64,000 nt of DNA from Magnetospira sp. QH-2. GTDB lineage: Bacteria > Pseudomonadota > Alphaproteobacteria > Rhodospirillales > Magnetospiraceae. The DNA is taken from positions 1,937,819-2,001,818 of the forward strand of contig NZ_FO538765.1 in the NCBI RefSeq assembly GCF_000968135.1, written 5' to 3'. The notes under the pieces were generated by a model. That model saw only the letters and a list, made by a program, of their open reading frames with translations. It did no database searches and had not been told where the DNA came from. Made by a program: the position numbers and the translations under genes. Positions 1 to 64,000 of the stretch are shown here, one piece after another; position 1 is the stretch's first letter, and the number at the start of each line of letters is the position of its first letter.

Positions 1-94
1 GGACCTCATACCCGGCACGGCTAAGCGCCTGATGTAGGACCGTGCGGATGGCGGTATCGTCATCGGCAATGAGGATGGTTGGCGCTCCGGTCAT
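1..94 (-). CDS. ntrC: NtrC nitrogen response regulator, 5' end only
   Basis: Only the first 31 codons are inside the window; the gene runs off the left edge. They read as the start of a receiver domain: a hydrophobic first strand (TILIADDD) carrying the acidic pocket, then a helix. The ATG overlaps the ntrB stop codon (ATGA), so the two are translationally coupled. In this position, after dusB and ntrB, the partner is expected to be NtrC, the sigma54-dependent activator of nitrogen-assimilation genes phosphorylated by NtrB. The ATPase and DNA-binding domains are not visible, so the identity rests on the receiver start and gene order. Confidence 0.85.
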   Translation of the reverse strand, partial: MTGAPTILIADDDTAIRTVLHQALSRAGYEV

Positions 95-1221
95 GTCTGC
101 GTTCCTTTCCCGGAAGGCGAATCCGTGTTCCGGCTCATGCCCGAGGCCAAGGGCAACATGATCCGAAACAGTGTGCCCCCGGGTTCGTGGTCCAATTGAA
201 TGGCGCCACCGTGGTCGTCGATGATCTTGGCCACCAACGCCAAGCCCAGCCCCGTTCCTTTGGGCTTGGAGGTAACGAAGGCCTCGAAGAGATGGGCTTG
301 CACATGATCCGGGATTCCCGGTCCGTTGTCTTTGATGCCGATGGTCAAGGGGAGGTGAACCCGTTCAGTCCGCCCAGGCATGGACAATCGCACGCCATGG
401 CGATAGGCGGTGGTCAGAGTGATTTCCCCCCCCTCCTCCGGCACCGCTTCCGAGGCATTCTTCACCAGATTGAGCAAAGCTTGCACCAGGCTATCAAAAT
501 GACCGTAGACCGGCGGGAGCGACGGATCATAACGCTCGATAAACCGGACTTTCTTGCCAAACCCGTTCCGGGCCACCTGATGCACCCGCTCCAATACCTC
601 GTGGATGTTGATCTCGCCACGCTCCAGGTTCGGATTCTCGGTGAAGACATCCATGCGATCAACCAGATTGACGATGCGGTCAGTCTCGTCACAGATCAGC
701 CGGGTCATCTTGCGCAATTCGGCATCCACGTCCAATTCAAGCAGTTGTGCGGCGCCACGAATTCCCGACAGCGGGTTTTTCACCTCGTGGGCGAGCAAGG
801 AGGCCATGCCGGATACGGAACGCACGGCACTACGATGCTGGGCCAATCGCCGGTCCAGCTGATCGGCCAAGGAACGTTCATGGAGGGTGACGATCACCTG
901 CCCCGGTTGATCATGGTGGGGCACCGCATGAATATTCACCAAATGCCGACCGATCTTAGGCGATTCCAGAGTCACGCCATATTCAGAGGTACGGGTACTG
1001 CCGTTGTGTACCTGGGCAATGGCCTGAAACAAGGGGCTATCGTCCGGGATATACTTGTTCAGCGGTTGATTGCGGATATGGTCGCGGCTGGTGGAAAAGA
1101 AAGTCTCGCCCGCACCGTTCAGGTAGCAAATCCGATTGTCCCGGGTCAGCACAACGACGGTAGAGGCCAGGGCGTTGAGGATGGATTCCGCTGATCCCGG
1201 CCCCTCTTCGGCGCATTTCAT
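91..1221 (-). CDS. ntrB: NtrB nitrogen regulation sensor histidine kinase
   Basis: A soluble two-component kinase of about 376 residues. An N-terminal PAS domain (about 15-120) precedes the dimerisation/phosphoacceptor helix with the H-box HEVKNPLSGIRGAAQ (about 145-160). The ATPase part shows the N-box (LLNLVKNASEA), the G1 box (DNGPGIPD) and the G2 box (GTGLGLAL). No membrane segment is present, as expected for NtrB, which phosphorylates or dephosphorylates NtrC according to PII signalling. ATG at 1221 overlaps the dusB stop (TGATG) and is preferred over the TTG one codon upstream. Downstream it overlaps ntrC by 4 bp, giving a dusB-ntrB-ntrC operon. Confidence 0.95.
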   Translation of the reverse strand: MKCAEEGPGSAESILNALASTVVVLTRDNRICYLNGAGETFFSTSRDHIRNQPLNKYIPDDSPLFQAIAQVHNGSTRTSEYGVTLESPKIGRHLVNIHAVPHHDQPGQVIVTLHERSLADQLDRRLAQHRSAVRSVSGMASLLAHEVKNPLSGIRGAAQLLELDVDAELRKMTRLICDETDRIVNLVDRMDVFTENPNLERGEINIHEVLERVHQVARNGFGKKVRFIERYDPSLPPVYGHFDSLVQALLNLVKNASEAVPEEGGEITLTTAYRHGVRLSMPGRTERVHLPLTIGIKDNGPGIPDHVQAHLFEAFVTSKPKGTGLGLALVAKIIDDHGGAIQLDHEPGGTLFRIMLPLASGMSRNTDSPSGKGTQT

Positions 1222-2207
1222 CAAGCAGCCCTCCGCTCGATGTGGCTGGTATAGAAATCGATGATCAAGCGCCGGACCTTGAGCGCCTCCGGTGTCACCA
1301 TGACCGCACTGCGAAACTCCGCGGAATCCTTCATGCCCTTGGAATACCAGGCTATATGCTTGCGGGCCACGCGCACCCCGGGTTTCTCACCATAGTGATC
1401 AAGCATGGCCTCGAAATGGGCCAGCAGGGTTTCCAACTGCACTTCGGTGGCCGGGTCCGGCAAATGCTCGCCGGTTTCCAAAAAATGGGCCACCTGGGCC
1501 GGGAACCAGGGGCGGCCATAGCAGCCCCGCCCGATCATCACCCCATCCACATTTGTCAGACGACGCATCTCGGCGGCCCCCTCGACCGTCGTGATATCCC
1601 CATTGCCAATGACCGGCACGGAGACGGCTTCCTTGACCAATCCGATGTAAGACCAGTCGGCCTTCCCCGAATAAAACTGATTGCGGGTCCGACCGTGGAC
1701 GGTGATGGCCTTGACCCCACAAGCCTCGGCTTTTCGAGCCAGGCTGACGCCATTTCGATTGTCGTCATCCCAGCCGGTCCGCATTTTCAGGGTTACCGGG
1801 ATGTCGACGGTGGCGATGACGGCATCAAGAATGCGTTGGGCCAGATCCTCGTCCCGCATCAGGGCGGCGCCGGCATCCCCCTTGACCACCTTCTTCACCG
1901 GGCAGCCCATGTTGATATCGATGATATGGGCGCCCCGGTCGGCATTCATGCGCGCCGCCTCCGCCATGACCTGAGGGTCGCGCCCGGCCAGTTGCACGGT
2001 GATCGGGCTTTCCTCATCTCCGATCATGGCAATGCGCAGGGTCTTTTGATTGGCGCGGATCATGGCCTCGCTGGCGATCATCTCGGAAACCACCAATCCG
2101 GCGCCGAATCGCTTGACCAGACGGCGGAACGGTAAATCCGTAACACCCGACATGGGCGCCAGAATGACCGGACTCTCCAGATCAATATTGCCGATGCTCA
2201 GAGGCAC
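1221..2207 (-). CDS. dusB: tRNA-dihydrouridine synthase DusB (NifR3)
   Basis: Flavin-dependent reductase that converts specific uridines in the tRNA D-loop to dihydrouridine. The N-terminus shows the FMN-barrel start [14 protein letters not shown], followed by the catalytic cysteine in [11 protein letters not shown] and the phosphate-binding segments PVIGNGDI and VMIGRG. The GTG at 2207 ([12 protein letters not shown]...) gives the family's usual short lead-in to the barrel and has a GGAG about 9 nt upstream; the same frame is also open to a TTG at 2270, which would add 21 residues of non-conserved sequence. It is the first gene of the classical nifR3-ntrB-ntrC group of alphaproteobacteria. 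Confidence 0.93.
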
Positions 2208-2283
2208 GAGCGCCGCTCCACTTGAGTAAAGATTATGCAAACCAGGGCTTCTTGCCTGGATAATAGGCAATACCGTCGGAAGG

Positions 2284-3084
2284 TCAACCCAACAGCACGT
2301 CGGTGACGAACTTCACCCCGGGATAGCCAAGGGTTAGCAACAAGTAGGCCACCAGCACCAAACGGGCCGCCGCCCGCCCGCGCACCCCGGTTCGATAATG
2401 GGCGATCAGAAGGCCACCAATAACCAAAAAGGCCGTGATGGACAGCAAGGACTTGTGATCAAGGCTGAAGAGGCTCCCGCTGCCGGCATAAAGAGTGCCT
2501 ATACCCGTCATCAATCCCAGAGCCAAGACCAGTTCCCCGGCCAGCAACAGCTTGACTTCGATGGATTCGCAATCGGCGACGGAGGGTAGATTTCGGGTCA
2601 AGGTGGTGGGCCGCTTGCGTTTCAAGGCCTGTTCTTGCAGGAATGCACCCAAGGCCGCGATGGCGGCAATGGTTACCAGGGCATAGGTCAGTACCGAGAC
2701 GATGATATGGGCCTGCACCCAACCTGCGGGCGCGGTGCCTGTCAGCGGCTTGGCCCCCAGACCCAGCCACACGGTGGCAATCAGGGCCATGACCAGGAAA
2801 TAGGGCGAAAGCAAGAATCGCAGTTTCCAGATCTCATCCAGGAAAATGGCCAAGAATCCATAGAGCCAAAGGGACGCACAGACCGTAACCCAAAGGGTTG
2901 TGGAAAGGTCCCCTGTCCAATTCCCGGAAAGATGCACGACCACCCAGGCCGTTGTTCCCACCAAAGCGACGATCAGTGCGCTCCACAATTGGGGGGTACT
3001 CACGGACGATTGGCCACGCCCGGTGATTCCCAAGGGGACAAGGGAAACAAGAGCGGCGATGGCGATTAACAGATTCTGGCTCAT
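2284..3084 (-). CDS. CcsA/YpjD-like cytochrome c biogenesis membrane protein
   Basis: A 266-residue polytopic inner-membrane protein with about eight hydrophobic segments. The C-terminal third has the CcsA/CcmC/HemX-type pattern: a loop containing DHKS followed by a helix, a HYRTG/RGRAA basic stretch and a last helix ending GYPGVKFV. Proteins of this YpjD-like branch are placed in the cytochrome c assembly family, but a haem-handling role for this one is inferred. The WxWD haem-binding loop of true CcsA is not evident. It lies just upstream of dusB on the same strand and is divergent from ispDF across a 119-bp gap that should hold both promoters. Confidence 0.75.
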
Positions 3085-3203
3085 GGACGTTTAATAAGTT
3101 GCGGCTATGGTAGGGTTTGCCGGGATACGCCCTTGCGCCGTGAATGGCAAGGGGGATAGCTTTCGCCGCAAGGTAACACAATGAACAAGTCCGAGGAATG
3201 GAT

Positions 3204-4364
3204 ATGAGCGGCTGCTGGGCCCTGATTGTCAGCGCGGGACGGGGGCGCCGGTTCGGTGGCGACCTGCCCAAGCAATATCAGGCGTTGGGCGGCAAGCCAT
3301 TGCTGCGCCGGACCCTGCGGGCGTTTTTGGGTCATCCCCGCGTGGACGGGCTTAAAGTGATCATTCATCCCGATGACCGAGAACTCTACGATGAAGCGGC
3401 AAAGGAACTGGATCTGCCTGTTCCTGCTCACGGCGGCCCTACCCGACAGGATTCGGTGCGTCTGGGATTGGAAAGCATCCGGGAACAGAACCCGGATTTG
3501 GTATTGATTCACGATGCCGCGCGCCCTTTTCCCTCCGCGGATCTGATCGACAGGGTCATCGACCAGCTCGGCGTCACCCCGGGGGTTATTCCCGCCGTGC
3601 CCGTTGCCGATACCTTGAAACGGGGCGACGAATCTCAACGGATTATCGGCACCGTGGAGCGCGCCGGACTTTGGCGGGCACAAACCCCACAAGGCTTTCA
3701 TTTTGATGCTATTATGAGCGCTCACTTGGCGGCGGCAGGTCGGGACGATCTGACGGATGATGCCGCTGTTGCCGAACTCATGGGCCATTCCGTGGCCCTT
3801 GTCATGGGAAGCGAGGACAATTTCAAGGTGACCACCCGAGAGGATCTGGACAAGGCGGAGCGGCTGATCGCGCCATCCCATGGAGAGACCCGAACCGGAT
3901 TCGGCATGGACGTTCATCGGTTTACCGAGGGCGATGGCGTAACCCTGTGTGGAATCACCGTCCCCCATGGAGCCACCCTTGCCGGACATTCCGACGCGGA
4001 TGTGGCCATGCATGCCTTGACCGATGCCATTCTTGGCGCCGTGGGCTCGGGGGATATCGGCAGCCACTTCCCTCCCAGCGAGCCCCAATGGAAGGGCGCC
4101 GCCTCTGAAATTTTTCTGCGTCATGCGGTGAAGGAAGCTGAAAGCCGGGGGGCCCGCTTGATTCACCTTGACCTGACCATCATATGCGAACGACCGAAGA
4201 TCGGGCCGCACCGCGAGGCCATGCGGACCCGATTGGGCGAGATTTTATCCCTGGCACCAGACCGCATCAGCGTCAAAGCCACCACCACCGAAAAACTGGG
4301 TTTCACCGGTCGCGGCGAAGGCATTGCCGCTCAAGCGGTGGCGACCCTGCGGTTCGACGGGTAA
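3204..4364 (+). CDS. ispDF: Bifunctional IspD/IspF enzyme of the MEP isoprenoid pathway
   Basis: A fused enzyme of about 386 residues. The first half is 2-C-methyl-D-erythritol 4-phosphate cytidylyltransferase: SAGRGRRFGGDLPKQY nucleotide loop, LIHDAARPF, and TPQGFHFD. The second half, from about residue 230, is 2-C-methyl-D-erythritol 2,4-cyclodiphosphate synthase, with the metal ligands in GMDVHRF and AGHSDADV and the ATTTEKLGFTGRGEG end motif. The fusion is common in alphaproteobacteria. ATG at 3204 lies 6 nt after GAGGA; the ATG at 3198 directly abuts that Shine-Dalgarno and is less likely. The next gene starts 10 bp downstream. Confidence 0.96.
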   Translation: MSGCWALIVSAGRGRRFGGDLPKQYQALGGKPLLRRTLRAFLGHPRVDGLKVIIHPDDRELYDEAAKELDLPVPAHGGPTRQDSVRLGLESIREQNPDLVLIHDAARPFPSADLIDRVIDQLGVTPGVIPAVPVADTLKRGDESQRIIGTVERAGLWRAQTPQGFHFDAIMSAHLAAAGRDDLTDDAAVAELMGHSVALVMGSEDNFKVTTREDLDKAERLIAPSHGETRTGFGMDVHRFTEGDGVTLCGITVPHGATLAGHSDADVAMHALTDAILGAVGSGDIGSHFPPSEPQWKGAASEIFLRHAVKEAESRGARLIHLDLTIICERPKIGPHREAMRTRLGEILSLAPDRISVKATTTEKLGFTGRGEGIAAQAVATLRFDG

Positions 4365-4374
4365 CGGGGGCCGG

Positions 4375-5325
4375 ATGGCGGGTCTAAACCTCGAAGAAAT
4401 CCGCGTTTTTGTCGGTTGCCCGGACCAAAACCTCCGGACCACGACCCTGACCGTTCTCCGCAACTGCGGTTTTCGCAATGTGGAGTACGGCCAAACCATA
4501 GAAGCGGTCCGTACCGAGATGACCATGCATCCACCGGACCTGCTGTTTTGCGAAACCAAGTTTCCCGACGGCGACCCGGGATCGTTGATCCATGATATCC
4601 GCCACCATGAAATAGGCTCCAATCCCTTCCTCGCCGTGGTTATGATGACCTGGGAGCCGTCCGTGGACCTGGTCAGCAAGATCATCAACAGCGGTGCTGA
4701 TGATCTTTTAGTGAAACCGCTCTCGGCCAAACAGGTCATTCAGCGGGTGGGGGCATTAATCAAGAATCGCAAGGGGTTCATGGTCACCTCCGACTACATC
4801 GGACCCGATCGGCGGCGTGATAAGGAGCGCCCTCCCGAGGAAGACAACGAAAACCAGATCAAACCCATCGAGGTTCCCAACGCCCTGCGTGCCAAGGCGC
4901 TGGGCGAAGCCGACGCGGCTGAAATTCAAGGATCTATTGATGCGGCTCTCAAGGCCATCAACAGTCGCAAGCTGGAAGGCCATGCCGTCAAGGTGAGTGA
5001 ACTCGTCGCCCATATCCTGCCCGCCTATCGACAAGGACAAGTGGACAACACGGTCCGGCAGAAGCTCCACAATCTGGTCTATGTGGCCGAGGATACCGCG
5101 CGGCGCCTGGTGGATACCGATTTCAGCCATGTGGCCGATCTCTGCAACAGCCTGGTACAGGTGAGCAACGATATCTATGCCAATTGGAAAGAACCCAATC
5201 CCAAGGACCTGAAGCTGCTTGAACCCATCGCTAAGGCCATTGAAACGGCCTTTACCGGCTCCCCGGAACAGGCTGAAATGGCGCGACAGATCACCGACAC
5301 GGTCTCTGGGCGGCGCCCCGGCTAA
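4375..5325 (+). CDS. Receiver-like (CheY-fold) protein with Glu at phospho-acceptor site
   Basis: 316 residues. Residues about 8-130 align with a response-regulator receiver: a third strand DLLFCE followed by TKFPD, a Thr at the end of strand 4 (VVMMT, T92) and the conserved Lys (LLVKPL, K114). The residue aligned with the phosphorylated Asp is Glu60, and the usual acidic pair after strand 1 is replaced by GCPD. Residues 143-148 form GPDRRR, a motif that often follows receiver domains in alphaproteobacteria. The remaining ~170 residues look helical and have no recognised output domain. ATG 4375 is preceded by a G-rich Shine-Dalgarno. Probably co-transcribed with ispDF; the signal and output are unknown. 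Confidence 0.8.
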
Positions 5326-5636
5326 CCGGTCTGTTCATCAATCCATTGCAGGAAAGCCGGATTGCCCTTCTCTATCGGCAGGGCGACCACACAAGGGCAG
5401 TCGTAACTATGCAGCTCTTTGACCCGTGCGATAAGAGACTCCACCTGGGTATCTCGGGTCTTGGCGATCAACACGCATTCTTCGTCCTGTTGGACCTCTC
5501 CCTGCCACCAATACATTGAAATCATGCCGGGGAGGATATTGACGCAGGCCGCCAAGCGCTCCCCCACCAGGGTTTCCCCGATGGCCAGGGCCTCATCGGG
5601 GCTGGACGCGGTGATATATATCAGTAGCTGAGGCAT
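5322..5636 (-). CDS. cutA: CutA1 family divalent-cation tolerance protein
   Basis: 104 residues, the normal length for the trimeric CutA1 family. Family features are the [16 protein letters not shown] helix, the [19 protein letters not shown] strand-turn, the ECVLIAKT strand and the [13 protein letters not shown] motif near the end. CutA1 was linked to copper tolerance in E. coli, but its biochemical role is not settled. The gene converges on the receiver-like gene with a 4-bp stop overlap, and is divergent from the 94-aa gene to its right. Confidence 0.93.
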
Positions 5637-5665
5637 GTTCCGTCTCCGTCGGCTTCATTGCCGTG

Positions 5666-5693
5666 TTGCGGTGTGACGGATTTCCCTTAACAT
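5666..5693 (+). promoter_or_regulatory. Candidate promoter for the 94-aa gene
   Basis: TTGCGG, 16 bp, TAACAT, ending about 30 bp before the ATG at 5725, in the 88-bp gap shared with divergent cutA. The -10 matches the sigma70 consensus at four of six bases, so this is only a candidate. Confidence 0.3.
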
Positions 5694-5724
5694 ATCAACT
5701 AGTCTGAACTGTAGGGACTTCGCC

Positions 5725-6009
5725 ATGACCGACCAGACGGCCAGTACCGAGTCTCTTGATGCGCCGAGCGCCGATGGAGGGGACAGCAAACCAACCGCGC
5801 CACAACGACGGTGGCTGACGCGTGGCACCAAAGAGCCGGGGGGCAAATTGCCGCTGTTCGACGAGCATGGCCAAAAGGTCAGCGAGAGAACGATACGCTC
5901 CTGTATCCATCACGGATGGGCCGAGCCATGGTTTGCAAACCCTCTCAAACCGGATTGGCTGGTGTGCAAAATCACCGCCGCCGGACGCGCGGTGGTCAAC
6001 AAATCCTGA
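5725..6009 (+). CDS. Conserved small protein of unknown function
   Basis: 94 residues. A low-complexity, acidic, Ser/Ala-rich head (1-30) is followed by a compact region rich in Trp, Gly and Pro (RRWLTRG, GGKLPLFDEHGQ, HHGWAEPWFANPLKPDWLV) and a short helix (ITAAGRAVV). No enzyme motif, signal peptide or membrane span is seen. The C-terminal half looks like a small winged or SH3-like fold, but this is only an impression; similar proteins are, to my recollection, found as hypotheticals in Rhodospirillales. The ATG has an AGGGA Shine-Dalgarno 8 nt upstream. Transcribed divergently from cutA. Confidence 0.7.
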   Translation: MTDQTASTESLDAPSADGGDSKPTAPQRRWLTRGTKEPGGKLPLFDEHGQKVSERTIRSCIHHGWAEPWFANPLKPDWLVCKITAAGRAVVNKS

Positions 6010-6101
6010 TGCGATGCACCCGCATCAGGTCGAAATCGTTACCGCCGTGGCGCCACGCGACCTAGGCAACAACTTATGTATTCGAGGCCAGGCAAAGATC
6101 A

Positions 6102-6452
6102 ATGGAATACCGATTAAGTGAAGGAAAACAAAGCCTAACCGTCCATTTGGAGGGAGAGGTGGATCTGCAACATTCCCCGACCCTGCGCAAGATCCTGTTG
6201 GGGGGACTGGAAAGCGGTCGGCATGTTGTGGTGGATCTGGGCGGCGTGTCGCTGGTGGATAGTTCCGCCCTCGCCGCATTCGTCGAGGCCTATCAAAAAG
6301 CGCAAACCACAAAAAAGGAATTCATCCTCGGAGATGCTCAGGCTCCGGTCTGGCGGATCATTTCCCTGGCCCGTTTGGATCGGGTGCTCCCTCTCTATTC
6401 CGACCCCAAAACGATGGCCGAACGATTGGAATCCGGACTCACCTCCGTTTGA
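6102..6452 (+). CDS. STAS-domain anti-sigma factor antagonist-like protein
   Basis: 116 residues forming one STAS domain. The pattern LTVHLEGEVDLQHSPTLRK (strand, turn, helix) and HVVVDLGGVSLVDSSALAAF is typical of SpoIIAA-like antagonists; Ser54/Ser55 in the DSS motif is where a partner kinase would phosphorylate. A second half (RIISLARLDRVLPLY) completes the fold. No anti-sigma kinase or sigma factor is encoded nearby, so the partner is unknown; alternatives include an MlaB-like or phosphorelay role. The stop codon overlaps the frame of the ferredoxin-like gene, suggesting an operon. Confidence 0.85.
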   Translation: MEYRLSEGKQSLTVHLEGEVDLQHSPTLRKILLGGLESGRHVVVDLGGVSLVDSSALAAFVEAYQKAQTTKKEFILGDAQAPVWRIISLARLDRVLPLYSDPKTMAERLESGLTSV

Positions 6453-6499
6453 GCAAGCCGGTTGCCGAGCCCAAATTTGGACAGGAAGATAACCCGGTC

Positions 6500-6802
6500 A
6501 TGTCCGATCCAATGCCGGAAGAATCGTCGGCCCCAGCCGAATCGACCATTGTTGTATGCGTCAATCGCCGCCTGCCGCCGCAGGCCTCCTGTGCCGGGCG
6601 CGGCAGCGAATCCCTTGCTGATTACATGGAAGCGGAAATTGTACGCCGGGCGCTGCCGGTACGGGTGAAGCGGTTGGTCTGCCTCGGCCACTGCCAAAAG
6701 GGGCCGACTGTTCGATTGGTCCCCGGGGGCCGTTTTCTGTTTGGTCCCAGTTTGGATGACCTGAATGGATTGCTTGACCAGATCGCTGATCGATCCTGCT
6801 AG
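6500..6802 (+). CDS. Thioredoxin-like [2Fe-2S] ferredoxin
   Basis: About 100 residues with the four cysteines of the thioredoxin-like [2Fe-2S] ferredoxin fold: C20 and C31 (VCVNRR ... SCAGRGS) and C61 and C65 (CLGHCQKGPTVRLVPGG). The spacing C-x10-C ... C-x3-C and the GP-x-V-x-x-x-P end strand are the family signature. It probably carries a cluster for electron transfer or sensing; no partner oxidoreductase is adjacent. The frame is open back to a TTG at 6449 overlapping the STAS stop, but ATG 6500 with GGAAG upstream gives a more plausible product. It converges on the 77-aa Cys-rich gene with a 4-bp overlap. Confidence 0.82.
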   Translation: MSDPMPEESSAPAESTIVVCVNRRLPPQASCAGRGSESLADYMEAEIVRRALPVRVKRLVCLGHCQKGPTVRLVPGGRFLFGPSLDDLNGLLDQIADRSC

Positions 6803-7032
6803 ATCACGTCGCGATTGAGCTTCTTGGCCCAGATTTTCTGGGTCAGGGTCGAGAGTTTGAGCATGCAATCGAGGCTATCCTGGCAGCGTGCTTCCGCCAG
6901 ACAGGATTCCAGACGGGCATGAATGGCTTGAGCCTCCTCAACGCGATCCTCGACCACGGCCGAATGGGCGGATTTGCAGAGCGAATGGCAAACATGGGGC
7001 GTCGCCGGATAGTCGGCATCAATGGCATTCAT
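6799..7032 (-). CDS. Small Cys-rich protein of unknown function
   Basis: 77 residues, predicted mostly helical, with five cysteines: C15 and C19 in HVCHSLCKSAH, then C44, C50 and C56 in SCLAEARCQDSLDC. The spacing resembles a small helical hairpin held by disulfides or a metal, but no family is recognised. There is no signal peptide. The ATG has a strong AAGGAG Shine-Dalgarno 8 nt away and an AT-rich upstream region with two TATAAT boxes, so it is likely a real, expressed gene. Confidence 0.65.
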   Translation of the reverse strand: MNAIDADYPATPHVCHSLCKSAHSAVVEDRVEEAQAIHARLESCLAEARCQDSLDCMLKLSTLTQKIWAKKLNRDVI

Positions 7033-7040
7033 TGATAGGG

Positions 7041-7091
7041 CTCCTTATCTTTTTCTTGATTATATCCGGATCAATTTATTTTGATATTATA
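7041..7091 (-). promoter_or_regulatory. Promoter-like AT-rich region with strong RBS
   Basis: Reading leftwards there are two TATAAT hexamers (7091-7086 and 7064-7059) and AAGGAG (7046-7041) 8 nt before the start at 7032. No good -35 box is visible 16-18 bp upstream of either. The stretch is far more AT-rich than its surroundings. Confidence 0.45.
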
Positions 7092-7284
7092 CAGGCGTAC
7101 TAACCGGTTTGTATTAATGCCAATAGCTAGGGCGAATACGAAGAACTCACTCAATGGTATTTAGGTAACTACTTAATATATCAAAATGCACTTTACAATT
7201 GGGTGTGCTTTCTAGCCCATGTCGGGTCCAATCGGACCCGTTGAGCACGCCCGACCCTATTGGAATCAATGGCGACGCGATCTA
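7092..7284. other. Intergenic stretch, AT-rich then a small hairpin
   Basis: No credible coding frame. The left part (to about 7200) is AT-rich. At 7223-7240 a 7-bp perfect stem CGGGTCC/GGACCCG encloses a 4-nt loop, with no T-run on either side. The region ends at the TA that flanks the repeat element beginning at 7285. Confidence 0.5.
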
Positions 7285-7438
7285 ACAGGCTGCCGAAAAA
7301 ATCCGATTTCGAGCGTGTGGCGACACATGCTTCGACAAGCTCAGCATGAGGGCTTTTGAATTTTCAAGGTGTTCGCCTCACTCTGAGCTTGTCGAAGGGC
7401 GAGATGGGCCGTAGGACAACACTTTTCCGGCAGTCTGA
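7285..7438 (+). repeat. Non-coding TA-flanked repeat element, copy A (MITE-like)
   Basis: A 154-bp element nearly identical, after reverse-complementing, to 30845-30996. The outer ends are imperfect inverted repeats (ACAGGCTGCCGAAAA against TCAGACTGCCGGAAAA). Inside are 15-bp perfect inverted repeats, CTTCGACAAGCTCAG at 7330-7344 and its complement at 7383-7397. Both ends abut a TA dinucleotide (7283-7284 and 7439-7440), as expected of a TA-target duplication. It contains no ORF. It sits 12 bp beyond the ynfA stop. The resemblance to miniature IS630/Tc1-type elements is inferred from the TA flanks and terminal repeats. Confidence 0.85.
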
Positions 7439-7451
7439 TAGGTTGACGCCA

Positions 7452-7778
7452 TCATCCGCCCCTGGGACCGAGTAGGATGATCAGAGCCCCGAAAATACAG
7501 ATACCGCTGCCGATCATGTCCCATCGATCCGGACGAGCCCCTTCCACAACCGCCATCCAAACCAGAGAAGCCGCGATATAGATTCCTCCGTAGGCGGCAA
7601 AGGCACGGCCTGCAAAATCCGCTTCGATACGGGTCAAAAGCCAGGCAAACAGAACCAGACTCAGCAGTCCGGGGATCACCCATAGGGGGGATTTCCCCAG
7701 TCTCAACCAAGCCCAAAAGGCGAAGCATCCGGCAATTTCGCCGACCGCGGCGAGGATATATAAGGGTATGGCATTCAT
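7452..7778 (-). CDS. YnfA/UPF0060 family small membrane protein
   Basis: 108 residues with four hydrophobic helices, the full length for the family. Diagnostic stretches are the first helix with the [14 protein letters not shown] motif, [18 protein letters not shown] in the third, and the [21 protein letters not shown] end. UPF0060 proteins resemble one half of small multidrug-resistance transporters; their substrate is unknown. A strong GAGGAGG Shine-Dalgarno precedes the ATG. It follows tRNA-Pro on the same strand, behind a terminator. Confidence 0.93.
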
Positions 7779-7795
7779 AAGCGTGCCTCCTCATC

Positions 7796-7824
7796 AAAAA
7801 GGGCCCCACCAGTCGGTGAGACCC
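7796..7824 (-). terminator. Intrinsic terminator after tRNA-Pro
   Basis: On the minus strand a 10-bp stem (GGGTCTCACC/GGTGGGGCCC, with two G-T pairs) encloses a 4-nt loop and is followed by TTTTT. It lies 12 bp beyond the tRNA 3' end and just before the ynfA ribosome binding site. Confidence 0.8.
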
Positions 7825-7835
7825 TCGTTGATCAT

Positions 7836-7912
7836 TGGTCGGAGCGGCGGGATTCGAACCCACGACCCCTACACCCCCAGTATAGTGCGCTACCAGGCTG
7901 CGCTACGCTCCG
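7836..7912 (-). tRNA. tRNA-Pro (anticodon GGG)
   Basis: A 77-nt cloverleaf with encoded CCA. The acceptor stem CGGAGCG pairs with CGCTCCG, the D-arm is GCGC-AGCCTGGTA-GCGC, the anticodon stem CTATA/TGTAG encloses the loop CTGGGGG (anticodon GGG, proline) and the T-loop is GTTCGAATC. It reads codons CCC/CCU. Confidence 0.95.
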
Positions 7913-7987
7913 TCAGTCGGGGGTGACACCCTTGAAAGGGTGCCGGGGACCGGGAATGTACGCCGAAGCGCGATGGGGATCAAGAAC

Positions 7988-8425
7988 TTAGAGAGTCGGT
8001 TTGCGCAACAGATTGCGCAGTTCTCCGAGATCTTCCAAAACCGCTTCCAATTCGGCCCGCTTCAAGGGATCCAAGACAATGCTTTCATTGGCTCTTGTGG
8101 GCTGCACGGAATCAAAAAGCTCGCCAACCTTCTGTGGTTGCCCTTCTTCCTTGAGCAGCTTCTGCACCCCTTTGATGGTATAGCCTTCCCCATGCAAAAG
8201 GTCGCGGATCCGGCGCAGAATGGCGACGTCCTCGGGGCGGTAATAACGGCGACCGCCAGCCCGTTTGACCGGGCTGATTTGGGTGAATTTGGTTTCCCAG
8301 AAGCGCAGCACATGCTGTTGCAGATCAAGCTCTTTGGCCACCTCGCTTATGGTGCGAAAGGCGGTGGCGGACTTACCATTATTCTGCCGGGCACCCGCTG
8401 GGGCACTTGCGTCTGTTTCGGTCAT
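7988..8425 (-). CDS. MerR-family transcriptional regulator
   Basis: 145 residues. After a disordered head (1-22) comes the MerR winged helix: [22 protein letters not shown], then the wing with [13 protein letters not shown] and the helix pair [25 protein letters not shown] (about 75-95). The remaining C-terminal helix could serve dimerisation; there are no metal-binding cysteines. This regulator directly follows ihfA in most alphaproteobacteria, and its target is generally unknown. The gap to ihfA is 17 bp. Confidence 0.9.
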
Positions 8426-8442
8426 GAATTTGGACGGCGCCG

Positions 8443-8742
8443 TCAGGCCTTGCGTTCGTTGATTCGGGCCTTGAGCACCTGCGATGGTCGAAATACCAAT
8501 ACCTTACGCGGTAAAATAGGCACTTCCTCGCCGGTTTTCGGATTCCGTCCGATCCGTTGACCTTTGCTGCGGATGGAGAAACTTCCGAACGAAGAGATCT
8601 TGACCGTTTCGTCCCGCCCCAGGGCGTCGGTCACTTCGTTCAGAACGGACTCCAAAAGATCCGCTGATTCGTTGCGGGATAGGCCGACTTCCTGATAAAC
8701 GGCCTCGCTCAGTTGGGCGCGTGTAATGGTTTTCCCTGACAT
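8443..8742 (-). CDS. ihfA: Integration host factor alpha subunit
   Basis: 99 residues, the normal size of IHF-alpha. Two N-terminal helices ([20 protein letters not shown]) are followed by the beta-saddle and arms with [21 protein letters not shown] and RKVLVFRPS, which intercalate and bend DNA. It works as a heterodimer with IHF-beta in recombination, replication and sigma54 promoter architecture. The start is the ATG before [10 protein letters not shown]; a 10-codon upstream extension of the frame is judged not to be translated. Confidence 0.95.
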
Positions 8743-8855
8743 GCTTCGGCACTCTCCCAAGAGTTGACCCAAGGAGCCTACCTTGCCTATGGAAAGCCGT
8801 CAATATCAAAGGGATGCAAGTTTGCATTCGCGCGACCGGGAAAGTCCGGCCGGGT

Positions 8856-9866
8856 CTACCAGCGGACCAGACAGGCGCCCCAGGTCAAACCGCCGCCCAT
8901 GGCTTCCATGAGCACCAGATGCCCGGGCTGAATACGACCGTCGCGAACCGCCTCGTCCAAGGCCAAGGGCACCGAGGCGGCGGAGGTATTGGCATGGCGT
9001 TCAACGGTCACCACCACCTTTTCCGGCGCGATCTTCAACTTCCGGGCCGTGCCGTCCAGAATGCGTTTGTTGGCCTGATGCGGCACGATCCAGTCCAGGT
9101 CCGAAGCCTGTAAGCCGTTGGCGTCCAAGGCTTCCTTGACCACACCGGCCAGGTTCGTGACGGCATGGCGGAACACTTCCCTGCCCTGCATGCGGACCTT
9201 GCCAACCGTACCCGTGGACGACGGCCCGCCGTCCACATAAAGAAGGTCATGGCCGCGACCATCGGCATGCAGGTGGCTGGAGAGAATCCCGCGTTGTTGA
9301 TACGACTCGGAGACACTCGGGGAACCGCTAGCCTTGGGTTCAGCGCTCAGAATCACCGCACCGGCGCCATCACCAAACAGGACACAGGTGCCCCGGTCTT
9401 CCCAGTCGAGAATACGGGTAAAGGTTTCCGCGCCGATGACCAAAGCCGTCTTATGTTGGCCGGCACGCAGGAAATTGTCCGCCGTGGCCAGGGCATAGAC
9501 GAACCCGGAACACACGGCCTGAACATCGAATGCCGCCCCCCGGGACACGCCCAGGGCGGCTTGAACCTTGGTTGCCGTGGCCGGAAATGTGCTGTCGGGG
9601 GTCGTCGTTGCAACAATAATCAGATCCAGATCGTCGGCGGTGACCCCCGCATGGGCCATGGCCTTGCGGGCCGCCGCGGTGGCCAGATCAGAAGTATTCT
9701 CCCCCTCAGCGGCCATGTGCCGTTGACGAATCCCCGAGCGTTCGACAATCCATTCGTCACTGGTATCTACGGTCTCGGCCAGTTCTTGGTTGGTGACCAA
9801 CCGCTCGGGCAGATAGGACCCGCACCCGAGAATACGGGAGATGAAAGGCGACGATGGGAGGGTCAT
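8856..9866 (-). CDS. fabH: 3-oxoacyl-ACP synthase III (KAS III)
   Basis: 336 residues. It starts type II fatty-acid synthesis by condensing acetyl-CoA (or a similar primer) with malonyl-ACP. The catalytic triad is present: Cys119 (VQAVCSGF), His263 (PHQANKRI) and Asn293 (HANTSAAS). The GDGAGA and [11 protein letters not shown] glycine motifs are intact. It overlaps plsX by 4 bp (ATGA), so the two are coupled, and ihfA follows 113 bp downstream. Confidence 0.97.
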
Positions 9867-10927
9867 TTAGCGGTGTCCTCGGCAGCTATGCTTGGCTCTT
9901 CCCGTTCCCGCTGCGCCATCAGCCGTTCCAGGTCTTCTTTAATGCGGTCATTGAATCCATGACGGACCAGTCGCTCCGATGCGCGAATGGCATTGCTAAA
10001 GCCCAGGCCATCGGTGCCGCCATGGCTTTTTACGCAGATCCCGTTCAAACCGACGAACATGGCCCCATTGTAGCGTCTCGGATCAACCCTTTGTTTGAAC
10101 CGCTTGAGGGCAGGCATGGCCAGAAGCGCGCCCAGCTTGCTGCCCAAAGAGGCGCTCAGAGCTTCCCTGAGAAACAGGCCGAACATCCGTGCCGTTCCTT
10201 CGGCGGTTTTCAAAGCCACATTGCCCGTGAAGCCATCGGTCACAATCACGTCTACGGTCCCGGCGCCGATGTCGTCGCCCTCGACAAAACCATGGAATTT
10301 GATCGGCAGATTGGCTTCTTGCAGCAAGGCCGATGCCTGTTTTACTTCCTCGTGCCCCTTGAGGTCTTCCACACCGACATTGAGAATGCCCACGGAAGGC
10401 TGCTCCAGATCCAGAACCTGACGGGCGAAAACTTCGCCCATCACCGCGAATTGCACCAGATTCTCCGCGTCGCAGGTCACATTGGCGCCCAGGTCCAACA
10501 TCACCGAACGGCCCCGCTGGGTCGGGAAATACGTGGCGATGGCCGGGCGGCTGACCCCCGGCAAGGTGCGCAGCTGAATCATGGACATGGCCATTAGCGC
10601 ACCCGTATTGCCCGCAGAGATGATGCCGTCGGCCTCTTGGGATTTTACCGCGGCAATAGCGTGCCACATGCTGGATTTTCGCCCGCTACGCAAGGCAACG
10701 GACGGCTTCATTTCATTGGTAATCACGCCCTCGGCATGACGTATTTCACAACACCCGGCCAGGGCAGGATGACGCTCTATCAAGGCGTTCAGACGCACCT
10801 CATCACCGAATACCAGGAATTTCGCATCCGGAATTCGGCTATGCGCCAGTTCAAGGCCCTCGATCACCATGTCAGGGGCATTGTCCCCGCCCATGGCGTC
10901 AATGGAGAGCGTAATACCGGCGTTCAA
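9863..10927 (-). CDS. plsX: Phosphate acyltransferase PlsX
   Basis: 354 residues. PlsX converts acyl-ACP to acyl-phosphate, the donor for PlsY in phosphatidic acid synthesis; it is a peripheral membrane enzyme. Typical motifs are [11 protein letters not shown] at the N-terminus, [12 protein letters not shown], a DLGANV loop, and [16 protein letters not shown]. It lies between rpmF (49 bp upstream) and fabH (4-bp overlap), the common rpmF-plsX-fabH arrangement. Confidence 0.97.
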
Positions 10928-10976
10928 ACGTCCAGTCCCCCTTTAACCGATCCCTTGGGATTGGATGTGACGCCCC

Positions 10977-11159
10977 TTAGGCGGCATCGGTCTCAACGAC
11001 CTCGCGGCCATCGTAAAAACCACAGGCACCACAAACATGGTGCGGCTGCTTCAGTTCGCCACAGTTCGGGCATTCCTGATAGCTCGTGGCATTCAGGGAA
11101 TCATGTGCCCGACGCTGATTGCGCCGCGACTTGGTGACTTTTTTCTTAGGTACAGCCAT
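10977..11159 (-). CDS. rpmF: 50S ribosomal protein L32
   Basis: 60 residues beginning [17 protein letters not shown], the universal basic L32 head, followed by a zinc ribbon with CPNCG and CGACG. The ATG at 11159 is used rather than upstream in-frame codons. All four zinc cysteines are present, so this is the zinc-dependent form. First gene of rpmF-plsX-fabH. Confidence 0.97.
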
Positions 11160-11292
11160 CTCAAACTCTTCTCTGTCTAGCAAGTCCGCGAAAAACGGAC
11201 CTTTTCGCCCCACTGACGCGGGGCGCTCTGTTTAAACAATAATGAAACGAAGGGCAAGCGATTACCCGACATTGCCCTCTTCCGCGGTATGT

Positions 11293-11841
11293 TTACCGGG
11301 TTTCCTTCAGCTTTGCCAGCACTGAGAAGGGATTTGGCGGATCTCTTTTTTCATCACCCTCGACGGTCTTGTCGGTGGCGTAACCCTCGAAGGATACGCC
11401 GGGCGCTTTGGGATAGGTGGGAATCTCCAGACCGACTTGTTCAGCCAGGCTTTCTCCCAGATCAAAGCGGTCGCCTTCCAGCGGTTCTATATCGATGATG
11501 CTCTCTGGGTCCAGTTCGATTTCAGCGACCGGCTTGTCTTGGTCCGGCCGACAATAGACGAAATCAAGCGGGCTATTGATCAGGGTTTCAACCGGCTCCA
11601 GTGTCACCACACATGCCTGCACCACGCGACCGCTCAAGGTGCCCTGTACGCGCACCTCCCGTCCACGGCGCCGGACCGTCAAAGAAACTTCGGCAACCAA
11701 TTCGGGGATCTTTTCCACCCCGAAACGCCGACTCAGGGCGTCACGCTCTTCCACCGAGGTGGAAACGGTCAACTTGAGGCCACCATCCGGGATTTCGGCC
11801 ACCACGATTGGGCGTGACCATTCGGGGGTCATATCGGTCAT
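11293..11841 (-). CDS. YceD/DUF177 family protein (putative rRNA/L32-linked)
   Basis: 182 residues with the DUF177 layout: an N-terminal beta region (LTVRRRGREVRVQGTLSG), one cysteine (VVQACVVTLEPVE) where relatives may have CxxC pairs, an acidic middle (IELDPESIIDIEPLEGDRFDLGE), and the end motif NPFSVLAKLK. The family is nearly always upstream of rpmF and has been connected with 23S rRNA maturation; the function here is inferred from that. It overlaps the upstream chaperone gene by 4 bp. Confidence 0.88.
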   Translation of the reverse strand: MTDMTPEWSRPIVVAEIPDGGLKLTVSTSVEERDALSRRFGVEKIPELVAEVSLTVRRRGREVRVQGTLSGRVVQACVVTLEPVETLINSPLDFVYCRPDQDKPVAEIELDPESIIDIEPLEGDRFDLGESLAEQVGLEIPTYPKAPGVSFEGYATDKTVEGDEKRDPPNPFSVLAKLKETR

Positions 11842-12401
11842 TCCCTGACCTCGATCACATCAGGCAGACCGGCGAAAGTAATCTCCCCTCGCCGCAGGTC
11901 TCCCATGGATTGCTGCTCCAGGTGGAAGGCCTGCTGACGCACATAGGCCGCCAGAACAGCGACCTGATCATTATCCGGCTCTGTTTTGCGATAAACATTG
12001 CGGCGCAGAGAATCCATCAACACTTTGTCGTCGGCAGCCGCCAGTCCACCGTCATAGGCCGCGACCCGACCGAAAAAGCCCTTGGCCACGGATTTGACCC
12101 GACCGCCAATGGCGATATCACTGACGCCCATTTCCCGCAAATTGCGGTCCACATCGACAAACATGATGTCGAATACGGTTTGGGAAAGCTTCTGATCTTC
12201 GGGATCGGCGTTTTCCGCTTTCAAGCGCCGCATGACGAGAAAGGCATGCAAGGCGATCAAGTCGTAGCGCCCATCGGGGGTATCGGGGACGCCCAGTGTG
12301 GAATAGAAAGCCGGTTGCCGCGCTTGCGCCACCAAAGCCTCGTAAAGCGCGCGTGCCGGAGCTTCGTGTTGGTTCCGTTGAAACAGACTAAACAAACCCA
12401 T
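11838..12401 (-). CDS. CBP3-type ubiquinol-cytochrome c chaperone
   Basis: About 187 residues of the ubiquinol-cytochrome c chaperone family (CBP3 in mitochondria), which helps cytochrome b enter the bc1 complex. Seen here are the helix-rich stretch ARALYEALVAQARQPAFYSTLGVPDTPDGRY (in parts), LIALHAFLVMRRLK, FDIMFVDVDRNLREMGVSD and GRVKSVAKGFFGR. It is soluble. ATG 12401 (MGLFSLFQRN) is preferred over an upstream TTG/ATG extension lacking similarity. Divergent from bamE and coupled to yceD. Confidence 0.9.
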   Translation of the reverse strand: MGLFSLFQRNQHEAPARALYEALVAQARQPAFYSTLGVPDTPDGRYDLIALHAFLVMRRLKAENADPEDQKLSQTVFDIMFVDVDRNLREMGVSDIAIGGRVKSVAKGFFGRVAAYDGGLAAADDKVLMDSLRRNVYRKTEPDNDQVAVLAAYVRQQAFHLEQQSMGDLRRGEITFAGLPDVIEVRE

Positions 12402-12497
12402 GAATTGCGCCCTTGTTGACAACGATTGGCTCGTGGTGCGATGTATCACCCTATCAGGCTGAAATGCCGTCGAACACGGGAACAGTCAAGCATTGCC

Positions 12498-12941
12498 ATG
12501 AAGAAAATGTCCATATACACCGGAATTGCTACGATCCTGGTCCTTGGTGGCCTAACGGTTGGCGCTTGTTCTCCACGCATTGATACCCGAGGCAACCTGC
12601 CCGAGGATGAAATGCTCGCCGAGCTACGCGTTGGGGAATACACCCGCGAGGATGTGATGGATATCCTCGGCTCACCCTCGGCCACCTCCGAATTTGGTAA
12701 CCAGACTTGGTACTACATCAGCAAACGAACGGAAACCACGGCATTTTGGGCGCCCGAGGTCAAAGATCGCAAGGTTATCGTGGTTCGCTTCGATGACAAA
12801 GGGCGAGTCGCCGCCATTGACAAGGTTGGCCTGGAAGAAGGTAACTTTGTCGAGACCGTGGACCGTGAGACCCCCACGGCCGGACATGAATTGACCGTGT
12901 TTGAGCAGTTGTTCGGCCAGATTGGTCGGTTCTCTAAATAG
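12498..12941 (+). CDS. bamE: Outer-membrane assembly lipoprotein BamE (SmpA/OmlA)
   Basis: 147 residues. A lipoprotein signal peptide ends at the lipobox VGAC, making Cys24 the lipid anchor. The mature part has the BamE fold: the helix LRVGEYTREDVMDILGSPSATSEF (in parts), strands WYYIS and VIVVRFDDKGRVA. It belongs to the BAM complex that inserts beta-barrel proteins. ATG at 12498; an upstream in-frame extension would destroy the signal peptide. It converges on hppA across a shared terminator. Confidence 0.95.
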   Translation: MKKMSIYTGIATILVLGGLTVGACSPRIDTRGNLPEDEMLAELRVGEYTREDVMDILGSPSATSEFGNQTWYYISKRTETTAFWAPEVKDRKVIVVRFDDKGRVAAIDKVGLEEGNFVETVDRETPTAGHELTVFEQLFGQIGRFSK

Positions 12942-12960
12942 GACTGGCATGGCGACACGA

Positions 12961-12994
12961 AAAAGGCCCCGGCGGAATACACCGGGGCCTTTCG
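12961..12994. terminator. Bidirectional terminator between bamE and hppA
   Basis: Perfect 8-bp stem GGCCCCGG/CCGGGGCC with a 9-nt loop, AAAA on the left and TTT on the right. It can serve both convergent genes. Confidence 0.85.
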
Positions 12995-13015
12995 TCGTTT
13001 AGAGTCGCGATCGGC

Positions 13016-15112
13016 TTAGCCAGCCAGCAGGGCCAGCAGCAGAATGGCAACGATGTTGGTGATCTTGATCATCGGATTGACAGCCGGACCGGCGGTATCC
13101 TTGTAAGGATCACCGACCGTATCACCGGTCACCGCGGCTTTGTGGGCTTCCGAGCCCTTGCCGCCGTGGTTGCCGTCTTCGATGTACTTCTTGGCATTAT
13201 CCCAAGCACCGCCACCGGAGGTCATCGAGATGGCCACGAACAGGCCGGTCACGATGGTACCCAGCAGCATGGCGCCCAGCGCGGTAAAGGCCTGGGCCTG
13301 ACCGGCCACGGCATCGACCACGAAGTACAGCACAATCGGCGCGAACACCGGCAGCATGGACGGAATGATCATTTCCTTGATCGCCGCTTTGGTCAGCATG
13401 TCGACACAGGTGCCGTATTCGGGCTTGCCGGTGCCTTCCATGATTCCGGCGATCTCCCGGAACTGTCGCCGAACTTCCAGCACCACCGAACCAGCGGCAC
13501 GGCCCACGGCCATCATGCCCATGGCGCCGAACAGGAACGGCATCAGGCCACCGAAGAACAGCCCGACCACCACATAGGGGTCCTGAAGCCGGAACTGCAC
13601 GTCCAGATCCGGGAAGTAGTGCCCCAGGTCCTCGGTGTAGGCGGCGAACAGCACCAGGGCGGCGAGACCGGCGGAGCCGATGGCGTAACCCTTGGTGACG
13701 GCCTTGGTGGTATTGCCCACCGCGTCCAGGGCGTCGGTGGTCTTGCGCACGTCTTCTGGCAGATCCGCCATTTCGGCGATGCCACCCGCGTTATCGGTCA
13801 CCGGACCATAGGCGTCCAGAGCCACCACGATCCCGGCCAGGGCCAGCATGGTGGTCGCCGCGATGGCGATGCCATACAAGCCGCCGGTGGTGTAGCCGAC
13901 GATAATACCGGCGCAGATGATCAGAACCGGCAGAGCCGTCGATTCCATGGAGACCGCGAGGCCTTGGATGACGTTGGTGCCATGGCCGGTAACGGAGGCC
14001 TTGGCGACGCTGAGCACCGGCTTGTGCTGGGTGCCGGTATAGTACTCGGTGACCCAAACGATCAGGCCCGTCACCACCAGACCGGTGATGGCGCAGATGA
14101 ACAGATCCATGCCGGTGATCGTCCGCGGACCCATTTCAATGGCCTGGTCGAAGCCAAGCATTTGCTGGATGATCACGCCAATGAAGATGGCCGAGAACAC
14201 CGCCGTGGCGATCAGCCCCTTGTACAGGGCGCCCATGATATTCTCCGATCCGCCAAGACGGACGAAGAAAGTGCCGATGACCGAAGCGGCGATGCAGACG
14301 CCACCGATGACCAGCGGCAGCAGCAGCATGGTTTCCTGAGTGGCGCCGGTAAAGAAGATCACACCCAGCAACATGGTGGCGACGATGGTCACCGCATAGG
14401 TCTCGAACAAGTCGGCGGCCATGCCGGCGCAATCGCCCACGTTGTCGCCCACGTTGTCGGCGATCACCGCCGGGTTGCGAGGGTCATCCTCGGGGATTCC
14501 CGCTTCGACCTTGCCCACCAGGTCAGCGCCCACGTCAGCGCCCTTGGTGAAGATGCCGCCGCCCAGACGGGCGAAGATGGAGATCAGCGACGCGCCGAAG
14601 CTCAGGGCCACCAGGGCCTCCATGATGTGCCGCATCTGCTCGGGTGTCTCGGTGCCAACGGTGTTGCGCAAGATGATGTAATATCCGGCAACGCCCAGCA
14701 GGCCGAGCCCGACCACCAACATACCGGTGACGGCACCGGACTTGAAGGAGATGGCCAGACCACCGGCCAGACCCTGAGACCGGGCGGCTTCGGCTGTGCG
14801 CACATTGGCTCGCACCGACACGTTCATGCCGATATAACCGGCCAGACCGGACAGGATCGCGCCGATGGCATAGCCGATGGCCACGTCCAGGCCCAGACGC
14901 AGCCCGAGCAAAATTCCGATAACCACGCCGACGATGGCGATGGTGGTGTATTGACGATTGAGATAGGCGCTGGCGCCTTCTTGGACCGCAGCGGCAATTT
15001 CTTGCATGCGTTCCGTACCCGCCGGTGCCGAAACTACGGACCGGACGGCGTAGGCTCCATACAGCAGAGCCAACAGGCCCATTGCTAGAACCAAGATATA
15101 CATAGCTGACAT
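13016..15112 (-). CDS. hppA: Membrane proton-pumping pyrophosphatase, K+-independent type
   Basis: 698 residues with 15-16 hydrophobic segments. It hydrolyses cytosolic pyrophosphate and pumps H+. The substrate loop [11 protein letters not shown] and the acidic [12 protein letters not shown] motif are intact, as is the second [16 protein letters not shown] motif. The GNTTK sequence carries Lys where K+-dependent enzymes have Ala, indicating the K+-independent H+-PPase subclass, as in Rhodospirillum rubrum. ATG 15112 follows an AGGGGG ribosome binding site; further upstream codons in frame lack one. Confidence 0.97.
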
Positions 15113-15260
15113 TCCGTTTCCCCCTAAAATGGACGGATGGCTGTTAAGCGGGCGAAGCACGGCTCCCCTATTTTCTCGGCCGTGTCTGCCCGGGACTCTG
15201 CCACGAGCCACCCTCCGGCGCAATACCGCTGCCGAATCCGCGCCCCAGAGCGTTATATAA

Positions 15261-15725
15261 TTACTTTGATTGCTGAATGTCCGCCTTAACGGTCAAATCC
15301 CGAACCAGGTCGGGGTCACCCGTTGCCTTGGCAGATAGCAACAGCAACCGGTCTTTCAGCAGCGCCAGATCCACTTCGCTGGTCTTGCGCAGCATCCGGG
15401 GCAGGTAGCTATAGAGATCGCGCAGGAAAGTATCCGAAAGTTTAGGGGCCAAGCGCTTGATTTTGTCCTCGTTTTCCTTGCCCATGCATTCAAATTTCAC
15501 TTCGATGGTGACCGTGGCCTGCATCCGGTCTCCCTGGATCAAGGGCACAAGAAGCGGTTCCAAATCGACGTACAGGGGTTCTTCTACCGGCACTGGTTCC
15601 GGCTCGGGCTCCACTTCGGTTCCCATGATCATGGCGATCAGGTCGTATCCCATCCAATTGGCCACGGCAAAGCTGCCGCCGGTCAACAAAATCAAGACCG
15701 CTAATAGTATCGCTAGTTTTTTCAT
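15261..15725 (-). CDS. FliL-like single-pass membrane protein
   Basis: 154 residues. One N-terminal membrane helix (3-23) is followed by an acidic Pro/Glu linker (residues 38-50, [12 protein letters not shown]) and a periplasmic domain with the FliL pattern: [35 protein letters not shown] and a final helical segment with [11 protein letters not shown]. FliL proteins sit beside the flagellar stator. No flagellar gene is near; the context is thiL upstream and hppA downstream, so this may be a paralogue with another job. Confidence 0.78.
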
Positions 15726-15807
15726 TATTGGATCCTCCCCTGCGCGGCATTATTCCCGCTTGTCGCGTCGGTGAAAAGGGGCATTCGGTGAAAACCGACC
15801 GCTGGAC

Positions 15808-16788
15808 TCAGAAGTGGCGGTATCCTTGCTGCTTTATCGAGCGCTCTTTTCCTTGTTCATCAATCACCGTGACTCCCTTCCCCGCCATCATGGTTCCGAT
15901 GCGGGTCAAGGGCACCCCCGACTCTTGGCTGACCGTGGCGATCTCCCCTTCTCTTTCCAAGGGCATCGTAAAGCATAATTCATAATCATCACCGCCCGTC
16001 ATGGGCAGGTCAACAAGACCCGCCTCCGCTTGTTGGGCAGCCCGGACCGCATCGGATAGCGGTACCCGGCTTTGGGTAATGCGCGCGCCCAATCCCGATT
16101 CATCGGCCAGATGCCCCAGATCGGCCAGCAGACCATCGGAGAGATCCAAAGCCGCCGTCGCGTTCCCGAGCAAGGCCTGTCCGAGGCGCAAGCGTGGCCT
16201 GGGGCAAAGATAGCGATCCAGCAAGTAAGCGTGGTCTTGGTTTGATAGCGACGCCAGTTTCCCTCGAGCGGCCAGCAACCCCAAGGCACCATCGCCGATG
16301 GTTCCGCTGACGTAGACGCCGTCCCCCTCTTTTGCGCCGTTGCGTCTCAGCAGCCCCCCCTTGGGCACGGCACCATGGGCGGTGACGGTCAGCGACAAAG
16401 GGCCGGACGTCGCCACCGTATCGCCGCCGATCAAGGCGACTCCATAGATTTCCTGATCGGCCTTGAGCGCCTCGGCAAAGGCCGCAATCCAGGACTCATC
16501 CGTTTCTTGGGGCAAACAGGCAGCCAAGAGATAGCCGACAGGCCGAGCCCCCATGGCGGCCAGATCGGACAGGTTGACCCTCAGGACCTTGCGGGCAATA
16601 TCGCCGGGGGATTGATCCGCCAGGAAATGCACCCCGGCGACCAGCGCGTCGCTGGTGACCACCAGGTCGTGATCTTCCGGGATATCCAATCGTGCGGCGT
16701 CGTCGGTCAGGTTGAACGCGCCGGGAGCGGCCTCGGCCAGGGGCGCGAAATAGCGGGCGATGAGATCGAACTCGTCACGCCCCGCCAT
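15808..16788 (-). CDS. thiL: Thiamine-monophosphate kinase
   Basis: 326 residues. ThiL phosphorylates thiamine monophosphate to the diphosphate cofactor. The PurM-like ATP fold shows DDAARL, the metal-binding VTSDALVAGVHF, LSDLAAMGARP, GGDTVATSG and TGGDDYELCF. It is 3 bp downstream of nusB and ends the rpiB...nusB-thiL run; the nusB-thiL pair next to riboflavin genes is widespread. Confidence 0.96.
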   Translation of the reverse strand: MAGRDEFDLIARYFAPLAEAAPGAFNLTDDAARLDIPEDHDLVVTSDALVAGVHFLADQSPGDIARKVLRVNLSDLAAMGARPVGYLLAACLPQETDESWIAAFAEALKADQEIYGVALIGGDTVATSGPLSLTVTAHGAVPKGGLLRRNGAKEGDGVYVSGTIGDGALGLLAARGKLASLSNQDHAYLLDRYLCPRPRLRLGQALLGNATAALDLSDGLLADLGHLADESGLGARITQSRVPLSDAVRAAQQAEAGLVDLPMTGGDDYELCFTMPLEREGEIATVSQESGVPLTRIGTMMAGKGVTVIDEQGKERSIKQQGYRHF

Positions 16789-16791
16789 GGG

Positions 16792-17307
16792 TTACCCCGC
16801 CTCCCGGGCCATTTCGTCGGCCCGCAAGGTGCGGGCAAGCCGATCAAGCACCCCATTGACCAGTCCGGGCTCCTTGGCCAGGAAAAAATCACCGGTCAGG
16901 TCCACATATTCCGTGATCACCACCCTGGCCGGGACCTTGGGACAATCCAGAAGCTCATAGGTGCCGACGCGCAAAGTCGCGCGCAGAACGGCTTCGAGCC
17001 GGTGCACCGAATAGCCGCCTGAAAGCGCGCCGTCGATCATGGCATCCAGATCCGCCTGACGCCCATGGGCACCGCGCAGCAACAGGCCGAAATAGTTGCC
17101 GTCCGGTTCCGGCAGGGAAACCCCCTCCCCGTCGGTCAGATCAGCGCCGGTCCAGCGCTTGTGGAGAAATTCATCAATCACGCCGTTGAGGCCTGCCCCG
17201 GACATGTCGATTTCATAAAGGGCTTGCACGGCCGCAAGGCGTGCGGCGCTACGCCGACGGCTGCCGCCATCGCCGGGCTGTGTTCCCTGAGATTTAGAAT
17301 CACTCAT
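16792..17307 (-). CDS. nusB: Transcription antitermination factor NusB
   Basis: 171 residues. A disordered head (1-18) is followed by the all-helical NusB domain: RSAARLAAVQALYEIDMSG, the middle helices, and the C-terminal VITEYVDLTGDFF and EPGLVNGVLDRLAR segments. With NusE it binds boxA RNA for rRNA antitermination. It overlaps ribH by 4 bp and is 3 bp from thiL. Confidence 0.96.
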   Translation of the reverse strand: MSDSKSQGTQPGDGGSRRRSAARLAAVQALYEIDMSGAGLNGVIDEFLHKRWTGADLTDGEGVSLPEPDGNYFGLLLRGAHGRQADLDAMIDGALSGGYSVHRLEAVLRATLRVGTYELLDCPKVPARVVITEYVDLTGDFFLAKEPGLVNGVLDRLARTLRADEMAREAG

Positions 17308-17762
17308 GCGAGATCGAAGCTTTTCTTGATGTCGAGCAGACGCAGGCAGGCCACGGCGGCACGTCCGCCGAAATCCTTGCCGGTGGTATCGGCGCGGACC
17401 AGGGCCTGTTGTTTGTTTTCAACCGTCAACACGCCATAGCCATGGGGCATGCCGTGCTCGATGACCAAATCGGTCACGGCGCGGAAAGATTCCGTGCAGA
17501 CCACGTCGTAATGACTGGTCTCCCCCCGAATAACGCAGCCCAGGGACACCACGCCCACGTAATGGGACGTTGTGGTGCATTCCGCCATGCCTTGCAGGGC
17601 GTACTTGATCACCGAGGGAATCTCCAAGGCGCCGGGCACCAGAATATGCTCATAAGGAATCCCGGCCTTTTCCAGAACCTGGGTAGCGCCTTTCAACAAT
17701 TCCTGGCCGATATCTTCGTAGAATCGGCCTTCGACGATCAGGATCCGGGGCCCATCAATCAT
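17304..17762 (-). CDS. ribH: 6,7-dimethyl-8-ribityllumazine synthase
   Basis: 152 residues. The enzyme condenses the ribitylaminouracil with dihydroxybutanone phosphate, the penultimate step to riboflavin. The fold start RILIVEGRFYEDIGQELL, the VPGALEIPSVIKYAL loop, the SLGCVIRGETSHYDVVC segment with the substrate-binding GET-H, and PHGYGVLTVEN are present. It overlaps ribBX and nusB by 4 bp each. Confidence 0.96.
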   Translation of the reverse strand: MIDGPRILIVEGRFYEDIGQELLKGATQVLEKAGIPYEHILVPGALEIPSVIKYALQGMAECTTTSHYVGVVSLGCVIRGETSHYDVVCTESFRAVTDLVIEHGMPHGYGVLTVENKQQALVRADTTGKDFGGRAAVACLRLLDIKKSFDLA

Positions 17763-18895
17763 TCCGTGTCTCCTCCCGTGGGGATTGGCTTCTGGTCAAC
17801 CACTTTCAGACCATAGCCTTCCAGACCAATGATATTCTTTTGCGTATTGGATAGCAGCACCATTTCGCGAACGCCCAGGTCAAGCAGGATCTGTGCCCCC
17901 ACACCATAGTCCCGAAGCTCCCCACTCGGCGCGGCTTCGCCGCTGAGACGGGAGCGGACCCGGTCAGACAGGCTGGTGCGCTGCGGTTCACGGATCAGCA
18001 CGACAACACCCCGCCCTTCGTTGCCAATGGTCTTCATGGCTTGATGCAGTTCTGCTGCCTTGCCAGCCCGGTGGTCACCCAAGATGTCATCCAGCACATT
18101 GATGGAATGCATGCGTACCAACACCGGCGCGCCATCGGAAATATCCCCCTTCACCAGCGCAATATGCTCAGCGTAGGCCATCTGATTTACATAGACATGC
18201 AAACGGAAGTCGCCGCCATAGATGCTCTCCAGCCTGCATTCCTGGGTCTTTTCGATGATCCGGTCATGGCGCAGGCGATAGGCAATCAGGTCGGCGATGG
18301 TTCCCATCTTCAGGCCATGATGCTGGGCGTATTTCACCAGATCCGGCAAACGGGCCATGGTACCGTCGTCATTCATGATCTCGCAAATCACACCGGCCGG
18401 GGTCAGACCGGCTAATCGGGCCACGTCCACGGCGGCTTCCGTATGCCCGGCCCGAACCAGCACGCCCCCGTCACGGGCGGCAAGCGGAAAGATATGCCCC
18501 GGAGTGGCAATGTCATCCTGGCCCTTGGTGGCGTCGATCGCCACGGCAATGGTGCGCGCCCGGTCAGAGGCGGAAATGCCGGTGGTCACGCCTTCCTTGG
18601 CTTCAATGGAAGTCGTGAACGCTGTCTCGTGGCGCGAAGTATTGGTCTGGCTCATCAGGCCAAGCCCCAGGTGCTTCACCCGTTCGCGGGTGAGTGTCAG
18701 GCAGATCAGGCCGCGTCCGTGGGTGGCCATGAAATTAATGGCATCCGGGGTCGCCATCTGCGCTGGAATGACCAAATCACCTTCATTTTCACGGTCTTCG
18801 TCATCGACCAGGATGAACATGCGACCGTTGCGGGCGTCCTCAATGATCTCTTCGGCGGGCGAGAGATACTGGTGATATTCGGAAGTCATTGGCAC
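17759..18895 (-). CDS. ribB: DHBP synthase fused to a degenerate GTP cyclohydrolase II domain (RibBX)
   Basis: 378 residues. The N-terminal ~210 residues are an intact 3,4-dihydroxy-2-butanone 4-phosphate synthase (DDEDRENEGDLV acidic loop, RHETAFT, RAGHTEAAVDVARL). The C-terminal domain resembles GTP cyclohydrolase II and keeps RDYGVGAQIL, but the three zinc cysteines that should follow VRMHS are absent (INVLDDILGDHRAG instead) and the EGRGIGL loop is missing. So only the RibB activity is expected; the variant is known in Proteobacteria as RibBX. A separate ribA is needed elsewhere. Overlaps ribE by 10 bp and ribH by 4 bp. Confidence 0.92.
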   Translation of the reverse strand: MPMTSEYHQYLSPAEEIIEDARNGRMFILVDDEDRENEGDLVIPAQMATPDAINFMATHGRGLICLTLTRERVKHLGLGLMSQTNTSRHETAFTTSIEAKEGVTTGISASDRARTIAVAIDATKGQDDIATPGHIFPLAARDGGVLVRAGHTEAAVDVARLAGLTPAGVICEIMNDDGTMARLPDLVKYAQHHGLKMGTIADLIAYRLRHDRIIEKTQECRLESIYGGDFRLHVYVNQMAYAEHIALVKGDISDGAPVLVRMHSINVLDDILGDHRAGKAAELHQAMKTIGNEGRGVVVLIREPQRTSLSDRVRSRLSGEAAPSGELRDYGVGAQILLDLGVREMVLLSNTQKNIIGLEGYGLKVVDQKPIPTGGDTE

Positions 18896-19476
18896 TCCAG
18901 GAGACGCGATACGTAGCGCGCCAGCATGTCTATTTCCAGATTGACGGGATCCCCCGGTCGGCGACCGCCCAGGTTGGTGGCGGTCTGCGTGTGGGGGATA
19001 ATATTGACACCGAAGCGGCGGTCGTCGACCTCGTTGACGGTCAGCGAGATGCCGTCGATTGTCACCGAGCCCTTGGGCGCGATATAGCGTTTGAGCTCTT
19101 CCGGGACTTCGAATACGAAGCGCTTGGACTCGCCGTCGGGGGTAATGGAGACCACGCTGCCAATGCCGTCCACATGGCCCGATACCACATGACCGCCCAA
19201 CTCATCGCCAATGCACAGGGCGCGTTCCAGGTTGACCGGATCGCCGACCTTCCAACCGCGCATGGTGGTTGTGGTCAGGCTTTCATCGGAAGCCGAGATC
19301 CGAAACCAGGTATCGCCGGTCTCGATGACCGTCATGCAGCCGCCATTACAGGCGATGGAAGCGCCGATGTCGATGGTGGCCGTATCATAGGCGGTTTCGA
19401 AGGTGAAGCGGGTGTCCCCGTCCCCCGGTTCGACCGCTTTTACCCGGCCCAGGTCGGTGATGATTCCGGTAAACAT
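18886..19476 (-). CDS. ribE: Riboflavin synthase alpha chain
   Basis: 196 residues with two tandem lumazine-binding repeats (about 1-97 and 98-190). Each contains the expected motif: MFTGIITDLGRV with IACNGGCMTV, then GHVVSGHVDGIG with ITIDGISLTVNEV-type strand. It dismutates two lumazines into riboflavin. The ATG at 19476 gives the invariant MFTGII start. It lies 8 bp after ribD and overlaps ribBX. Confidence 0.96.
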   Translation of the reverse strand: MFTGIITDLGRVKAVEPGDGDTRFTFETAYDTATIDIGASIACNGGCMTVIETGDTWFRISASDESLTTTTMRGWKVGDPVNLERALCIGDELGGHVVSGHVDGIGSVVSITPDGESKRFVFEVPEELKRYIAPKGSVTIDGISLTVNEVDDRRFGVNIIPHTQTATNLGGRRPGDPVNLEIDMLARYVSRLLECQ

Positions 19477-19484
19477 GGCGCTGG

Positions 19485-20609
19485 CTACTTCGTCCGATAG
19501 GTTTCCATCCAATCCGGTTCCGCCTGACGGCGTCCGGAGGGTTGGAAATAAGGGGTGCGGGCCAGTTTGTCCACACCCAAGGTGCCAAAGGCCGGGGTCC
19601 CGTCACCGCCGATCAACCGAGGCGCGCGGAACCAAGCCAGACGATCGGCCAACCCGTCGGCCACGAAGGCCCCGGCGACTGTCCCGCCCCCTTCCACCAG
19701 CACGCGGGTCAAGCCACGTTCGCCCAGGGCTTTGGCCATGATCCGCAAATCCGGACGGCCATCCTTGGCGGAGGCCACCTGAATGACCTCGACCCCCTTG
19801 TCGCACAAGGCCTTTTTACGGTCACCGGCGGCCCTTTCCGTACAGACCACCCAGACTTTTTCACCCTTGGCCCGCCGCACCAATAAACTGTCCAGGGGCA
19901 GTCTCAATGCACTGTCCAGCACCACCGGCAGCGGAGAGCGGCCCTGGAGCCCAGGCAGGCGGCAGGTCAGAGATGGGTTGTCGGTCAGGGCGGTGCCAAT
20001 TCCCACCAAGATGGCATCGTGATTGGCGCGCAGTTGATGACCCAGGGCCCGTGCCCGGTCCCCCGTCACCCATTGGCTGTCACCGCCATGGGTCGCGATG
20101 CGACCGTCCAAACTTGTCGCGGTCTTGATGGTAAACAGGGGGCGTCCTTTGGTCACCCGCAACAGAAACCCGGCGTTGAGTTCAGCCGCATCGGCTTCGC
20201 AAACACCCTCGGTCACGTCGATTCCGGCCCGAGACAGGGTTTCCAGCCCCTGCCCGGCCGTGCGTGGGTCCGGATCCCGCAGCGCCGCGACCACGCGGGT
20301 CACGCCCGCCTTGATCAATGCCTCCGAACAAGGTGGCGTCTGACCTTGATGATTGCAGGGTTCCAGAGTCACATAGGCGGTGGTGCCCCGGGCCGCGTTT
20401 CCGGCCCGCCGGAGGGCTTCGGTTTCCGCGTGGGGCCGACCGCCCGGTTGGGTCCATCCCCGTCCGACGACGCCCCCGCTCTCGCATCCGTCACCTTCTA
20501 CTAGTAGACATCCGACCGCAGGATTGGGCCAAACCCTTCCTAAGCCACGCCCGGCCAGGGACAAGGCGACGCGCATGAATGACCGATCAGTGACAGGATC
20601 ACTCTTCAC
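19485..20609 (-). CDS. ribD: Bifunctional riboflavin deaminase/reductase RibD
   Basis: 374 residues. The N-terminal deaminase domain has the zinc site HAETEAL with [18 protein letters not shown]; the C-terminal reductase has the NADPH/substrate strands [14 protein letters not shown] and [12 protein letters not shown], then [13 protein letters not shown]. It makes steps two and three of the pyrimidine branch. The GTG at 20609 has GGGAG five bases upstream and overlaps the end of nrdR by 11 bp; ATG 20576 is an alternative that would trim 11 residues. Confidence 0.93.
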
Positions 20610-21051
20610 CCAAACTCCCAATAAACTTCTCGAAGTCTTTGGCTTCACGGAAGTTTCTATAGACCGAGGCATATCGGACGTAGGCCACTTTATCCAAATC
20701 ACCCAGCACGTCCATGACCATCTCGCCGATCACCTTGGAGTGCACTTCGCTTTCGCCAAGGCTTTCCAAACGGCGTTGGATGCTATTGGCGATGCGGTCG
20801 ATCTTTTCCTCTTCCACGGGTCGCTTGCGCAAGGCGATATGCAGTGCACGCAGCAATTTCTCTCGCTCGAACGGATTCTTGTCGCCGTTCTTCTTGATCA
20901 CCGTCAGCTCGCGAAGCTGCACCCGTTCAAACGTGGTGAACCGGGACTCACAGGCCGGACAATAGCGACGCCGACGGATGGCGGCATTGTCTTCGGTGGG
21001 TCGCGAGTCCTTTACCTGGGTATCGTCGTTACCGCAAAACGGACAGCGCAT
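20599..21051 (-). CDS. nrdR: Transcriptional repressor NrdR
   Basis: 150 residues. N-terminal zinc ribbon (CPFCG ... [12 protein letters not shown]) then an ATP-cone domain ([20 protein letters not shown]). NrdR represses ribonucleotide-reductase genes in response to (d)ATP occupancy. Its last codons overlap ribD; glyA is 28 bp upstream. The glyA-nrdR-ribD order is common in alphaproteobacteria. Confidence 0.97.
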
Positions 21052-21079
21052 AGCCCGTCACCTCCCTGTTCTCTTTGAT

Positions 21080-22360
21080 TTACAGACCCTGATAGATCGG
21101 GAATCGATTGCATAGCTCGGTGACTTCCGCCAAAGCTTTGGCCTCCGCCGCCGAGTTATCTTCCGGATTGGCTGCCAGGCCGTCCAACACATCGCTGACT
21201 AATTCCCCGACGCGCCGGAACTCGGCCTCGCCGAAGCCGCGTGTGGTCGCCGCCGGGGTTCCCAGGCGCAGGCCCGAAGTCACCATGGGCTTTTCCGGGT
21301 CAAACGGAATGGCGTTTTTGTTACAGGTCATCCCGGCCCGCTCCAGGCTTGCTTCGGCTACATTGCCGGTCAGGCCCTTGGGGCGCAAATCCACCAGCAT
21401 CAAGTGAGTATCCGTTCCGCCGGAAACCACGTCGCAGCCGCGCTGCATAACCACTTCGGCCAGCACACGGGCATTATTGGCGACATTCTGGGCATAGGTT
21501 TTGAATTCGGGCTTCAGCGCTTCGCCGAAGGCCACGGCCTTGGCGGCGATCACATGCATCAGCGGTCCGCCCTGTAGACCCGGGAAAACGGCTGAATTGA
21601 ACTTCTTGCCCAGATCCGGATTATTGCTGAGAATCATGCCGCCCCGGGGGCCACGCAGGGTTTTATGGGTCGTGGTGGTGACAACGTCGGCATGGGGCAG
21701 CGGGCTCGGATGGATCCCGGCAGCTACCAACCCGGCGAAGTGGGCCATATCCACCATCAGCAACGCGTCGGCTTTGTCGGCAATGGCGCGCATACGCTCG
21801 AAGTCAATCACTCGGGGATAGGCCGAGCCGCCCGCAACGATCAGCTTGGGCCTATTCTCGATGGCCAGTGTTTCCAGTTCATCATAGTCGATCTGGCCAT
21901 CCTGGCGCCGCACGCCATATTGCACGGCATTGAACCATTTGCCCGACTGGGCCGGGGCGGCGCCATGGGTCAGGTGACCACCGGCAGCCAGGGACATGCC
22001 CATCAAAGTGTCGCCCGGGGTCAGCAAGGCCTGATAGACCGCGCCATTGGCCTGGGCGCCGGAATGGGGCTGCACGTTAATATAGTCGCAGTTAAACAGT
22101 TTCTTGGCCCGCTCAATGGCCAGAGCCTCGGACACATCGACAAACTCGCAGCCACCGTAATAACGGCGTCCTGGATAGCCTTCGGCGTACTTATTGGTCA
22201 GAACCGAGCCTTGCGCCTCCAACACCGCCCGGGAAACAATGTTTTCCGACGCGATCAGCTCGATCTGCGTTTGCTGGCGCTCCAGCTCGTGACGAATGGA
22301 CGCCTGGATATCGGGATCTGCCTCGGCCAAGGAGGCACCGAAAAACTGCTCAGAACTCAT
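21080..22360 (-). CDS. glyA: Serine hydroxymethyltransferase
   Basis: 426 residues. PLP enzyme interconverting serine and glycine with tetrahydrofolate. The PLP lysine is in [14 protein letters not shown], with [13 protein letters not shown] and [15 protein letters not shown] also intact; the N-terminal [11 protein letters not shown] is canonical. It overlaps rpiB by 4 bp and precedes nrdR by 28 bp. Confidence 0.98.
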
Positions 22361-22839
22361 GGGACTGCTATTCCTTCGTATGTCGGGCCGTTCATTAAAG
22401 GGGGCTCGGACAGCATGGCGACCCGGCGGGCATGGCGCCCTCCTTCGAATGCCGTATCGAGAAAGGTTTCCAAAGCATCCACCGCCACGTCGATGCCGAT
22501 CATGCGGCTACCGAAGACAATCACGTTGGCGTCGTTATGCAAACGGCTCATCCGGGCGCCCAGGGCATCATGCACCAAGGCAGCGCGAACCCAGGGAAAT
22601 CGGTTGGCGGCCATGCTGATGCCAATGCCGCTGCCACAAATCAAGATCCCCCGCGCCGCCCGGCCATCTTTCAAGGCAGCGGCCAGCAGGTTGGCGAAAT
22701 CCGGATAATCCACGCGCTCGGCACCGCCTGTTCCCAGATCCAACACCGCGACTCCCCGCGCCTCAAGCGCCGCCAACAGCGGGCTCTTAAGGGGAAAACC
22801 GGCGTGATCGCAGGCGATAGCGACATCGAATGGCGGCAT
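22357..22839 (-). CDS. rpiB: Ribose-5-phosphate isomerase B
   Basis: About 160 residues. RpiB motifs: [20 protein letters not shown], the catalytic-Cys loop [16 protein letters not shown] and a final anion-binding segment [14 protein letters not shown] 22839 ([11 protein letters not shown]) is chosen; upstream in-frame codons add a Pro-rich non-conserved stretch. It is the first gene of the nine-gene unit ending in thiL. Confidence 0.93.
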
Positions 22840-23159
22840 GGCGGGCTCGTCGACAACCGTTGAACAAGGGATCAGCGGTCTTGGTACCATATGTCGGGGT
22901 ACCTTGTCAGCAGGCCACAAGGTCTCGGACAACAACCTTTTTCTACCGAGGCCGGTTCGGCCTTCGTCGGACGCCGCCCGCCCGTGCCGCCCGTTCCTGC
23001 CGCCCGTCCATCCCGTTGTATGGCAAGTCTTTTGATCTCTCCCTTGCTAAAGGCTTGGAATGGAAGAACCCTATTATTCGTAAAGTGTGATAACCGGGGA
23101 TTACTTGCTCTTATGCTTAAGAGGGGCACACCTTTTTCTATGGCGAAGTAAAATGACAA
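22840..23159. other. Intergenic region between rpiB and mucR
   Basis: A 400-bp divergent gap whose right end holds the mucR promoter. A G+C-rich left part gives way to a more AT-rich right part beginning near 23050. Short frames here (for example 22891-23151, plus strand) have no ribosome binding site and no recognisable protein character, so I see no gene. Confidence 0.5.
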
Positions 23160-23189
23160 TTGACACAACATCCGATTTGGGATGATAAC
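23160..23189 (+). promoter_or_regulatory. Candidate mucR promoter
   Basis: A perfect -35 TTGACA (23160-23165), 18-bp spacer and GATAAC (23184-23189), ending about 50 bp before the ATG. MucR proteins commonly repress their own gene by binding AT-rich DNA here. Confidence 0.5.
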
Positions 23190-23239
23190 AGCGTCAACGT
23201 CAGTATCCGTACTCTTGAATTGGAAAAGTTAGAAAAATC

Positions 23240-23668
23240 ATGAGCGATGAAAACATGGAAGTGATCTCCAACGAAGATATCCTGCAAATGTCCGTTGATA
23301 TCGTGGCAGCTTACGTGGGCAACAACTCATTGCCCGCTTCGCAGATCTCTGATGTGATCACCACCGTCTATGGCGCCCTTAAGTCATTGGACAACAGCGG
23401 TCCCGCCGCTGAAGAAGTCTTGAAGCCGGCCGTCACGATCAAGAAGTCCATCACCCCGGACTATTTGGTCTGTCTCGAAGACGGCAAGAAGATGAAGATG
23501 CTCAAGCGTTACTTGCGCACCACCTACGGCATGACGGCTGAGGAATACCGCTCCAAGTGGAACCTGCCCGCCGACTATCCGATGGTCGCCCCCAACTACG
23601 CCGCCCAGCGATCCGAATTCGCCAAGAAGATCGGCCTGGGCAAAAAGGGTGGACGTAAGAAAGCCTGA
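23240..23668 (+). CDS. MucR/Ros family regulator lacking the zinc ligands
   Basis: 142 residues with the full Ros/MucR architecture: an N-terminal oligomerisation region (ISNEDILQMSVDIVAAYVGNN), linker, then the DNA-binding domain YLVCLEDGKKMKMLKRYL and the end WNLPADYPMVAPNYA. Of the Ros zinc ligands (two Cys, two His) only the first Cys remains: CLED for CLEC, KRYL for KRHL, and Tyr for the last His. Zinc-independent members are known. MucR proteins act as global, H-NS-like repressors in alphaproteobacteria. Followed by a terminator. Confidence 0.92.
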   Translation: MSDENMEVISNEDILQMSVDIVAAYVGNNSLPASQISDVITTVYGALKSLDNSGPAAEEVLKPAVTIKKSITPDYLVCLEDGKKMKMLKRYLRTTYGMTAEEYRSKWNLPADYPMVAPNYAAQRSEFAKKIGLGKKGGRKKA

Positions 23669-23693
23669 TCAGCGCCGTCTATTTGATGAAAGA

Positions 23694-23788
23694 CCCCGCC
23701 CGGCACGTACGACTTTATTGGAATCGATCACGTTTCTCATATTTGATCGAATCCGATCAAATATGACGTGGTCTGGGCGGGGTTTTTT
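23694..23788 (+). terminator. mucR terminator with long interrupted loop
   Basis: CCCCGCCC (23694-23701) pairs with GGGCGGGG (23775-23782), immediately followed by six T. The 73-nt loop between them carries its own 13-bp hairpin. The classical stem-plus-T-run form supports termination of mucR; the loop length is abnormal. Confidence 0.65.
23737..23766. repeat. Long palindrome inside the mucR terminator
   Basis: A 13-bp perfect stem (TCATATTTGATCG with its complement) around a 4-nt AATC loop. Its core ATCGAATCCGAT is one base different from that of the 34-bp palindrome at 35105-35138. Confidence 0.75.
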
Positions 23789-23837
23789 AATTGCAATCAA
23801 GGAGTTACCGCCCCCAAAATCATCCGAACGGCCAGAG

Positions 23838-24377
23838 CTACAAAGAGAAATGCTCCTGACAGAAGCGTTCCACGTCGTCTTCGCTCAGGCCTTTGGCTAT
23901 CAGGTCCGCCCGTACCGATGTGACGTCCACGTTGGTGTAGGTATGACAGTTATCGGCGCCGCGGGTGGCTTCGTCCACGATGGCAAAACCCATTTGGCCA
24001 TCGGATTTCGGCGTGACTTCGTAGGCCAACACCTGATCGATGCGATTGTCGGGCAAGAAGGTCAGAATCTTGGGGCGTTGCTCCGGTACCCGCGCCGCCG
24101 GCAGATATTGGGCGGCGGCGATGATCAATTCATCCCCAGGCTGGCACAGACGCGCCGCGGCGCCATTCAACACGCAGCAGCGTGATCCCGGCTCGCCCAA
24201 AATCACATAGGTGCTTAGACGGGCGCCGTTATTCTTGTTCCAGATATCGACGAATTCCAACGGGACAATCCCGGCGCGCGCGCATTGCTCGGGATCGAGG
24301 GTGACCGATCCATGGTAATTAAGGTCCGCATTGGTGACGCGGATGCCATGCAGTTTGGCTTTAATAACCTTCAACAT
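23838..24377 (-). CDS. panD: Aspartate 1-decarboxylase with C-terminal extension
   Basis: 179 residues. The first ~115 are Pan[16 protein letters not shown], the self-cleavage site YHGSVTLD (Gly23-Ser24, giving the pyruvoyl group), the [11 protein letters not shown] strand with the active-site Arg and Tyr, and [14 protein letters not shown]. PanD makes beta-alanine for pantothenate. PanD proteins are normally about 115-140 residues; here an extra ~50-residue tail (about 125-179) contains two cysteines and a helical acidic end. The start is the ATG before LKVIKAK. Divergent from livK. Confidence 0.85.
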
Positions 24378-24541
24378 CGAAACGGGGCCCTTGGCGGGTT
24401 GCGGGGCGGCGATTGTACTTGTTGTGCGCGGCAAGGCAAATCCCTTCTTTCCGAACCCTTGGATGGTCGTTTAAAGTTCTATTGGGATCGTTGCGCTTGA
24501 GGGATCGAGTCAGCCATCCGAAAGAAAGAAATCTGATCGAA

Positions 24542-24559
24542 CGCCCACCTCCGTGGGCG
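24542..24559 (+). promoter_or_regulatory. Hairpin in the livK leader
   Basis: A perfect 7-bp stem CGCCCAC/GTGGGCG with a 4-nt loop ends 25 bp before the livK ATG, just ahead of AGGGAGAA. It may affect mRNA stability or translation; no known riboswitch is recognised. Confidence 0.35.
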
Positions 24560-24584
24560 AACCACCTTTAGGGAGAATTTATCC

Positions 24585-25793
24585 ATGGCGAAGAAACTCA
24601 CCCGTCTGGGCCTGATTTCGGCCGCCGCCGTCGCCCTGACGGCTACCGCCGCGCAGGCGGACCCCTTGAAAATCGGCGCGCTGATGCCGATGACCGGCGA
24701 TCTGCAGGCCTATGGCGAAACCTGCCACAACGGTATTCTGCTGGCGGTCGAGGAGATTAATAAGCAAGGCGGTGTGCTTGGCAGCAACGTGGTTATGACC
24801 GTTGGTGATACTCAAACCGCGCCGCAGGCCGCCGTTGATGCGGCCACCAAGCTGGTCAACATTGGCAATGTTGATGCCATGGTTGGCGCCCTGTCTTCTG
24901 GATCCACCATTCCCGTCGCCAAGTCGGTTGCGGCCACCCGAGGCGTTCCCATGATCTCGCCCGCCTCCACATCGCCGGAAATCACCGGATTGGCCGACGG
25001 CGACTTCTTGTTCCGTACCGTCCCCACGGACGCCATCCAAGGCGTAGCACTGGCCCAGTTGACCATTGAAAAGGGCATCAAGAGTGTCGGTGTCATCTAT
25101 ATCAACAATGACTATGGCAAGGGTTTGGCCGATGCCTTTTCCGCCGCCTATGTAAATATTGGTGGGAAAGTGACGGCGACGTCGGGATATGAGCCCAAGC
25201 AGCCTTCCTATCGTGGCGAACTGCAGAAAGCCGCCAAGGGTCGTCCAGAAGCTCTGGTACTGGTCGGCTACCCCGAAAATGGACAGACCATCATTCGTCA
25301 AGCCCTGGAAGGCGCTGTCTTTACCAAATTCATCTTTACCGATGGCCTAAAGGCTCCTGAAATCATCGCCAACATTGGTGCCGAGTATCTGAATGGCTCA
25401 TTCGGGACCGCCCCGGAAGCCCGAGGCGCCGCCAATGAGCGTTTCAAAGAAGCCTATAGGGCCAAGTTCGGCGAATTGCCGCCCAAGCCTTATATCGATT
25501 CGTCCTACGATGCGGTGATGCTCATCGCCCTGGCCGCCGAAAAGGCCCGTAGCACCGATCCCAAGGCCATTCGTGATGCGTTGCGCGCTGTCGCCAGTCC
25601 TCCGGGCAAGCCGATTATGCCGGGTGAGTTCGCCAAGGCCCAATTGGCCATCAATAGCGGCCAGGACGTAGACTATGTGGGGGCTTCCGGTCCTCTCAAC
25701 TTCGACTCCGCCGGCGACGTGGCCGGAACCTATGCCCACTGGGAAATCAAGGATGGCAAGATCGTCACCGTGAAGGTGTTCGAGCCCAAGTAA
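24585..25793 (+). CDS. livK: Branched-chain amino-acid ABC transporter, periplasmic binding protein
   Basis: 402 residues. A cleavable signal peptide (1-25, ending TAAQA) precedes a type I periplasmic-binding-protein fold: LKIGALMPMTGDLQAYGE, GVPMISPASTSPEITG, GVIYINNDYGKGLADAF, and the hinge strands around YIDSSYDAVMLIALA. This variant could bind other amino acids or amides, so LivK is a family-level call. Strong AGGGAGAA ribosome site. It converges on the livG-F-H-M genes across a bidirectional terminator, so is transcribed separately from the rest of its transporter. Confidence 0.9.
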   Translation: MAKKLTRLGLISAAAVALTATAAQADPLKIGALMPMTGDLQAYGETCHNGILLAVEEINKQGGVLGSNVVMTVGDTQTAPQAAVDAATKLVNIGNVDAMVGALSSGSTIPVAKSVAATRGVPMISPASTSPEITGLADGDFLFRTVPTDAIQGVALAQLTIEKGIKSVGVIYINNDYGKGLADAFSAAYVNIGGKVTATSGYEPKQPSYRGELQKAAKGRPEALVLVGYPENGQTIIRQALEGAVFTKFIFTDGLKAPEIIANIGAEYLNGSFGTAPEARGAANERFKEAYRAKFGELPPKPYIDSSYDAVMLIALAAEKARSTDPKAIRDALRAVASPPGKPIMPGEFAKAQLAINSGQDVDYVGASGPLNFDSAGDVAGTYAHWEIKDGKIVTVKVFEPK

Positions 25794-25810
25794 GGATGTC
25801 CAAGGTTATG

Positions 25811-25846
25811 AAAAAGGTCCGGTGCCCTTGGCCCGGGCCTTTTTTT
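25811..25846. terminator. Bidirectional terminator between livK and livM
   Basis: A 12-bp stem AAAAAGGTCCGG/CCGGGCCTTTTT (one G-T pair), 10-nt loop, with A- and T-runs that make it work in both directions. It overlaps the livM stop codon. Confidence 0.85.
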
Positions 25847-26771
25847 ATTCGCCCGCTTCGCGGCCCAATTTGGGTTTTTCCTCGGGGATCAGGCCTTCGG
25901 GGCGGAACAGCAAAATGATCTGCAAGACCACTCCGATCAACAAAACGCGCAAGGCCCCCGCCTGTGTCACATATTCCACCGGCAGTCTGGATGTCAGGAT
26001 TTCCGAGGCTGACCACAGGCCCCAGATGACCACCGCGCCCAGCACCGCGCCTTTGTTGTTGCCGCTGCCCCCGGCGATGAGCATCACCCAAACCAGGAAG
26101 GTCCCGTACAGGGGATCAAAGGCTTCTGGACTGATAAAGCCTAGGAAATGGGCATAAAGAGCGCCGCCCACCCCCATGATCGCCGAGCCGACCACGAAGG
26201 CCTCCAATCGGAAGCGGGTCACGTCCTTGCCCGAAGCCAAAGTGGCGTTTTCGTTTTCACGGATGGCCCGCAGGACACGCCCCCAAGGAGAGCGGCGGGC
26301 TCGCTCGATCAAAACATAGACCAAGACCACGAAGGCAATGACCACGCCCAACAGAGCCATTTCCCCTTCCACCGGGCGCGGGATCGCAGGAATGCCGCGC
26401 ACGCCGTTGGTCAGCCAGTCTTCGTTCTTCAAAACATGGCGAATAATCTCGGCAATGCCGATGGTGGCGATAGCCAGATAGTCGGTGCGTAGTCGGGCGG
26501 TAATCAGACCAATGAGAAAGGCCACGATTCCTGAAACCAGCAGCGCCGCGCCAACCCCAACCAGAAACGGCATGTCAAAGCCGCCCAGGTGGGAATTGCT
26601 GGCCAGGGTGGTGAAGATTGCCCCGGTATAAGCCCCTATGGCGAAGAACCCGGCAATGCCGATATTGAACTGGCCGGTAAAGCCCCACTGCATATTGAGA
26701 GCCAAGGTCAGCACCGCATAGATACCGGCCATGGTCAGAAAGAAGATAAAATAGCCCAGCAACCCTTCCAT
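25845..26771 (-). CDS. livM: Branched-chain amino-acid ABC transporter permease LivM
   Basis: 308 residues with about eight to nine transmembrane helices. The LivM signatures are GFTGQFNIGIAGFFAIGAY near the start and the cytoplasmic ERARRSPWGRVLRAIRENE loop that contacts the ATPase, followed by AFVVGSAIMGVGGALYAH. It pairs with LivH. The ATG shares its first base with the livH stop region (1-bp overlap), so the genes are coupled. Confidence 0.95.
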   Translation of the reverse strand: MEGLLGYFIFFLTMAGIYAVLTLALNMQWGFTGQFNIGIAGFFAIGAYTGAIFTTLASNSHLGGFDMPFLVGVGAALLVSGIVAFLIGLITARLRTDYLAIATIGIAEIIRHVLKNEDWLTNGVRGIPAIPRPVEGEMALLGVVIAFVVLVYVLIERARRSPWGRVLRAIRENENATLASGKDVTRFRLEAFVVGSAIMGVGGALYAHFLGFISPEAFDPLYGTFLVWVMLIAGGSGNNKGAVLGAVVIWGLWSASEILTSRLPVEYVTQAGALRVLLIGVVLQIILLFRPEGLIPEEKPKLGREAGE

Positions 26772-27634
26772 CAGGCACGCCCTCCGAACAATCCTTGAGG
26801 CCGCACGATCAGCATCACCACCATGATGGCAAAGGCCACAGCGGGCTTATAGGTGGGCTCCAGGAACAGGGTCGAGACCTCCATGGCGATGCCGATGACC
26901 ATGCCCCCGGCAATGGCGCCATAAGGACTGCCGATGCCACCCAAAATCGCTGCCGCGAACACCGGTAGCAGCACTCCCCAGCCCATTACCGGATGCAACC
27001 GGGTATCCAGGCCCAGGAAAATGCCCGCCCCCGCAGCCAGGGCGCCCCCCATGAGCCAGGTCCACATGATGACTTTTTCCGCCGGAATGCCGCTGATCAG
27101 CGCCAGGTCCATATTGTCGCTCATGGCCCGCATGGCCTTGCCCATGCGAGTGCGGGTCAAAAACAGATGGAGACCGATCACCAAAAGCAGCGCACCGAGG
27201 ACAATCCATACATGGTCCGGCTTGATGATCAGATCGCCGACCCGATGGGGCATTTGAATACCGGTCTTAAACACATGAATATCCGGCCCCCAGATCAATT
27301 GGATCAGGCTTCGCAGAATCAAGGCCACGCCGAAGGATGAAATCAGCATGATCACCGGCGCCGTCCGTCTCAGTCGCCGATAGAGTGCTTGATCGATGAG
27401 CACGGAGACCAAGCCCGTGGCCAGCAAGGCCAAGGGTAAGGCGACCCATATATTCATCCCGCCCGCGGTGACGAATAATAAAGTGATATAGGCGCCCAGG
27501 GTCATCAGATCCCCATGGGCGAAGTTGGCAAACTTGAGGATACCGAACAACATGGAAACGCCAATGGCGCCCAGGGTGAGGATGCTGCCGAGAACGATCC
27601 CGTAAATCAGCAATTGAAGGAGTTCAATCATCAT
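26771..27634 (-). CDS. livH: Branched-chain amino-acid ABC transporter permease LivH
   Basis: 287 residues, about eight helices. Recognised by the N-terminal YGIVLGSILTLGAIGVSMLFG, FAHGDLMTLGAYI, the coupling loop RTRMGKAMRAMSDN and AAILGGIGSPYGAIAGG. It is three bases from livF and overlaps livM. Confidence 0.95.
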   Translation of the reverse strand: MMIELLQLLIYGIVLGSILTLGAIGVSMLFGILKFANFAHGDLMTLGAYITLLFVTAGGMNIWVALPLALLATGLVSVLIDQALYRRLRRTAPVIMLISSFGVALILRSLIQLIWGPDIHVFKTGIQMPHRVGDLIIKPDHVWIVLGALLLVIGLHLFLTRTRMGKAMRAMSDNMDLALISGIPAEKVIMWTWLMGGALAAGAGIFLGLDTRLHPVMGWGVLLPVFAAAILGGIGSPYGAIAGGMVIGIAMEVSTLFLEPTYKPAVAFAIMVVMLIVRPQGLFGGRA

Positions 27635-27637
27635 CGC

Positions 27638-28342
27638 TCAGCCCCCCAAAAACATCTCGGCGACCTCGCGGTTCGCCAGAAGATTGGGACCGGTATCCTC
27701 GAAACGCTTCTTGCCCATGGACAAGACAAAGCCCCGATGGGCAATGGCCAAGGCATGCTTGGCGTTCTGCTCGACCATCAAAATGGTGATGCCCAAGGCG
27801 TTGATGGCCTTAATCTGTTCAAAGGTATGGTCGATGAACAGGGGCGAGAGACCGGCGGTGGGTTCGTCGAGCATCAATAGACGGGGCTCCATCATCAGAG
27901 CGCGGCCCATGGCAACCATTTGGCGCTCGCCACCGGACATCACACCCGCTTCCTGATCCTGCCGCTCGGCTAATTTCGGGAACAGATCAAATACCTTGTC
28001 CATGGTGGGCTGGAAATCATCGGAACGGGGAAAAGCCCCCATTTCCAGGTTCTCGCGCACGGTCAGGCTGGGAAAGACGTTCTGCTCCTGCGGTACATAG
28101 GATACCCCGCGCCGAACCATCTTCTCCGGCGGTTGGTTGGCGATTTCCTTGCCTTCCAGCAGGATCTTTCCCTCGCGCACCTTGACCAGCCCAAAGATGG
28201 CTTTCATCAGTGTGGATTTTCCGGCGCCGTTCGCGCCAACGATGACAGCGATCTCCCCCTGCTCCACGGCGATATCGGTGCCATTGAGAATATCCAGGCC
28301 GCCGTAGCCGCCAAAAATGCCCTGGGTCTCAAGGAAACTCAT
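27638..28342 (-). CDS. livF: Branched-chain amino-acid ABC transporter ATPase LivF
   Basis: 234 residues, a single ABC ATPase domain. Walker A GANGAGKST, the ABC signature MSGGERQMVAMGRALM, Walker B LLMLDEPTAGLSP and a terminal Switch His (MVEQNAKH) are intact. The LivF subfamily is recognised by GGYGGLDILNG and VPQEQNVFPSLTVRENLE. Overlaps livG by 4 bp. Confidence 0.95.
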   Translation of the reverse strand: MSFLETQGIFGGYGGLDILNGTDIAVEQGEIAVIVGANGAGKSTLMKAIFGLVKVREGKILLEGKEIANQPPEKMVRRGVSYVPQEQNVFPSLTVRENLEMGAFPRSDDFQPTMDKVFDLFPKLAERQDQEAGVMSGGERQMVAMGRALMMEPRLLMLDEPTAGLSPLFIDHTFEQIKAINALGITILMVEQNAKHALAIAHRGFVLSMGKKRFEDTGPNLLANREVAEMFLGG

Positions 28343-29148
28343 GTCTGGCCCTCCGCCGAGGCGCCGCCACCCAGATAGGCTTCCAATACGCGCTCATCAT
28401 GACGGACCTGCTCCATGGGGCCTTGGACCAGCACTGTCCCCTGAGCCATCACCACCACCGGATCGCAAAGCCGTGTAATCACGTCCATGTCATGCTCGAT
28501 GATGCAAAAGGTATAACCCCGCTCCCTGTTGAGGCGCTGAATGAACTCGCAGAGTTTGCCCAAGAGGGTCCGGTTGACCCCGGCTCCCGGCTCATCGAGC
28601 AACACCACGCGCGGGTCTGTCATCATGGTCCGACCCAGCTCCAACAGCTTCTTCTGCCCACCGGACAGATTTCCGGCTAGTTCATGCGCCACATGAGATA
28701 ATTGCAAAAATTCTATGACTTCCTCGGCTTTTTCCCGAATTCGCCGCTCTTCTTCTTTGACCTTTCCCGGACGAAACCAAGCCGAAAGAAGGCTCTCGCC
28801 CGATTGGCCTTCGGGCACCACCATCAGGTTTTCCAGCAGGCTCATGCGCGGATATTCCTGCGGGATCTGAAAGGTTCGTACCAGTCCCTTATGGAACAGC
28901 TTGTGGGGCGATTGGCCGGTCACGTCGCGACCATCAAGATATATGCGCCCGGAACTGGGGGGATAAAATCCCGCGACCATGTTGAACAAGGTGGTCTTGC
29001 CCGCGCCATTAGGGCCGATCAGGCCGGTGATGCTGCCTTCAGCAATGCTGAAGGAACAGGACTCCACCGCACGAATTCCGGCAAAATTCTTGGAAACGTT
29101 TTCAATTTTGATCAAGGAAGGCAGCCCCCAATTCAGGCTGCGCACCAT
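28339..29148 (-). CDS. livG: Branched-chain amino-acid ABC transporter ATPase LivG
   Basis: 269 residues. Walker A GPNGAGKTT, signature NLSGGQKKLLELGRTMM, Walker B VVLLDEPGAGVN and the His-switch FCIIEHDMDV are present, with the LivG-type RTFQIPQEYPRMSLLENLM. ATG 29148 has AAAAGGGT unusually close; a TTG at 29115 (LIKIENVSK) may be the true start, removing 11 residues. Probably co-transcribed with the small gene 19 bp upstream. Confidence 0.94.
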   Translation of the reverse strand: MVRSLNWGLPSLIKIENVSKNFAGIRAVESCSFSIAEGSITGLIGPNGAGKTTLFNMVAGFYPPSSGRIYLDGRDVTGQSPHKLFHKGLVRTFQIPQEYPRMSLLENLMVVPEGQSGESLLSAWFRPGKVKEEERRIREKAEEVIEFLQLSHVAHELAGNLSGGQKKLLELGRTMMTDPRVVLLDEPGAGVNRTLLGKLCEFIQRLNRERGYTFCIIEHDMDVITRLCDPVVVMAQGTVLVQGPMEQVRHDERVLEAYLGGGASAEGQT

Positions 29149-29167
29149 ACCCTTTTATCCAATGGAA

Positions 29168-29374
29168 TCAAAGGCTGTTTCGCTGGTTCCTTTGCTTACG
29201 TTCCAAAACCATCTGCAACTTCCGTTTGGCCACGTCGATCAGTTCCTTTTTTGATCGCTTGGGATCTCCGACGATGGAGACTTCGGTATTGGACACCGGA
29301 TCGATGGCGCTGACCTTGACGTATTTTCCCACATGGTAGAATTCGATCAGCACTTCGGACAGAGGTTTGCGCAT
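29168..29374 (-). CDS. Small conserved alphaproteobacterial protein (DUF6898-like)
   Basis: 68 residues from the ATG at 29374. Two strands (EVLIEFYHVGKYVKVSAIDP and TEVSIVGD) are followed by a basic helix (KKELIDVAKRKLQMVLERKQ). No signal peptide or catalytic motif. I recognise the EVLIEF...VGKYVKVSAIDP pattern from a small domain family of unknown function in Rhodospirillales (recalled as DUF6898, unverified). The frame is also open to a TTG at 29413. First gene before livG. Confidence 0.7.
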   Translation of the reverse strand: MRKPLSEVLIEFYHVGKYVKVSAIDPVSNTEVSIVGDPKRSKKELIDVAKRKLQMVLERKQRNQRNSL

Positions 29375-29416
29375 TGGCCGATTCGGACTTTCATCAAGAG
29401 GTCGTTCGAGCAAGCT

Positions 29417-29519
29417 AGCACCGACAGCAGGTGCTGAAAACAGGGAGCATTGCCAATCCCCGTGACAAAAGTGGGGAATCCTTGACTTTCACCCGCGAGG
29501 TTGGGATTTTGACCTCGCG
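29417..29519 (+). promoter_or_regulatory. Structured leader of metY with three hairpins
   Basis: Three stem-loops are stacked upstream of metY: AGCACC/GGTGCT (29417-29435), TCCCC/GGGGA (29457-29477) and CGCGAGGT/ACCTCGCG with a 10-nt loop (29494-29519). TTGACT at 29482 and TTGACC at 29509 are possible -35 boxes. The signature bases of the SAM-II riboswitch (as in GCAGCCACGUUAAA) are not seen, so no riboswitch is called, although a methionine/SAM-responsive element would make sense here. Confidence 0.4.
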
Positions 29520-29552
29520 CATTACAGATAAAGAACAGGGGAGATCCGTAGG

Positions 29553-30845
29553 ATGTCGCGAGACTCGAAGAACCCGGAAACCATCGTGCTGCACGGCGGC
29601 TATCGCCATGACCCGGATACCGGGGCGGTCGCGGTACCTATATATCAGACCACGTCCTATCAATTCCGGGATGCGGAGCATGCGGCCAACCTGTTCGCGC
29701 TGAAGGAATTGGGCAATATTTACACCCGCATCATGAACCCCACAAACGATGCCCTGGAGATGCGGCTTGCCGCGTTGGAAGGCGGCGTTGCCGGGTTGGC
29801 GACGGCCTCCGGACAATCGGCGGCCACCTTGAGCATTCTCAATTTGTGTGAATCTGGCGACAATTTCGTCAGTTCCACGGATCTGTACGGCGGAACTTGG
29901 AATCTGTTTGCCAATACCCTTTCCTCCATGGGGATCGAATGCCGGTTCGTGGACCCCACCGATCCGGAAAACTTCCGCAAGGCCGTGGATGACCGCACCC
30001 GCTGCTTTTTCGCCGAGACCCTACCCAATCCGAAACTTCAGGTCTTTCCGATTCAGGAAGTGGCTGATATCGGTAAGGAATTCGGCATTCCGTTGCTGGT
30101 TGATAACACGGCGTCTCCGATCATCTGCCGCCCATTGGACCATGGCGCTGCGGTGGTCATCTATTCGACCACCAAGTACATTGGCGGCCATGGCACGTCC
30201 ATCGGCGGCATGATCATTGATGGCGGCCATTTCGACTGGGAGTCCAGCGGCGACCGCCTCCCCACGCTCAATCACCCCGATCCCAGCTACCACGGTGCCG
30301 TCTGGACCGAGGCGGTCAAGCCTTTGGGGCCGATCGCCTTCGCCATCCGTGCCCGGGTGGTCTTGCTGCGCGATATCGGCGCCGCCATGAGCCCGTTCAA
30401 CGGATTCCAGTTCATTCAAGGCCTGGAAACCCTGCCGCTGCGCATGCGCGCCCATTGCCAAAACGCTCAGGCCGTGGCCGACTTCTTGAGTGGTCATCCG
30501 AAGGTCACCAAGGTGATTTATCCCAGTCTGCAAGAGGGCGAAATGCGCCGTCGGGCCGATACCTACCTAAAGGGGGGGCTCGGTGGCCTGCTGGGCTTTG
30601 AACTGGAGGGGGGCATGGACGCCGGTCGTCAGTTCATCGATGGATTGGAAATGTTCTACCACGTGGCCAATATCGGCGATGCCCGGAGCTTGGCCATCCA
30701 TCCGGCCAGCACCACTCACTCACAGCTCACCGATGATGAAAAAGAGGCCACTGGCGTCTCCGCAGGGTATGTGCGGCTGTCCATTGGTATCGAGCATATT
30801 GACGATATCATTGGCGACCTGACCCAGGCATTGGACAAGGTCTAA
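29553..30845 (+). CDS. metY: O-acetylhomoserine sulfhydrylase / aminocarboxypropyltransferase
   Basis: 430 residues of the Cys/Met-metabolism PLP family. PIYQTTSYQF, YTRIMNPTNDALE, ASGQSAATLSILNL, LLVDNTAS and the PLP-lysine motif YSTTKYIGGHGT are all present, as is the SLAIHPASTTHSQL end motif. The length and the extra loops near 225-265 are those of MetY, which makes homocysteine from O-acetylhomoserine and sulfide. AGGGGAG lies before the ATG. The stop codon TAA shares its TA with the boundary of the repeat element that follows. Confidence 0.92.
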   Translation: MSRDSKNPETIVLHGGYRHDPDTGAVAVPIYQTTSYQFRDAEHAANLFALKELGNIYTRIMNPTNDALEMRLAALEGGVAGLATASGQSAATLSILNLCESGDNFVSSTDLYGGTWNLFANTLSSMGIECRFVDPTDPENFRKAVDDRTRCFFAETLPNPKLQVFPIQEVADIGKEFGIPLLVDNTASPIICRPLDHGAAVVIYSTTKYIGGHGTSIGGMIIDGGHFDWESSGDRLPTLNHPDPSYHGAVWTEAVKPLGPIAFAIRARVVLLRDIGAAMSPFNGFQFIQGLETLPLRMRAHCQNAQAVADFLSGHPKVTKVIYPSLQEGEMRRRADTYLKGGLGGLLGFELEGGMDAGRQFIDGLEMFYHVANIGDARSLAIHPASTTHSQLTDDEKEATGVSAGYVRLSIGIEHIDDIIGDLTQALDKV

Positions 30846-30996
30846 CAGACTGCTGAAATAGTGTTGTCCTACGGTCCGCCTCGCCCTTCGACAAGCTCAG
30901 GGTGAGGCTAACATGTTGAAAGTTCAATGGCTCTCATGCTGAGCTTGTCGAAGCATGTGTCGCCACAGGCTCGAAATCGGGCTTTTTCAGCAGCCC
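30845..30996 (-). repeat. Non-coding TA-flanked repeat element, copy B (MITE-like)
   Basis: A 152-bp element, the reverse complement of copy A (7285-7438) with few differences. TA flanks at 30843-30844 and 30997-30998. Internal 15-bp inverted repeats at 30886-30900 and 30939-30953. The terminal repeats share CTGCTGAAA. With its flanks it exactly fills the space between the stop codons of metY and the convergent acyltransferase gene, and could form a large cruciform or act as a terminator for both. Confidence 0.85.
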
Positions 30997-30998
30997 TA

Positions 30999-31616
30999 TC
31001 AAGCTCTCACCGTCGCCCCATCGGGGATGTCGGTGAGAACCCTCGCCCCGGCATGGACCAAGACATTCGCGCCGATAGTGACCCCGAATAACACCGTCGC
31101 CCCTAAGCCGATGGTGCTGCATTCGCCGACCCGCACATCGCCGCCCAGGGTGCTCCCGGGTGCCACATGGGCGTGATCGCCGATGACCGCGCCATGGCAG
31201 ACCACGGCGCCTTGATTGATGATGGCGTTGACCCCTACGCGGCATCGCGGCCCCACCGAGGCTCCCGCCAAGATCTGTACCGCCGGACTGAGTTCGCACC
31301 CGGGGCCAACGGAGGCCGCGGGATGAATGACGGGCGGCAAGTTGTATCCCGCTTCAAAGGCCTTTTCATAGAGCATACGACGCCCCTCATTATTGGTGGC
31401 ACCGCCGAGACCAATGAAAGCATGGACGATCCCTTCCCGGCGCAAATCCACCAACAGCTCATCGTCGGCAAGAACGTGCAGACCAGGCAGAATTTCAGTC
31501 CCCGGCAACATACCCTGGTCCAACACGCCTTCCAGTTCATATCCCTGACGGATCACCGCTTCGGCCAGACTAACGCCATGGCCGCCGCCGCCGATAAGAA
31601 TGGATCGCTTGCTCAT
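30999..31616 (-). CDS. NeuD/PglD-type sugar O/N-acyltransferase
   Basis: 205 residues. The N-terminal part is a small Rossmann-like domain starting RSILIGGGGHG, typical of NeuD/PglD enzymes; from about 95 onward there are left-handed beta-helix hexapeptide repeats (ASVGPGCELSPAVQILAG ..., NQGAVVCHGAVIGDHAHVAPG). His141 or His149 in this stretch would be catalytic. The C-terminus stops at DGATVRA, a few residues short of the usual GVPA ending. Substrate unknown, likely a UDP- or CMP-linked amino sugar; no glycan cluster is nearby. Confidence 0.85.
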   Translation of the reverse strand: MSKRSILIGGGGHGVSLAEAVIRQGYELEGVLDQGMLPGTEILPGLHVLADDELLVDLRREGIVHAFIGLGGATNNEGRRMLYEKAFEAGYNLPPVIHPAASVGPGCELSPAVQILAGASVGPRCRVGVNAIINQGAVVCHGAVIGDHAHVAPGSTLGGDVRVGECSTIGLGATVLFGVTIGANVLVHAGARVLTDIPDGATVRA

Positions 31617-31679
31617 CAGAATCCCTTTGATAGATCACATTGTTAGCTTTGACCGCCGAGGCGGGCCTGTCAACGACAA

Positions 31680-31700
31680 CGGGGCCCAAATGGGGCCCCG
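31680..31700 (-). terminator. Terminator-like hairpin
   Basis: A perfect 8-bp stem CGGGGCCC/GGGCCCCG with a 5-nt loop, in the gap downstream of the thioredoxin gene. The downstream run is only weakly T-rich, so termination is uncertain. Confidence 0.45.
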
Positions 31701-31729
31701 CTCATTGGATCTCGTATGGGGTGATTACC

Positions 31730-32341
31730 CTACTCGGCCAAACCGCCGGACTCCGCCGATTGCTCCATGATGTAGCGCTGGAAATTCTGATTCTTGTAGC
31801 GTCCGGTCTTGACGAACTTAAAGGCCGCTTTCAGATGGAAATTGCGGAAGTAGCCCGGCAACCGGAAGGCCTCGGCCGCCATTCCCTTTTTGCCTTCAAT
31901 CTCCGCCATGTCCGCGGGGAAGAACTGAATGGTCGGTGTGAAGAGGACGCCATATTTCTGTGCGAATTCCTTTTCGCTCAAGGTTTCGCCGTCGAAATCG
32001 GTCATTTCCCGGTCGCCCCACATGTTCAACTGCAAAACCAGGAAATTCTCTTTCAGATAGTCGACCATGTCCGCGTGGCGGAAATTGACTTTGTGGGTTT
32101 CCTTGCAATAGGGGCAACCCTTTTGTTCCCAGAGTAAGGCCAACATCTTGCCTTCGGCAGCGGCCTCGGCCAGGTCTTCGCGCAGATCGAGAAAGGTCTC
32201 GCCGAACCAGGGCTGTTTATAAAGGCCGTCATCCCCCATGGGGGCCATGGGCAGCAGGGCTTCTTCCTTGGCCTGGGTCAGGCCGGTGGCTCCGGCCAGC
32301 AGGCCGACAACCAAAATACCGAAAAGAACTAGTTTCTTCAT
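31730..32341 (-). CDS. Periplasmic thioredoxin-fold protein (SoxW-like)
   Basis: 203 residues. A signal peptide (1-24) directs it to the periplasm. A thioredoxin fold follows with the active site GCPYC (Cys76-Cys79) and the cis-Pro loop FTPTIQFF. LALLWEQKGCPYCKETH with a long C-terminal tail (NFHLKAAFKFV, FQRYIMEQ) is typical of SoxW-type thioredoxins found with sulfur-oxidation genes. It probably keeps a periplasmic partner reduced. GGGAGGTG ribosome site; 71 bp downstream of the dsrE-like gene on the same strand. Confidence 0.85.
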   Translation of the reverse strand: MKKLVLFGILVVGLLAGATGLTQAKEEALLPMAPMGDDGLYKQPWFGETFLDLREDLAEAAAEGKMLALLWEQKGCPYCKETHKVNFRHADMVDYLKENFLVLQLNMWGDREMTDFDGETLSEKEFAQKYGVLFTPTIQFFPADMAEIEGKKGMAAEAFRLPGYFRNFHLKAAFKFVKTGRYKNQNFQRYIMEQSAESGGLAE

Positions 32342-32412
32342 GTTGCGTTACACCTCCCGTATGCGTGTCCATCGGACATCGTTCTAAACATTGGAATTTT
32401 CAAGCCTTGATC

Positions 32413-32871
32413 TCAAGGAATAATATCGACCCAGCCGCGCAGCCGCCGCTCGATCACTTCGGGAATTCCCGCCTGCACGACTTCCACACCCTCCAACAAA
32501 TCCTCCTGGGTCTTATGGATGGTATCCAAGGTATTGCCACAGGCCAGAAATTCAATGCCGTATTGCTGGAGACTGGAAACCCGCTCGGCCACCGGCGAGC
32601 TTTCGGTCAACAAGGCCCGGACCCCGGCCCCCCAAGCGACAATGACGATCTCCACATTGTCCATGCCATAGAACTTCTGCACGTTCACGGCGTTATAAAG
32701 CAGATTATTGACCTCTCCAGGATCCTTGGTATTGAGCCCCAACAGCACTTTGCGCGGCTCGTCCATGGAGGGTGGCGGATCGGCCAATTCGGTTTCCATG
32801 CGGGCCATGGCCGACGCACCACCGAGCAGGATCATGACCATCAGCAACCCGCCCGAGATGAATTTCAACAT
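32413..32871 (-). CDS. Periplasmic DsrE/DsrF-like sulfur-relay protein
   Basis: 152 residues with a signal peptide (1-23). The DsrE fold is indicated by KVLLGLNTKDPGEVNNLLYNA, the VEIVIVAWGAGVRAL strand and helix, and the conserved Cys111 in IEFLACGNTL, which can carry a persulfide. DsrE-like proteins bind or move sulfane sulfur; a secreted form with a thioredoxin partner fits periplasmic sulfur handling. GGGAGAGG ribosome site. Same operon as the SoxW-like gene. Confidence 0.85.
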   Translation of the reverse strand: MLKFISGGLLMVMILLGGASAMARMETELADPPPSMDEPRKVLLGLNTKDPGEVNNLLYNAVNVQKFYGMDNVEIVIVAWGAGVRALLTESSPVAERVSSLQQYGIEFLACGNTLDTIHKTQEDLLEGVEVVQAGIPEVIERRLRGWVDIIP

Positions 32872-33007
32872 CTTGCCTCTCCCTGTTGTCCTTCGATCCC
32901 AGCAGGATCGGTTGTGTTCTCTGGCTGCATCCTACACCATGTGCCTTGGACTGTAAGCTTTTCGCCGCTCAAATAGCGGTGAAGTCACGGGATTTTGAGG
33001 AACCTTC

Positions 33008-34495
33008 ATGGGCCTGCGTATCCTCTATTGCCTCGCCTTGATGCTGGTCGCCACGGGCGCCACGGTGTTGATCGCCTTTTCGGGGCGCATGCTGGCGCCG
33101 CAATATGGTCTGCCACCTACCTTATGGACGGTCATTTTATCCTCCAGTTTTGCCGGTCTGAGCCTGGGGCTATGGAAGGGAGCCCGGCAGACCGGGACAT
33201 CCGATAACCCGGTAAAGGCCCGACGCTTTGCCGCCTGGGGATTGGCCTTGTTGGCTTTTTGGGCCTTGCTGGAACCAATCATCGAGGGATGGGTGGCAAT
33301 CCCGGCAATCGCGCTTGAGAATCCTCTCATTTATGTTGCCGGATGGGTCGCCCTGTGGCTTTTTCTCCCCCCTTTTCTGGTGATCGGCTGGGTCATGTCA
33401 TTACTGATCGGGTTAACCCTGACGGGTTTGCCGGATCAAAGGTTACCCTGGCTGGGCCGCGCCCTTGGGGCCGCCACGGCGGGCATACCCGTCGGCCTCT
33501 TGTTGGCCGAATTTCTGTTCAAGGCCCACCTTGGGATTTCCGCCACCCTGAGCAGTCTAGTGGGTCTGTTTGCTGTTCTCGCTCTCTTCCTGGCTTTGGG
33601 CGATTCCCTTCGCGCGGTCCTGCTGGTGGCCCTCTTGGGCGGTGTTTCCCAGCTTCCCGCGGCCTGGGCTTGGCCGACGGGTTGCGATCTGGAACATCGA
33701 GACGGATGCCTGGGCGTCGGCATCCCCTCTCGCAACGCCGGCGATTTTCGGACGGTGAAACTCAATGGCGCGGCCAAGGGCGCCGTCAATCCAAAGGACT
33801 TGAGCCTCCTGTATGACAACAGGGATCGCTTTATCAATGCGATGGTTGGTCAGCAGATCGGCATGGACCGCCCACCGCGCAGCCTGATACTGGACGGAGG
33901 CGCGTCCCCCCTGCCCCGCGCCTGGGCAAAAAAGCACTTTGGACGAAGTCCGGCGGGGGTGTTTCTTGTTTCGGACCCAACACCGTCGGTTTCGCGGATG
34001 GCTGAATTACATTTTGGCTTTCGGGAATCTCCCACCATCCAATTGGACCACCGCGATGGGCGACTGTTGGTGCAAAGCCTCCCGGCCGTGGGGGGGATCG
34101 AACTGGTAATCGGCGCGCCAAACCTGTTGCCGCACCAGCTGACGCGGGAATTCAATGATGCCCTGGTCAAGCGCCTTGATCCCGATGGGGTCTATCTCCT
34201 GCCGGTCAATGACCATGCGGCCGATCCGAGACTCCTTGTCCACTTGGTCAAAACCCTCCAGGTCACATTTCCCCGGGTCGACGTTTGGCGGCATGAAGAT
34301 GATCATGATCGACGGGACTATGTCATCCGTGCCGCCAATTCGGTGCTGCCCCCACCGCCTGTTGAAATCGTCGGCTGGACCTCATGGCCGCGGGCGGATC
34401 TCCATGCGAGGACCGAATCCCCCAATGTCACGATCCTGTCGGATGATCATGCCCCGATACAGGCTTTGTTGGGCTATCCTGTACCAAAAATGTGA
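33008..34495 (+). CDS. Membrane protein with spermidine-synthase-like C-terminal domain
   Basis: 495 residues. The first ~215 form six to seven membrane helices. The rest resembles a spermidine-synthase/SAM-methyltransferase fold: SLILDGGASPLPRAWAKKHF replaces the usual glycine-rich nucleotide loop, an SVSRMAELHFGF segment follows, and the end ILSDDHAPIQALLG matches the LTDD-APV-LL ending of membrane-fused SpeE-like proteins. The SAM loop and catalytic Asp motifs are degraded, so a polyamine-synthase activity is doubtful. Divergent from the dsrE/soxW pair; its partner or substrate is unknown. Confidence 0.7.
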   Translation: MGLRILYCLALMLVATGATVLIAFSGRMLAPQYGLPPTLWTVILSSSFAGLSLGLWKGARQTGTSDNPVKARRFAAWGLALLAFWALLEPIIEGWVAIPAIALENPLIYVAGWVALWLFLPPFLVIGWVMSLLIGLTLTGLPDQRLPWLGRALGAATAGIPVGLLLAEFLFKAHLGISATLSSLVGLFAVLALFLALGDSLRAVLLVALLGGVSQLPAAWAWPTGCDLEHRDGCLGVGIPSRNAGDFRTVKLNGAAKGAVNPKDLSLLYDNRDRFINAMVGQQIGMDRPPRSLILDGGASPLPRAWAKKHFGRSPAGVFLVSDPTPSVSRMAELHFGFRESPTIQLDHRDGRLLVQSLPAVGGIELVIGAPNLLPHQLTREFNDALVKRLDPDGVYLLPVNDHAADPRLLVHLVKTLQVTFPRVDVWRHEDDHDRRDYVIRAANSVLPPPPVEIVGWTSWPRADLHARTESPNVTILSDDHAPIQALLGYPVPKM

Positions 34496-34570
34496 CCTCT
34501 GCCCCCCTGGAAGGGGGTGTTCATAGAGGTGACCAAATACCCCCTCTCTTGACCAGAGTCATTTTTGTGC

Positions 34571-34608
34571 AATTCATGAATTGAAAATTCAGCGACCTCT
34601 AATATAAT
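34571..34608 (+). promoter_or_regulatory. Promoter and palindromic operator of the arsR gene
   Basis: TTGAAA (34581-34586), 16-bp spacer, and a perfect -10 TATAAT (34603-34608). A 12-bp perfect palindrome AATTCATGAATT (34571-34582) overlaps the -35 box, where a dimeric repressor would block RNA polymerase. The start codon is about 80 bp further on. Confidence 0.65.
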
Positions 34609-34690
34609 AGGCCTCGAATATACGGAGCTTGGGGGAGCGGAACCGTATAGATACACGCGGATTTTTTCCGCGCCACAGGGGGTAATCGAA

Positions 34691-35020
34691 TTGGCTGTCG
34701 TACTCGCGGATCTGGAAACCAACGCCCGGCTGGCAAGCGGCCTCCTCAAGGCCATGAGCAATGAACGCCGCCTGCTCATTCTCTGTCAACTGGTCCATGG
34801 CGAACGCACCGTTAGCCAGCTCGAAGACGTCATCGGCCTTAGCCAGTCCGCGCTTTCGCAGCATTTGGCGGTGCTGCGCCAGAATGATCTTGTGAAAACC
34901 CGGCGCGAAGCCCAATCGATCTATTATTCACTGGCAGGCCCGGCTCCCAAGGCAGTGATCGAGACTCTGTATGGCCTGTTCGGCAAGAATACTTCCTGCG
35001 ATCCTGAAAACTGCGCCTGA
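34691..35020 (+). CDS. ArsR-family regulator, BigR/SqrR-like
   Basis: 109 residues, one winged helix: KAMSNERRLLILCQLVHGERTVSQLEDVIGLSQSALSQHLAVLR then KTRREAQSIYYSLA. Cysteines at 32 (ILCQL) and at 103 and 108 in the C-terminal tail sit near the positions of the two sensing cysteines of BigR/SqrR, which form a persulfide-linked bridge with reactive sulfur species. The sensing role is inferred. TTG start, 8 nt after AGGGGG. Terminator follows; the operator-like palindrome upstream suggests autorepression. Confidence 0.82.
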   Translation: MAVVLADLETNARLASGLLKAMSNERRLLILCQLVHGERTVSQLEDVIGLSQSALSQHLAVLRQNDLVKTRREAQSIYYSLAGPAPKAVIETLYGLFGKNTSCDPENCA

Positions 35021-35038
35021 TTCATTCAGCGCACAACG

Positions 35039-35079
35039 AAACGCCCCTTCGAGATAGTCGAAAGGGCGTTTTGTTTTTT
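35039..35079 (+). terminator. Intrinsic terminator after arsR
   Basis: AAACGCCCCTTCGA pairs with TCGAAAGGGCGTTT (one mismatch), followed by a T-rich run TTTTG then TTTTTT. Confidence 0.88.
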
Positions 35080-35104
35080 GTGGTATCCGTCTTTGCTTAA
35101 ATCA

Positions 35105-35138
35105 CATCGCGTTCAATCGAATTCGATTGAACGCGATG
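35105..35138. repeat. 34-bp perfect palindrome
   Basis: CATCGCGTTCAATCGAA followed at once by its exact reverse complement. It lies 12 bp past the stop of the universal-stress gene (minus strand) and beyond the arsR terminator. The core ATCGAATTCGAT matches the core of the palindrome at 23737-23766 at all but one base. Confidence 0.9.
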
Positions 35139-35150
35139 GGCTTTAAATAT

Positions 35151-36104
35151 TTAGCGAACCACCAGCACCGAATTGAATGCCTTTTGCATGATCTTGTAGG
35201 CCACGGAGCCCTTGATCAGTCGCTGCAAGCCCGATTTCTCGCTCTCCGATACCACGATCAGCGAGTAGTCCGGGCCGGTCTCGACGATTTGGTCAACCGG
35301 ATCACCGACCTTGACGATGGTCTCCTCGACATTGACCTTCATCTCTTCCAAGATCGTCTTGGCTTTTTCCACCGCGATTTCGGCGTCCGCCTCGCCGGAC
35401 GCCTCAAGGGCCACCGACATTAGAGAGATGGGGCACTCGCAGCGGCTGGCCAGTATTGCGTCCTGACGTACCGCATCCAGTGACACTTCCGAACCATCGG
35501 TACATATCAGATGACCATTGCCTTCGGTCAACTCTCGGGCCACCAGCACCGAACAAGGTGCCTTGGTCGCCACATGTTCCGCAACTTCCGGGTCCCAGAA
35601 GCTGGCCAGACGCCCGCCCCTCCAGCGCTCCGAGGCACCGAGGATGATCAGGTCATACTGACCGATCTCCCATTGTTCAAGGATGCCCGTAGCAATATTG
35701 GCGGCGGTCTTGAGCTTGAGGATGATCTGCTTGCCGTCCTCGTTGCGGTAGACGATCTTGTTGTCGCCCAATGGATCCCCCGCAACATCCGTGTGGAAGG
35801 ACTCGCTGCTCCATCCATCGCCCATGACACCCAATTCGGCCAGCATCTCCAGCCCGGTCTTCAAATACTTGATTCCCGGCAGTTCGAGCCCCCAATCGAG
35901 CATGTTCTCGCGGGCGACACTGACCTGCAGACCACCGGAGCGGAGCCCCTGATCCACCGCCCGCACATAGACCAGGCAGATATCGGCATCAACACCGCCT
36001 CCCAGTTTGGCTGCATAACGTAGTCCGCGATAGGATTCGTCGGAGCCATCGATACAGACCAGGATTCTAAATCGGCTATTGTCGATTTTCTCTAGTTCCA
36101 GCAT
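35151..36104 (-). CDS. Tandem universal stress protein (UspA family)
   Basis: 317 residues with two UspA-like domains. The first starts RFRILVCIDGSDESYRGLRYA, the second HLICTDGSEVSLDAVRQDA and ends GSVAYKIMQKAFNSVLVVR, with the G-2x-G-9x-G(S)-like tail partly kept (SEKSGLQRLIKGSVAYK). They bind nucleotides and act in stress adaptation. ATG 36104 (MLELEKIDNS) is used; upstream in-frame codons run into the transporter gene. It is 22 bp downstream of the DASS transporter, so the two are probably co-expressed. Confidence 0.9.
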   Translation of the reverse strand: MLELEKIDNSRFRILVCIDGSDESYRGLRYAAKLGGGVDADICLVYVRAVDQGLRSGGLQVSVARENMLDWGLELPGIKYLKTGLEMLAELGVMGDGWSSESFHTDVAGDPLGDNKIVYRNEDGKQIILKLKTAANIATGILEQWEIGQYDLIILGASERWRGGRLASFWDPEVAEHVATKAPCSVLVARELTEGNGHLICTDGSEVSLDAVRQDAILASRCECPISLMSVALEASGEADAEIAVEKAKTILEEMKVNVEETIVKVGDPVDQIVETGPDYSLIVVSESEKSGLQRLIKGSVAYKIMQKAFNSVLVVR

Positions 36105-36126
36105 GACCTCATCCCTCGTTTTTTCG

Positions 36127-37863
36127 TTATACGCCAAGCATTGGCCAATAAATGGCCGCCGCCACCAACATAACAATGGTCGACATGACGGCCATCTTCC
36201 AACCGACATTGAGGAAATCCGTGGTTTTCAGATATCCCGACGCATAGACAATGGTGCAGGCCGGGGTTCCAACCACGGTCAGATAGGCAAAGGCCGATGA
36301 GACGGCGGTGATAAAGCCGATGATGATCGGGCTTTCATTGGCCGCCGTGGCCAAGTTCAACACGATGGGCCCCAGAACCGCCACGGCGGCACCGTTGGAC
36401 ATTGTATTGGTGACGCCGGTGGTCAGCACGGACACCGCGGCCCATAGACCATAGCCTTCGCTGGCCCCAATGGGTTCCAGCATGGCCAGGAAGCTCTCAG
36501 CCACCCACTTGGCCGCCCCGGTATCCTTCATTTGCACACCGAGCGAGATCGCCGCCGCATAGAGCAAGACAACGCCCCAGTTGACCCCGGAGTTAACGTC
36601 TTCCCACTTCACCAGCCCGGCGACCAGGAACATAGCCGCGCCAAGGACCGCAACGGTTCCCATGCCTATCTGACCAGACACCAATATCCAGCCCAGCAGG
36701 ATCAAGACGAACAGGAAGATCGACACATAATCCGCGCCCTTCATCGGTCCCTGCTCTTCGATCTGCGCGCGCAGCTTCACGACGGCGCGGGACAGGTCCT
36801 TATATTCCGGCTTAAAGGTGAACAGCAAAATGATGGTCACAAACGGAATTTGTAGCAGGAACATCGGATAGGCGAACGTCATCCACTTCACGTAGTCGAT
36901 GAGGAACTTGAAGGTCTCCGGGTTGGTCGGATCATAGAAAAAGTCTTTCCAATAGCCGATCATGATGGCGTTACGCGCGCCGCCCGAAGGGGTACCGATA
37001 CCCGCCACCGAGCACCCATAGGAAATGGAAAACAACAGCACCGCCGCCAGATTGCGAACCTTTTTCGGATCATCAGAGGTCAGGGTGATCAGAGTGATTC
37101 CCACCGGCAACATCATGGCGGCAACGGTGTGCTCACCAATGAAGGACGCCAGCAGACCGGAAACAACGGTGATCCCAAAAGCGATCCGCGCTGTCTTGGT
37201 GCCGGTCATCTTGACGATGAAAAAGGCGATGCGCTTGTCGAGCTTCTGTTTCACCACGGCCACGGCCAGCATCAGCGAGCCCATGATAAACAGCACCGAA
37301 TCTTTCATCAGGCTGCGCGCCACATCCGATGAATCCAGCCCCAACAGCAAAACCTGCGCTACCACGATCAGCAATGCCACCGTGGGCAGGGGAACTGGCT
37401 CGGTGACAAATAAGATCGTCGCCACCACCGACATGGTCAGCACCGCCATGCCCGCCGAGGTCAGCCCCTCTGGCGTTGGAATGGACAAGAGCACAACACC
37501 AACGCCCATGGCGATGATGAACCAGCGTTTTTCCCAGAAGACCGCCAGGGACTTGGCCTGTTGCAGGCGCGCGGCACGTTTGGCAACTTTCGAAACAGGC
37601 GCCTCTCCGGCGGCGGCCGGACGCAAAGCCCGAACGGCGTCCAAATGCATGCCGACAATAAGGATGGGTATTTGGAATAGTCCCTTGGTCAAGGCAAAGA
37701 TCAGGCTGAACAGAACAACCACACCTTCCTTGAAATAGTAAAGGACTTCACCGATGGCCGATCGCGATTGAACATCTTCACCGCGCTCTGCATCAGTCAA
37801 ATCACTGGTATCATGATCGGATTCGGTTGGGAATTCCTCCCCGGGCTTTTTAGCCTCGGCCAT
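36127..37863 (-). CDS. DASS/SLC13-family anion:Na+ symporter
   Basis: 578 residues. An acidic soluble head (1-40) precedes about 11-13 membrane helices. Two DASS half-repeats are visible, the first ending at GIGTPSGGARNAIMIGY, the second at LTVVGTPACTIVYASGYL; the GTP-x motif replaces the SNT motif of dicarboxylate carriers. Substrate unresolved: sulfate, C4-dicarboxylate or another anion. A TATAAT at 37921-37916 (minus strand) lies about 55 bp upstream. The uspA-family gene is downstream in the same unit. Confidence 0.88.
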   Translation of the reverse strand: MAEAKKPGEEFPTESDHDTSDLTDAERGEDVQSRSAIGEVLYYFKEGVVVLFSLIFALTKGLFQIPILIVGMHLDAVRALRPAAAGEAPVSKVAKRAARLQQAKSLAVFWEKRWFIIAMGVGVVLLSIPTPEGLTSAGMAVLTMSVVATILFVTEPVPLPTVALLIVVAQVLLLGLDSSDVARSLMKDSVLFIMGSLMLAVAVVKQKLDKRIAFFIVKMTGTKTARIAFGITVVSGLLASFIGEHTVAAMMLPVGITLITLTSDDPKKVRNLAAVLLFSISYGCSVAGIGTPSGGARNAIMIGYWKDFFYDPTNPETFKFLIDYVKWMTFAYPMFLLQIPFVTIILLFTFKPEYKDLSRAVVKLRAQIEEQGPMKGADYVSIFLFVLILLGWILVSGQIGMGTVAVLGAAMFLVAGLVKWEDVNSGVNWGVVLLYAAAISLGVQMKDTGAAKWVAESFLAMLEPIGASEGYGLWAAVSVLTTGVTNTMSNGAAVAVLGPIVLNLATAANESPIIIGFITAVSSAFAYLTVVGTPACTIVYASGYLKTTDFLNVGWKMAVMSTIVMLVAAAIYWPMLGV

Positions 37864-37973
37864 TTCCCGTTCCCCCTATGTTTCCCCTGGTCGGAGCTGA
37901 GCTCTCTATATGACGATTATATTGCCCTAATTTTACACACCACGCCACCGAACATTAGCCCCGCCGCATAAAC

Positions 37974-38010
37974 GCCGGACTCCGTCCATGCTCCATAGAG
38001 GGAGTCCGGC
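37974..38010 (-). terminator. Terminator after rpe
   Basis: A perfect 10-bp stem GCCGGACTCC/GGAGTCCGGC with a 17-nt loop, 8 bp past the rpe stop. On the minus strand a GTTTAT tail follows. Confidence 0.65.
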
Positions 38011-38018
38011 ATTTGGCA

Positions 38019-38681
38019 TTAGCCCGCAAACGAAGCGCGAATGGCGTCCATATTGGCCTTGTAGGCTTCCATGCCTTCGCCCTTGTAGACGGCGGAACCA
38101 GCGACCAGTACGTCGGCACCGGCATCCACCACGGCCTTGGCGGTGGCCGGACTGACGCCGCCATCCACTTCCAACTCGATGGGTCGATCGCCGATCATCT
38201 TGCGGATGCGGGCGATTTTTTCCAGTTGCGAATCGATAAAGCTCTGACCGCCGAAACCGGGGTTCACGGACATCACCAAGATAAGATCAACCTTGTCGAT
38301 CACGTACTCCAGGATCGATTCCGGGGTCGCCGGGTTGAGCGACAGACCAGCCTTCTTGCCCAGCGACCGGATGAACTGCAGGCTGCGATCAATATGGGGA
38401 TCGGCCTCGGCATGAACGGTGATGATATCGGCACCGGCATCGGCATAGTCCTGCAAGAACGGCTGAGCCGGATTGATCATCAGGTGCACATCAAACGGCA
38501 GTTTGGTCCAAGGCCGGATGCATTTGATGATCGGCGGGCCGAAAGTCAGATTGGGGACAAAGTGCCCGTCCATGACATCGATATGGATATAGTCGCAGCC
38601 ACCGTCGTCGATGGCTTTCACCTCTTCTCCAAGACGGGAGAAGTCGGCGGACAGGATGCTGGGCGCGATCTTAACGCTCAT
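38019..38681 (-). CDS. rpe: Ribulose-phosphate 3-epimerase
   Basis: 220 residues. It interconverts ribulose 5-phosphate and xylulose 5-phosphate. TIM-barrel motifs with metal/catalytic residues: [49 protein letters not shown] and [12 protein letters not shown]. Divergent from cbbP over 220 bp; the pairing links it to the Calvin cycle as well as the pentose phosphate pathway. Confidence 0.97.
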
Positions 38682-38803
38682 GAATTTTTCCTCCGTGGTC
38701 TACTTATCTGGATCGAGCCCACCGCTGTGCGGTCAACTCCCCTGAAAAACGGATCACGGTTTGCCCGAATCCGTTCCCTCTCGCAATATTTTCTGTTTCT
38801 AAT

Positions 38804-38809
38804 ATACTG
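38804..38809 (+). promoter_or_regulatory. Candidate -10 box for cbbP
   Basis: TATACT (five of six to consensus) about 93 bp before the cbbP ATG. No convincing -35 is visible 16-18 bp upstream, as expected if an activator such as CbbR is needed; no CbbR site is claimed. Confidence 0.3.
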
Positions 38810-38901
38810 TCGGCGCCGTCCTGGCAATCAGGGCCGCCACGACACGAGAATCCGGTCAGCCGAAAACGGCGGCCAACGCAGGGGAATTCCAGGGGGAAAC
38901 C

Positions 38902-39783
38902 ATGTCCAAAGCCCATCCGATTATTGCCGTGACCGGCGCTTCCGGTTCCGGACGCAGTGTCGTCCGAGACGCCGTTCGCAAGGTCTGCGACCGGCAAGGT
39001 TTGAATCCCGCCTATGTGGATGGCGAAAGCTTCCACAAGTATAACCGCGCGGAAATGAAGGTCGCCCAGGATAAGGCCGTCCGCGCGGGTGAGCCCCTGC
39101 TGACCCACTTCGGGCCCGATGCCAATCTGTGGGAAGAACAAAAGCAATTCTTCAAAAAGTACGGGGACAGCGGAACGGGGCGTCACCGGCGCTACCTGCA
39201 TACGCAAGAAGAAGCCGACGCCTATGGCGATGGCACGGTCGGTCCCGGACAATTCACACCCTGCAAGGACATCCCGACCAATACCGACTTCATGCTGTAC
39301 GAAGGCCTGCATGGCGCGGTGAAAACCAATGATGTGGACATTGAATCCCTGGTGGATTTGCGCATCGGCGTGGTGCCGGTGGTCAATTTGGAATGGACTC
39401 AGAAGCTGTTGCGGGACGTGAACCAGCGCGGCTATTCCCAGGACGAAGTGATGAACGCCATCCTTGGGCGCATGGGCGACTACGTGCGCTATGTGATCCC
39501 GCAGTTCCACCATAGCCACATCAATTTCCAGAAAGTAGCCGTGGTCGATACCTCCAATCCACTGGTCGCCCGGGATATCCCCACCGATTCGGAGTGTCTG
39601 TTCGTGATCCGCTTCCGTGACCCGAAGGACCCCAAGGTGCCCGTGGACTTTCCCTATCTGGTGGACAAGATCCCCAACGCCAAAATGTCCCGGCGCAACA
39701 CGCTGGTCATCCCGGGTGGTGAGTTCGGCTTGGCTTTGGAACTGATCATGCCGCCGATCCTGAACGTTTTGCTCAGAGGTTAA
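38902..39783 (+). CDS. cbbP: Phosphoribulokinase (class I, CbbP)
   Basis: 293 residues. It phosphorylates ribulose 5-phosphate to ribulose 1,5-bisphosphate, the acceptor for Rubisco. The P-loop is TGASGSGRS and class I features FHKYNRAEMK, LYEGLHGAV, VPVVNLEWTQKL, and VVDTSNP are intact. At position 42, which is the catalytic Asp in the Rhodobacter sphaeroides enzyme (GDAFH), this protein has Glu (GESFH); Lys53 and His45 are kept. No Rubisco, aldolase or cbbR gene is in the window. GGGGG-rich ribosome site. Confidence 0.9.
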   Translation: MSKAHPIIAVTGASGSGRSVVRDAVRKVCDRQGLNPAYVDGESFHKYNRAEMKVAQDKAVRAGEPLLTHFGPDANLWEEQKQFFKKYGDSGTGRHRRYLHTQEEADAYGDGTVGPGQFTPCKDIPTNTDFMLYEGLHGAVKTNDVDIESLVDLRIGVVPVVNLEWTQKLLRDVNQRGYSQDEVMNAILGRMGDYVRYVIPQFHHSHINFQKVAVVDTSNPLVARDIPTDSECLFVIRFRDPKDPKVPVDFPYLVDKIPNAKMSRRNTLVIPGGEFGLALELIMPPILNVLLRG

Positions 39784-40286
39784 GCCCCGAAAGGATTGGC
39801 GCCGGGGCCGATGTCGAGGAAAGAATCCACGTCCAGAACGACCATAAGATTGCCTTTGAGGCGATAGACGCCGTCGGAATAGGACCGCCAGATATGGTCC
39901 ATGTTCGTCGGGGTTTGCTCGAAATCGCTGATGGGCAGGCTGATCACATCCCCGACCCGATCAATCAGCAAACTGTATAAATCAGGCCCGTTTTCGACGG
40001 TTAAAGCCATCGGCGGCTCATCATCGTCCGTGGCCATTGGCGGCAATCCAAGTCGGGCACGAACATCGATCACGGTGACGATGCGGCCCCGTAGGTTGAT
40101 CGACCCGGCCACTTCGGGCGGCGCCAAGGGAATGCGGGCAATCTGTTCGGGCTGCAAAATATCCTGCACGCGCAACACCGGGACACCGAACATCTGATCG
40201 CCAATATAAAACGTTACGAACTCACTGGATTCGGCTTGAACAACCTGAACATTCCGCCCCCGGGACGCGACCACGATTTCATTCAT
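39780..40286 (-). CDS. cheW: CheW-like chemotaxis coupling protein
   Basis: 168 residues, one CheW SH3-like domain: [22 protein letters not shown], the [21 protein letters not shown] stretch that contacts receptor and kinase, and [12 protein letters not shown]. It should couple the adjacent chemoreceptor to CheA. It overlaps that gene by 4 bp and converges on cbbP, also by 4 bp. No cheA, cheY or cheR is present. Confidence 0.93.
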
Positions 40287-41629
40287 GAAAGTTCCCCCTT
40301 TCGGTCCAGATTGTCACCCAATTGATCCAGCAGACCCAGTACCTGCGCCGAGGCCTGCAACATCTGATGGGCCGACTCCAGGGCTCCGTCCAGATCTCCT
40401 TGCGCCAGTCTTTGCAGGGTTTCCCGGCCTACCGAATGCACCTGCTCATGGGGAACGGCCAGATCCAAAAAGGCCGGGTCCCGGGCAATGGCCGGATCCG
40501 TGACTTCGTCGTACCATTTGCCCAGGCGGCAATGATGGTGGTCGTCCAGGTCATCCGGACCCAACGCGATCCGACCGATCAGGGCATCCATGATCCGACG
40601 CTTAAAGGCCACATGGTCCGATTTGGCCAGATCCACCACTTTGTAGTCGATATCCTGGACGGCAAAAGCCGATACCTGCCCACAGAGCATATCGTTGGTG
40701 GAATCCAGATGTCCCACCAGCTTGGTGATCTCCATGGTATTGCGATTGGTCATATCGGCAATCAGATTGATGCCGCTTGAGACCTCGCTGGAGGCCTGAC
40801 GCTGCTGATTGAGGATCGATGCGATATCATGCATTTTGGCGTTGACGCCATCGACCTGGTCGCTGATCACCTGCATCTCGTCGCCGGTGGCGAGAATAAC
40901 GTCCTCGCCTTCTTGCACCGCCCGGGCCCCTTGCTGCATGGATCCGACGATGGCCTCCATCTCCCCCCGCAGCGTCCCGATTCGGCTTCGAATATTATCG
41001 GTGGCCTTGGCGGTTTGATTCGCCAGGTTTTTGACCTCGCCCGCGACCACGGCAAAGCCCTTGCCCGCCTCCCCGGCCCGAGCCGCCTCGATGGTGGCAT
41101 TCAGAGCCAAAAGATTGGTCTGCTTGGCGATGGCCTCGATGGATTGGACGATATCGCCGATCTCTTCGGAGGCCTTGGCCAGGGTGTCCACCTTGTTGGC
41201 GGCATCCTCCACGGCTCCGGCGATATTGTGCATGGTCTCCACCGCTCTTTGTGCAGCGTCCATGCCGTTACCAGCGGCCTCGCGCACGGCATAAGCATCT
41301 TGTGCCGCCGCTTCGGAGGTCTGAGCAATGCCGGTCACGGAGGCGACCATTTCCTCCGCCGCCGCCGCGATTCCTTGAGAGCGGTTGCTCACCTCGCGCA
41401 TGTCCCGGTACATCTCGGCCAGACTGACCATGGAGTCTCCGCATTCCACGGAAACCTCGATCAATCCGCGCAGGGTATGGCGCGCCCGGTCATGCAGCAT
41501 GCAAGACAGTTGGTGAATTTCCTTTTCGAAGGGTGTAATGCCTTCGGGAACCAGCCGATACTCGCCGCGTTCCAAATGCCGCAGGGACGCTTCCAAGTCA
41601 CCGGCATCGCGATTGGCCAGATCATCCAT
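40283..41629 (-). CDS. Soluble methyl-accepting chemotaxis protein with CZB domain
   Basis: 448 residues and no membrane segment. Residues about 45-325 form a coiled-coil signalling domain; the hairpin tip [19 protein letters not shown] binds CheA/CheW. The C-terminal part (about 340-440) is a CZB zinc-binding domain: [20 protein letters not shown] and PHEQVHSV provide the His/Cys ligands. Such receptors sense zinc or oxidants such as HOCl. Coupled to cheW by 4-bp overlap and divergent from ilvA. Confidence 0.93.
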
Positions 41630-41757
41630 ATTCCATTATCCCTGTTGTGGATCGTTCAAATTCTACATTGGGAACGATTTATTTCGTTCGAGTCTAGATC
41701 AAGCGGCTGAAGATGTACAGAATGACCCACCCCCTAACAAACCCGGGAATAAACCTC

Positions 41758-43026
41758 GTGAGCCTCGACCTAGACCGTATCAAGACAGCCCAGCGCACTC
41801 TCACCGGCAAGGTGGTCCGCACACCGTTGGTGGATTCCCAATTGTTGTCTGATATCAGCGGCGCCAATGTTTTTTTGAAACTGGAGAACCTCCAATATAC
41901 GGCGTCGTTCAAGGAGCGTGGCGCTCTGGTCAAATTATCCAGCCTCAGCGACGAGCAAAGGGCACGCGGCGTGATCGCCATGTCGGCCGGCAATCATGCT
42001 CAGGGGGTGGCGCGCCATGCCAAGCTGATGGGTATCCCCGCAACCATCGTCATGCCCAAGGACACCCCTTTCGTCAAAGTGGCTCAGACCGAAATGCTGG
42101 GCGCCCGGGTGGTCTTGCATGGAGACACCCTGGGCGAGACCACCCGGCATGCGGAGATGCTGGCGGAACGGGAGAATTTCGTATTTGTCCATCCCTTTGA
42201 CGATGAAGCGGTGATGGCTGGCCAAGGCACCATCGCCTTGGAAATGCTGCAAGATCAACCGGATCTGGACGCCATTCTCGTGCCGGTGGGCGGGGGCGGC
42301 CTGCTGGCCGGAGTCGCGGTGGCGGCCAAGGCCATCAAGCCCGACATCCGAATCATCGGCGTCGAGGCGTCATTCTTTCCCTCCATGAAAGCGGCGGTCC
42401 AAGGCAGCGCACCGGCAGAAGGCGGCGCCACCATCGCCGAAGGCATCGCGGTCAAGACTCCCGGTGAACGGACCCGGGCCATCGCCGAGCAATGGGTGGA
42501 CGATTTCCTGGTGGTGGACGAGGCGGAAATGGAAAGCGCCGTTCAATTGTTGCTGGAAGTGGAGAAAACTGTGGCTGAAGGAGCCGGGGCCGCGCCCCTG
42601 GCGGCGCTGATCAAGTACCGAGACCAATTTCAGGGGCAATGCTGTGGACTGATCGTCTCCGGCGGCAATATTGATTCCCGGCTATTGGCCTCGATCTTGA
42701 TGCGTGGATTGGCCCGATCCGGACGCCTGGTGCGCTTGAGGATTTCCATCCCCGACCGACCGGGCCAATTGGCCGAGGTGGCCAAAGCCATCGGCAATTC
42801 CGGGGGCAACATCATTGAGATCCTGCACCAACGACTGTTCCACGATGTGCCAGTAAAAGCGACAGAGTTGGATGTGGTCGTGGAGACTCGAGGCCCCGAT
42901 CACACCAAGATCTTGATGGACGCCCTGCAAGCCGCAGGCTGCCCGGCGCGCCAATTGGCCAATACTTCGGTGGATGCGGTGGCGGCGGCCATGGTTCTGC
43001 CGCCTCACCATGCGGTTGAGGAATAG
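41758..43026 (+). CDS. ilvA: Threonine ammonia-lyase (dehydratase), ACT-domain form
   Basis: About 422 residues. PLP-dependent deamination of threonine to 2-oxobutanoate for isoleucine. The PLP lysine is in YTASFKERGAL, the substrate loop SAGNHAQG and the GGGG phosphate cup VPVGGGGLL are present. The C-terminal ~85 residues form one ACT domain (LRISIPDRPGQLAEVAKAIG), so an allosteric single-ACT form. GTG 41758 has GGGAA 8 nt upstream and gives the family's usual N-terminus; the frame opens to ATG 41713 without a good ribosome site. Confidence 0.9.
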   Translation: MSLDLDRIKTAQRTLTGKVVRTPLVDSQLLSDISGANVFLKLENLQYTASFKERGALVKLSSLSDEQRARGVIAMSAGNHAQGVARHAKLMGIPATIVMPKDTPFVKVAQTEMLGARVVLHGDTLGETTRHAEMLAERENFVFVHPFDDEAVMAGQGTIALEMLQDQPDLDAILVPVGGGGLLAGVAVAAKAIKPDIRIIGVEASFFPSMKAAVQGSAPAEGGATIAEGIAVKTPGERTRAIAEQWVDDFLVVDEAEMESAVQLLLEVEKTVAEGAGAAPLAALIKYRDQFQGQCCGLIVSGGNIDSRLLASILMRGLARSGRLVRLRISIPDRPGQLAEVAKAIGNSGGNIIEILHQRLFHDVPVKATELDVVVETRGPDHTKILMDALQAAGCPARQLANTSVDAVAAAMVLPPHHAVEE

Positions 43027-43027
43027 C

Positions 43028-43501
43028 TCAGGCCAGTTTTTCGTAGGCACCGCGGAAGTAGAGCAAAGGCTGCCCAGCACTGTCGTAGGCGGTTTCTTCC
43101 ACCCGACCAATCAGGATCAAATGATCTCCGCCGTCCTGGACCGAAGCCAGCCGACATTCCAGGTGTGCCAGACAGCCATCGATGCGCGGCACACCGTTGG
43201 AAGCCTCGCTCCAAGGAGTGGTATCGAATTTCTCCCGATCACGCTTGGCGAACAGGGTGGATATTTCCGCCTGGTCGTCGCGCAACACATTGATGTTAAA
43301 AGGGCTGTCCGGGGAGGTAAAAGCCTCGATATCGGCGGTGTTGGTCCCCAGGCAGACCAGCACCAAAGGCGGATCCAAAGATACCGAGGAAAAGGCGTTG
43401 ACGGTCACGCCCACCGGCTCGCCATCGGAAGTCTTTGCGGTCACCACCGTGATGCCGGTGGCAAAATGCCCGAGGGCGTTGCGGAACGTGCGTGGATCCA
43501 T
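43028..43501 (-). CDS. Flavin reductase-like FMN-binding protein
   Basis: 157 residues. The split-barrel flavin reductase fold shows FRNALGHFATGITVVTA, GVTVNAFSSVSLDPPLVLVCL, and FNINVLRDDQ, ending LLYFRGAYEKL. It probably reduces FMN/FAD with NAD(P)H, or supplies reduced flavin to a partner monooxygenase; none is nearby. ATG 43501 (MDPRTFRNAL) is preferred to an upstream extension. It converges on ilvA with a 1-bp gap. Confidence 0.88.
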   Translation of the reverse strand: MDPRTFRNALGHFATGITVVTAKTSDGEPVGVTVNAFSSVSLDPPLVLVCLGTNTADIEAFTSPDSPFNINVLRDDQAEISTLFAKRDREKFDTTPWSEASNGVPRIDGCLAHLECRLASVQDGGDHLILIGRVEETAYDSAGQPLLYFRGAYEKLA

Positions 43502-43655
43502 CGTGTGTCCATCCTTCTGTCTGACCGGCGGCACAGTGCGATATCACCCGTGTGGCGTCAAGAGAGGGAACCATCAATTCCACTCGTGTCACCCATGGAT
43601 ATCGGCATGAAGCGTGTTATATCCATAGAAGGACAATAAATTGACAGGATCCACC

Positions 43656-44183
43656 ATGACCACCACCCTGCCCTCGCTACAAGGCGCCGATAGCGCCTGG
43701 ACCGAAGAGGCCCCCGATCCCCTCAAGTATCCGGATTTCTATGACGGGATCTTGATGAAGCGGTCGTTGGCTTTTTTGATTGATGCCGTGGCCATCGCCG
43801 GGCTCAGCGTCCTGTGGTGGATTATCTCGCTATTCGCCACCATCGGCACCTTCGGCTTCCTGTCGCCGCTATTTGCCGTGTTTATCCTTATCCCTTTGGC
43901 CTATCACACCTTGCTGATTGGCGGAGAGCGCTCGGCCACCCTGGGCATGCGAGCCATGGATATCGAGGTGCGCAGATGGAACGGCGATCGTCCAGACTAT
44001 GTTCAGGCCCTGCTTCAGACCCTGTTGTTCTATGGTTCCATCAGCGTGACCAGCCTGCTGGTGCTGGCGGTGGGGCTCTTCAACGACCGGCGACGTTGCC
44101 TGCATGACTATCTGTCGGGGTCGGTGGTTATCAACAAGATCGACATGGCCGCCGTGACCTATCAGGCGCCGGAAAGCTCCTGA
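43656..44183 (+). CDS. RDD-family membrane protein
   Basis: About 175 residues with three to four membrane helices. The RDD pattern is seen: an arginine in the first helix (MKRSLAFLIDAVAIAG), an Asp in the same helix, and a later Asp pair in LFNDRRRCLHDYLSGSVVI. The SATLGMRAMDIEV loop is the family's characteristic amphipathic linker. Function unknown, possibly transport. ATG with AGGA 6 nt before it; a TTG 15 bp upstream also has AAGGA. The bpt gene follows after 50 bp. Confidence 0.85.
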   Translation: MTTTLPSLQGADSAWTEEAPDPLKYPDFYDGILMKRSLAFLIDAVAIAGLSVLWWIISLFATIGTFGFLSPLFAVFILIPLAYHTLLIGGERSATLGMRAMDIEVRRWNGDRPDYVQALLQTLLFYGSISVTSLLVLAVGLFNDRRRCLHDYLSGSVVINKIDMAAVTYQAPESS

Positions 44184-44233
44184 CCCGGAAGGGCTGGTCA
44201 TCTGGCAATGGATGAGTCTATTCTAGTAACAGC

Positions 44234-44971
44234 ATGAAACAGAACGTTTATCATCGTCCGGAATTCTTTTACACCACGGCACCTCTGCCCTGCCCCTATC
44301 TGCCTGGGCGGATGGAACGGCGGTTGGTGACCGAGTTGGTCGGACGGCGGTCGGTGATCATGCACGACGCCCTGTCCCGGGCCGGATTCCGGCGCAGCCA
44401 CAATATTGCCTATGCGCCCATTTGCCCCACCTGTCAGGCCTGTGTGGCGGTGCGGATCGTCACAGCCGACTTCACGCCGTCGCGAACCCAAAGGCGGTTG
44501 ATCCGCATGAACAGCGACTTGATCGAAGAGACCCTCCGGGCGCGAGGGACATTGGAACAGTTCACCCTGTTCGAAGACTATCAGAACCTGCGCCACGGAG
44601 ACGGGGACATGGCGTCCATGACCTTCCGGGACTACAAAATGATGGTCGAGGACAGCCCCATCGATACCTTTGTTGCCGAGTTCCGTCACCCCGATGACGA
44701 CCGATTGGCCGCAGCCTGCCTTACCGACCGCATGGCTGATGGGTTTTCGGCCGTCTACAGCTTCTTCGAAGACGACGAAAGCCGCCGCAGCCTGGGCACA
44801 TATATGGTTCTGTGGTTGGTGGATCAGGCGCGCCGGGCCGGGCTGCCATATGTCTACTTGGGCTATTGGATCGCGGAAACCCGAAAGATGGCTTACAAAA
44901 CCAACTTCCGCCCCCTGGAAGCCCTGACCGCGGAAGGCTGGCAGCCCATTGAGGAAACCGGGCTAATCTAG
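44234..44971 (+). CDS. bpt: Bpt aspartate/glutamate leucyltransferase
   Basis: 245 residues. Bpt transfers leucine from Leu-tRNA to proteins starting with Asp or Glu, marking them for ClpAP. The N-terminal CPYLPGRMERRLVTEL, the Cys cluster ICPTCQACVAVRI, the Trp-free GNAT-like core VYSFFEDDESRRSLGTYMV and YLGYWIAETRKMAYKTNF agree with the ATE/Bpt family. Nearby RDD and flavin-reductase genes have no evident link. Confidence 0.92.
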   Translation: MKQNVYHRPEFFYTTAPLPCPYLPGRMERRLVTELVGRRSVIMHDALSRAGFRRSHNIAYAPICPTCQACVAVRIVTADFTPSRTQRRLIRMNSDLIEETLRARGTLEQFTLFEDYQNLRHGDGDMASMTFRDYKMMVEDSPIDTFVAEFRHPDDDRLAAACLTDRMADGFSAVYSFFEDDESRRSLGTYMVLWLVDQARRAGLPYVYLGYWIAETRKMAYKTNFRPLEALTAEGWQPIEETGLI

Positions 44972-45123
44972 CGAAATTCGCCCACTCTTTCGGTTGCGAC
45001 TCCCCGCCCCTTTGGGTACCCTCTTTGACATAAGCTTGAAAGCGTTGGGAAAAAAACCACCTGAACAAGCCTAGGTTCGCCCCCGAGAGGGATTCGCATA
45101 TCCAGTTGCTGGGAGAAATATCC

Positions 45124-46218
45124 ATGAAACGTCGTGCATTTATAACCGGTGCCGCCGCGGGGATTGCCGGTGTCGCTGCCTCAAGCCTGCCCAAACCGGC
45201 CATCGCCCAGGGCAAGCGCCAATTGAAAATGGTCACTACTTGGCCGAAGAATTTCCCAGGCCTCGGCACCGGCGCCCAACGCGCCGCCGACCGCATCACC
45301 GAAATGAGCGACGGTCAGTTGGAAGTGAAACTGTTCGCCGCTGGGGAACTGGTCCCTGCCTTCGAATCCTTCGACGCGGTCTCCAACGGCACCGCCGACA
45401 TGTACCATGGCGCCGAGTATTATTGGCAAGGCAAGTCCAAGGCCTTCAACTTCTTCGCTGCCGTGCCCTTTGGGCTCACCGCAACGGAACAGAATGCCTG
45501 GGTCTACTATGGCGGCGGTCAGGAACTATGGGACGAGCTCTCCGCCGGGTTCAAAATCAAGCCCTTCATGGCCGGCAATACCGGCGTGCAGATGGGCGGC
45601 TGGTTCAACAAGGAAATTAATGGCCTGGAAGATTACAAGGGCTTGAAAATCCGCATGCCGGGCCTGGGCGGCGAAGTGCTGCGCAAGATCGGCGCGGCGG
45701 CCGTATCCCTGCCAGGCGGTGAAATCTTCCCGTCCCTGCAATCGGGCGCCATCGATGCCACCGAGTGGGTCGGCCCCTGGAACGACCTGGCCTTCGGCTT
45801 CTACAAGGTAACCAAATACTACTACTATCCGGGCTTCCATGAGCCGGGCACCACCTTGTCTTCGGGCGTCAACCTGGATGTATGGAACAGCCTGTCGAAG
45901 ACACAGCAGTCCATCATCACCAATGCCTTCGCGGCGGAAAACAGCCATCTGCTGGCCGAATTCAACGCCCGCAACGGAAACTCGTTGGACACCTTGATCA
46001 ACAAACACAACGTGGTGCTGCGCAAGTTCTCCGACGAAGTCATGGCCGCCATCGGCAAGGCCTCGGGCGAGGTGGTGAAGGAAGCCGCCGCTGGAGACGC
46101 CATGACCAAGAAGGTCTATGACAGCTTCATCGCCGCCCGGACCAAATCCATTGCCTGGTCCAAGATTTCCGATCAGGCCTATTGGAATGCCCGTCTGCTT
46201 CGCTTTAAGTACGGCTGA
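45124..46218 (+). CDS. dctP: TRAP transporter substrate-binding protein DctP
   Basis: 364 residues. The N-terminus MKRRAFITGAAAG has adjacent arginines and a hydrophobic core, a likely Tat signal cleaved near PAIAQG. The mature protein is a DctP-type binding protein with VTTWPKNFPG, AAGELVPAFESFDAVSNG, GNTGVQMGGWFNKEI, KGLKIRMPGLGG and DATEWVGPWND. The sequence is closest in pattern to 2-oxoacid or lactate-binding members (TakP-type) with the conserved Arg in IRMPG. A TTGACA at 45025 may be the -35. An attenuator-like terminator separates it from dctQM. Confidence 0.93.
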   Translation: MKRRAFITGAAAGIAGVAASSLPKPAIAQGKRQLKMVTTWPKNFPGLGTGAQRAADRITEMSDGQLEVKLFAAGELVPAFESFDAVSNGTADMYHGAEYYWQGKSKAFNFFAAVPFGLTATEQNAWVYYGGGQELWDELSAGFKIKPFMAGNTGVQMGGWFNKEINGLEDYKGLKIRMPGLGGEVLRKIGAAAVSLPGGEIFPSLQSGAIDATEWVGPWNDLAFGFYKVTKYYYYPGFHEPGTTLSSGVNLDVWNSLSKTQQSIITNAFAAENSHLLAEFNARNGNSLDTLINKHNVVLRKFSDEVMAAIGKASGEVVKEAAAGDAMTKKVYDSFIAARTKSIAWSKISDQAYWNARLLRFKYG

Positions 46219-46245
46219 CCGGCGGACCGCGCACGAAATCGGAAA

Positions 46246-46276
46246 AGCCCGTACCCCCGCCGGTACGGGCTTTTTC
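46246..46276 (+). terminator. Terminator between dctP and dctQ
   Basis: A 10-bp perfect stem AGCCCGTACC/GGTACGGGCT with 6-nt loop, followed by TTTTTC. Partial read-through would give more binding protein than permease. Confidence 0.85.
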
Positions 46277-46329
46277 AAATCCTCGAAATGCCCTAATCTT
46301 TAGCCATCGAGCGGACAAGGGGACTTACT

Positions 46330-46872
46330 TTGCAGGCACTTTCGGGTTTGGCGACCGCCATCGACCGATTCAACGAAACCGTCGGGCGGATCACCGGCTG
46401 GCTCGCCGTGGCCATGGTGTTGGTGCAGTTCACCGTGGTGGTGATGCGCTACGTGTTCGGGGTCGGCTCGATCATGATGCAGGAATCCGTGGTCTATCTA
46501 CATTCGTTGCTTTTTTTGGTCGGTGCCGGATACACCCTGTATCACAACGGTCATGTGCGGGTGGACGTGTTTTATCGCGAGGCCAAGCCCCGCACCAAGG
46601 CCTGGGTCGACCTGTTGGGCAACCTGTTTTTCCTCATCCCGGTCTGCATTCTGATCGCCGTTTACAGCCTGCCCTATGTATCCCAGTCCTGGTCGGTTTT
46701 GGAGGGATCCAAGGAAACCAGTGGCATTCAGGCGGTGTTCCTTCTTAAGACCATCATCGTGGTGTTTTGCAGTGTGGTCGCCCTGCAAGGATTGGCCATC
46801 GCCCTGCATGCCCTGACCTTCCTTACCGGGTCCCCGCCCGCCGACAACCCCTACACCAAAGAGGATTCCTGA
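46330..46872 (+). CDS. dctQ: TRAP transporter small permease DctQ
   Basis: 180 residues with four membrane helices, as expected for the small TRAP subunit. Helix 1 contains TGWLAVAMVLVQFTVVVMRYVFG; the loop SIMMQESVVYLHSLLF and the GHVRVDVFYREA segment are characteristic. TTG start with AAGGGG 8 nt upstream. The gene is 4 bp from dctM and 111 bp from dctP. Confidence 0.9.
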   Translation: MQALSGLATAIDRFNETVGRITGWLAVAMVLVQFTVVVMRYVFGVGSIMMQESVVYLHSLLFLVGAGYTLYHNGHVRVDVFYREAKPRTKAWVDLLGNLFFLIPVCILIAVYSLPYVSQSWSVLEGSKETSGIQAVFLLKTIIVVFCSVVALQGLAIALHALTFLTGSPPADNPYTKEDS

Positions 46873-46876
46873 GCCC

Positions 46877-48448
46877 ATGGAAACCCGGGAAATCCTTGAT
46901 GTTTTGATGTTTGTCACGGTCTGCGGCTTTCTTTTGGCCGGGTTCCCTGTCGCTTTTACCTTGGCCGGAACCGGTCTGATCTTTGCCGGGATTGGCTGGT
47001 TGTTCGGGGTCTTCGATTTTTCATTGTTCGGCGCCCTTCCCTCACGCATTTTCGGCAATTCCATGACCAACGAGGTGCTGATCGCCGTGCCTCTGTTCGT
47101 CTTCATGGGGGTCATGCTCGAACGCTCCAAGGTAGCCGAGGAACTGCTTGATGCCATGGGCATGCTGTTTGGCTCCCTGCGCGGCGGACTGGGGATCTCG
47201 GTATCCATCGTTGGCGCCCTGTTGGCCGCCTCCACCGGTATCGTCGGAGCAACGGTGGTTACCATGGGCCTTTTGTCGCTGCCGACCATGCTGCGGCGCG
47301 GCTACGACCCGGCCTTGGCCTGCGGCTCCATTTGCGCCTCGGGAACCCTGGGACAAATCATCCCGCCGTCCATCGTTCTGGTGCTGCTCGGTGATCAGAT
47401 CTCCAACGCCTATGTGGATGCCCAGCGGGCCATCGGCAATTGGTCACCGGAGCCGGTCTCGGTGGGCGACCTGTTCGCCGGCGCTTTGCTGCCCGGCCTG
47501 GCTTTGGTCGGCATGTACATCACCTATCAAGCCTTTACCGCCTGGCTGCGCCCGGCCACCTCGCCGGCCATCCCTAAGGAAGAATTGGCGGTGGATGGCC
47601 TCGGCTGGCGCATTGCCCATGCATTGATCCCTCCGGTGGTGCTGATCATTGCCGTGTTGGGCTCTATTCTCGCAGGCATCGCGACGCCCACCGAGGCCGC
47701 GTCGGTGGGCGCCGTGGGTTCGTTATTCCTGGCCGGGTTGCGACAAGATGAAACACGCGGGTTGCCGATCCATGCCGCGGCCCTTGGGTTGGTCGGCCTG
47801 CTGATCGTTTCCAATAACATGGACCTGCGCGTGGCGCGTAACGAGATTTCCCTCGGCGACATGGCGGGAATCGCCCTGGCCGGGCTGTGCCTTTTGCTCA
47901 TGGCCTGGGGCGGTGTGGTCAGCCTGTCCCGGACCTATAAATCGGGAATCCTGGCCGAGGTAGGACGCGGCACCATGCTGATTTCTTCCATGGTTTTCGT
48001 CATCCTCATCGGCGCGTCTGTGTTTTCCCTGGTCTTCCGCGGACTTGGCGGCGACGATCTGGTACACGAAGTGCTCAGTCAGATTCCCGGCGGAAAGTTC
48101 GGCGCCATTCTGGTGGTCATGCTGGTGATGTTCGTGTTGGGCTTTTTCCTCGATTTTATCGAGATCACCTTCGTCGTGGTGCCGATCGTCGCCCCGGTGC
48201 TGCTGATGATGGACGTCAATCCGGTATGGCTGGGGGTCATGATGGCCATGAACCTGCAGACCTCGTTCCTCACCCCACCCTTCGGCTTCGCCCTGTTCTA
48301 CCTACGCGGCGTCGCCCCGGCGGAGGTCACCACCATGCATATCTATCGCGGCGTGATGCCCTTCGTGCTCATCCAGGTATTGGCCCTGGCGCTCTTGGCC
48401 AGCTTCCCGCAATTGGCCACCTGGCTGCCCAAGGTGGTGTTCGGGTAA
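46877..48448 (+). CDS. dctM: TRAP transporter large permease DctM
   Basis: 523 residues, 13-14 membrane helices. TRAP-specific features: FPVAFTLAGTGL at the N-terminus, SVSIVGALLAASTGIVGATV, and a C-terminal half with LDFIEITFVVVPIV and LQTSFLTPPFGFALFYLRG. The protein is about 90 residues longer than many DctM proteins because of an extra helical segment in the middle (about 285-350), seen in the longer 2-oxoacid/C4 subfamily. It converges on rnj. Confidence 0.93.
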   Translation: METREILDVLMFVTVCGFLLAGFPVAFTLAGTGLIFAGIGWLFGVFDFSLFGALPSRIFGNSMTNEVLIAVPLFVFMGVMLERSKVAEELLDAMGMLFGSLRGGLGISVSIVGALLAASTGIVGATVVTMGLLSLPTMLRRGYDPALACGSICASGTLGQIIPPSIVLVLLGDQISNAYVDAQRAIGNWSPEPVSVGDLFAGALLPGLALVGMYITYQAFTAWLRPATSPAIPKEELAVDGLGWRIAHALIPPVVLIIAVLGSILAGIATPTEAASVGAVGSLFLAGLRQDETRGLPIHAAALGLVGLLIVSNNMDLRVARNEISLGDMAGIALAGLCLLLMAWGGVVSLSRTYKSGILAEVGRGTMLISSMVFVILIGASVFSLVFRGLGGDDLVHEVLSQIPGGKFGAILVVMLVMFVLGFFLDFIEITFVVVPIVAPVLLMMDVNPVWLGVMMAMNLQTSFLTPPFGFALFYLRGVAPAEVTTMHIYRGVMPFVLIQVLALALLASFPQLATWLPKVVFG

Positions 48449-48455
48449 TACAGCG

Positions 48456-50111
48456 CTAAATCCGCACCAGGTGCACCTGCATGGTCGGTTTCTTGCCGAT
48501 GGCGTTGCGGAACACCCGTCGCACCGCCACCTTCACCGCGTCGCCGACCTCGTCGTCGTTTTTCAGGCAAGAGCGCGGCACCTCGTTGACGGCTCCGGCG
48601 GCAGCGGCACAGGCTTCTTCTAACAAATCACGCTCACCGGCCTCGATCAGGCCCTGCACCGACACCTGGGGCTCGGCGGCCAAATGGCCCTTGGCATCCA
48701 GCACCACGGTGACCAGGGCCGAGCCGTTGAAGATCACCCGGTTGCGGCCTTTGATGACATCGCCGTCGAAGGCTATGGCCCGCTGGCCATCCAATCCCCA
48801 TCGGCCCACCGGCACCTCGTCGACGATGGCCGGGCCGTTAGGGGCCAGACGCACCATGTTGCCGTTTTCCGCCACCAGGGATTCCGGAACACCACAATCC
48901 AGCGCCCATTGGGCCTGTTCGCGGAGATGGATGGACTCCCCATGCATGGGCACCAAAATATCCGGACGCAGCAGGTCGTATAGCTTTTTCAGCTCTCCCC
49001 GGGCCGGATGACCGGACACATGCACATGGGCATCGCGCCAGGTCAGCACCTTCATGCCGTGGCGCACCAAGGCATTTTGGATGCGCTGCACCGACAGCTC
49101 ATTGCCGGGAATGATCCGGGAAGAGAAAATCACCAGTGCGCCGCGCTTCAGCTTCACATCTCGATGCGCATCGTTGGAGATGCGCGATAAAGCACCGCGC
49201 GGCTCCCCCTGACAACCGGTGCAGATGTAGAGCAGCTTGTCCTCGGGGATGTAACCGGCTTCCTTTTCGCCGATGAAACCAGGCACACCGTCCAACAGGC
49301 CGTGGCTGCGGGCAATGCCGGACATCTTGTGCAGGGATCGGCCCACCAGGCAGACATCGCGCCCCGTCGCCTCGGCGGCGGCACAAATGGTGCGCAACCG
49401 GGCCACATTGGTGGCGAAACAGGTAACGGCCACCTGCCCTTCGGCCTCGCCAATGATGCGGGTCAGGTCCTTAAGCAAGTCCGCTTCGGATTCCCCATCG
49501 CCTTCGGTCAGCACATTGGTGGAATCCGCCACCAAAGCGGTCACGCCCATATCCCCGAAGGACTTCAGGGTTTTCTCATCCGCCGGTTCACCAATCACCG
49601 GGTTGGGGTCGAACTTGAAATCACCGCTATGGGCAATGCGGCCATGGGGCGTATCGATCATCAGCAGGTTAGGCTCGGGGATGGAATGGGTCATGGTGAC
49701 ATATTGCAGCTTGAACGGCCCAACCTCGAAGGCGCCCGACAACGGGATTTCGGTCAGCGGCACCTTGTTCTTCAGCCCCGCTTCGGACAGTTTGGTCTTT
49801 AAGACCGATGCGGCGAAAGGTGTTGCATAGACCGGGCATTGCAGCCGCTTCCAAAGGTGATGCACGGCGCCCAAATGGTCCTCGTGGGCATGGGTCAGCA
49901 CCAGGCCGACCAGCCGGTGCCTTCGCTCCTCGATCCAGGCGATTTCCGGCAGGATCACATCCACGCCGGGCACGGTGCCGTTGCCAAAGGTAATGCCGCA
50001 ATCAACCATCAGCCATTCCGGGTCCTCTTCCGGGCCCAGGCCATAGAGATAGACATTCATGCCGATTTCGCCAGCGCCGCCCAATGGCAGCCAGTACACA
50101 CCGTCGCCCAC
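48456..50111 (-). CDS. rnj: Ribonuclease J
   Basis: 551 residues. Metallo-beta-lactamase/beta-CASP nuclease. The zinc motif LTHAHEDHLGAVHHL, a later metal ligand region (AHSGDFKFDPNP), beta-CASP motifs (PCTGCQGEP-type ICTGCQGEPRGAL, HVSGHPARGEL) and C-terminal VPMHGESIHLREQ are present. RNase J acts in mRNA and rRNA processing as an endo- and 5'-exonuclease. It follows coaX by 10 bp and ends the nuo-birA-coaX-rnj order. Confidence 0.95.
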   Translation of the reverse strand: MGDGVYWLPLGGAGEIGMNVYLYGLGPEEDPEWLMVDCGITFGNGTVPGVDVILPEIAWIEERRHRLVGLVLTHAHEDHLGAVHHLWKRLQCPVYATPFAASVLKTKLSEAGLKNKVPLTEIPLSGAFEVGPFKLQYVTMTHSIPEPNLLMIDTPHGRIAHSGDFKFDPNPVIGEPADEKTLKSFGDMGVTALVADSTNVLTEGDGESEADLLKDLTRIIGEAEGQVAVTCFATNVARLRTICAAAEATGRDVCLVGRSLHKMSGIARSHGLLDGVPGFIGEKEAGYIPEDKLLYICTGCQGEPRGALSRISNDAHRDVKLKRGALVIFSSRIIPGNELSVQRIQNALVRHGMKVLTWRDAHVHVSGHPARGELKKLYDLLRPDILVPMHGESIHLREQAQWALDCGVPESLVAENGNMVRLAPNGPAIVDEVPVGRWGLDGQRAIAFDGDVIKGRNRVIFNGSALVTVVLDAKGHLAAEPQVSVQGLIEAGERDLLEEACAAAAGAVNEVPRSCLKNDDEVGDAVKVAVRRVFRNAIGKKPTMQVHLVRI

Positions 50112-50121
50112 GTGAGTCTCC

Positions 50122-50901
50122 TTATGAGGTCTTGTTATTGCGCGCGTGCAAAATGAGTAAGCCGCGCATGGTCAGGTCGGCGTCGACGCCGTCGATACAG
50201 TCGGTAGCCTCGGTAAACAGATCGGCCAAGCCGCCGGTGGCGATCACTCGCATGGGTGCCCCGAACTCGCCTCGAATGCGATCCACCATGCCTTCGATCA
50301 TGCTCACATAGCCCCAGAATATCCCGGATTTCATGGCTTCCACCGTGCCCTTGCCGATGACCTGACCCGGACGGCTAATAGCCACCCGGGGCAATTGCGC
50401 CGCCGCCATGTGCAAGGCTTCCAGGGACAGATTGATTCCCGGCGCGATGACACCGCCGAGATAACTGCCCTGTCCGTCCACCACATCAAAGGTCGTGGCG
50501 GTACCGAAATCGATGATGATCTGTGGCTCCGCATGGGCGTCAAAGGCAGCGACGGCGTTAATCAGCCGATCGGCGCCCACTTCTTCCGGGCGATCCACCA
50601 GCACCTTGATGCCCAGATCCACGTTCGCGTCGCCGATCACCATGGCCTGGCTATTGAAATAGTTTCGACACAAGCTGCAAAGATTGAACAGGTTGGCGGG
50701 CACCACGGATCCAATGACCGCCGCATCGATTTCTTTCGGATCCAGATTCTTCAAGGCCATCAACTGGGTCAGCCATACCCCGTATTCATCGGCGGTACGA
50801 TCGGCATCGGTGGCGCAGCGCCATTCACCCCGTTCCACATGATCATCGTCATAGATGGCAAAGACGGTATTGGTATTGCCGGAATCAATGGCAAGCAGCA
50901 T
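50122..50901 (-). CDS. coaX: Type III pantothenate kinase
   Basis: 259 residues. It phosphorylates pantothenate, the first step to CoA. The ASKHA-type motifs are [29 protein letters not shown] and [14 protein letters not shown] with [12 protein letters not shown]. It follows birA by 26 bp. Confidence 0.95.
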
Positions 50902-50927
50902 GGGTCGGTTTCCGTTTGATGAATAAG

Positions 50928-51626
50928 CTAGTCAAAGAACACATCCCCGGCGCTTATATGGCGCCGCACCATGCCGGTGTCCAGCACCAATGCGCCGGTG
51001 TCGTCCATATCAACGAAGCGACCACGCAGGGAATCGTGAGCCAACCGCACCGTAATCGGTTCCCCCAGCCCATGGGCCCGCCCCAGCCAATCGGAGCGTA
51101 TCGCGACAAATCCTGTCTGTTGCCAGGCCGCGAACCGCTTCTCCAACGAGCCACATACCGCCGCCAGAGCCTCATCCACCGTCACGCCCGTGACGCCTTG
51201 GTCCGCGAGGCTGGTCACCGGGTATTCCGTCTGGCCCGGCGCCATGACGATATTGATGCCGAATCCGGCCACCAGCCAATCAATGACGCCACCGCTGGTG
51301 CTAGCACTTTCCAAAAGGATGCCGCAGATCTTCTTACCATCGACCATGAGGTCGTTGGGCCATTTGCAGGTGGCATTGGCCGCCCCGCCGCTGAGCTGAA
51401 ACAAGGCATCGGCAATGGCCAGGGCCAACACGAAGCTGAGTTGAGCCGCCTCACCCGCCGAACAGTCGGGTCGCAAAACCACCGAAGCATGGAGATTGCC
51501 CGGAGCCGAAACCCACGCGCGGCCCCGGCGCCCCCGACCGGCGGTCTGATCCCGGGCCTGGATGACGGTGAAATGCGGTGCTCCGGTCTCGGCCCGGCGC
51601 CGGGCTTCTTCGTTGGTACTATCCAC
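50928..51626 (-). CDS. birA: Biotin-[acetyl-CoA carboxylase] ligase
   Basis: About 232 residues; catalytic domain only, no N-terminal winged helix, so not a repressor. DSTNEEARR, the biotinyl-AMP loop [21 protein letters not shown] and [20 protein letters not shown] are present. GTG 51626 (VDSTNEE) is the first usable start; the frame is open upstream to the nuoN stop region ([11 protein letters not shown]) and conserved homologues usually have about ten residues before DSTN, so translation may begin at a non-standard codon slightly further up. Confidence 0.9.
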
Positions 51627-51677
51627 CCGATCCAGGAATACCGGGTGGAACGCCGGGGGAAAAAGAGGGCTGATGGG

Positions 51678-53165
51678 TCAGGACCCGAATAGAACAGCCG
51701 CCGCTTGCGCCGCGCTTCCCAGGAGCGGCGCCGGGTAGAGGATGAAGAACAGCACCACGAAGCCGGATACGGCCATGACAGCGCCCATTTCCACACCGAT
51801 GGGCCTGTCGAAGGATTCCGCCGGTTCGTCAAAGTACATGATCTTGACGATCCGTACGTAATAGAAGGCCCCCACCACGCTGGCCAGCACGCCGATCACG
51901 GCAAGGCCATAGAGCTGAGCATCAATGGCCGCCATGAACACATAGAACTTGCCAAAGAACCCGGCCAGGGGCGGAATGCCCGCCAAGGAAAACATGAACA
52001 AAGCGATGGCCAAAGCCATCATCGGCTGCCGCTTGCCGAGCCCCGCCAGATCATCAATGCTCTCCACCATGCGCTCGTTGCGGCGCATGCAAAGAATGGC
52101 GGTAAAGGCGCCGGCATTCATGAACAGGTAGATAGCCATATAGACCAGCACGCCTTTGACCCCCGCCTGGGTCCCGGCGGCCAAACCGACCAGGGCATAG
52201 CCCATGTGCCCGATGGAGCTATAAGCCATCAGCCGCTTGATATTGCGTTGTCCGATGGCGGCAAAGGCGCCAAGCAGCATGGAAGCAATGGCGACGAACA
52301 CCACGATCTGCTGCCACTGAGCCACCAACTCACCGAACGGCCCGGTCATGACCCGCAGGATCAGACCCAGCGCCGCCACTTTGGGAGCTACGGCGAAGAA
52401 AGCGGTGACCGGTGTCGGCGCTCCCTCGTAGACGTCAGGCGTCCACATGTGGAACGGCACGGCGGAGATCTTGAAAGCCAGGCCGGACAGGATGAACACC
52501 AGACCAATCACCGCGCCGGTGGCGGGTCCATGGTCTCCGGCATGACCGAAGGCATGGGCCAACCCGGCAAAGCTGGTGGTGCCGGTGAAGCCGTAAACAA
52601 GCGAAATACCGTAAAGCAACAGGCCGGAAGCCAAAGCCCCCAAGACGAAGTACTTCAGTCCCGCTTCCGTGGAGCGCAGATTGTCACGGCTGAATGCGGC
52701 CAGGATATACAGAGCCAGACTTTGCAGTTCCAGACCCATGTACAAAGACATCATGTCCGACGCCGAGACCATCATCATCATGCCCAGGGCGGCCAAAAGC
52801 ACCAGAACCGGAAACTCGAAGCGCTCGATATTCTGGGCCTTCAGATATCCCCGCGAGACGATCACCGTTACCGCCGTGGCAATCAAGATCAGGGTTTTGA
52901 GGAACGCGGCAAACAGGTCACCGATGAACAGGCCATGCATGGCCAAGTCCCCATGGCTGCCATAGACCCAGACCAGCAACCCGGCCAGCAGACAGACCAC
53001 CACGGCCAGGTGGGATATCAGATCAACGGTCTTGGGCCGATCAACGGATGTGTCTTTCTGAAAGACGCCGAACATCAGCAAAGCCATGGCGGCACAGGCC
53101 ATAAACAGTTCAGGCAGAACCGGGATGAGGTTGAAGGCGGTGCTCGTGGTATGCATCTCTGGCAT
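51678..53165 (-). CDS. nuoN: NADH:quinone oxidoreductase subunit N
   Basis: 495 residues, about 14 membrane helices. A Mrp-antiporter-like subunit of complex I; the proton-channel helices carry the conserved Glu/Lys residues, as in [21 protein letters not shown] and [26 protein letters not shown]. The last nuo gene, six bases after nuoM. The AAGGAG lies two bases before ATG 53165 and 11 before the next ATG (53156), so the start could be three codons later. Confidence 0.96.
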
Positions 53166-53171
53166 CGCTCC

Positions 53172-54692
53172 TTACTGTCCGAGCCCGGCCATCATGCCGG
53201 TGGTATGGGCCTGCGCGGTCTGTACCTGGGTCAGCAGGTTCTCCACCGAGGCATGCATGGGGTCGAGGAAAGTGCTGGGATAGATCCCCATCCACAAGAC
53301 CAGGGCAATCATCGGCGCGAAAATCAGGATCTCGCGCGGGCTCAGGTCAAGGATTTCCTTCAGATGCTCTTTTTCCAGTTTCCCGAAGATCACCCGACGG
53401 TAGAGATACAGCATATAAGCGGCGCCGAGCACCACGCCGGTGGTGACAAAAGCCGCGACAATGGTATCCACCTGGAAAAGGCCCATCAGTACCAGAAATT
53501 CGCCGACGAACCCACCGGTCCCCGGTAGACCGACCGAGGCCAGCATGAAGACCATGAACACGAGGGAATAAAGCGGCATACGATGCACCAATCCGCCATA
53601 GACCTTGATCTCACGGCTATGGACGCGGTCATAGATCACGCCGACGATGAGGAACAAGGCGGCCGAAACCACGCCGTGGCTCAGCATCTGGTAGATGGCG
53701 CCTTCGACCCCCTGGGCGGTCATGGAGAAAGTCCCCGCCGTCACAAATGCCATATGGGCGATGGAGGAATAAGCAATCAGCTTCTTCATGTCCTCCTGCA
53801 CCAGGGCAACCAGCGAGGTATAGATCACCGCGATAATGCTGAGGCCATAGATGAAGGGGGTGAACTCGACGCTGGCTTCGGGGAACATGGGCAGCGAGAA
53901 GCGCAGGAACCCATAGCCGCCGAACTTCAGCAGCACACCGGCCAGGATCACCGAGCCCGCCGTCGGCGCTTCCACATGCGCATCGGGCAGCCAGGTATGC
54001 ACCGGCCACATGGGCACTTTCACCGCGAAGGACGCGAAGAAGGCCAGCCACAGCCAGGTCTGCATGGAAACCGGGAAATCATGGGCCATCAGTGTCGGGA
54101 TGTCGGTGGTTCCCGCTTCGCTATACATGGCCAGCAGCGCCAGCAACATCAGCACCGAACCAAGCAGCGTATAGAGGAAGAACTTAAAGGCCGCATAGAC
54201 CCGGCGCGGCCCCCCCCAAACGCCGATGATCAGGAACATGGGCAGCAACACCGCTTCGAAGAAGATGTAGAAGACCACGATATCCAGGGCGCAGAAGGTG
54301 CCGACCATCATGGTTTCCAACACCAAGAAGGCGATCATGTATTCCTTGACCCGCTCTTTGATGCTTTCCCAACTGGCCAGGATGCAGATGGGGGTCAAGG
54401 CCGTGGATAGCAGCACGAAGAACAGGGAAATGCCATCGACACCCATGTGATAGGAGATCCCGGCCCCTTCCATCCACATGACTTTTTCTTCGAACTGGAA
54501 GGCCGCCGTTCCATTGTCAAAGTTCAACCAGATGAACAGCGACATCACGAAGGTGATGCTGGTGGTCCAAAGGGCCACGCGGCGGGCATTGCGGGCCTCG
54601 ACCTCGGCGCTCTTGTCTCGGATGAACGGAATCAGGAACACACCCACCAGGGGCAGGAACGTGACGATGGACAGAATGGGTATGTGTTGCAT
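53172..54692 (-). CDS. nuoM: NADH:quinone oxidoreductase subunit M
   Basis: 506 residues, 14 helices, antiporter-like. [44 protein letters not shown] and [24 protein letters not shown] contain the conserved channel Glu and Lys. Eight bases after nuoL. Confidence 0.97.
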
Positions 54693-54700
54693 CGGTCAGC

Positions 54701-56656
54701 TCACCCCAGAGTAAACAAGTACCAGGTCACCAGTCCGGCGACACCGATCAGCATAGAAAAGGCGTAGTGGTAGACAAATCCGGTCTGCATGGAGGTGGCC
54801 CGGCGGACCCAACGCAAGACCCCCGACGCGATCCCATCGGGGCCGCATCCGTCGATCACAGCGCCATCGCCCCCTTTCCAGAAACCGCGACCCAGCTTGA
54901 AGGCAGGACGGACAAACAGGAAATCATAGAGCTCGTCGAACCACCACTTGTTCAGCAAAAGGTCGTAGACGGAGCGGAAGTTGGTCACCAACCAGCCCGG
55001 CATGCTACTCATGGGCCCATAGAACAAGAAGCCCAGGCCCAGACCGCTCACGCCCATGACCAACGGCAGCAGCTTCACCCAGCCCGGCGCGTGATGGGCA
55101 TTTTCCAAAGCCTGGTGGTGTTCGGCCACATAGATGGCATTGCCCCAGAAGGCCGCCGCGTCATGACCGACGAAGTACTCATACCCCATATACCCGGCCC
55201 CAATGGCCCCGGCGGCCAGCACCAGCAACGGCAGGATCATCACCTTGGGGCTCTCATGCACATGCGCCATGGTGGTTTCATCGGCCCGCGGCTTGCCGTG
55301 GAAGGTCATCATCAACAGGCGCATGGAATAGAAAGCCGTCATGAAGGCTGCGGCCACACCGAGCCAAAAGGCCAGGTTGCCGACCGAGGAATGGGCCCCC
55401 CAGGCGCTTTCCAGGATCATGTCCTTGGAGAAGAACCCGGCAAACGGCGGCACGCCGGCCAGGGCCAAGGAACCAATCCACATGAGGATGTAGGTCATCG
55501 GCACCATCTTCCAGATGCCCCCCATGCGGCGCATGTCCTGTTCATCGGACATGGCATGGATCACCGACCCGGCGCCCAGGAACAGCAAGGCTTTGAACGA
55601 AGCATGGGTCATCAGGTGGAAGATGCCCGCCGAATAAGCCGAAACGCCGCAGGCAAAGAACATATAGCCGAGCTGCGAACAGGTGGAATAGGCAATCACC
55701 CGCTTGATGTCGTTCTGCACCAGCCCCACCGTGGCGGCGAAGAAAGCGGTGAAGGCGCCCACATAGGTCACCACCATCAAGGCGGTTTCGGAGAATTCGA
55801 ACATGGGCGACAAACGAGCGACCATGAACACTCCGGCGGTCACCATTGTCGCGGCATGGATCAGGGCGGAAACCGGTGTCGGGCCCTCCATGGCGTCCGG
55901 CAGCCAGGTATGCAGGCCCAGCTGCGCCGACTTGCCCATGGCGCCGACAAACAGCAGTAGACAGAGCGCGGTCAGGGCATGCACTTCCATGCCGAAGACC
56001 TCGAGCATGGTGTCGGCCTTACCCGGCACGGCGGCGAAGATCGCGTCCAGGCTGATGGTGTCAAACAGCAAGAAGGTGCCGAAAATCCCCAGGGCGAAGC
56101 CGAAATCACCCACCCGGTTCACCAGGAAGGCCTTGATGGCCGCCGCATTGGCCGAGGGCTTGTCGTACCAGAAACCGATCAGCAGGTAGGAGGCCACGCC
56201 GACGCCTTCCCAACCGAAGAACATCTGCAGCAGGTTGTCGGCGGTCACCAGCATCAACATGCAGAAGGTGAAGAACGACAGATAGGCCATGAACCGGGGC
56301 ACGTCCGGATCATGGTGCATGTAGCCGATGGAATAGATATGCACCATGGCCGACACCGTGGTCACCACGATCAGCATGACGGCGGTCAAGGTATCCACCT
56401 TCAGCGCCCAGGACACATCCATAGAGCCCGACTGGATCCAGCGGAACAGCTCGATGGTCACCGGGTTGCCGCCCAGGGCCACATCGATGAAGGCGAAGAT
56501 GGATAGGATCCAGGAAATCACCAACGAACCGCTGGTCACCCACTGGGCATTGCGGTCGATCCGGTGCTTGTGCTCCTTGTCCTTTGGCGTGACAAACGCC
56601 AAAATTCCGGCAATCAGGAAGGCCAAGAACGGCAGAAAGACGATGGCTGCGTACAT
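54701..56656 (-). CDS. nuoL: NADH:quinone oxidoreductase subunit L
   Basis: 651 residues, about 16 helices, including the long amphipathic helix and final membrane anchor at the C-terminus. YMHHDPDVPRFMAYLSFFTFCMLMLV, FFGWEGVGVASYLLIGFW and GKSAQLGLHTWLPDAMEGPTPVSALIH give the antiporter-like core. Six bases after nuoK. Confidence 0.97.
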   Translation of the reverse strand: MYAAIVFLPFLAFLIAGILAFVTPKDKEHKHRIDRNAQWVTSGSLVISWILSIFAFIDVALGGNPVTIELFRWIQSGSMDVSWALKVDTLTAVMLIVVTTVSAMVHIYSIGYMHHDPDVPRFMAYLSFFTFCMLMLVTADNLLQMFFGWEGVGVASYLLIGFWYDKPSANAAAIKAFLVNRVGDFGFALGIFGTFLLFDTISLDAIFAAVPGKADTMLEVFGMEVHALTALCLLLFVGAMGKSAQLGLHTWLPDAMEGPTPVSALIHAATMVTAGVFMVARLSPMFEFSETALMVVTYVGAFTAFFAATVGLVQNDIKRVIAYSTCSQLGYMFFACGVSAYSAGIFHLMTHASFKALLFLGAGSVIHAMSDEQDMRRMGGIWKMVPMTYILMWIGSLALAGVPPFAGFFSKDMILESAWGAHSSVGNLAFWLGVAAAFMTAFYSMRLLMMTFHGKPRADETTMAHVHESPKVMILPLLVLAAGAIGAGYMGYEYFVGHDAAAFWGNAIYVAEHHQALENAHHAPGWVKLLPLVMGVSGLGLGFLFYGPMSSMPGWLVTNFRSVYDLLLNKWWFDELYDFLFVRPAFKLGRGFWKGGDGAVIDGCGPDGIASGVLRWVRRATSMQTGFVYHYAFSMLIGVAGLVTWYLFTLG

Positions 56657-56662
56657 CTGGGC

Positions 56663-56971
56663 CTACCCCTTCATCACGTTAACGTCCTCAACCGCGATGG
56701 AACCACGGTTGCGGAAATAGACCACCAGGATGGCCAAGCCGATGGCCGCCTCGGCGGCGGCAACGGTCAGGATGAACATGGCGAAGATCTGCCCCACCAG
56801 GTCCTGCAGGTGCACCGAAAAGGCCACCATGTTGATGTTCACCGCCAACAGCATCAATTCCACCGACATCAGGATGACGATGACATTTTTGCGGTTGAGG
56901 AAGATGCCGAACACCCCAATGGTGAACAACATGGCCGACAGTGTCAGGTAATGGCCCAGGCCGATTTCCAT
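56663..56971 (-). CDS. nuoK: NADH:quinone oxidoreductase subunit K
   Basis: 102 residues with three helices. [40 protein letters not shown] with the conserved channel Glu, and [21 protein letters not shown] with the second. One base after nuoJ. Confidence 0.97.
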
Positions 56972-56972
56972 G

Positions 56973-57578
56973 TCAGATCCCCCCCCCTGTCGGTACTTTG
57001 CGAAGTTCCACGTCCTTGCCGCGCGCCACCTGGTCGGCGACCTTTTGCTTGCGCACGCCCGGGCGCTTGCGGTGGGTCAGCACGATGGCCCCGATCATGG
57101 CGACGAACAACACCATGCCGGCGGCTTGGAACAGATAGATGTAGTCGGTGTAAAGGACGTTGCCGATGGCTTCGGTATTGCTGACCACGGCCATGTCGGG
57201 CGTCGGAGACAGCCCCTTGCCGATCAGGTCCGGATCCAGGTGCAGACCGCCCAGGACCGCGATCAACTCGATCATCAAGATCAGACCGATGGCGCCGCCA
57301 ATGGGCAGATAACGCAGGAATCCGGCTCGCATTTCGGCGAAATTCACGTCCAGCATCATGACCACGAACAGGAACAACACCGCCACGGCGCCCACATAGA
57401 CGATGATCAGGATCATGGCGATGAATTCAGCACCCAGCAGCAAGAACAGGGCCGCGGAATTGAAAAACGCCAAAATCAGGAACAGCACCGCGTGCACCGG
57501 ATTGCGCGAGGATATCACCATCACGGCGGAAAATACCGTGAGTGCGGCGAACAGGTAGAAAGCCAAGGCTGCGATCAT
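56973..57578 (-). CDS. nuoJ: NADH:quinone oxidoreductase subunit J
   Basis: 201 residues with five helices. [21 protein letters not shown] and the helix [31 protein letters not shown], which carries the pi-bulge of helix 3, are characteristic; Glu in GAEF is the conserved acidic residue. A C-terminal basic tail. Forty bases from nuoI. Confidence 0.96.
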
Positions 57579-57618
57579 ATCGTTCCGTTCTCCCCCTTGC
57601 GGGTCCCCTTGTCCGTAA

Positions 57619-58107
57619 TCATCGATACGGTGCGTCGGCCCGGATTCGGGCTGCTAATTCCGTTTCCCACCGATCCCCATTGGCGAGCAATTTGTCCTTG
57701 TTATAGAACAGCTCTTCGCGGGTCTCGGTGGCATATTCAAAGTTCGGTCCTTCGACAATGGCATCCACCGGACAGGCTTCCTGGCAGAAACCGCAGTAGA
57801 TGCACTTGGTCATGTCGATATCGTAGCGGCTGGTGCGGCGGCTTCCGTCATCGCGCGGTTCGGCCTCGATGGTAATGGCCAAGGCGGGACAGATGGCCTC
57901 GCACAGCTTGCAGGCGATGCAACGCTCTTCACCGCCAGGATAGCGGCGCAGGGCATGCTCGCCCCGGAATCGCGGGCTTAGCGGCCCCTTTTCCATGGGA
58001 TAGTTGAGAGTCACGCAGGGCTTGAACATGTAGCTGAAGGTCAGGGCCATGCCCTTGACCAATTCGGCCAACAGGAAAGCGCGTGCGGTACGATCGATGA
58101 AACCCAT
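57619..58107 (-). CDS. nuoI: NADH:quinone oxidoreductase subunit I (two [4Fe-4S])
   Basis: 162 residues. Two cluster motifs [12 protein letters not shown] and [12 protein letters not shown] bind the N6a and N6b clusters between the peripheral arm and the quinone site. The [18 protein letters not shown] lead-in is typical. Nine bases from nuoH. Confidence 0.98.
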
Positions 58108-58116
58108 ATCTCTCTC

Positions 58117-59145
58117 CTACGCTCCCGGAACCATGTCGAAGGCCACCAGCACCCCGGCCACGATCACCACGGCAGCCAGCGAGACCGGTAGAAAGATCTT
58201 CCACCCCAGGCGCATCAGCTGATCGTAGCGATAGCGCGGGAACGTCGCCCGGATCCACAGGAAGAAGAACAACACGAAGCAGATCTTGAGCGCGAACCAG
58301 ATCGGTCCCGGCACCCAGGTAAAGGGCGCGAAATCGAATGGCGGCAACCAGCCTCCCATGAACAGGATGACCGTCATACCCGACATCAAAATCATGTTGG
58401 CGTACTCACCCAGGAAAAACAGGGCGAAGGTCATGGCCGAATAATCCACGTTGAACCCGGCGACCAATTCCGCTTCCGCTTCCGGCAGATCGAATGGATG
58501 GCGGTTGGTCTCGGCAACGGTCGAGATGAAGAAGATCACGAACATGGGAAACAGCGGCAGGAAATACCAATTCAGGAAGCCCATGCTCCCCTTCTGGGCC
58601 ATCACGATATCGGTCAGGTTCAACGACCCGACGCAGAGCAACACCGTGATGATCACGAAACCCATGGAAACTTCATAGGACACCATCTGCGCCGCCGAGC
58701 GCAGTCCGCCCAGGAAGGCATAGCGCGAATTGGACGCCCAACCGGCCATCAAAATACCGTACACGCCAAGAGACGAAATGGCGAACAGGTACAAAATGCC
58801 CACATTAATGTTGGCCAGCACCATGTCTTCGCCAAACGGAATCACCGCCCAGGCAATCAGCGACAGAATGAAGGTAATCATCGGCGCGGCGATAAACACC
58901 ATCGGGCTGGCGCTGGATGGTACAACGGTTTCCTTGAGAAACAGCTTCAAGCCGTCGGCCATGGGCTGCAACAAGCCGAAGGGGCCGACCACATTGGGGC
59001 CCTTGCGTCGATGCATGGCGCCGATAACCTTGCGCTCGGCATAGGTCAGATAGGCCACGGCGATCAGCACGGGCACCACAATGGCCACGATCTTGATGAT
59101 GATCCAGAGCGTCGGCCAGATAAATTCCATGAAGAAGTCAACCAT
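58117..59145 (-). CDS. nuoH: NADH:quinone oxidoreductase subunit H
   Basis: 342 residues with eight helices. [35 protein letters not shown], and [21 protein letters not shown] (the acidic loop of the quinone chamber/E-channel) are present. Overlaps nuoG by 8 bp. Confidence 0.98.
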
Positions 59146-61201
59146 TGGTGCCGGTCCTCTCCAGGTTCGCCGAGCCGAATACTTCCGAGCAGCGGGCCAT
59201 GGTCTCGGAGGCTCGGCTGATCGGGTCGGTTCGATAGTAATCGTCCACCGGTGAAACCAGTGGCGCTGAGGCGATATCTCCAGCGGTACCGAAAGCCCCC
59301 CATTCAGCCGCGCTCACCGCGTCGATGGCACCGGTGGTCGGATGGTCGGCGATCATCGCTTTGCGCAAGGCGGGCAAATCATCAAAGGGCAACGCTTTGT
59401 CCAAGGCGCCGGACAATGCCCGCAAGATGGCCCAATCCTCTTTCGCTTCACCTGGCGGGAAGACCGCCCGGCGGGCCCGCTGGGCACGCCCCTCGGTATT
59501 GACATAAGTGCCTTCTTTTTCAGTATAGGCGGCACCTGGCAGGATCACGTCGGCGCGGGCGGCTCCGGCATCGCCATGATGGCCCTGATAGACCACAAAG
59601 GCCTTGCCCAGGCGAGACATGTCGATCTCGTCGGCGCCATGCAGGAACACCACCTCGATATCGCCTTTTTTGGCGCCATCAAGGATCGCACCGATATCAC
59701 GACCGCCGTCACCCGGCAGGAAACCCAGATCCAGAGCCCCGACCCGTCCACCGGCGGTATGCAGCACGTTGAAGCCGTTCCAACCGTCCTTGATCATGCC
59801 CATCTTATCGGCCAGATCCCTGGCCGCCGCGAGAATGGCCGCCCCATCGGGACGCGCCAGGGCGCCCATGCCGAGAACGATCATCGGCTTTTCGGCATCC
59901 TTGAGGATCTTGCCGAAGGGATTGCGGCCGCTCAATTTGCTCAACAAGGAAGCGTCGCTGCCCAGATATTCGGTCTTGTAGGTCAGATCGGTTTCCTCGC
60001 CGATCACGCCGACCGACAGGCCCCCGGCCATATAGCGCTTGCGGATGCGAGCATTGAGGACCGCCGCCTCGCGGCGCGGGTTGGTCCCGACCAGCAAAAT
60101 GGCGTCTGCCTCTTCGATCCCGGCGATGGTGCTGTTGAATAGATATCCGGCGCGGATTGAGGTGTCCAAAGCGGCGCCATCTTGGCGACAATCCATGTTT
60201 GGCGACCTCAGAGCGGCCATCAAGCCCTTGAGCGCATAGGTGCTTTCGCAATCCACCAGATCTCCGGCAATGGCGGCGATCTTGGATCCGTCCAGACCGG
60301 AAACCTTATCCGCCACGGCGGCCAAGGCGTCATCCCAGGATGCCGGGGCCAGCTTGCCATCGGCACCGCGCACATAAGGCCGGTCCAGGCGGCGCTTGGT
60401 CAGACCGTCACAAGCATGACGGTTCTTGTCCCCTAACCATTCCTCATTTATGTCGTCGTTATTGCGCGGCAGCACGCGCAGCACTTCCGGTCCACGCGCA
60501 TCGACCCGGATATTGCTGCCCACGGCATCCAGCACATCGACCGTCTCGGTGCGGCGCAGTTCCCAAGGCCGGGCGGTAAAGGCATAGGGCCGCGAGGTCA
60601 AAGCGCCCACCGGGCACAGGTCAACCACATTGCCGGACAGTTCGGAACTCAGGGCCTTTTCCACATAGGTGGAGATTTCCATATGTTCGCCGCGACCAAT
60701 GCCGCCCATGTCCGGGACTCCGGCCACTTCGGTAATGAAGCGCACACAACGGGTACAATGGATGCAGCGGGTCATGACACCTTTGACCAGCGGACCAAAA
60801 TCCTTGTTGGGGACGGCGCGCTTGACTTCGGCGTAACGGCTGCGGTCACAGCCATAGGACATGGCTTGGTCCTGGAGATCGCATTCACCCCCCTGATCGC
60901 AGATCGGGCAATCCAGCGGATGATTAATCAGCAGGAACTCCATCACCCCCTGGCGCATCTTCTGGACCGCCTCGGTGTTGGTCTTGATCACCATGCCTTC
61001 GCCGACCGGCATGGCACAGGAAGCCACGGGCTTGGGCGCCCGCTCCATTTCCACCAGACACATGCGGCAGTTGCCGGCGATGGACAGCCGTTCGTGGTAG
61101 CAGAAGCGCGGAATCTCGATGCCGACCTGTTCACAGGCCTGGAGCACCGTCAATCCGGGCTCCACCTCGATTTCCATGCCGTCGATGGTTAGCTTCGGCA
61201 T
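59138..61201 (-). CDS. nuoG: NADH:quinone oxidoreductase subunit G
   Basis: 687 residues. The N-terminal [2Fe-2S] domain ([27 protein letters not shown] in parts), the His-containing [4Fe-4S] segment [15 protein letters not shown], and the two-cluster [16 protein letters not shown] with [16 protein letters not shown] are intact, followed by a molybdopterin-oxidoreductase-like body whose active site is not used. This is the shorter alphaproteobacterial/mitochondrial-type form. 39 bp after nuoF. Confidence 0.97.
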
Positions 61202-61240
61202 TGTTTGTCCTCTTCCCCCAACGATCTCGTTCCCACGTCC

Positions 61241-62515
61241 TTAGGCCGCGGCCCCGGTGTTTTCCTTGATGCGCCGTTCCAGCTCGGGCCGGAAATGGCG
61301 GATTAGCCCCTGGATCGGCCATGCAGCGGCGTCACCCAAGGCGCAAATGGTGTGACCCTCGACCTGGCGGGTCACCTCTTCCAACAAATCAATCTCGTCG
61401 ATGGTCGCATTGCCTGTCTGCAAGCGTTCCATCACCCGCCACATCCAGCCGGTGCCTTCGCGGCAGGGCGTGCATTGGCCACAGCTTTCATGGCTGTAAA
61501 AGCGCGAAAGACGGGTAATGGCGCGAACGATGTCCGTGGACTTGTCCATGACGATCACCGCCGCCGTGCCCAAGCCCGATCCCACCTCGCGCAGACCGTC
61601 GAAGTCCATCAGCACCGTATCGCAAACCGATTTGGGGATCACCGGCACGGAACAGCCGCCGGGGATCACCGCCAACAGATTGTCCCAGCCGCCGCGAACG
61701 CCGCCGCAGTGCTTTTCGATCAAATCTTTCAGTGGGATGCTCATGGCATCCTCGACCACGCAGGGATTATTCACATGGCCCGAAATGCCATAGATTTTGG
61801 TTCCAGCGTTATTCTGGCGACCGATCCCGGCAAACCAATCGGCGCCGCGCTTGAGGATGGCGGGCACCACGGCGATGGATTCCACATTGTTCACCGTCGT
61901 CGGGCAGCCGTACAGGCCACAGTTGGCCGGGAATGGCGGCTTCAGACGGGGCTGCCCCTTCTTGCCTTCCAGGCTCTGAATCAGCGCGCTTTCCTCGCCA
62001 CAGACATAGGCGCCCATGCCGCGGTGCACATAGAGGTCAAAGTCCCAGCCATGGATGTTGTTCTTGCCGATCAGCTTGGCCTCATAGGCCTCGTCGATGG
62101 CCGCCTGCAAGGCCTCTGCCTCGCGAACAAACTCGCCCCGAATGTAGATATATGACGCGTGTGCCCCAATGGCGAAACTGGAAATCAGCGCGCCCTCGAC
62201 CAGCTTTTGCGGATCGTTGCGCATGATTTCCCGGTCCTTGCAGGTGCCCGGCTCGCCTTCGTCGGCATTGATCACCAGGAAATGCGGGCGTTCGCCGATT
62301 TCCTTCGGCATGAAGGACCATTTCATACCGGTGGAGAACCCGGCGCCGCCGCGTCCGCGCAGGCCCGATTCCTTGACCTGCTCGATCAACCACTCACGAC
62401 CTTTTTCCAACAACGCCTTGGTGCCGTCCCAGTCGCCCCGGGATTGAGCGCCCTTGAGTCCCGCGTCATGGAAACCATAGAGGTTGGTGAAGATCCGATC
62501 CTTGTCCTTGAGCAT
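61241..62515 (-). CDS. nuoF: NADH:quinone oxidoreductase subunit F (FMN, NADH site)
   Basis: 424 residues. The FMN/NADH loop [56 protein letters not shown] (in parts) and the [4Fe-4S] ligands [14 protein letters not shown] with a distant [13 protein letters not shown] are all present. NADH is oxidised here. The start overlaps nuoE by one base. Confidence 0.98.
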
Positions 62516-63138
62516 CAGGACTTCCCTCCCTCGGTCAGGCCCTCGGTCAGGCTCGTCAGCCCCCCGGCGGGCTCGCAGCCCTTGCGGTCATTTTGCGGTC
62601 CGGTCTTGGGCGATTTCCCATTGGCCAGCGCATCAAGCACCTCCGCGGTGCTGGCTTCGTCCAGGTCCTCGTAATAGTCGTCGTTAATCTGCATCATCGG
62701 CGCGTTGGTGCAGGCGCCCAGGCATTCCACCTCAGCCAGGGTGAATTCCCCGTCGGCGGTGGTTTCGCCGGGCTCAACGCCGAGTTTCTTTTTGCAGGCA
62801 TGCAAAACCTCGTCGGAGCCCTTGAGCAAGCAGGAAATATTGGTGCAAACCTGAACATGATGTTTCCCAACAGGTGCCCGGTTGTACATGGTGTAGAAGC
62901 TGGCGACCTCGTAAACCCGGATCGGCGCCAGCCCCACGATGCCGGCCACATGGTCCATGGCCGCGATAGGCAGCCAGTTGTCATGTTGGCGCTGGGCCAA
63001 ATCCAGCAACGGCATCACCGCGCTGTATTCCCGGCCTTCCGGATACTTGGCGATGATCTCTTTGACCCTGGCCTGATTCTCCGCCGTGAACTCGAAGCTG
63101 TCCGGCTGCTGCACGTTCTCCATTCCTCCCGCGCTCAT
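62515..63138 (-). CDS. nuoE: NADH:quinone oxidoreductase subunit E ([2Fe-2S])
   Basis: 207 residues. Thioredoxin-like [2Fe-2S] subunit: [10 protein letters not shown] and [15 protein letters not shown] provide the four cysteines of N1a. A C-terminal tail (about 170-207), Gly/Thr rich, is unremarkable. The ATG overlaps the nuoD stop by 4 bp. Confidence 0.97.
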
Positions 63139-64000
63139 CGGTCGATCTCCCCGAACACGATATCCAAGGAGCCGATATTGGACACCGCGTCAGCCAACAT
63201 GTGGCCCTTGGACAGGAAGTCCATGGCCTGCAAATGGGCAAACCCGGGCGCCCGGATCTTGCAGCGATAAGGCTTGTTGGAGCCATCGGCGACCAGATAA
63301 ACGGCAAATTCCCCCTTCGGCGCCTCGACGGCCGTATAGGTTTCCCCGGCGGGTACCTGGAATCCCTCGGTGAACAGCTTGAAGTGATGGATCAATGCTT
63401 CCATGGAAGTCTTCATCTCGCCCCGGCTCGGCGGCGTGACCTTATGGTCATCGGCCAAGTGCGGTCCATCAGGCATATTTTCAATGCATTGCTTGATAAT
63501 TTTAAGGCTTTCCCTGAGCTCCGCCATGCGAATCAGGTACCGGTCGAAACAGTCCCCGTGCTTGCCCACGGGAATGTCAAAATCCATCTCGGCATAGGCA
63601 TCATAGGGTTGCGACTTGCGCAGATCCCACGGCACCCCCGAAGCGCGCAGGTTGGGACCGGTGAAGCCCCAATCAAAGCACTGTTCGGCATTGATCACGC
63701 CGATATCCACCGTGCGCTGTTTAAAGATCCGGTTTTCGTCCAGCAGGGTCTCGATGTCTTCGATGATCTTCGGGAACCGGTCGGCCCAGGCCACGATGTC
63801 CTCGGCCAAACCTTCCGGCATATCCTGGGCCACGCCGCCAATGCGGAAATAGTTCATATGCATGCGGGCGCCACTGACCCGCTCGCAGAATTCCATCAGG
63901 ATTTCACGTTCTTCAACCCCCCACAGCATGGGGGTCATGCCGCCCACGTCCATGGCAAAGGCAGTCACGTTAAAGACGTGATTGAGCACGCGACCGATTT
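63135..64000 (-). CDS. nuoD: NADH:quinone oxidoreductase subunit D, C-terminal part
   Basis: The 3' 288 codons; the 5' end is beyond the right edge. Reading in from the edge gives [20 protein letters not shown], which shows the gene continues beyond the window. Quinone-site residues [16 protein letters not shown], the [21 protein letters not shown]-like segment ([10 protein letters not shown]) and [41 protein letters not shown] (end) are those of the 49-kDa subunit. Confidence 0.97.

What the first reader, a model, noticed from the sequence alone, without database searches (positions are those of the whole stretch)
7285..7438. Two inverted copies of a TA-flanked non-coding element with double inverted repeats
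7285-7438 and 30845-30996 are near-identical in opposite orientation. Both are bordered by TA, have imperfect terminal inverted repeats sharing CTGCYG, and carry a 15-bp internal inverted repeat (CTTCGACAAGCTCAG). There is no ORF. TA duplication and terminal repeats are what a miniature IS630/Tc1-type element would show. Sequence similarity is high, so spread is probably recent, and another genomic copy may encode the transposase.
Basis: partly seen in the sequence, partly recalled or inferred. Interest (0 to 1): 0.6.

Follow-up and report, generated by a model that had tools for sequence, protein, structure and literature searches.

The report
IS5-type MITE targeted by RNA-guided IS
The two repeats are copies of a short passenger transposon with IS5-family ends, present about 80 times in this genome, and its ends are the fixed landing site of a separate insertion sequence that appears to find them with a small guide RNA: a clear new example of known kinds of mobile DNA.

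Summary
Both window copies (7286-7437 and 30846-30997) belong to a 152-bp non-coding repeat with about 80 copies in this 4.05-Mb genome, probably alphaproteobacterial. It is a MITE, but not of IS630/Tc1 type. Its ends, YTAR|CAGGCTGCTGAAAAA, are those of full-length IS5-family elements in other genomes of the order, and the duplicated target is the 4-bp YTAR, with TA as its centre. No autonomous partner was found here, and copies have diverged (93% pairwise), so the family is probably dormant. The inner double hairpin is a palindromic repeat widespread in the order.

Beyond the finding: this MITE is the landing pad of an IS110-family (IS1111-group) element of 1389 bp with 46 copies. All 46 right-hand junctions, and the 40 clearly readable left-hand ones, lie at one position in the MITE terminal repeat, TTTTTCAG|IS|CAGCCTG. 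Its 3' non-coding region predicts a guide-RNA loop with GCAGGCTG and CTTTTCAG, matching the two halves of that site. Across 17 elements, guides fit their own flanks better than swapped flanks (p = 1.7e-6).

Each part is a known kind; the combination resembles IS4321/IS5075 in Tn21 ends and IS1111 in Coxiella QMITE2.

The parts
7282..7285 (+). left target duplication CTAA (YTAR) of MITE copy A
   Evidence: Sequence; YTAR statistics
7286..7437 (+). MITE copy A, 152 bp, both terminal repeats uninterrupted
7286..7300 (+). left terminal inverted repeat (CAGGCTGCCGAAAAA); unoccupied target of the IS1111-group element
7423..7437 (-). right terminal inverted repeat (TTTTCCGGCAGTCTG on the + strand)
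7330..7397 (.). internal double hairpin, arms 7330-7351 and 7376-7397; palindromic repeat widespread in the order
   Evidence: relatives; fold z = -6.4
7438..7441 (+). right flank ATAG, decayed target duplication of copy A
30846..30997 (-). MITE copy B, 152 bp, uninterrupted
30842..30845 (+). target CTAA next to copy B; its TAA (30843-30845) is the stop codon of the Cys/Met-metabolism PLP enzyme gene 29553-30845
30886..30953 (.). internal double hairpin of copy B, arms 30886-30906 and 30933-30953

Best explanation
The repeat is a MITE: a 152-bp passenger that an IS5-family (DDE) transposase once moved in trans by binding its CAGGCTGCTGAAAAA ends and inserting it into YTAR sites, duplicating the 4 bp. 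The core is a double-hairpin palindromic repeat of the order captured between IS5 ends. The transposase gene was not found in this genome, so the MITE is probably immobile now. Its end sequence has become the programmed target of an IS1111-group element: a guide RNA from the 3' non-coding region of that element pairs with CAGGCTG on one strand and with the CTGAAAA half on the other, and the DEDD recombinase inserts the circular element between TTTTTCAG and CAGCCTG in a fixed orientation. Shown here: copies, ends, target duplication, IS5 relatives, insertion position, guide match. Inferred: trans-mobilisation, RNA expression, the recombination step, and that the insertion disables the MITE end.
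For: About 80 copies. Same ends on full-length IS5-family elements: L081/L183 (1.4 kb; transposase NF033581, E = 3.6e-76), L184, L185, L188 (1315 bp, CTAG/CTAG) and L191, with exactly CTAACAGGCTGCTGAAAAA. YTAR duplication: in other genomes 13 of 20 pairs exact, shuffled mean 6.8, none of 5000 shuffles as good; own genome, outer-left equals inner-right base p = 0.0008, inner-left equals outer-right p = 0.027. IS1111-group element: NF033542 E = 5.8e-74, PF01548 + PF02371, subterminal inverted repeat TAATCGAG, 246-nt 3' and 111-nt 5' non-coding regions; 46 of 46 right junctions in CAGCCTG of the MITE end, 40 clear left junctions after TTTTTCAG or its one-base variants. Guide loop GCAGGCTG...CTTTTCAG scores 14 of 16 against own flanks, 0 of 16 swapped flank pairs reach it, and own versus swapped over 17 elements gives p = 1.7e-6. 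The order of the two guides agrees with that reported for IS1111 seekRNAs (PMC11187229).
Against: No expression or transposition data. No close relative with empty sites is held, so MITE movement is inferred from ends, copies and target duplication. Many own-genome copies lack an exact duplication, which fits age but also other histories. Full-length IS5 relatives have the ends but different interiors, so the actual source element is not identified. Several of the more distant IS1111 relatives show no guide match by the simple score (L105, L177, L168, L171).
Confidence: 0.88

Rival explanations
1. IS630/Tc1-type MITE inserting into TA.
For: TA lies at both ends of many copies.
Against: All full-length elements found with these ends encode IS5-family transposases. 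The bases on either side of TA are also duplicated.
Confidence: 0.03
2. A palindromic REP/BIME-like extragenic repeat whose spread depends on the hairpins (for example through a RAYT transposase), not on the terminal repeats.
For: The double hairpin alone is widespread in the order, with compensatory changes in the stems by eye, and folds strongly (z = -6.4).
Against: In this genome the repeat is bounded by IS5-type ends and YTAR duplications. Other genomes carry 148-218 bp elements with the same ends and different interiors, so the ends define the mobile unit.
Confidence: 0.08
3. The MITE is a current functional element (bidirectional terminator or sRNA source) kept by selection at gene ends, and its abundance is adaptive.
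For: 26 of 97 MITE flanks have a long reading frame ending in the TAA/TAG of the target, against 28 of 194 in the other frames (p = 0.009). Copy B lies between two convergent genes.
Against: YTAR always contains a stop codon, so insertion there spares the gene; survivorship explains the pattern. No expression data.
Confidence: 0.15

Closest known systems
MITEs of the IS5 family (IS5 group, YTAR target)
   Same: Terminal repeats identical to IS5-family elements, 4-bp YTAR duplication, no coding capacity, high copy number
   Different: Core is a double-hairpin palindromic repeat; no autonomous IS5 partner found in the same genome
IS4321/IS5075 (IS1111 group) in the terminal repeats of Tn21-family transposons (cited in PMC11187229)
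   Same: IS1111-group element inserted at a fixed position and orientation in the terminal inverted repeat of another transposon
   Different: Here the target is the end of an IS5-type MITE, and 46 insertions lie in one chromosome
IS1111 in QMITE2 of Coxiella burnetii (PMC5896051)
   Same: A multicopy MITE is the hot spot for an IS1111 element (20 of 21 copies there)
   Different: There the target is a GTAG REP within a different MITE; here it is the IS5-type terminal repeat itself
Bridge RNA / seekRNA of IS110 and IS1111 elements (PMC11208160, PMC11187229)
   Same: 3' non-coding region with a loop whose two short guides match the two target strands, in the order reported for IS1111 seekRNAs
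   Different: Only predicted here; donor-loop assignment (ACAGAAG...CGCCAcAT) is tentative

Membership tests
IS5-family MITE | Terminal inverted repeats shared with autonomous IS5-family elements | tested here: met
   L081/L183, L184, L185, L188, L191
IS5-family MITE | 4-bp YTAR target duplication | tested here: met
   13 of 20 exact in other genomes; own genome correlated but eroded
IS5-family MITE | No transposase gene, dispersed multicopy | tested here: met
IS5-family MITE | Mobilised in trans by an IS5-family transposase | not testable with these tools
   No autonomous copy found in the genome; needs experiment
IS5-family MITE | Empty orthologous sites in close relatives | not testable with these tools
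   No genome of the same genus is held
IS630/Tc1-type MITE | 2-bp TA duplication only, and ends shared with IS630 elements | tested here: not met
   Flanking bases also duplicated; elements with these ends are IS5 family
IS1111 group (IS110 family) | DEDD transposase with Transposase_20 domain | tested here: met
   NF033542, PF01548, PF02371
IS1111 group (IS110 family) | Subterminal inverted repeats and long non-coding region downstream of tnp | tested here: met
   TAATCGAG 7 bp from the left end and 6 bp from the right end as drawn here (8 bp, shorter than the usual 11-13); 246 nt 3' against 111 nt 5'
IS1111 group (IS110 family) | Guide RNA with segments complementary to both target strands | tested here: met
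   Sequence match and swap test; RNA itself not shown
REP/BIME (RAYT-associated) | GTAG/GGAG-headed hairpin and a RAYT transposase | not tested
   No GTAG/GGAG head seen by eye; no RAYT search made

The most novel reading that the evidence does not exclude
A lineage of IS1111-group elements in this order repeatedly programs its guide RNA to the terminal repeats of IS5-like non-autonomous elements. This gives RNA-guided hyperparasites that spread on, and shut down, passenger transposons. Besides the 46 copies here, two relatives about 50% identical, in other genomes (L155, L162), lie at the matching position of AGGCTGTTGAAAAAC-type ends, and their guides fit.
Probability: 0.45. Interest if true: 0.55.

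Novelty: new member of a known kind. Interest (0 to 1): 0.42.

Why it matters
The genome is a natural target-specificity experiment: one nearly invariant guide RNA (37 of 39 copies identical over the loop) and dozens of diverged target copies, occupied and empty, in one chromosome. It can show which target bases a natural IS1111 guide tolerates. It also dates two layers of mobile DNA: an older MITE (93% identity) overrun by a recent IS1111 element (99.8%).

Tried and rejected
IS630/Tc1 family: rejected on ends and target duplication. A composite or alternative MITE terminus (CAATCCCTGACTGCTCGATTACCGCCAT), first taken for a second end type: it is the left end of the IS1111-group element. Autonomous parent in the own genome: protein search empty, and no pair of free ends at IS length other than IS1111-split copies; two solitary ends (L043, L046) have no transposase. 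Rfam: only sub-threshold microRNA matches to the hairpin. Literature search with the hairpin sequence: nothing. Naming the organism: its own record is withheld from the named collection.

Full report
Observation. The two window copies are real. With a 4-bp target they are 152 bp each, at 7286-7437 (+) and 30846-30997 (-). The own genome (4.05 Mb, 2 contigs) holds many more: about 40 long matches among those scored, 83 forward and 83 reverse hits of the hairpin arm CTTCGACAAGCTCAG with at most one mismatch (each intact copy has one of each; reversed control 3 and 0), and 43 + 43 end sequences. That is about 80 copies.

Anatomy. Aligned copies give the consensus YTAR|CAGGCTGCTGAAAAAGTCCGATTTCGAGC ... 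double hairpin ... GGACAACACTTTTTCAGCAGCCTG|YTAR. The arms CATGCTTCGACAAGCTCAGCATGAGG and CCTCACCCTGAGCTTGTCGAAGGGCGAGG form a long hairpin. The fold of window copy A has z = -6.4. The hairpin part alone occurs in many genomes of the order without these ends, with stem changes that look compensatory by eye. So the mobile unit is a palindromic repeat captured between transposon ends.

Which family. A pattern scan for the end found it in 62 of 297 genomes of the order. One pair lies 1.4 kb apart (L081) and encloses a 381-aa transposase: NCBIfam IS5_4, E = 3.6e-76, above cut-off; Pfam DUF772 + DDE_Tnp_1. A protein search in the order gave further IS5-family elements with such ends: L184, L185, L188 and L191, the last with the exact consensus CTAACAGGCTGCTGAAAAA. 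In 20 elements from other genomes the 4-bp flanks are identical in 13 (CTAG/CTAG, CTAA/CTAA, TTAG/TTAG; shuffled mean 6.8, none of 5000 shuffles as good). In the own genome the duplication is eroded but still detectable at both outer bases (p = 0.0008 and 0.027). The target is therefore YTAR, not TA alone, and the element is an IS5-type MITE. No transposase of this type was found in the own genome, and copies are 92.7% identical pairwise, so it is probably old and dormant.

The second element. About half of the first alignments had one end replaced by a foreign sequence. This is the left end of a 1389-bp element with an IS110-family transposase (NF033542 E = 5.8e-74; PF01548, PF02371). It has subterminal inverted repeats TAATCGAG and a 246-nt non-coding region after the gene, as in the IS1111 group (PMC11187229). 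A pattern for its right end finds 46 copies. All 46 are followed by CAGCCTG of a MITE end, apart from one-base variants and two with a 3-bp repeat (AAG) at the junction. The 40 clearly readable left ends are preceded by TTTTTCAG or a one-base variant; one more is degraded, and the rest are disrupted. Left and right MITE ends are both used, always with the 5' side of the transposase gene towards the MITE interior. Copies are 99.8% identical, so this spread is recent.

How it finds the site. The 3' non-coding region folds into a stem-loop holding GCAGGCTG and, across a small inner hairpin, CTTTTCAG. The first is complementary to the top strand CAGCCTGY, the second to the bottom strand of TTTTTCAG with one mismatch. 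The order, top-strand complement first, is the one reported for IS1111 seekRNAs. Of 16 positions 14 match; none of 16 swapped flank pairs from relatives does as well. Over 17 elements with both junctions, own flanks beat swapped flanks (mean 12.8 against 11.0, p = 1.7e-6). In L155, L157, L175, L101 and L162 both guides can be read off directly. The more distant relatives fit less well by this simple score.

Other genomes. L155 and L162, relatives at about 50% identity in two other genomes, sit in AGGCTGTTGAAAAAC-type ends, and short elements with such ends occur in both genomes. Targeting of this end type may therefore have arisen more than once or be old in the lineage.

Context. In 26 of 97 MITE flanks a long reading frame ends exactly in the TAA or TAG of the YTAR target, against 28 of 194 for the two other frames (Fisher p = 0.009). 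Window copy B shows this: the stop codon of the PLP-enzyme gene 29553-30845 is the TAA of its CTAA, and a hexapeptide-transferase gene converges from the other side. Since YTAR contains a stop codon on both strands, insertion there leaves the proteins intact; survivorship is enough to explain it.

Known or new. MITEs of IS5 type, IS1111-group guide RNAs (PMC11208160, PMC11187229), IS1111-group elements in transposon ends (IS4321/IS5075 in Tn21, cited in PMC11187229) and IS1111 in a MITE (Coxiella QMITE2, 20 of 21 copies, PMC5896051) are all known. I found no report of this pair. It is a new member of known kinds, with unusually clean target evidence.

Noticed in passing
L057, L059, L060, L051; next to copies in L008, L011, L021: A second MITE-like repeat of about 165 bp with ends GAGGCGGATTTAAAAGTATCC, inserted at TTA inside some copies of the first MITE and also found alone beside others.
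   Followed up: partly
window 7220-7284; also L017, L050, L052, L058, L154: A third palindromic repeat (GTCGGGTCCAATCGGACCCG...GATCTAR, about 100 bp) abuts window MITE copy A and is inserted at a YTAG site in the 5' region of some IS1111-group copies.
   Followed up: partly
L060, L149, L150, L153, L204: Several IS1111-group copies carry, at the same YTAR site upstream of the transposase gene, the end of another insertion sequence (…GAGTCCTGAGCCTAR) with a transposase C-terminus (KQRNLIERMFGRLKDWRRIATRYDRCAHTFMSAICIAATVIFWL).
   Followed up: no
L011, L036, L038, L039-L042, L044, L045, L047, L054-L056, L058: A subfamily of the MITE has an extra stretch of about 22-26 bp in the right hairpin arm (CCTCATCCCGAGCTTGTCGAGGGACG), which repeats the palindrome.
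   Followed up: no
L155, L162 (genomes G034, G097); L207, L212: IS1111-group relatives inserted in AGGCTGTTGAAAAAC-type ends, and short elements bounded by such ends in the same genomes.
   Followed up: partly
L156, L175 (one genome): Two IS1111-group copies share the left flank GGGGTCAG but differ in the right flank; only L175 has a guide that fits both sides, which hints at guide drift within one genome.
   Followed up: partly
L015, L033: Two MITE copies are flanked on both sides by copies of a short palindrome (CGCCGCATGGGCACCATGCGGCG; GGGGCGTCTAGGGGCGCCCC) instead of YTAR.
   Followed up: no

Follow-up and report, generated by a model that had tools for sequence, protein, structure and literature searches.

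The Calvin cycle has two enzymes of its own, one of which is phosphoribulokinase (PRK). What is known of PRK regulation in bacteria mostly concerns a homo-octamer that NADH activates and AMP inhibits. The window analyzed here, a stretch of 64 kb from the Magnetospira sp. QH-2 genome, contains an open reading frame (ORF; 38902..39783, plus strand) whose 293-aa product resembles class I PRKs, with a glutamate in the place of Asp42, which we take to be the catalytic base of these enzymes. Is this protein, referred to below as PRK2, still a phosphoribulokinase and, if it is not, for what is it kept?

PRK2 is a class I phosphoribulokinase homolog with an altered active site

The sequence-only reading had described the ORF as a class I PRK with a GESFH motif, and this description holds: the frame is open throughout, codon 42 is GAA (39025-39027), and the protein is homologous over its full length to the Rhodobacter sphaeroides PRK (PDB 1A7J; E 2.9e-83). 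It scores 381.8 bits against the class I PRK family profile NF011997 (cut-off 362) and 182.6 bits against PF00485 (cut-off 22), and 47.2 bits against the class II PRK profile NF005655, below the cut-off of 236. Its predicted structure (pLDDT 89.7, pTM 0.88) returned 1a7j as the top match in Foldseek (TM 0.87, 43% identity). Clade placement, described below, makes it a divergent paralog within class I.

In the alignment with 1A7J, GDAFH becomes GESFH (39022..39036, plus strand) and the P-loop GSSGAGTS becomes GASGSGRS (38935..38958, plus strand), with Arg at residue 18 where the R. sphaeroides enzyme has Thr; this replacement had already been noted from the letters, as had the retention of His45, Arg49, Lys53, and EGLHG, which the alignment bears out. 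Gly stands at the R. sphaeroides Arg186 position (39466..39468) and Lys at that of Met249 (39667..39669), both on the plus strand. Ninety sites are canonical-invariant, that is, conserved in at least 97% of 94 canonical rows from the order, and 17 of them are changed in PRK2, including T18R, D42E, H167L, R186G, and M249K. PRK2 lacks the catalytic P-loop pattern G[SA]SG[AS]GT[ST], and the residues T18, D42, and R186 that it has replaced are each present in 94/94 canonical rows. Glu42 is thus as unusual as had been supposed, since all 61 PRKs read from outside the order (best or chosen loci) have D42 as well, together with a canonical P-loop.

PRK2 differs from the R. sphaeroides enzyme in these replacements and in a loss of ATP-side residues that runs through its whole clade, whereas the two proteins share fold, arginines 31, 234, and 257, which presumably form the allosteric site, and the Ru5P residues H45, R49, K165, and R173. 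We take R49 and R173 to be Ru5P residues and R186 to be the lid arginine, and assume that D169, K165, R173, and R187 are also tied to catalysis. Some ATP binding by PRK2 is possible, because S19 and E131 (EGLHGA) are retained. Class I PRK is an octamer in which His45 and Lys165 bind Ru5P and Arg168 binds ATP (PMC5241800).

Divergent PRKs form one clade, probably from one old duplication

A search with the PRK2 protein covered 317 genomes of the order and gave matches at E 0.001 in 130, weak class II matches included; class I PRK sequence was examined from 115 genomes. Divergent copies were defined by a P-loop other than G[SA]SG[AS]GT[ST]. A divergent second class I PRK occurs in 25 of the 115 genomes and was not found in the other 90, which indicates that canonical PRK generally needs no PRK2. 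Residue 42 in the 25 divergent copies is E in 16, D in five, T in two, S in one, and A in one, and the P-loop is degenerate in all 25, including the five that keep D42. A canonical copy or canonical fragment accompanies the divergent copy in 24/25 genomes, the exception (G008) being a genome that is 76% complete; this co-retention is partly explained by shared descent. Rubisco large-subunit matches were present in 23 of the 25 (none were found in G072 and G008), a co-occurrence that is weak evidence since most PRK genomes have Rubisco.

In a quick tree, a single branch separated 24 divergent rows from the rest (SH-aLRT 94), and none of 500 shuffles was as low. A careful tree of 68 rows (23 divergent, 45 canonical), built without window columns 10-20 (P-loop), 39-45, and 132-138 (Walker B), also set the divergent rows apart by one branch, with bootstrap/SH-aLRT support of 98/94 and recovery in 97% of 200 bootstrap trees. 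The window PRK2 groups with its counterparts in G001 and G002 (100/99) and then with that of G008 (98/93). PRK2 thus probably arose by a single ancient duplication of class I PRK within this alphaproteobacterial order. Three fragments and the 5'-cut canonical copy of G124 were left out of the quick tree, and the broken divergent copy of G124 was left out of the careful tree and of the 23-row residue counts used below. The G153 copy (L084), which is cut by a contig end, is counted among the 25 and appears in no tree. Partial matches in G306 and G065 lie outside the counts, G148 has no sequence at residue 42, and the G037 canonical row has an ambiguous stretch.

A lone mutant is ruled out, as the clade is common to 25 genomes. 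The sequence-only reading had allowed that Glu42 might be the common residue in active, characterized enzymes of the clade; Glu is indeed the commonest residue there, but no member is known as characterized. It had also allowed for a sequencing error at the codon, which is very unlikely because GESFH occurs in unlinked genomes of other families too.

Beyond the order, wider samples contained PRK matches in 31/385 and 179/398 genomes, both samples including a few genomes of the order. Among PRKs from named genomes (80 loci, the best 80 of 590 confirmed), 80/81 have D42, and the exception is a member of the PRK2 clade, the one such locus among those best 80 (L167, Magnetospirillum sp. NC_groundwater_1737). 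A single-protein scan of genome contigs gave 14 pattern matches, none of them confirmed as relatives, and profile A1 failed to rank clade members above canonical PRKs. Neither a description of such a PRK clade nor a pseudoenzyme partner for PRK was found in the full-text literature, a body of text outside which most subscription papers lie, including the R. sphaeroides mutagenesis work.

Most divergent copies are under purifying selection

Of the 24 divergent copies that do not run off a contig end, 23 have an intact full-length frame; the remaining one is the frame-broken copy in G124. In 14/14 pairwise comparisons of divergent copies, dN/dS (NG86) lay between 0.05 and 0.36, and in the partner canonical copies at ∼0.04-0.20, although many dS values exceed 1 and the ratios are therefore rough. 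The dN of the divergent copy was 1.1-3.1 times that of its canonical partner. This faster evolution, together with the broken frame in G124, would suit a decaying pseudogene or a sequencing artefact, but the intact frames, the low ratios in every pair, and the presence of E42 in several families leave that explanation next to no likelihood. Judged by these ratios, neutral decay of PRK2 is excluded for most lineages.

Residues lost and kept across the clade

Seventeen of the 90 invariant sites are retained in fewer than 75% of the 23 divergent rows, including five of the seven in residues 11-20 (Fisher p=0.002, post hoc). T18 has become Arg in 17/23 rows; 19 rows have lost S19, six E131 (to G, K, or Q), five R168, and six R186. 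At least four unlike P-loops exist within the clade, and in the five copies that read ARPSGA[AL]TP both flanking glycines, G12 and G17, are gone. Position 249 splits the groups fully, with M in 92/94 canonical rows and K, N, E, or R in 23/23 divergent rows, and no divergent row has fewer than two changes in a list of 18 active-site and arginine residues. In the same 23 rows, H45, R49, H134, K165, D169, R173, R187, R234, and R257 are unchanged throughout. Mean retention is 66% for ten nucleotide-side sites, compared with 88% over the full set of 90 (permutation p=0.002), and 100% for the four Ru5P sites (p=0.08), so that strict retention on the Ru5P side is suggestive only; the residue sets for the Fisher and permutation tests were partly chosen after the retention table had been seen.

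The occurrence of T, S, and A at residue 42, along with the P-loop and Walker B losses, argues for relaxed catalysis over a conservative D-to-E swap, and we consider it fairly probable that PRK2 is catalytically weak or dead. Against weak catalysis stand the retention of D169, K165, R173, and R187 in every divergent row and of D42 in five of the 25 copies. PRK2 could instead be a PRK isozyme that is active or slow, with Glu42 as the base and Arg18 assisting in the binding of the ATP phosphates, the two copies being tuned to different conditions, as duplicated cbbP genes are elsewhere. Such an enzyme would be consistent with the retained fold and family, with the same four fixed residues, with the prevalence of the conservative Glu at residue 42, and with dN/dS well below 1. 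It is hard to reconcile with the four copies that have T, S, or A at that residue, with the losses of E131, of both P-loop glycines, of S19, of R168, and of R186 counted above, or with the joint presence of T18R, D42E, and R186G in the window PRK2, and we regard it as rather unlikely.

A second possibility is that PRK2 has turned into a kinase, or another kind of enzyme, that uses some other sugar phosphate or phosphate donor. The T18R change puts a positive residue back at the Walker A Lys position in most of the clade, purifying selection is consistent with a new enzyme, and in the window's lineage PRK2 is linked to rpe and not to Rubisco (see below). However, the Ru5P-binding residues are those that do not change while subclades differ freely from one another on the nucleotide side, and a new activity should have fixed one new P-loop where several unlike ones are seen, making a change of substrate improbable.

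PRK2 lies in tandem with canonical PRK or beside rpe

The canonical and divergent genes are in tandem in 12 of the 25 genomes and apart in 13, the window genome among the latter. All 12 tandem pairs lie on one strand with the canonical gene first, with gaps of 0, 2, 2, 10, 10, 13, 23, 24, 27, 29, 40, and 43 nt, and two of these pairs, those of G017 and G076, directly follow cbbM (cbbM-prk-prk2). PRK2 might also act on its own, outside PRK oligomers, as a sensor of metabolites or a co-effector of transcription, for example by reporting Ru5P/RuBP status to CbbR. That the two genes are apart in 13 genomes would allow this, and in R. sphaeroides the activity of PRK influences cbb expression by way of RuBP and CbbR (PMC4806589). 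The 0-43 nt spacing of all linked pairs nevertheless points to matched protein amounts, and PRK2, with the length and fold of a PRK, has no DNA-binding or added domain, so we give the sensor reading very little weight.

Although Rubisco of form II lacks a small subunit, a 109-aa Rubisco small-subunit-like ORF (L066:5677-6006; PF00101, 3.5e-18) lies directly after prk2 in the cbbM-prk-prk2 run of G017, contig C182. At 65 bits it is the weakest match above the PF00101 cut-off in the order (next lowest, 98); a form I Rubisco large subunit was not found in this 63% complete genome.

In the window, PRK2 is divergent from rpe (38019..38681, minus strand), the gene for ribulose-phosphate 3-epimerase, whose product makes Ru5P, the PRK substrate; one copy of rpe was found in the genome. 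Beyond it lie genes for a DASS-family sodium-coupled anion symporter (36127..37863, minus strand) and for a protein with universal stress protein (USP) domains (35151..36119, minus strand, start codon provisional), and the same USP-DASS symporter-rpe-PRK2 order is found in G008, a genome of another family. PRK2 is also divergent from rpe in G002 and G008, and in G001 an ORF with the rpe N-terminal motif lies on the opposite strand beside PRK2. Between rpe and PRK2 stands a 25-nt element, GCAATATTTNNNGTTTCTAATATAC (38783..38807, plus strand), common to the window, G001, G002, and G008 and differing among these four genomes at three free positions only. A search of the window genome that tolerated three mismatches found it a single time, and each of the three family genomes likewise has one copy. 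The element is probably a promoter or operator; no sigma-70 consensus match was found in it at the scan threshold. As read from these gene orders, PRK2 left the tandem in the window's lineage. About 4 kb from PRK2 (34691-35020), the window also encodes an ArsR-family regulator like the sulfite-sensing repressor BigR (84.3 bits, cut-off 155).

Other PRKs and Rubisco in the Magnetospira sp. QH-2 genome

The genome comprises two contigs, the second plasmid-sized, and 4.05 Mb. Two published accounts give Magnetospira sp. QH-2 4.0 Mb and Rubisco Forms IAq and II (PMC4306944), and ∼4.02 Mb, the smallest of four genomes compared, with a plasmid present (PMC6532209). The sequence-only reading had reported no Rubisco or cbbR nearby and had proposed searching the genome for Rubisco and a second cbbP. 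The absence is correct within the 64 kb of the window but does not extend to the genome, where the search found both: a profile search gave two Rubisco large-subunit genes, in operons that lie ∼1.2-1.3 Mb from the window, each with a LysR-like gene upstream. The form I operon reads LysR gene, cbbL, cbbS, cbbQ, cbbO, and the form II operon LysR gene, cbbM, cbbQ, cbbO; profiles were applied to the large and small subunits only, the other genes being assigned by ORF reading. With two Rubisco operons and further PRKs present, an orphan PRK in a non-autotroph is ruled out. A 360-aa ORF with the same start sequence, probably a mobile element, is found twice, once close to the canonical PRK and once close to the form I Rubisco operon (L006:11823-12905, L008:15191-16273).

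Three class I PRKs are encoded in the genome: the window PRK2, L002, and L003. L002, a canonical PRK with GDSYH that adjoins surE, is 53-54% identical to PRK2 and belongs to the same NCBIfam equivalog, NF011997, with 486 bits versus 382; unlike PRK2, it keeps all listed catalytic residues and falls outside the PRK2 clade in the careful tree. L003 (GDSFH), 48% identical to PRK2, is taken here to be a PrkB-like class I PRK, like E. coli PrkB. Like PRK2, L003 is a paralog in this genome with no Rubisco beside it, but its residues (L003:1501-2388) are a mirror image of those of PRK2: D42 and the P-loop are intact, and R234 and R257 are lost instead (R234H, R257G). A weak fourth match, considered as a possible pantothenate kinase, proved to be a class II PRK of 313 aa (L270:393-1334; G000:C1:1872092-1873033) with 367.9 bits against NF005655 and an intact P-loop.

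A proposed role for PRK2

Catalytic residues are lost from a frame under purifying selection, and at this level PRK2 fits the pattern of a pseudoenzyme paralog. Pseudoenzyme partners of metabolic enzymes are a known class, in which a paralog with an eroded site is kept next to its active parent, and PRK2, kept with canonical PRK, resembles them. The reading we favor, to which we give an even chance, is that PRK2 is a PRK paralog with weak or no catalytic activity, which binds Ru5P and acts together with canonical PRK, probably as part of mixed oligomers. One old class I PRK duplication would have produced PRK2, which has been kept nearly always with canonical PRK, has lost part of its ATP/Mg site, often the Asp42 base, and sometimes the Walker B Glu, and has held the Ru5P-binding residues fixed. 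It would make little or no RuBP, still bind Ru5P, and join canonical PRK in mixed oligomers, altering the cooperativity or metabolite response of the canonical enzyme. Gene pairing and co-occurrence are what point to an association of the two proteins, and the case for action through co-assembly is evenly balanced; a free Ru5P-binding regulator would be a less likely form of the same idea. In the window's lineage, the mixed-oligomer model would have to accommodate a PRK2 gene that is out of tandem, back-to-back with rpe behind the conserved 25-nt element.

A broader idea, somewhat less likely than not, is that some Calvin-cycle bacteria have a two-component PRK, made of a catalytic subunit and a pseudokinase derived from PRK; the pseudokinase would bind Ru5P, perhaps also allosteric effectors, yet no ATP, and would set the activity of a mixed octamer. 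If this is correct, PRK, through which carbon is committed to Rubisco, has a built-in regulatory subunit that is annotated as an ordinary PRK. PRKs of this type are activated by NADH and inhibited by AMP, and the CbbR effector is RuBP (PMC4806589). A conserved PRK-derived partner with a degenerate ATP site would add a new control layer, and would also account for genomes in which two to four PRK genes are present. In the CP12/GAPDH-PRK regulation of cyanobacteria and plants, a partner protein likewise regulates PRK (PMC4806589), but CP12 is small and unrelated to PRK, whereas PRK2 would be a PRK-derived partner. All nine PRK2-clade members scanned, the window PRK2 among them, score above the NF011997 equivalog cut-off of NCBIfam, so that, if PRK2 is such a partner, the annotation "phosphoribulokinase" would not by itself demonstrate PRK activity. 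For a simple biochemical test, the tandem operons provide a naturally occurring cassette of two genes. In Achromobacter ruhlandii, a second class I PRK (L185:139-1014) has the P-loop ITVSSGAG and ECLHG in place of EGLHG while keeping D42, possibly an independent start of decay.
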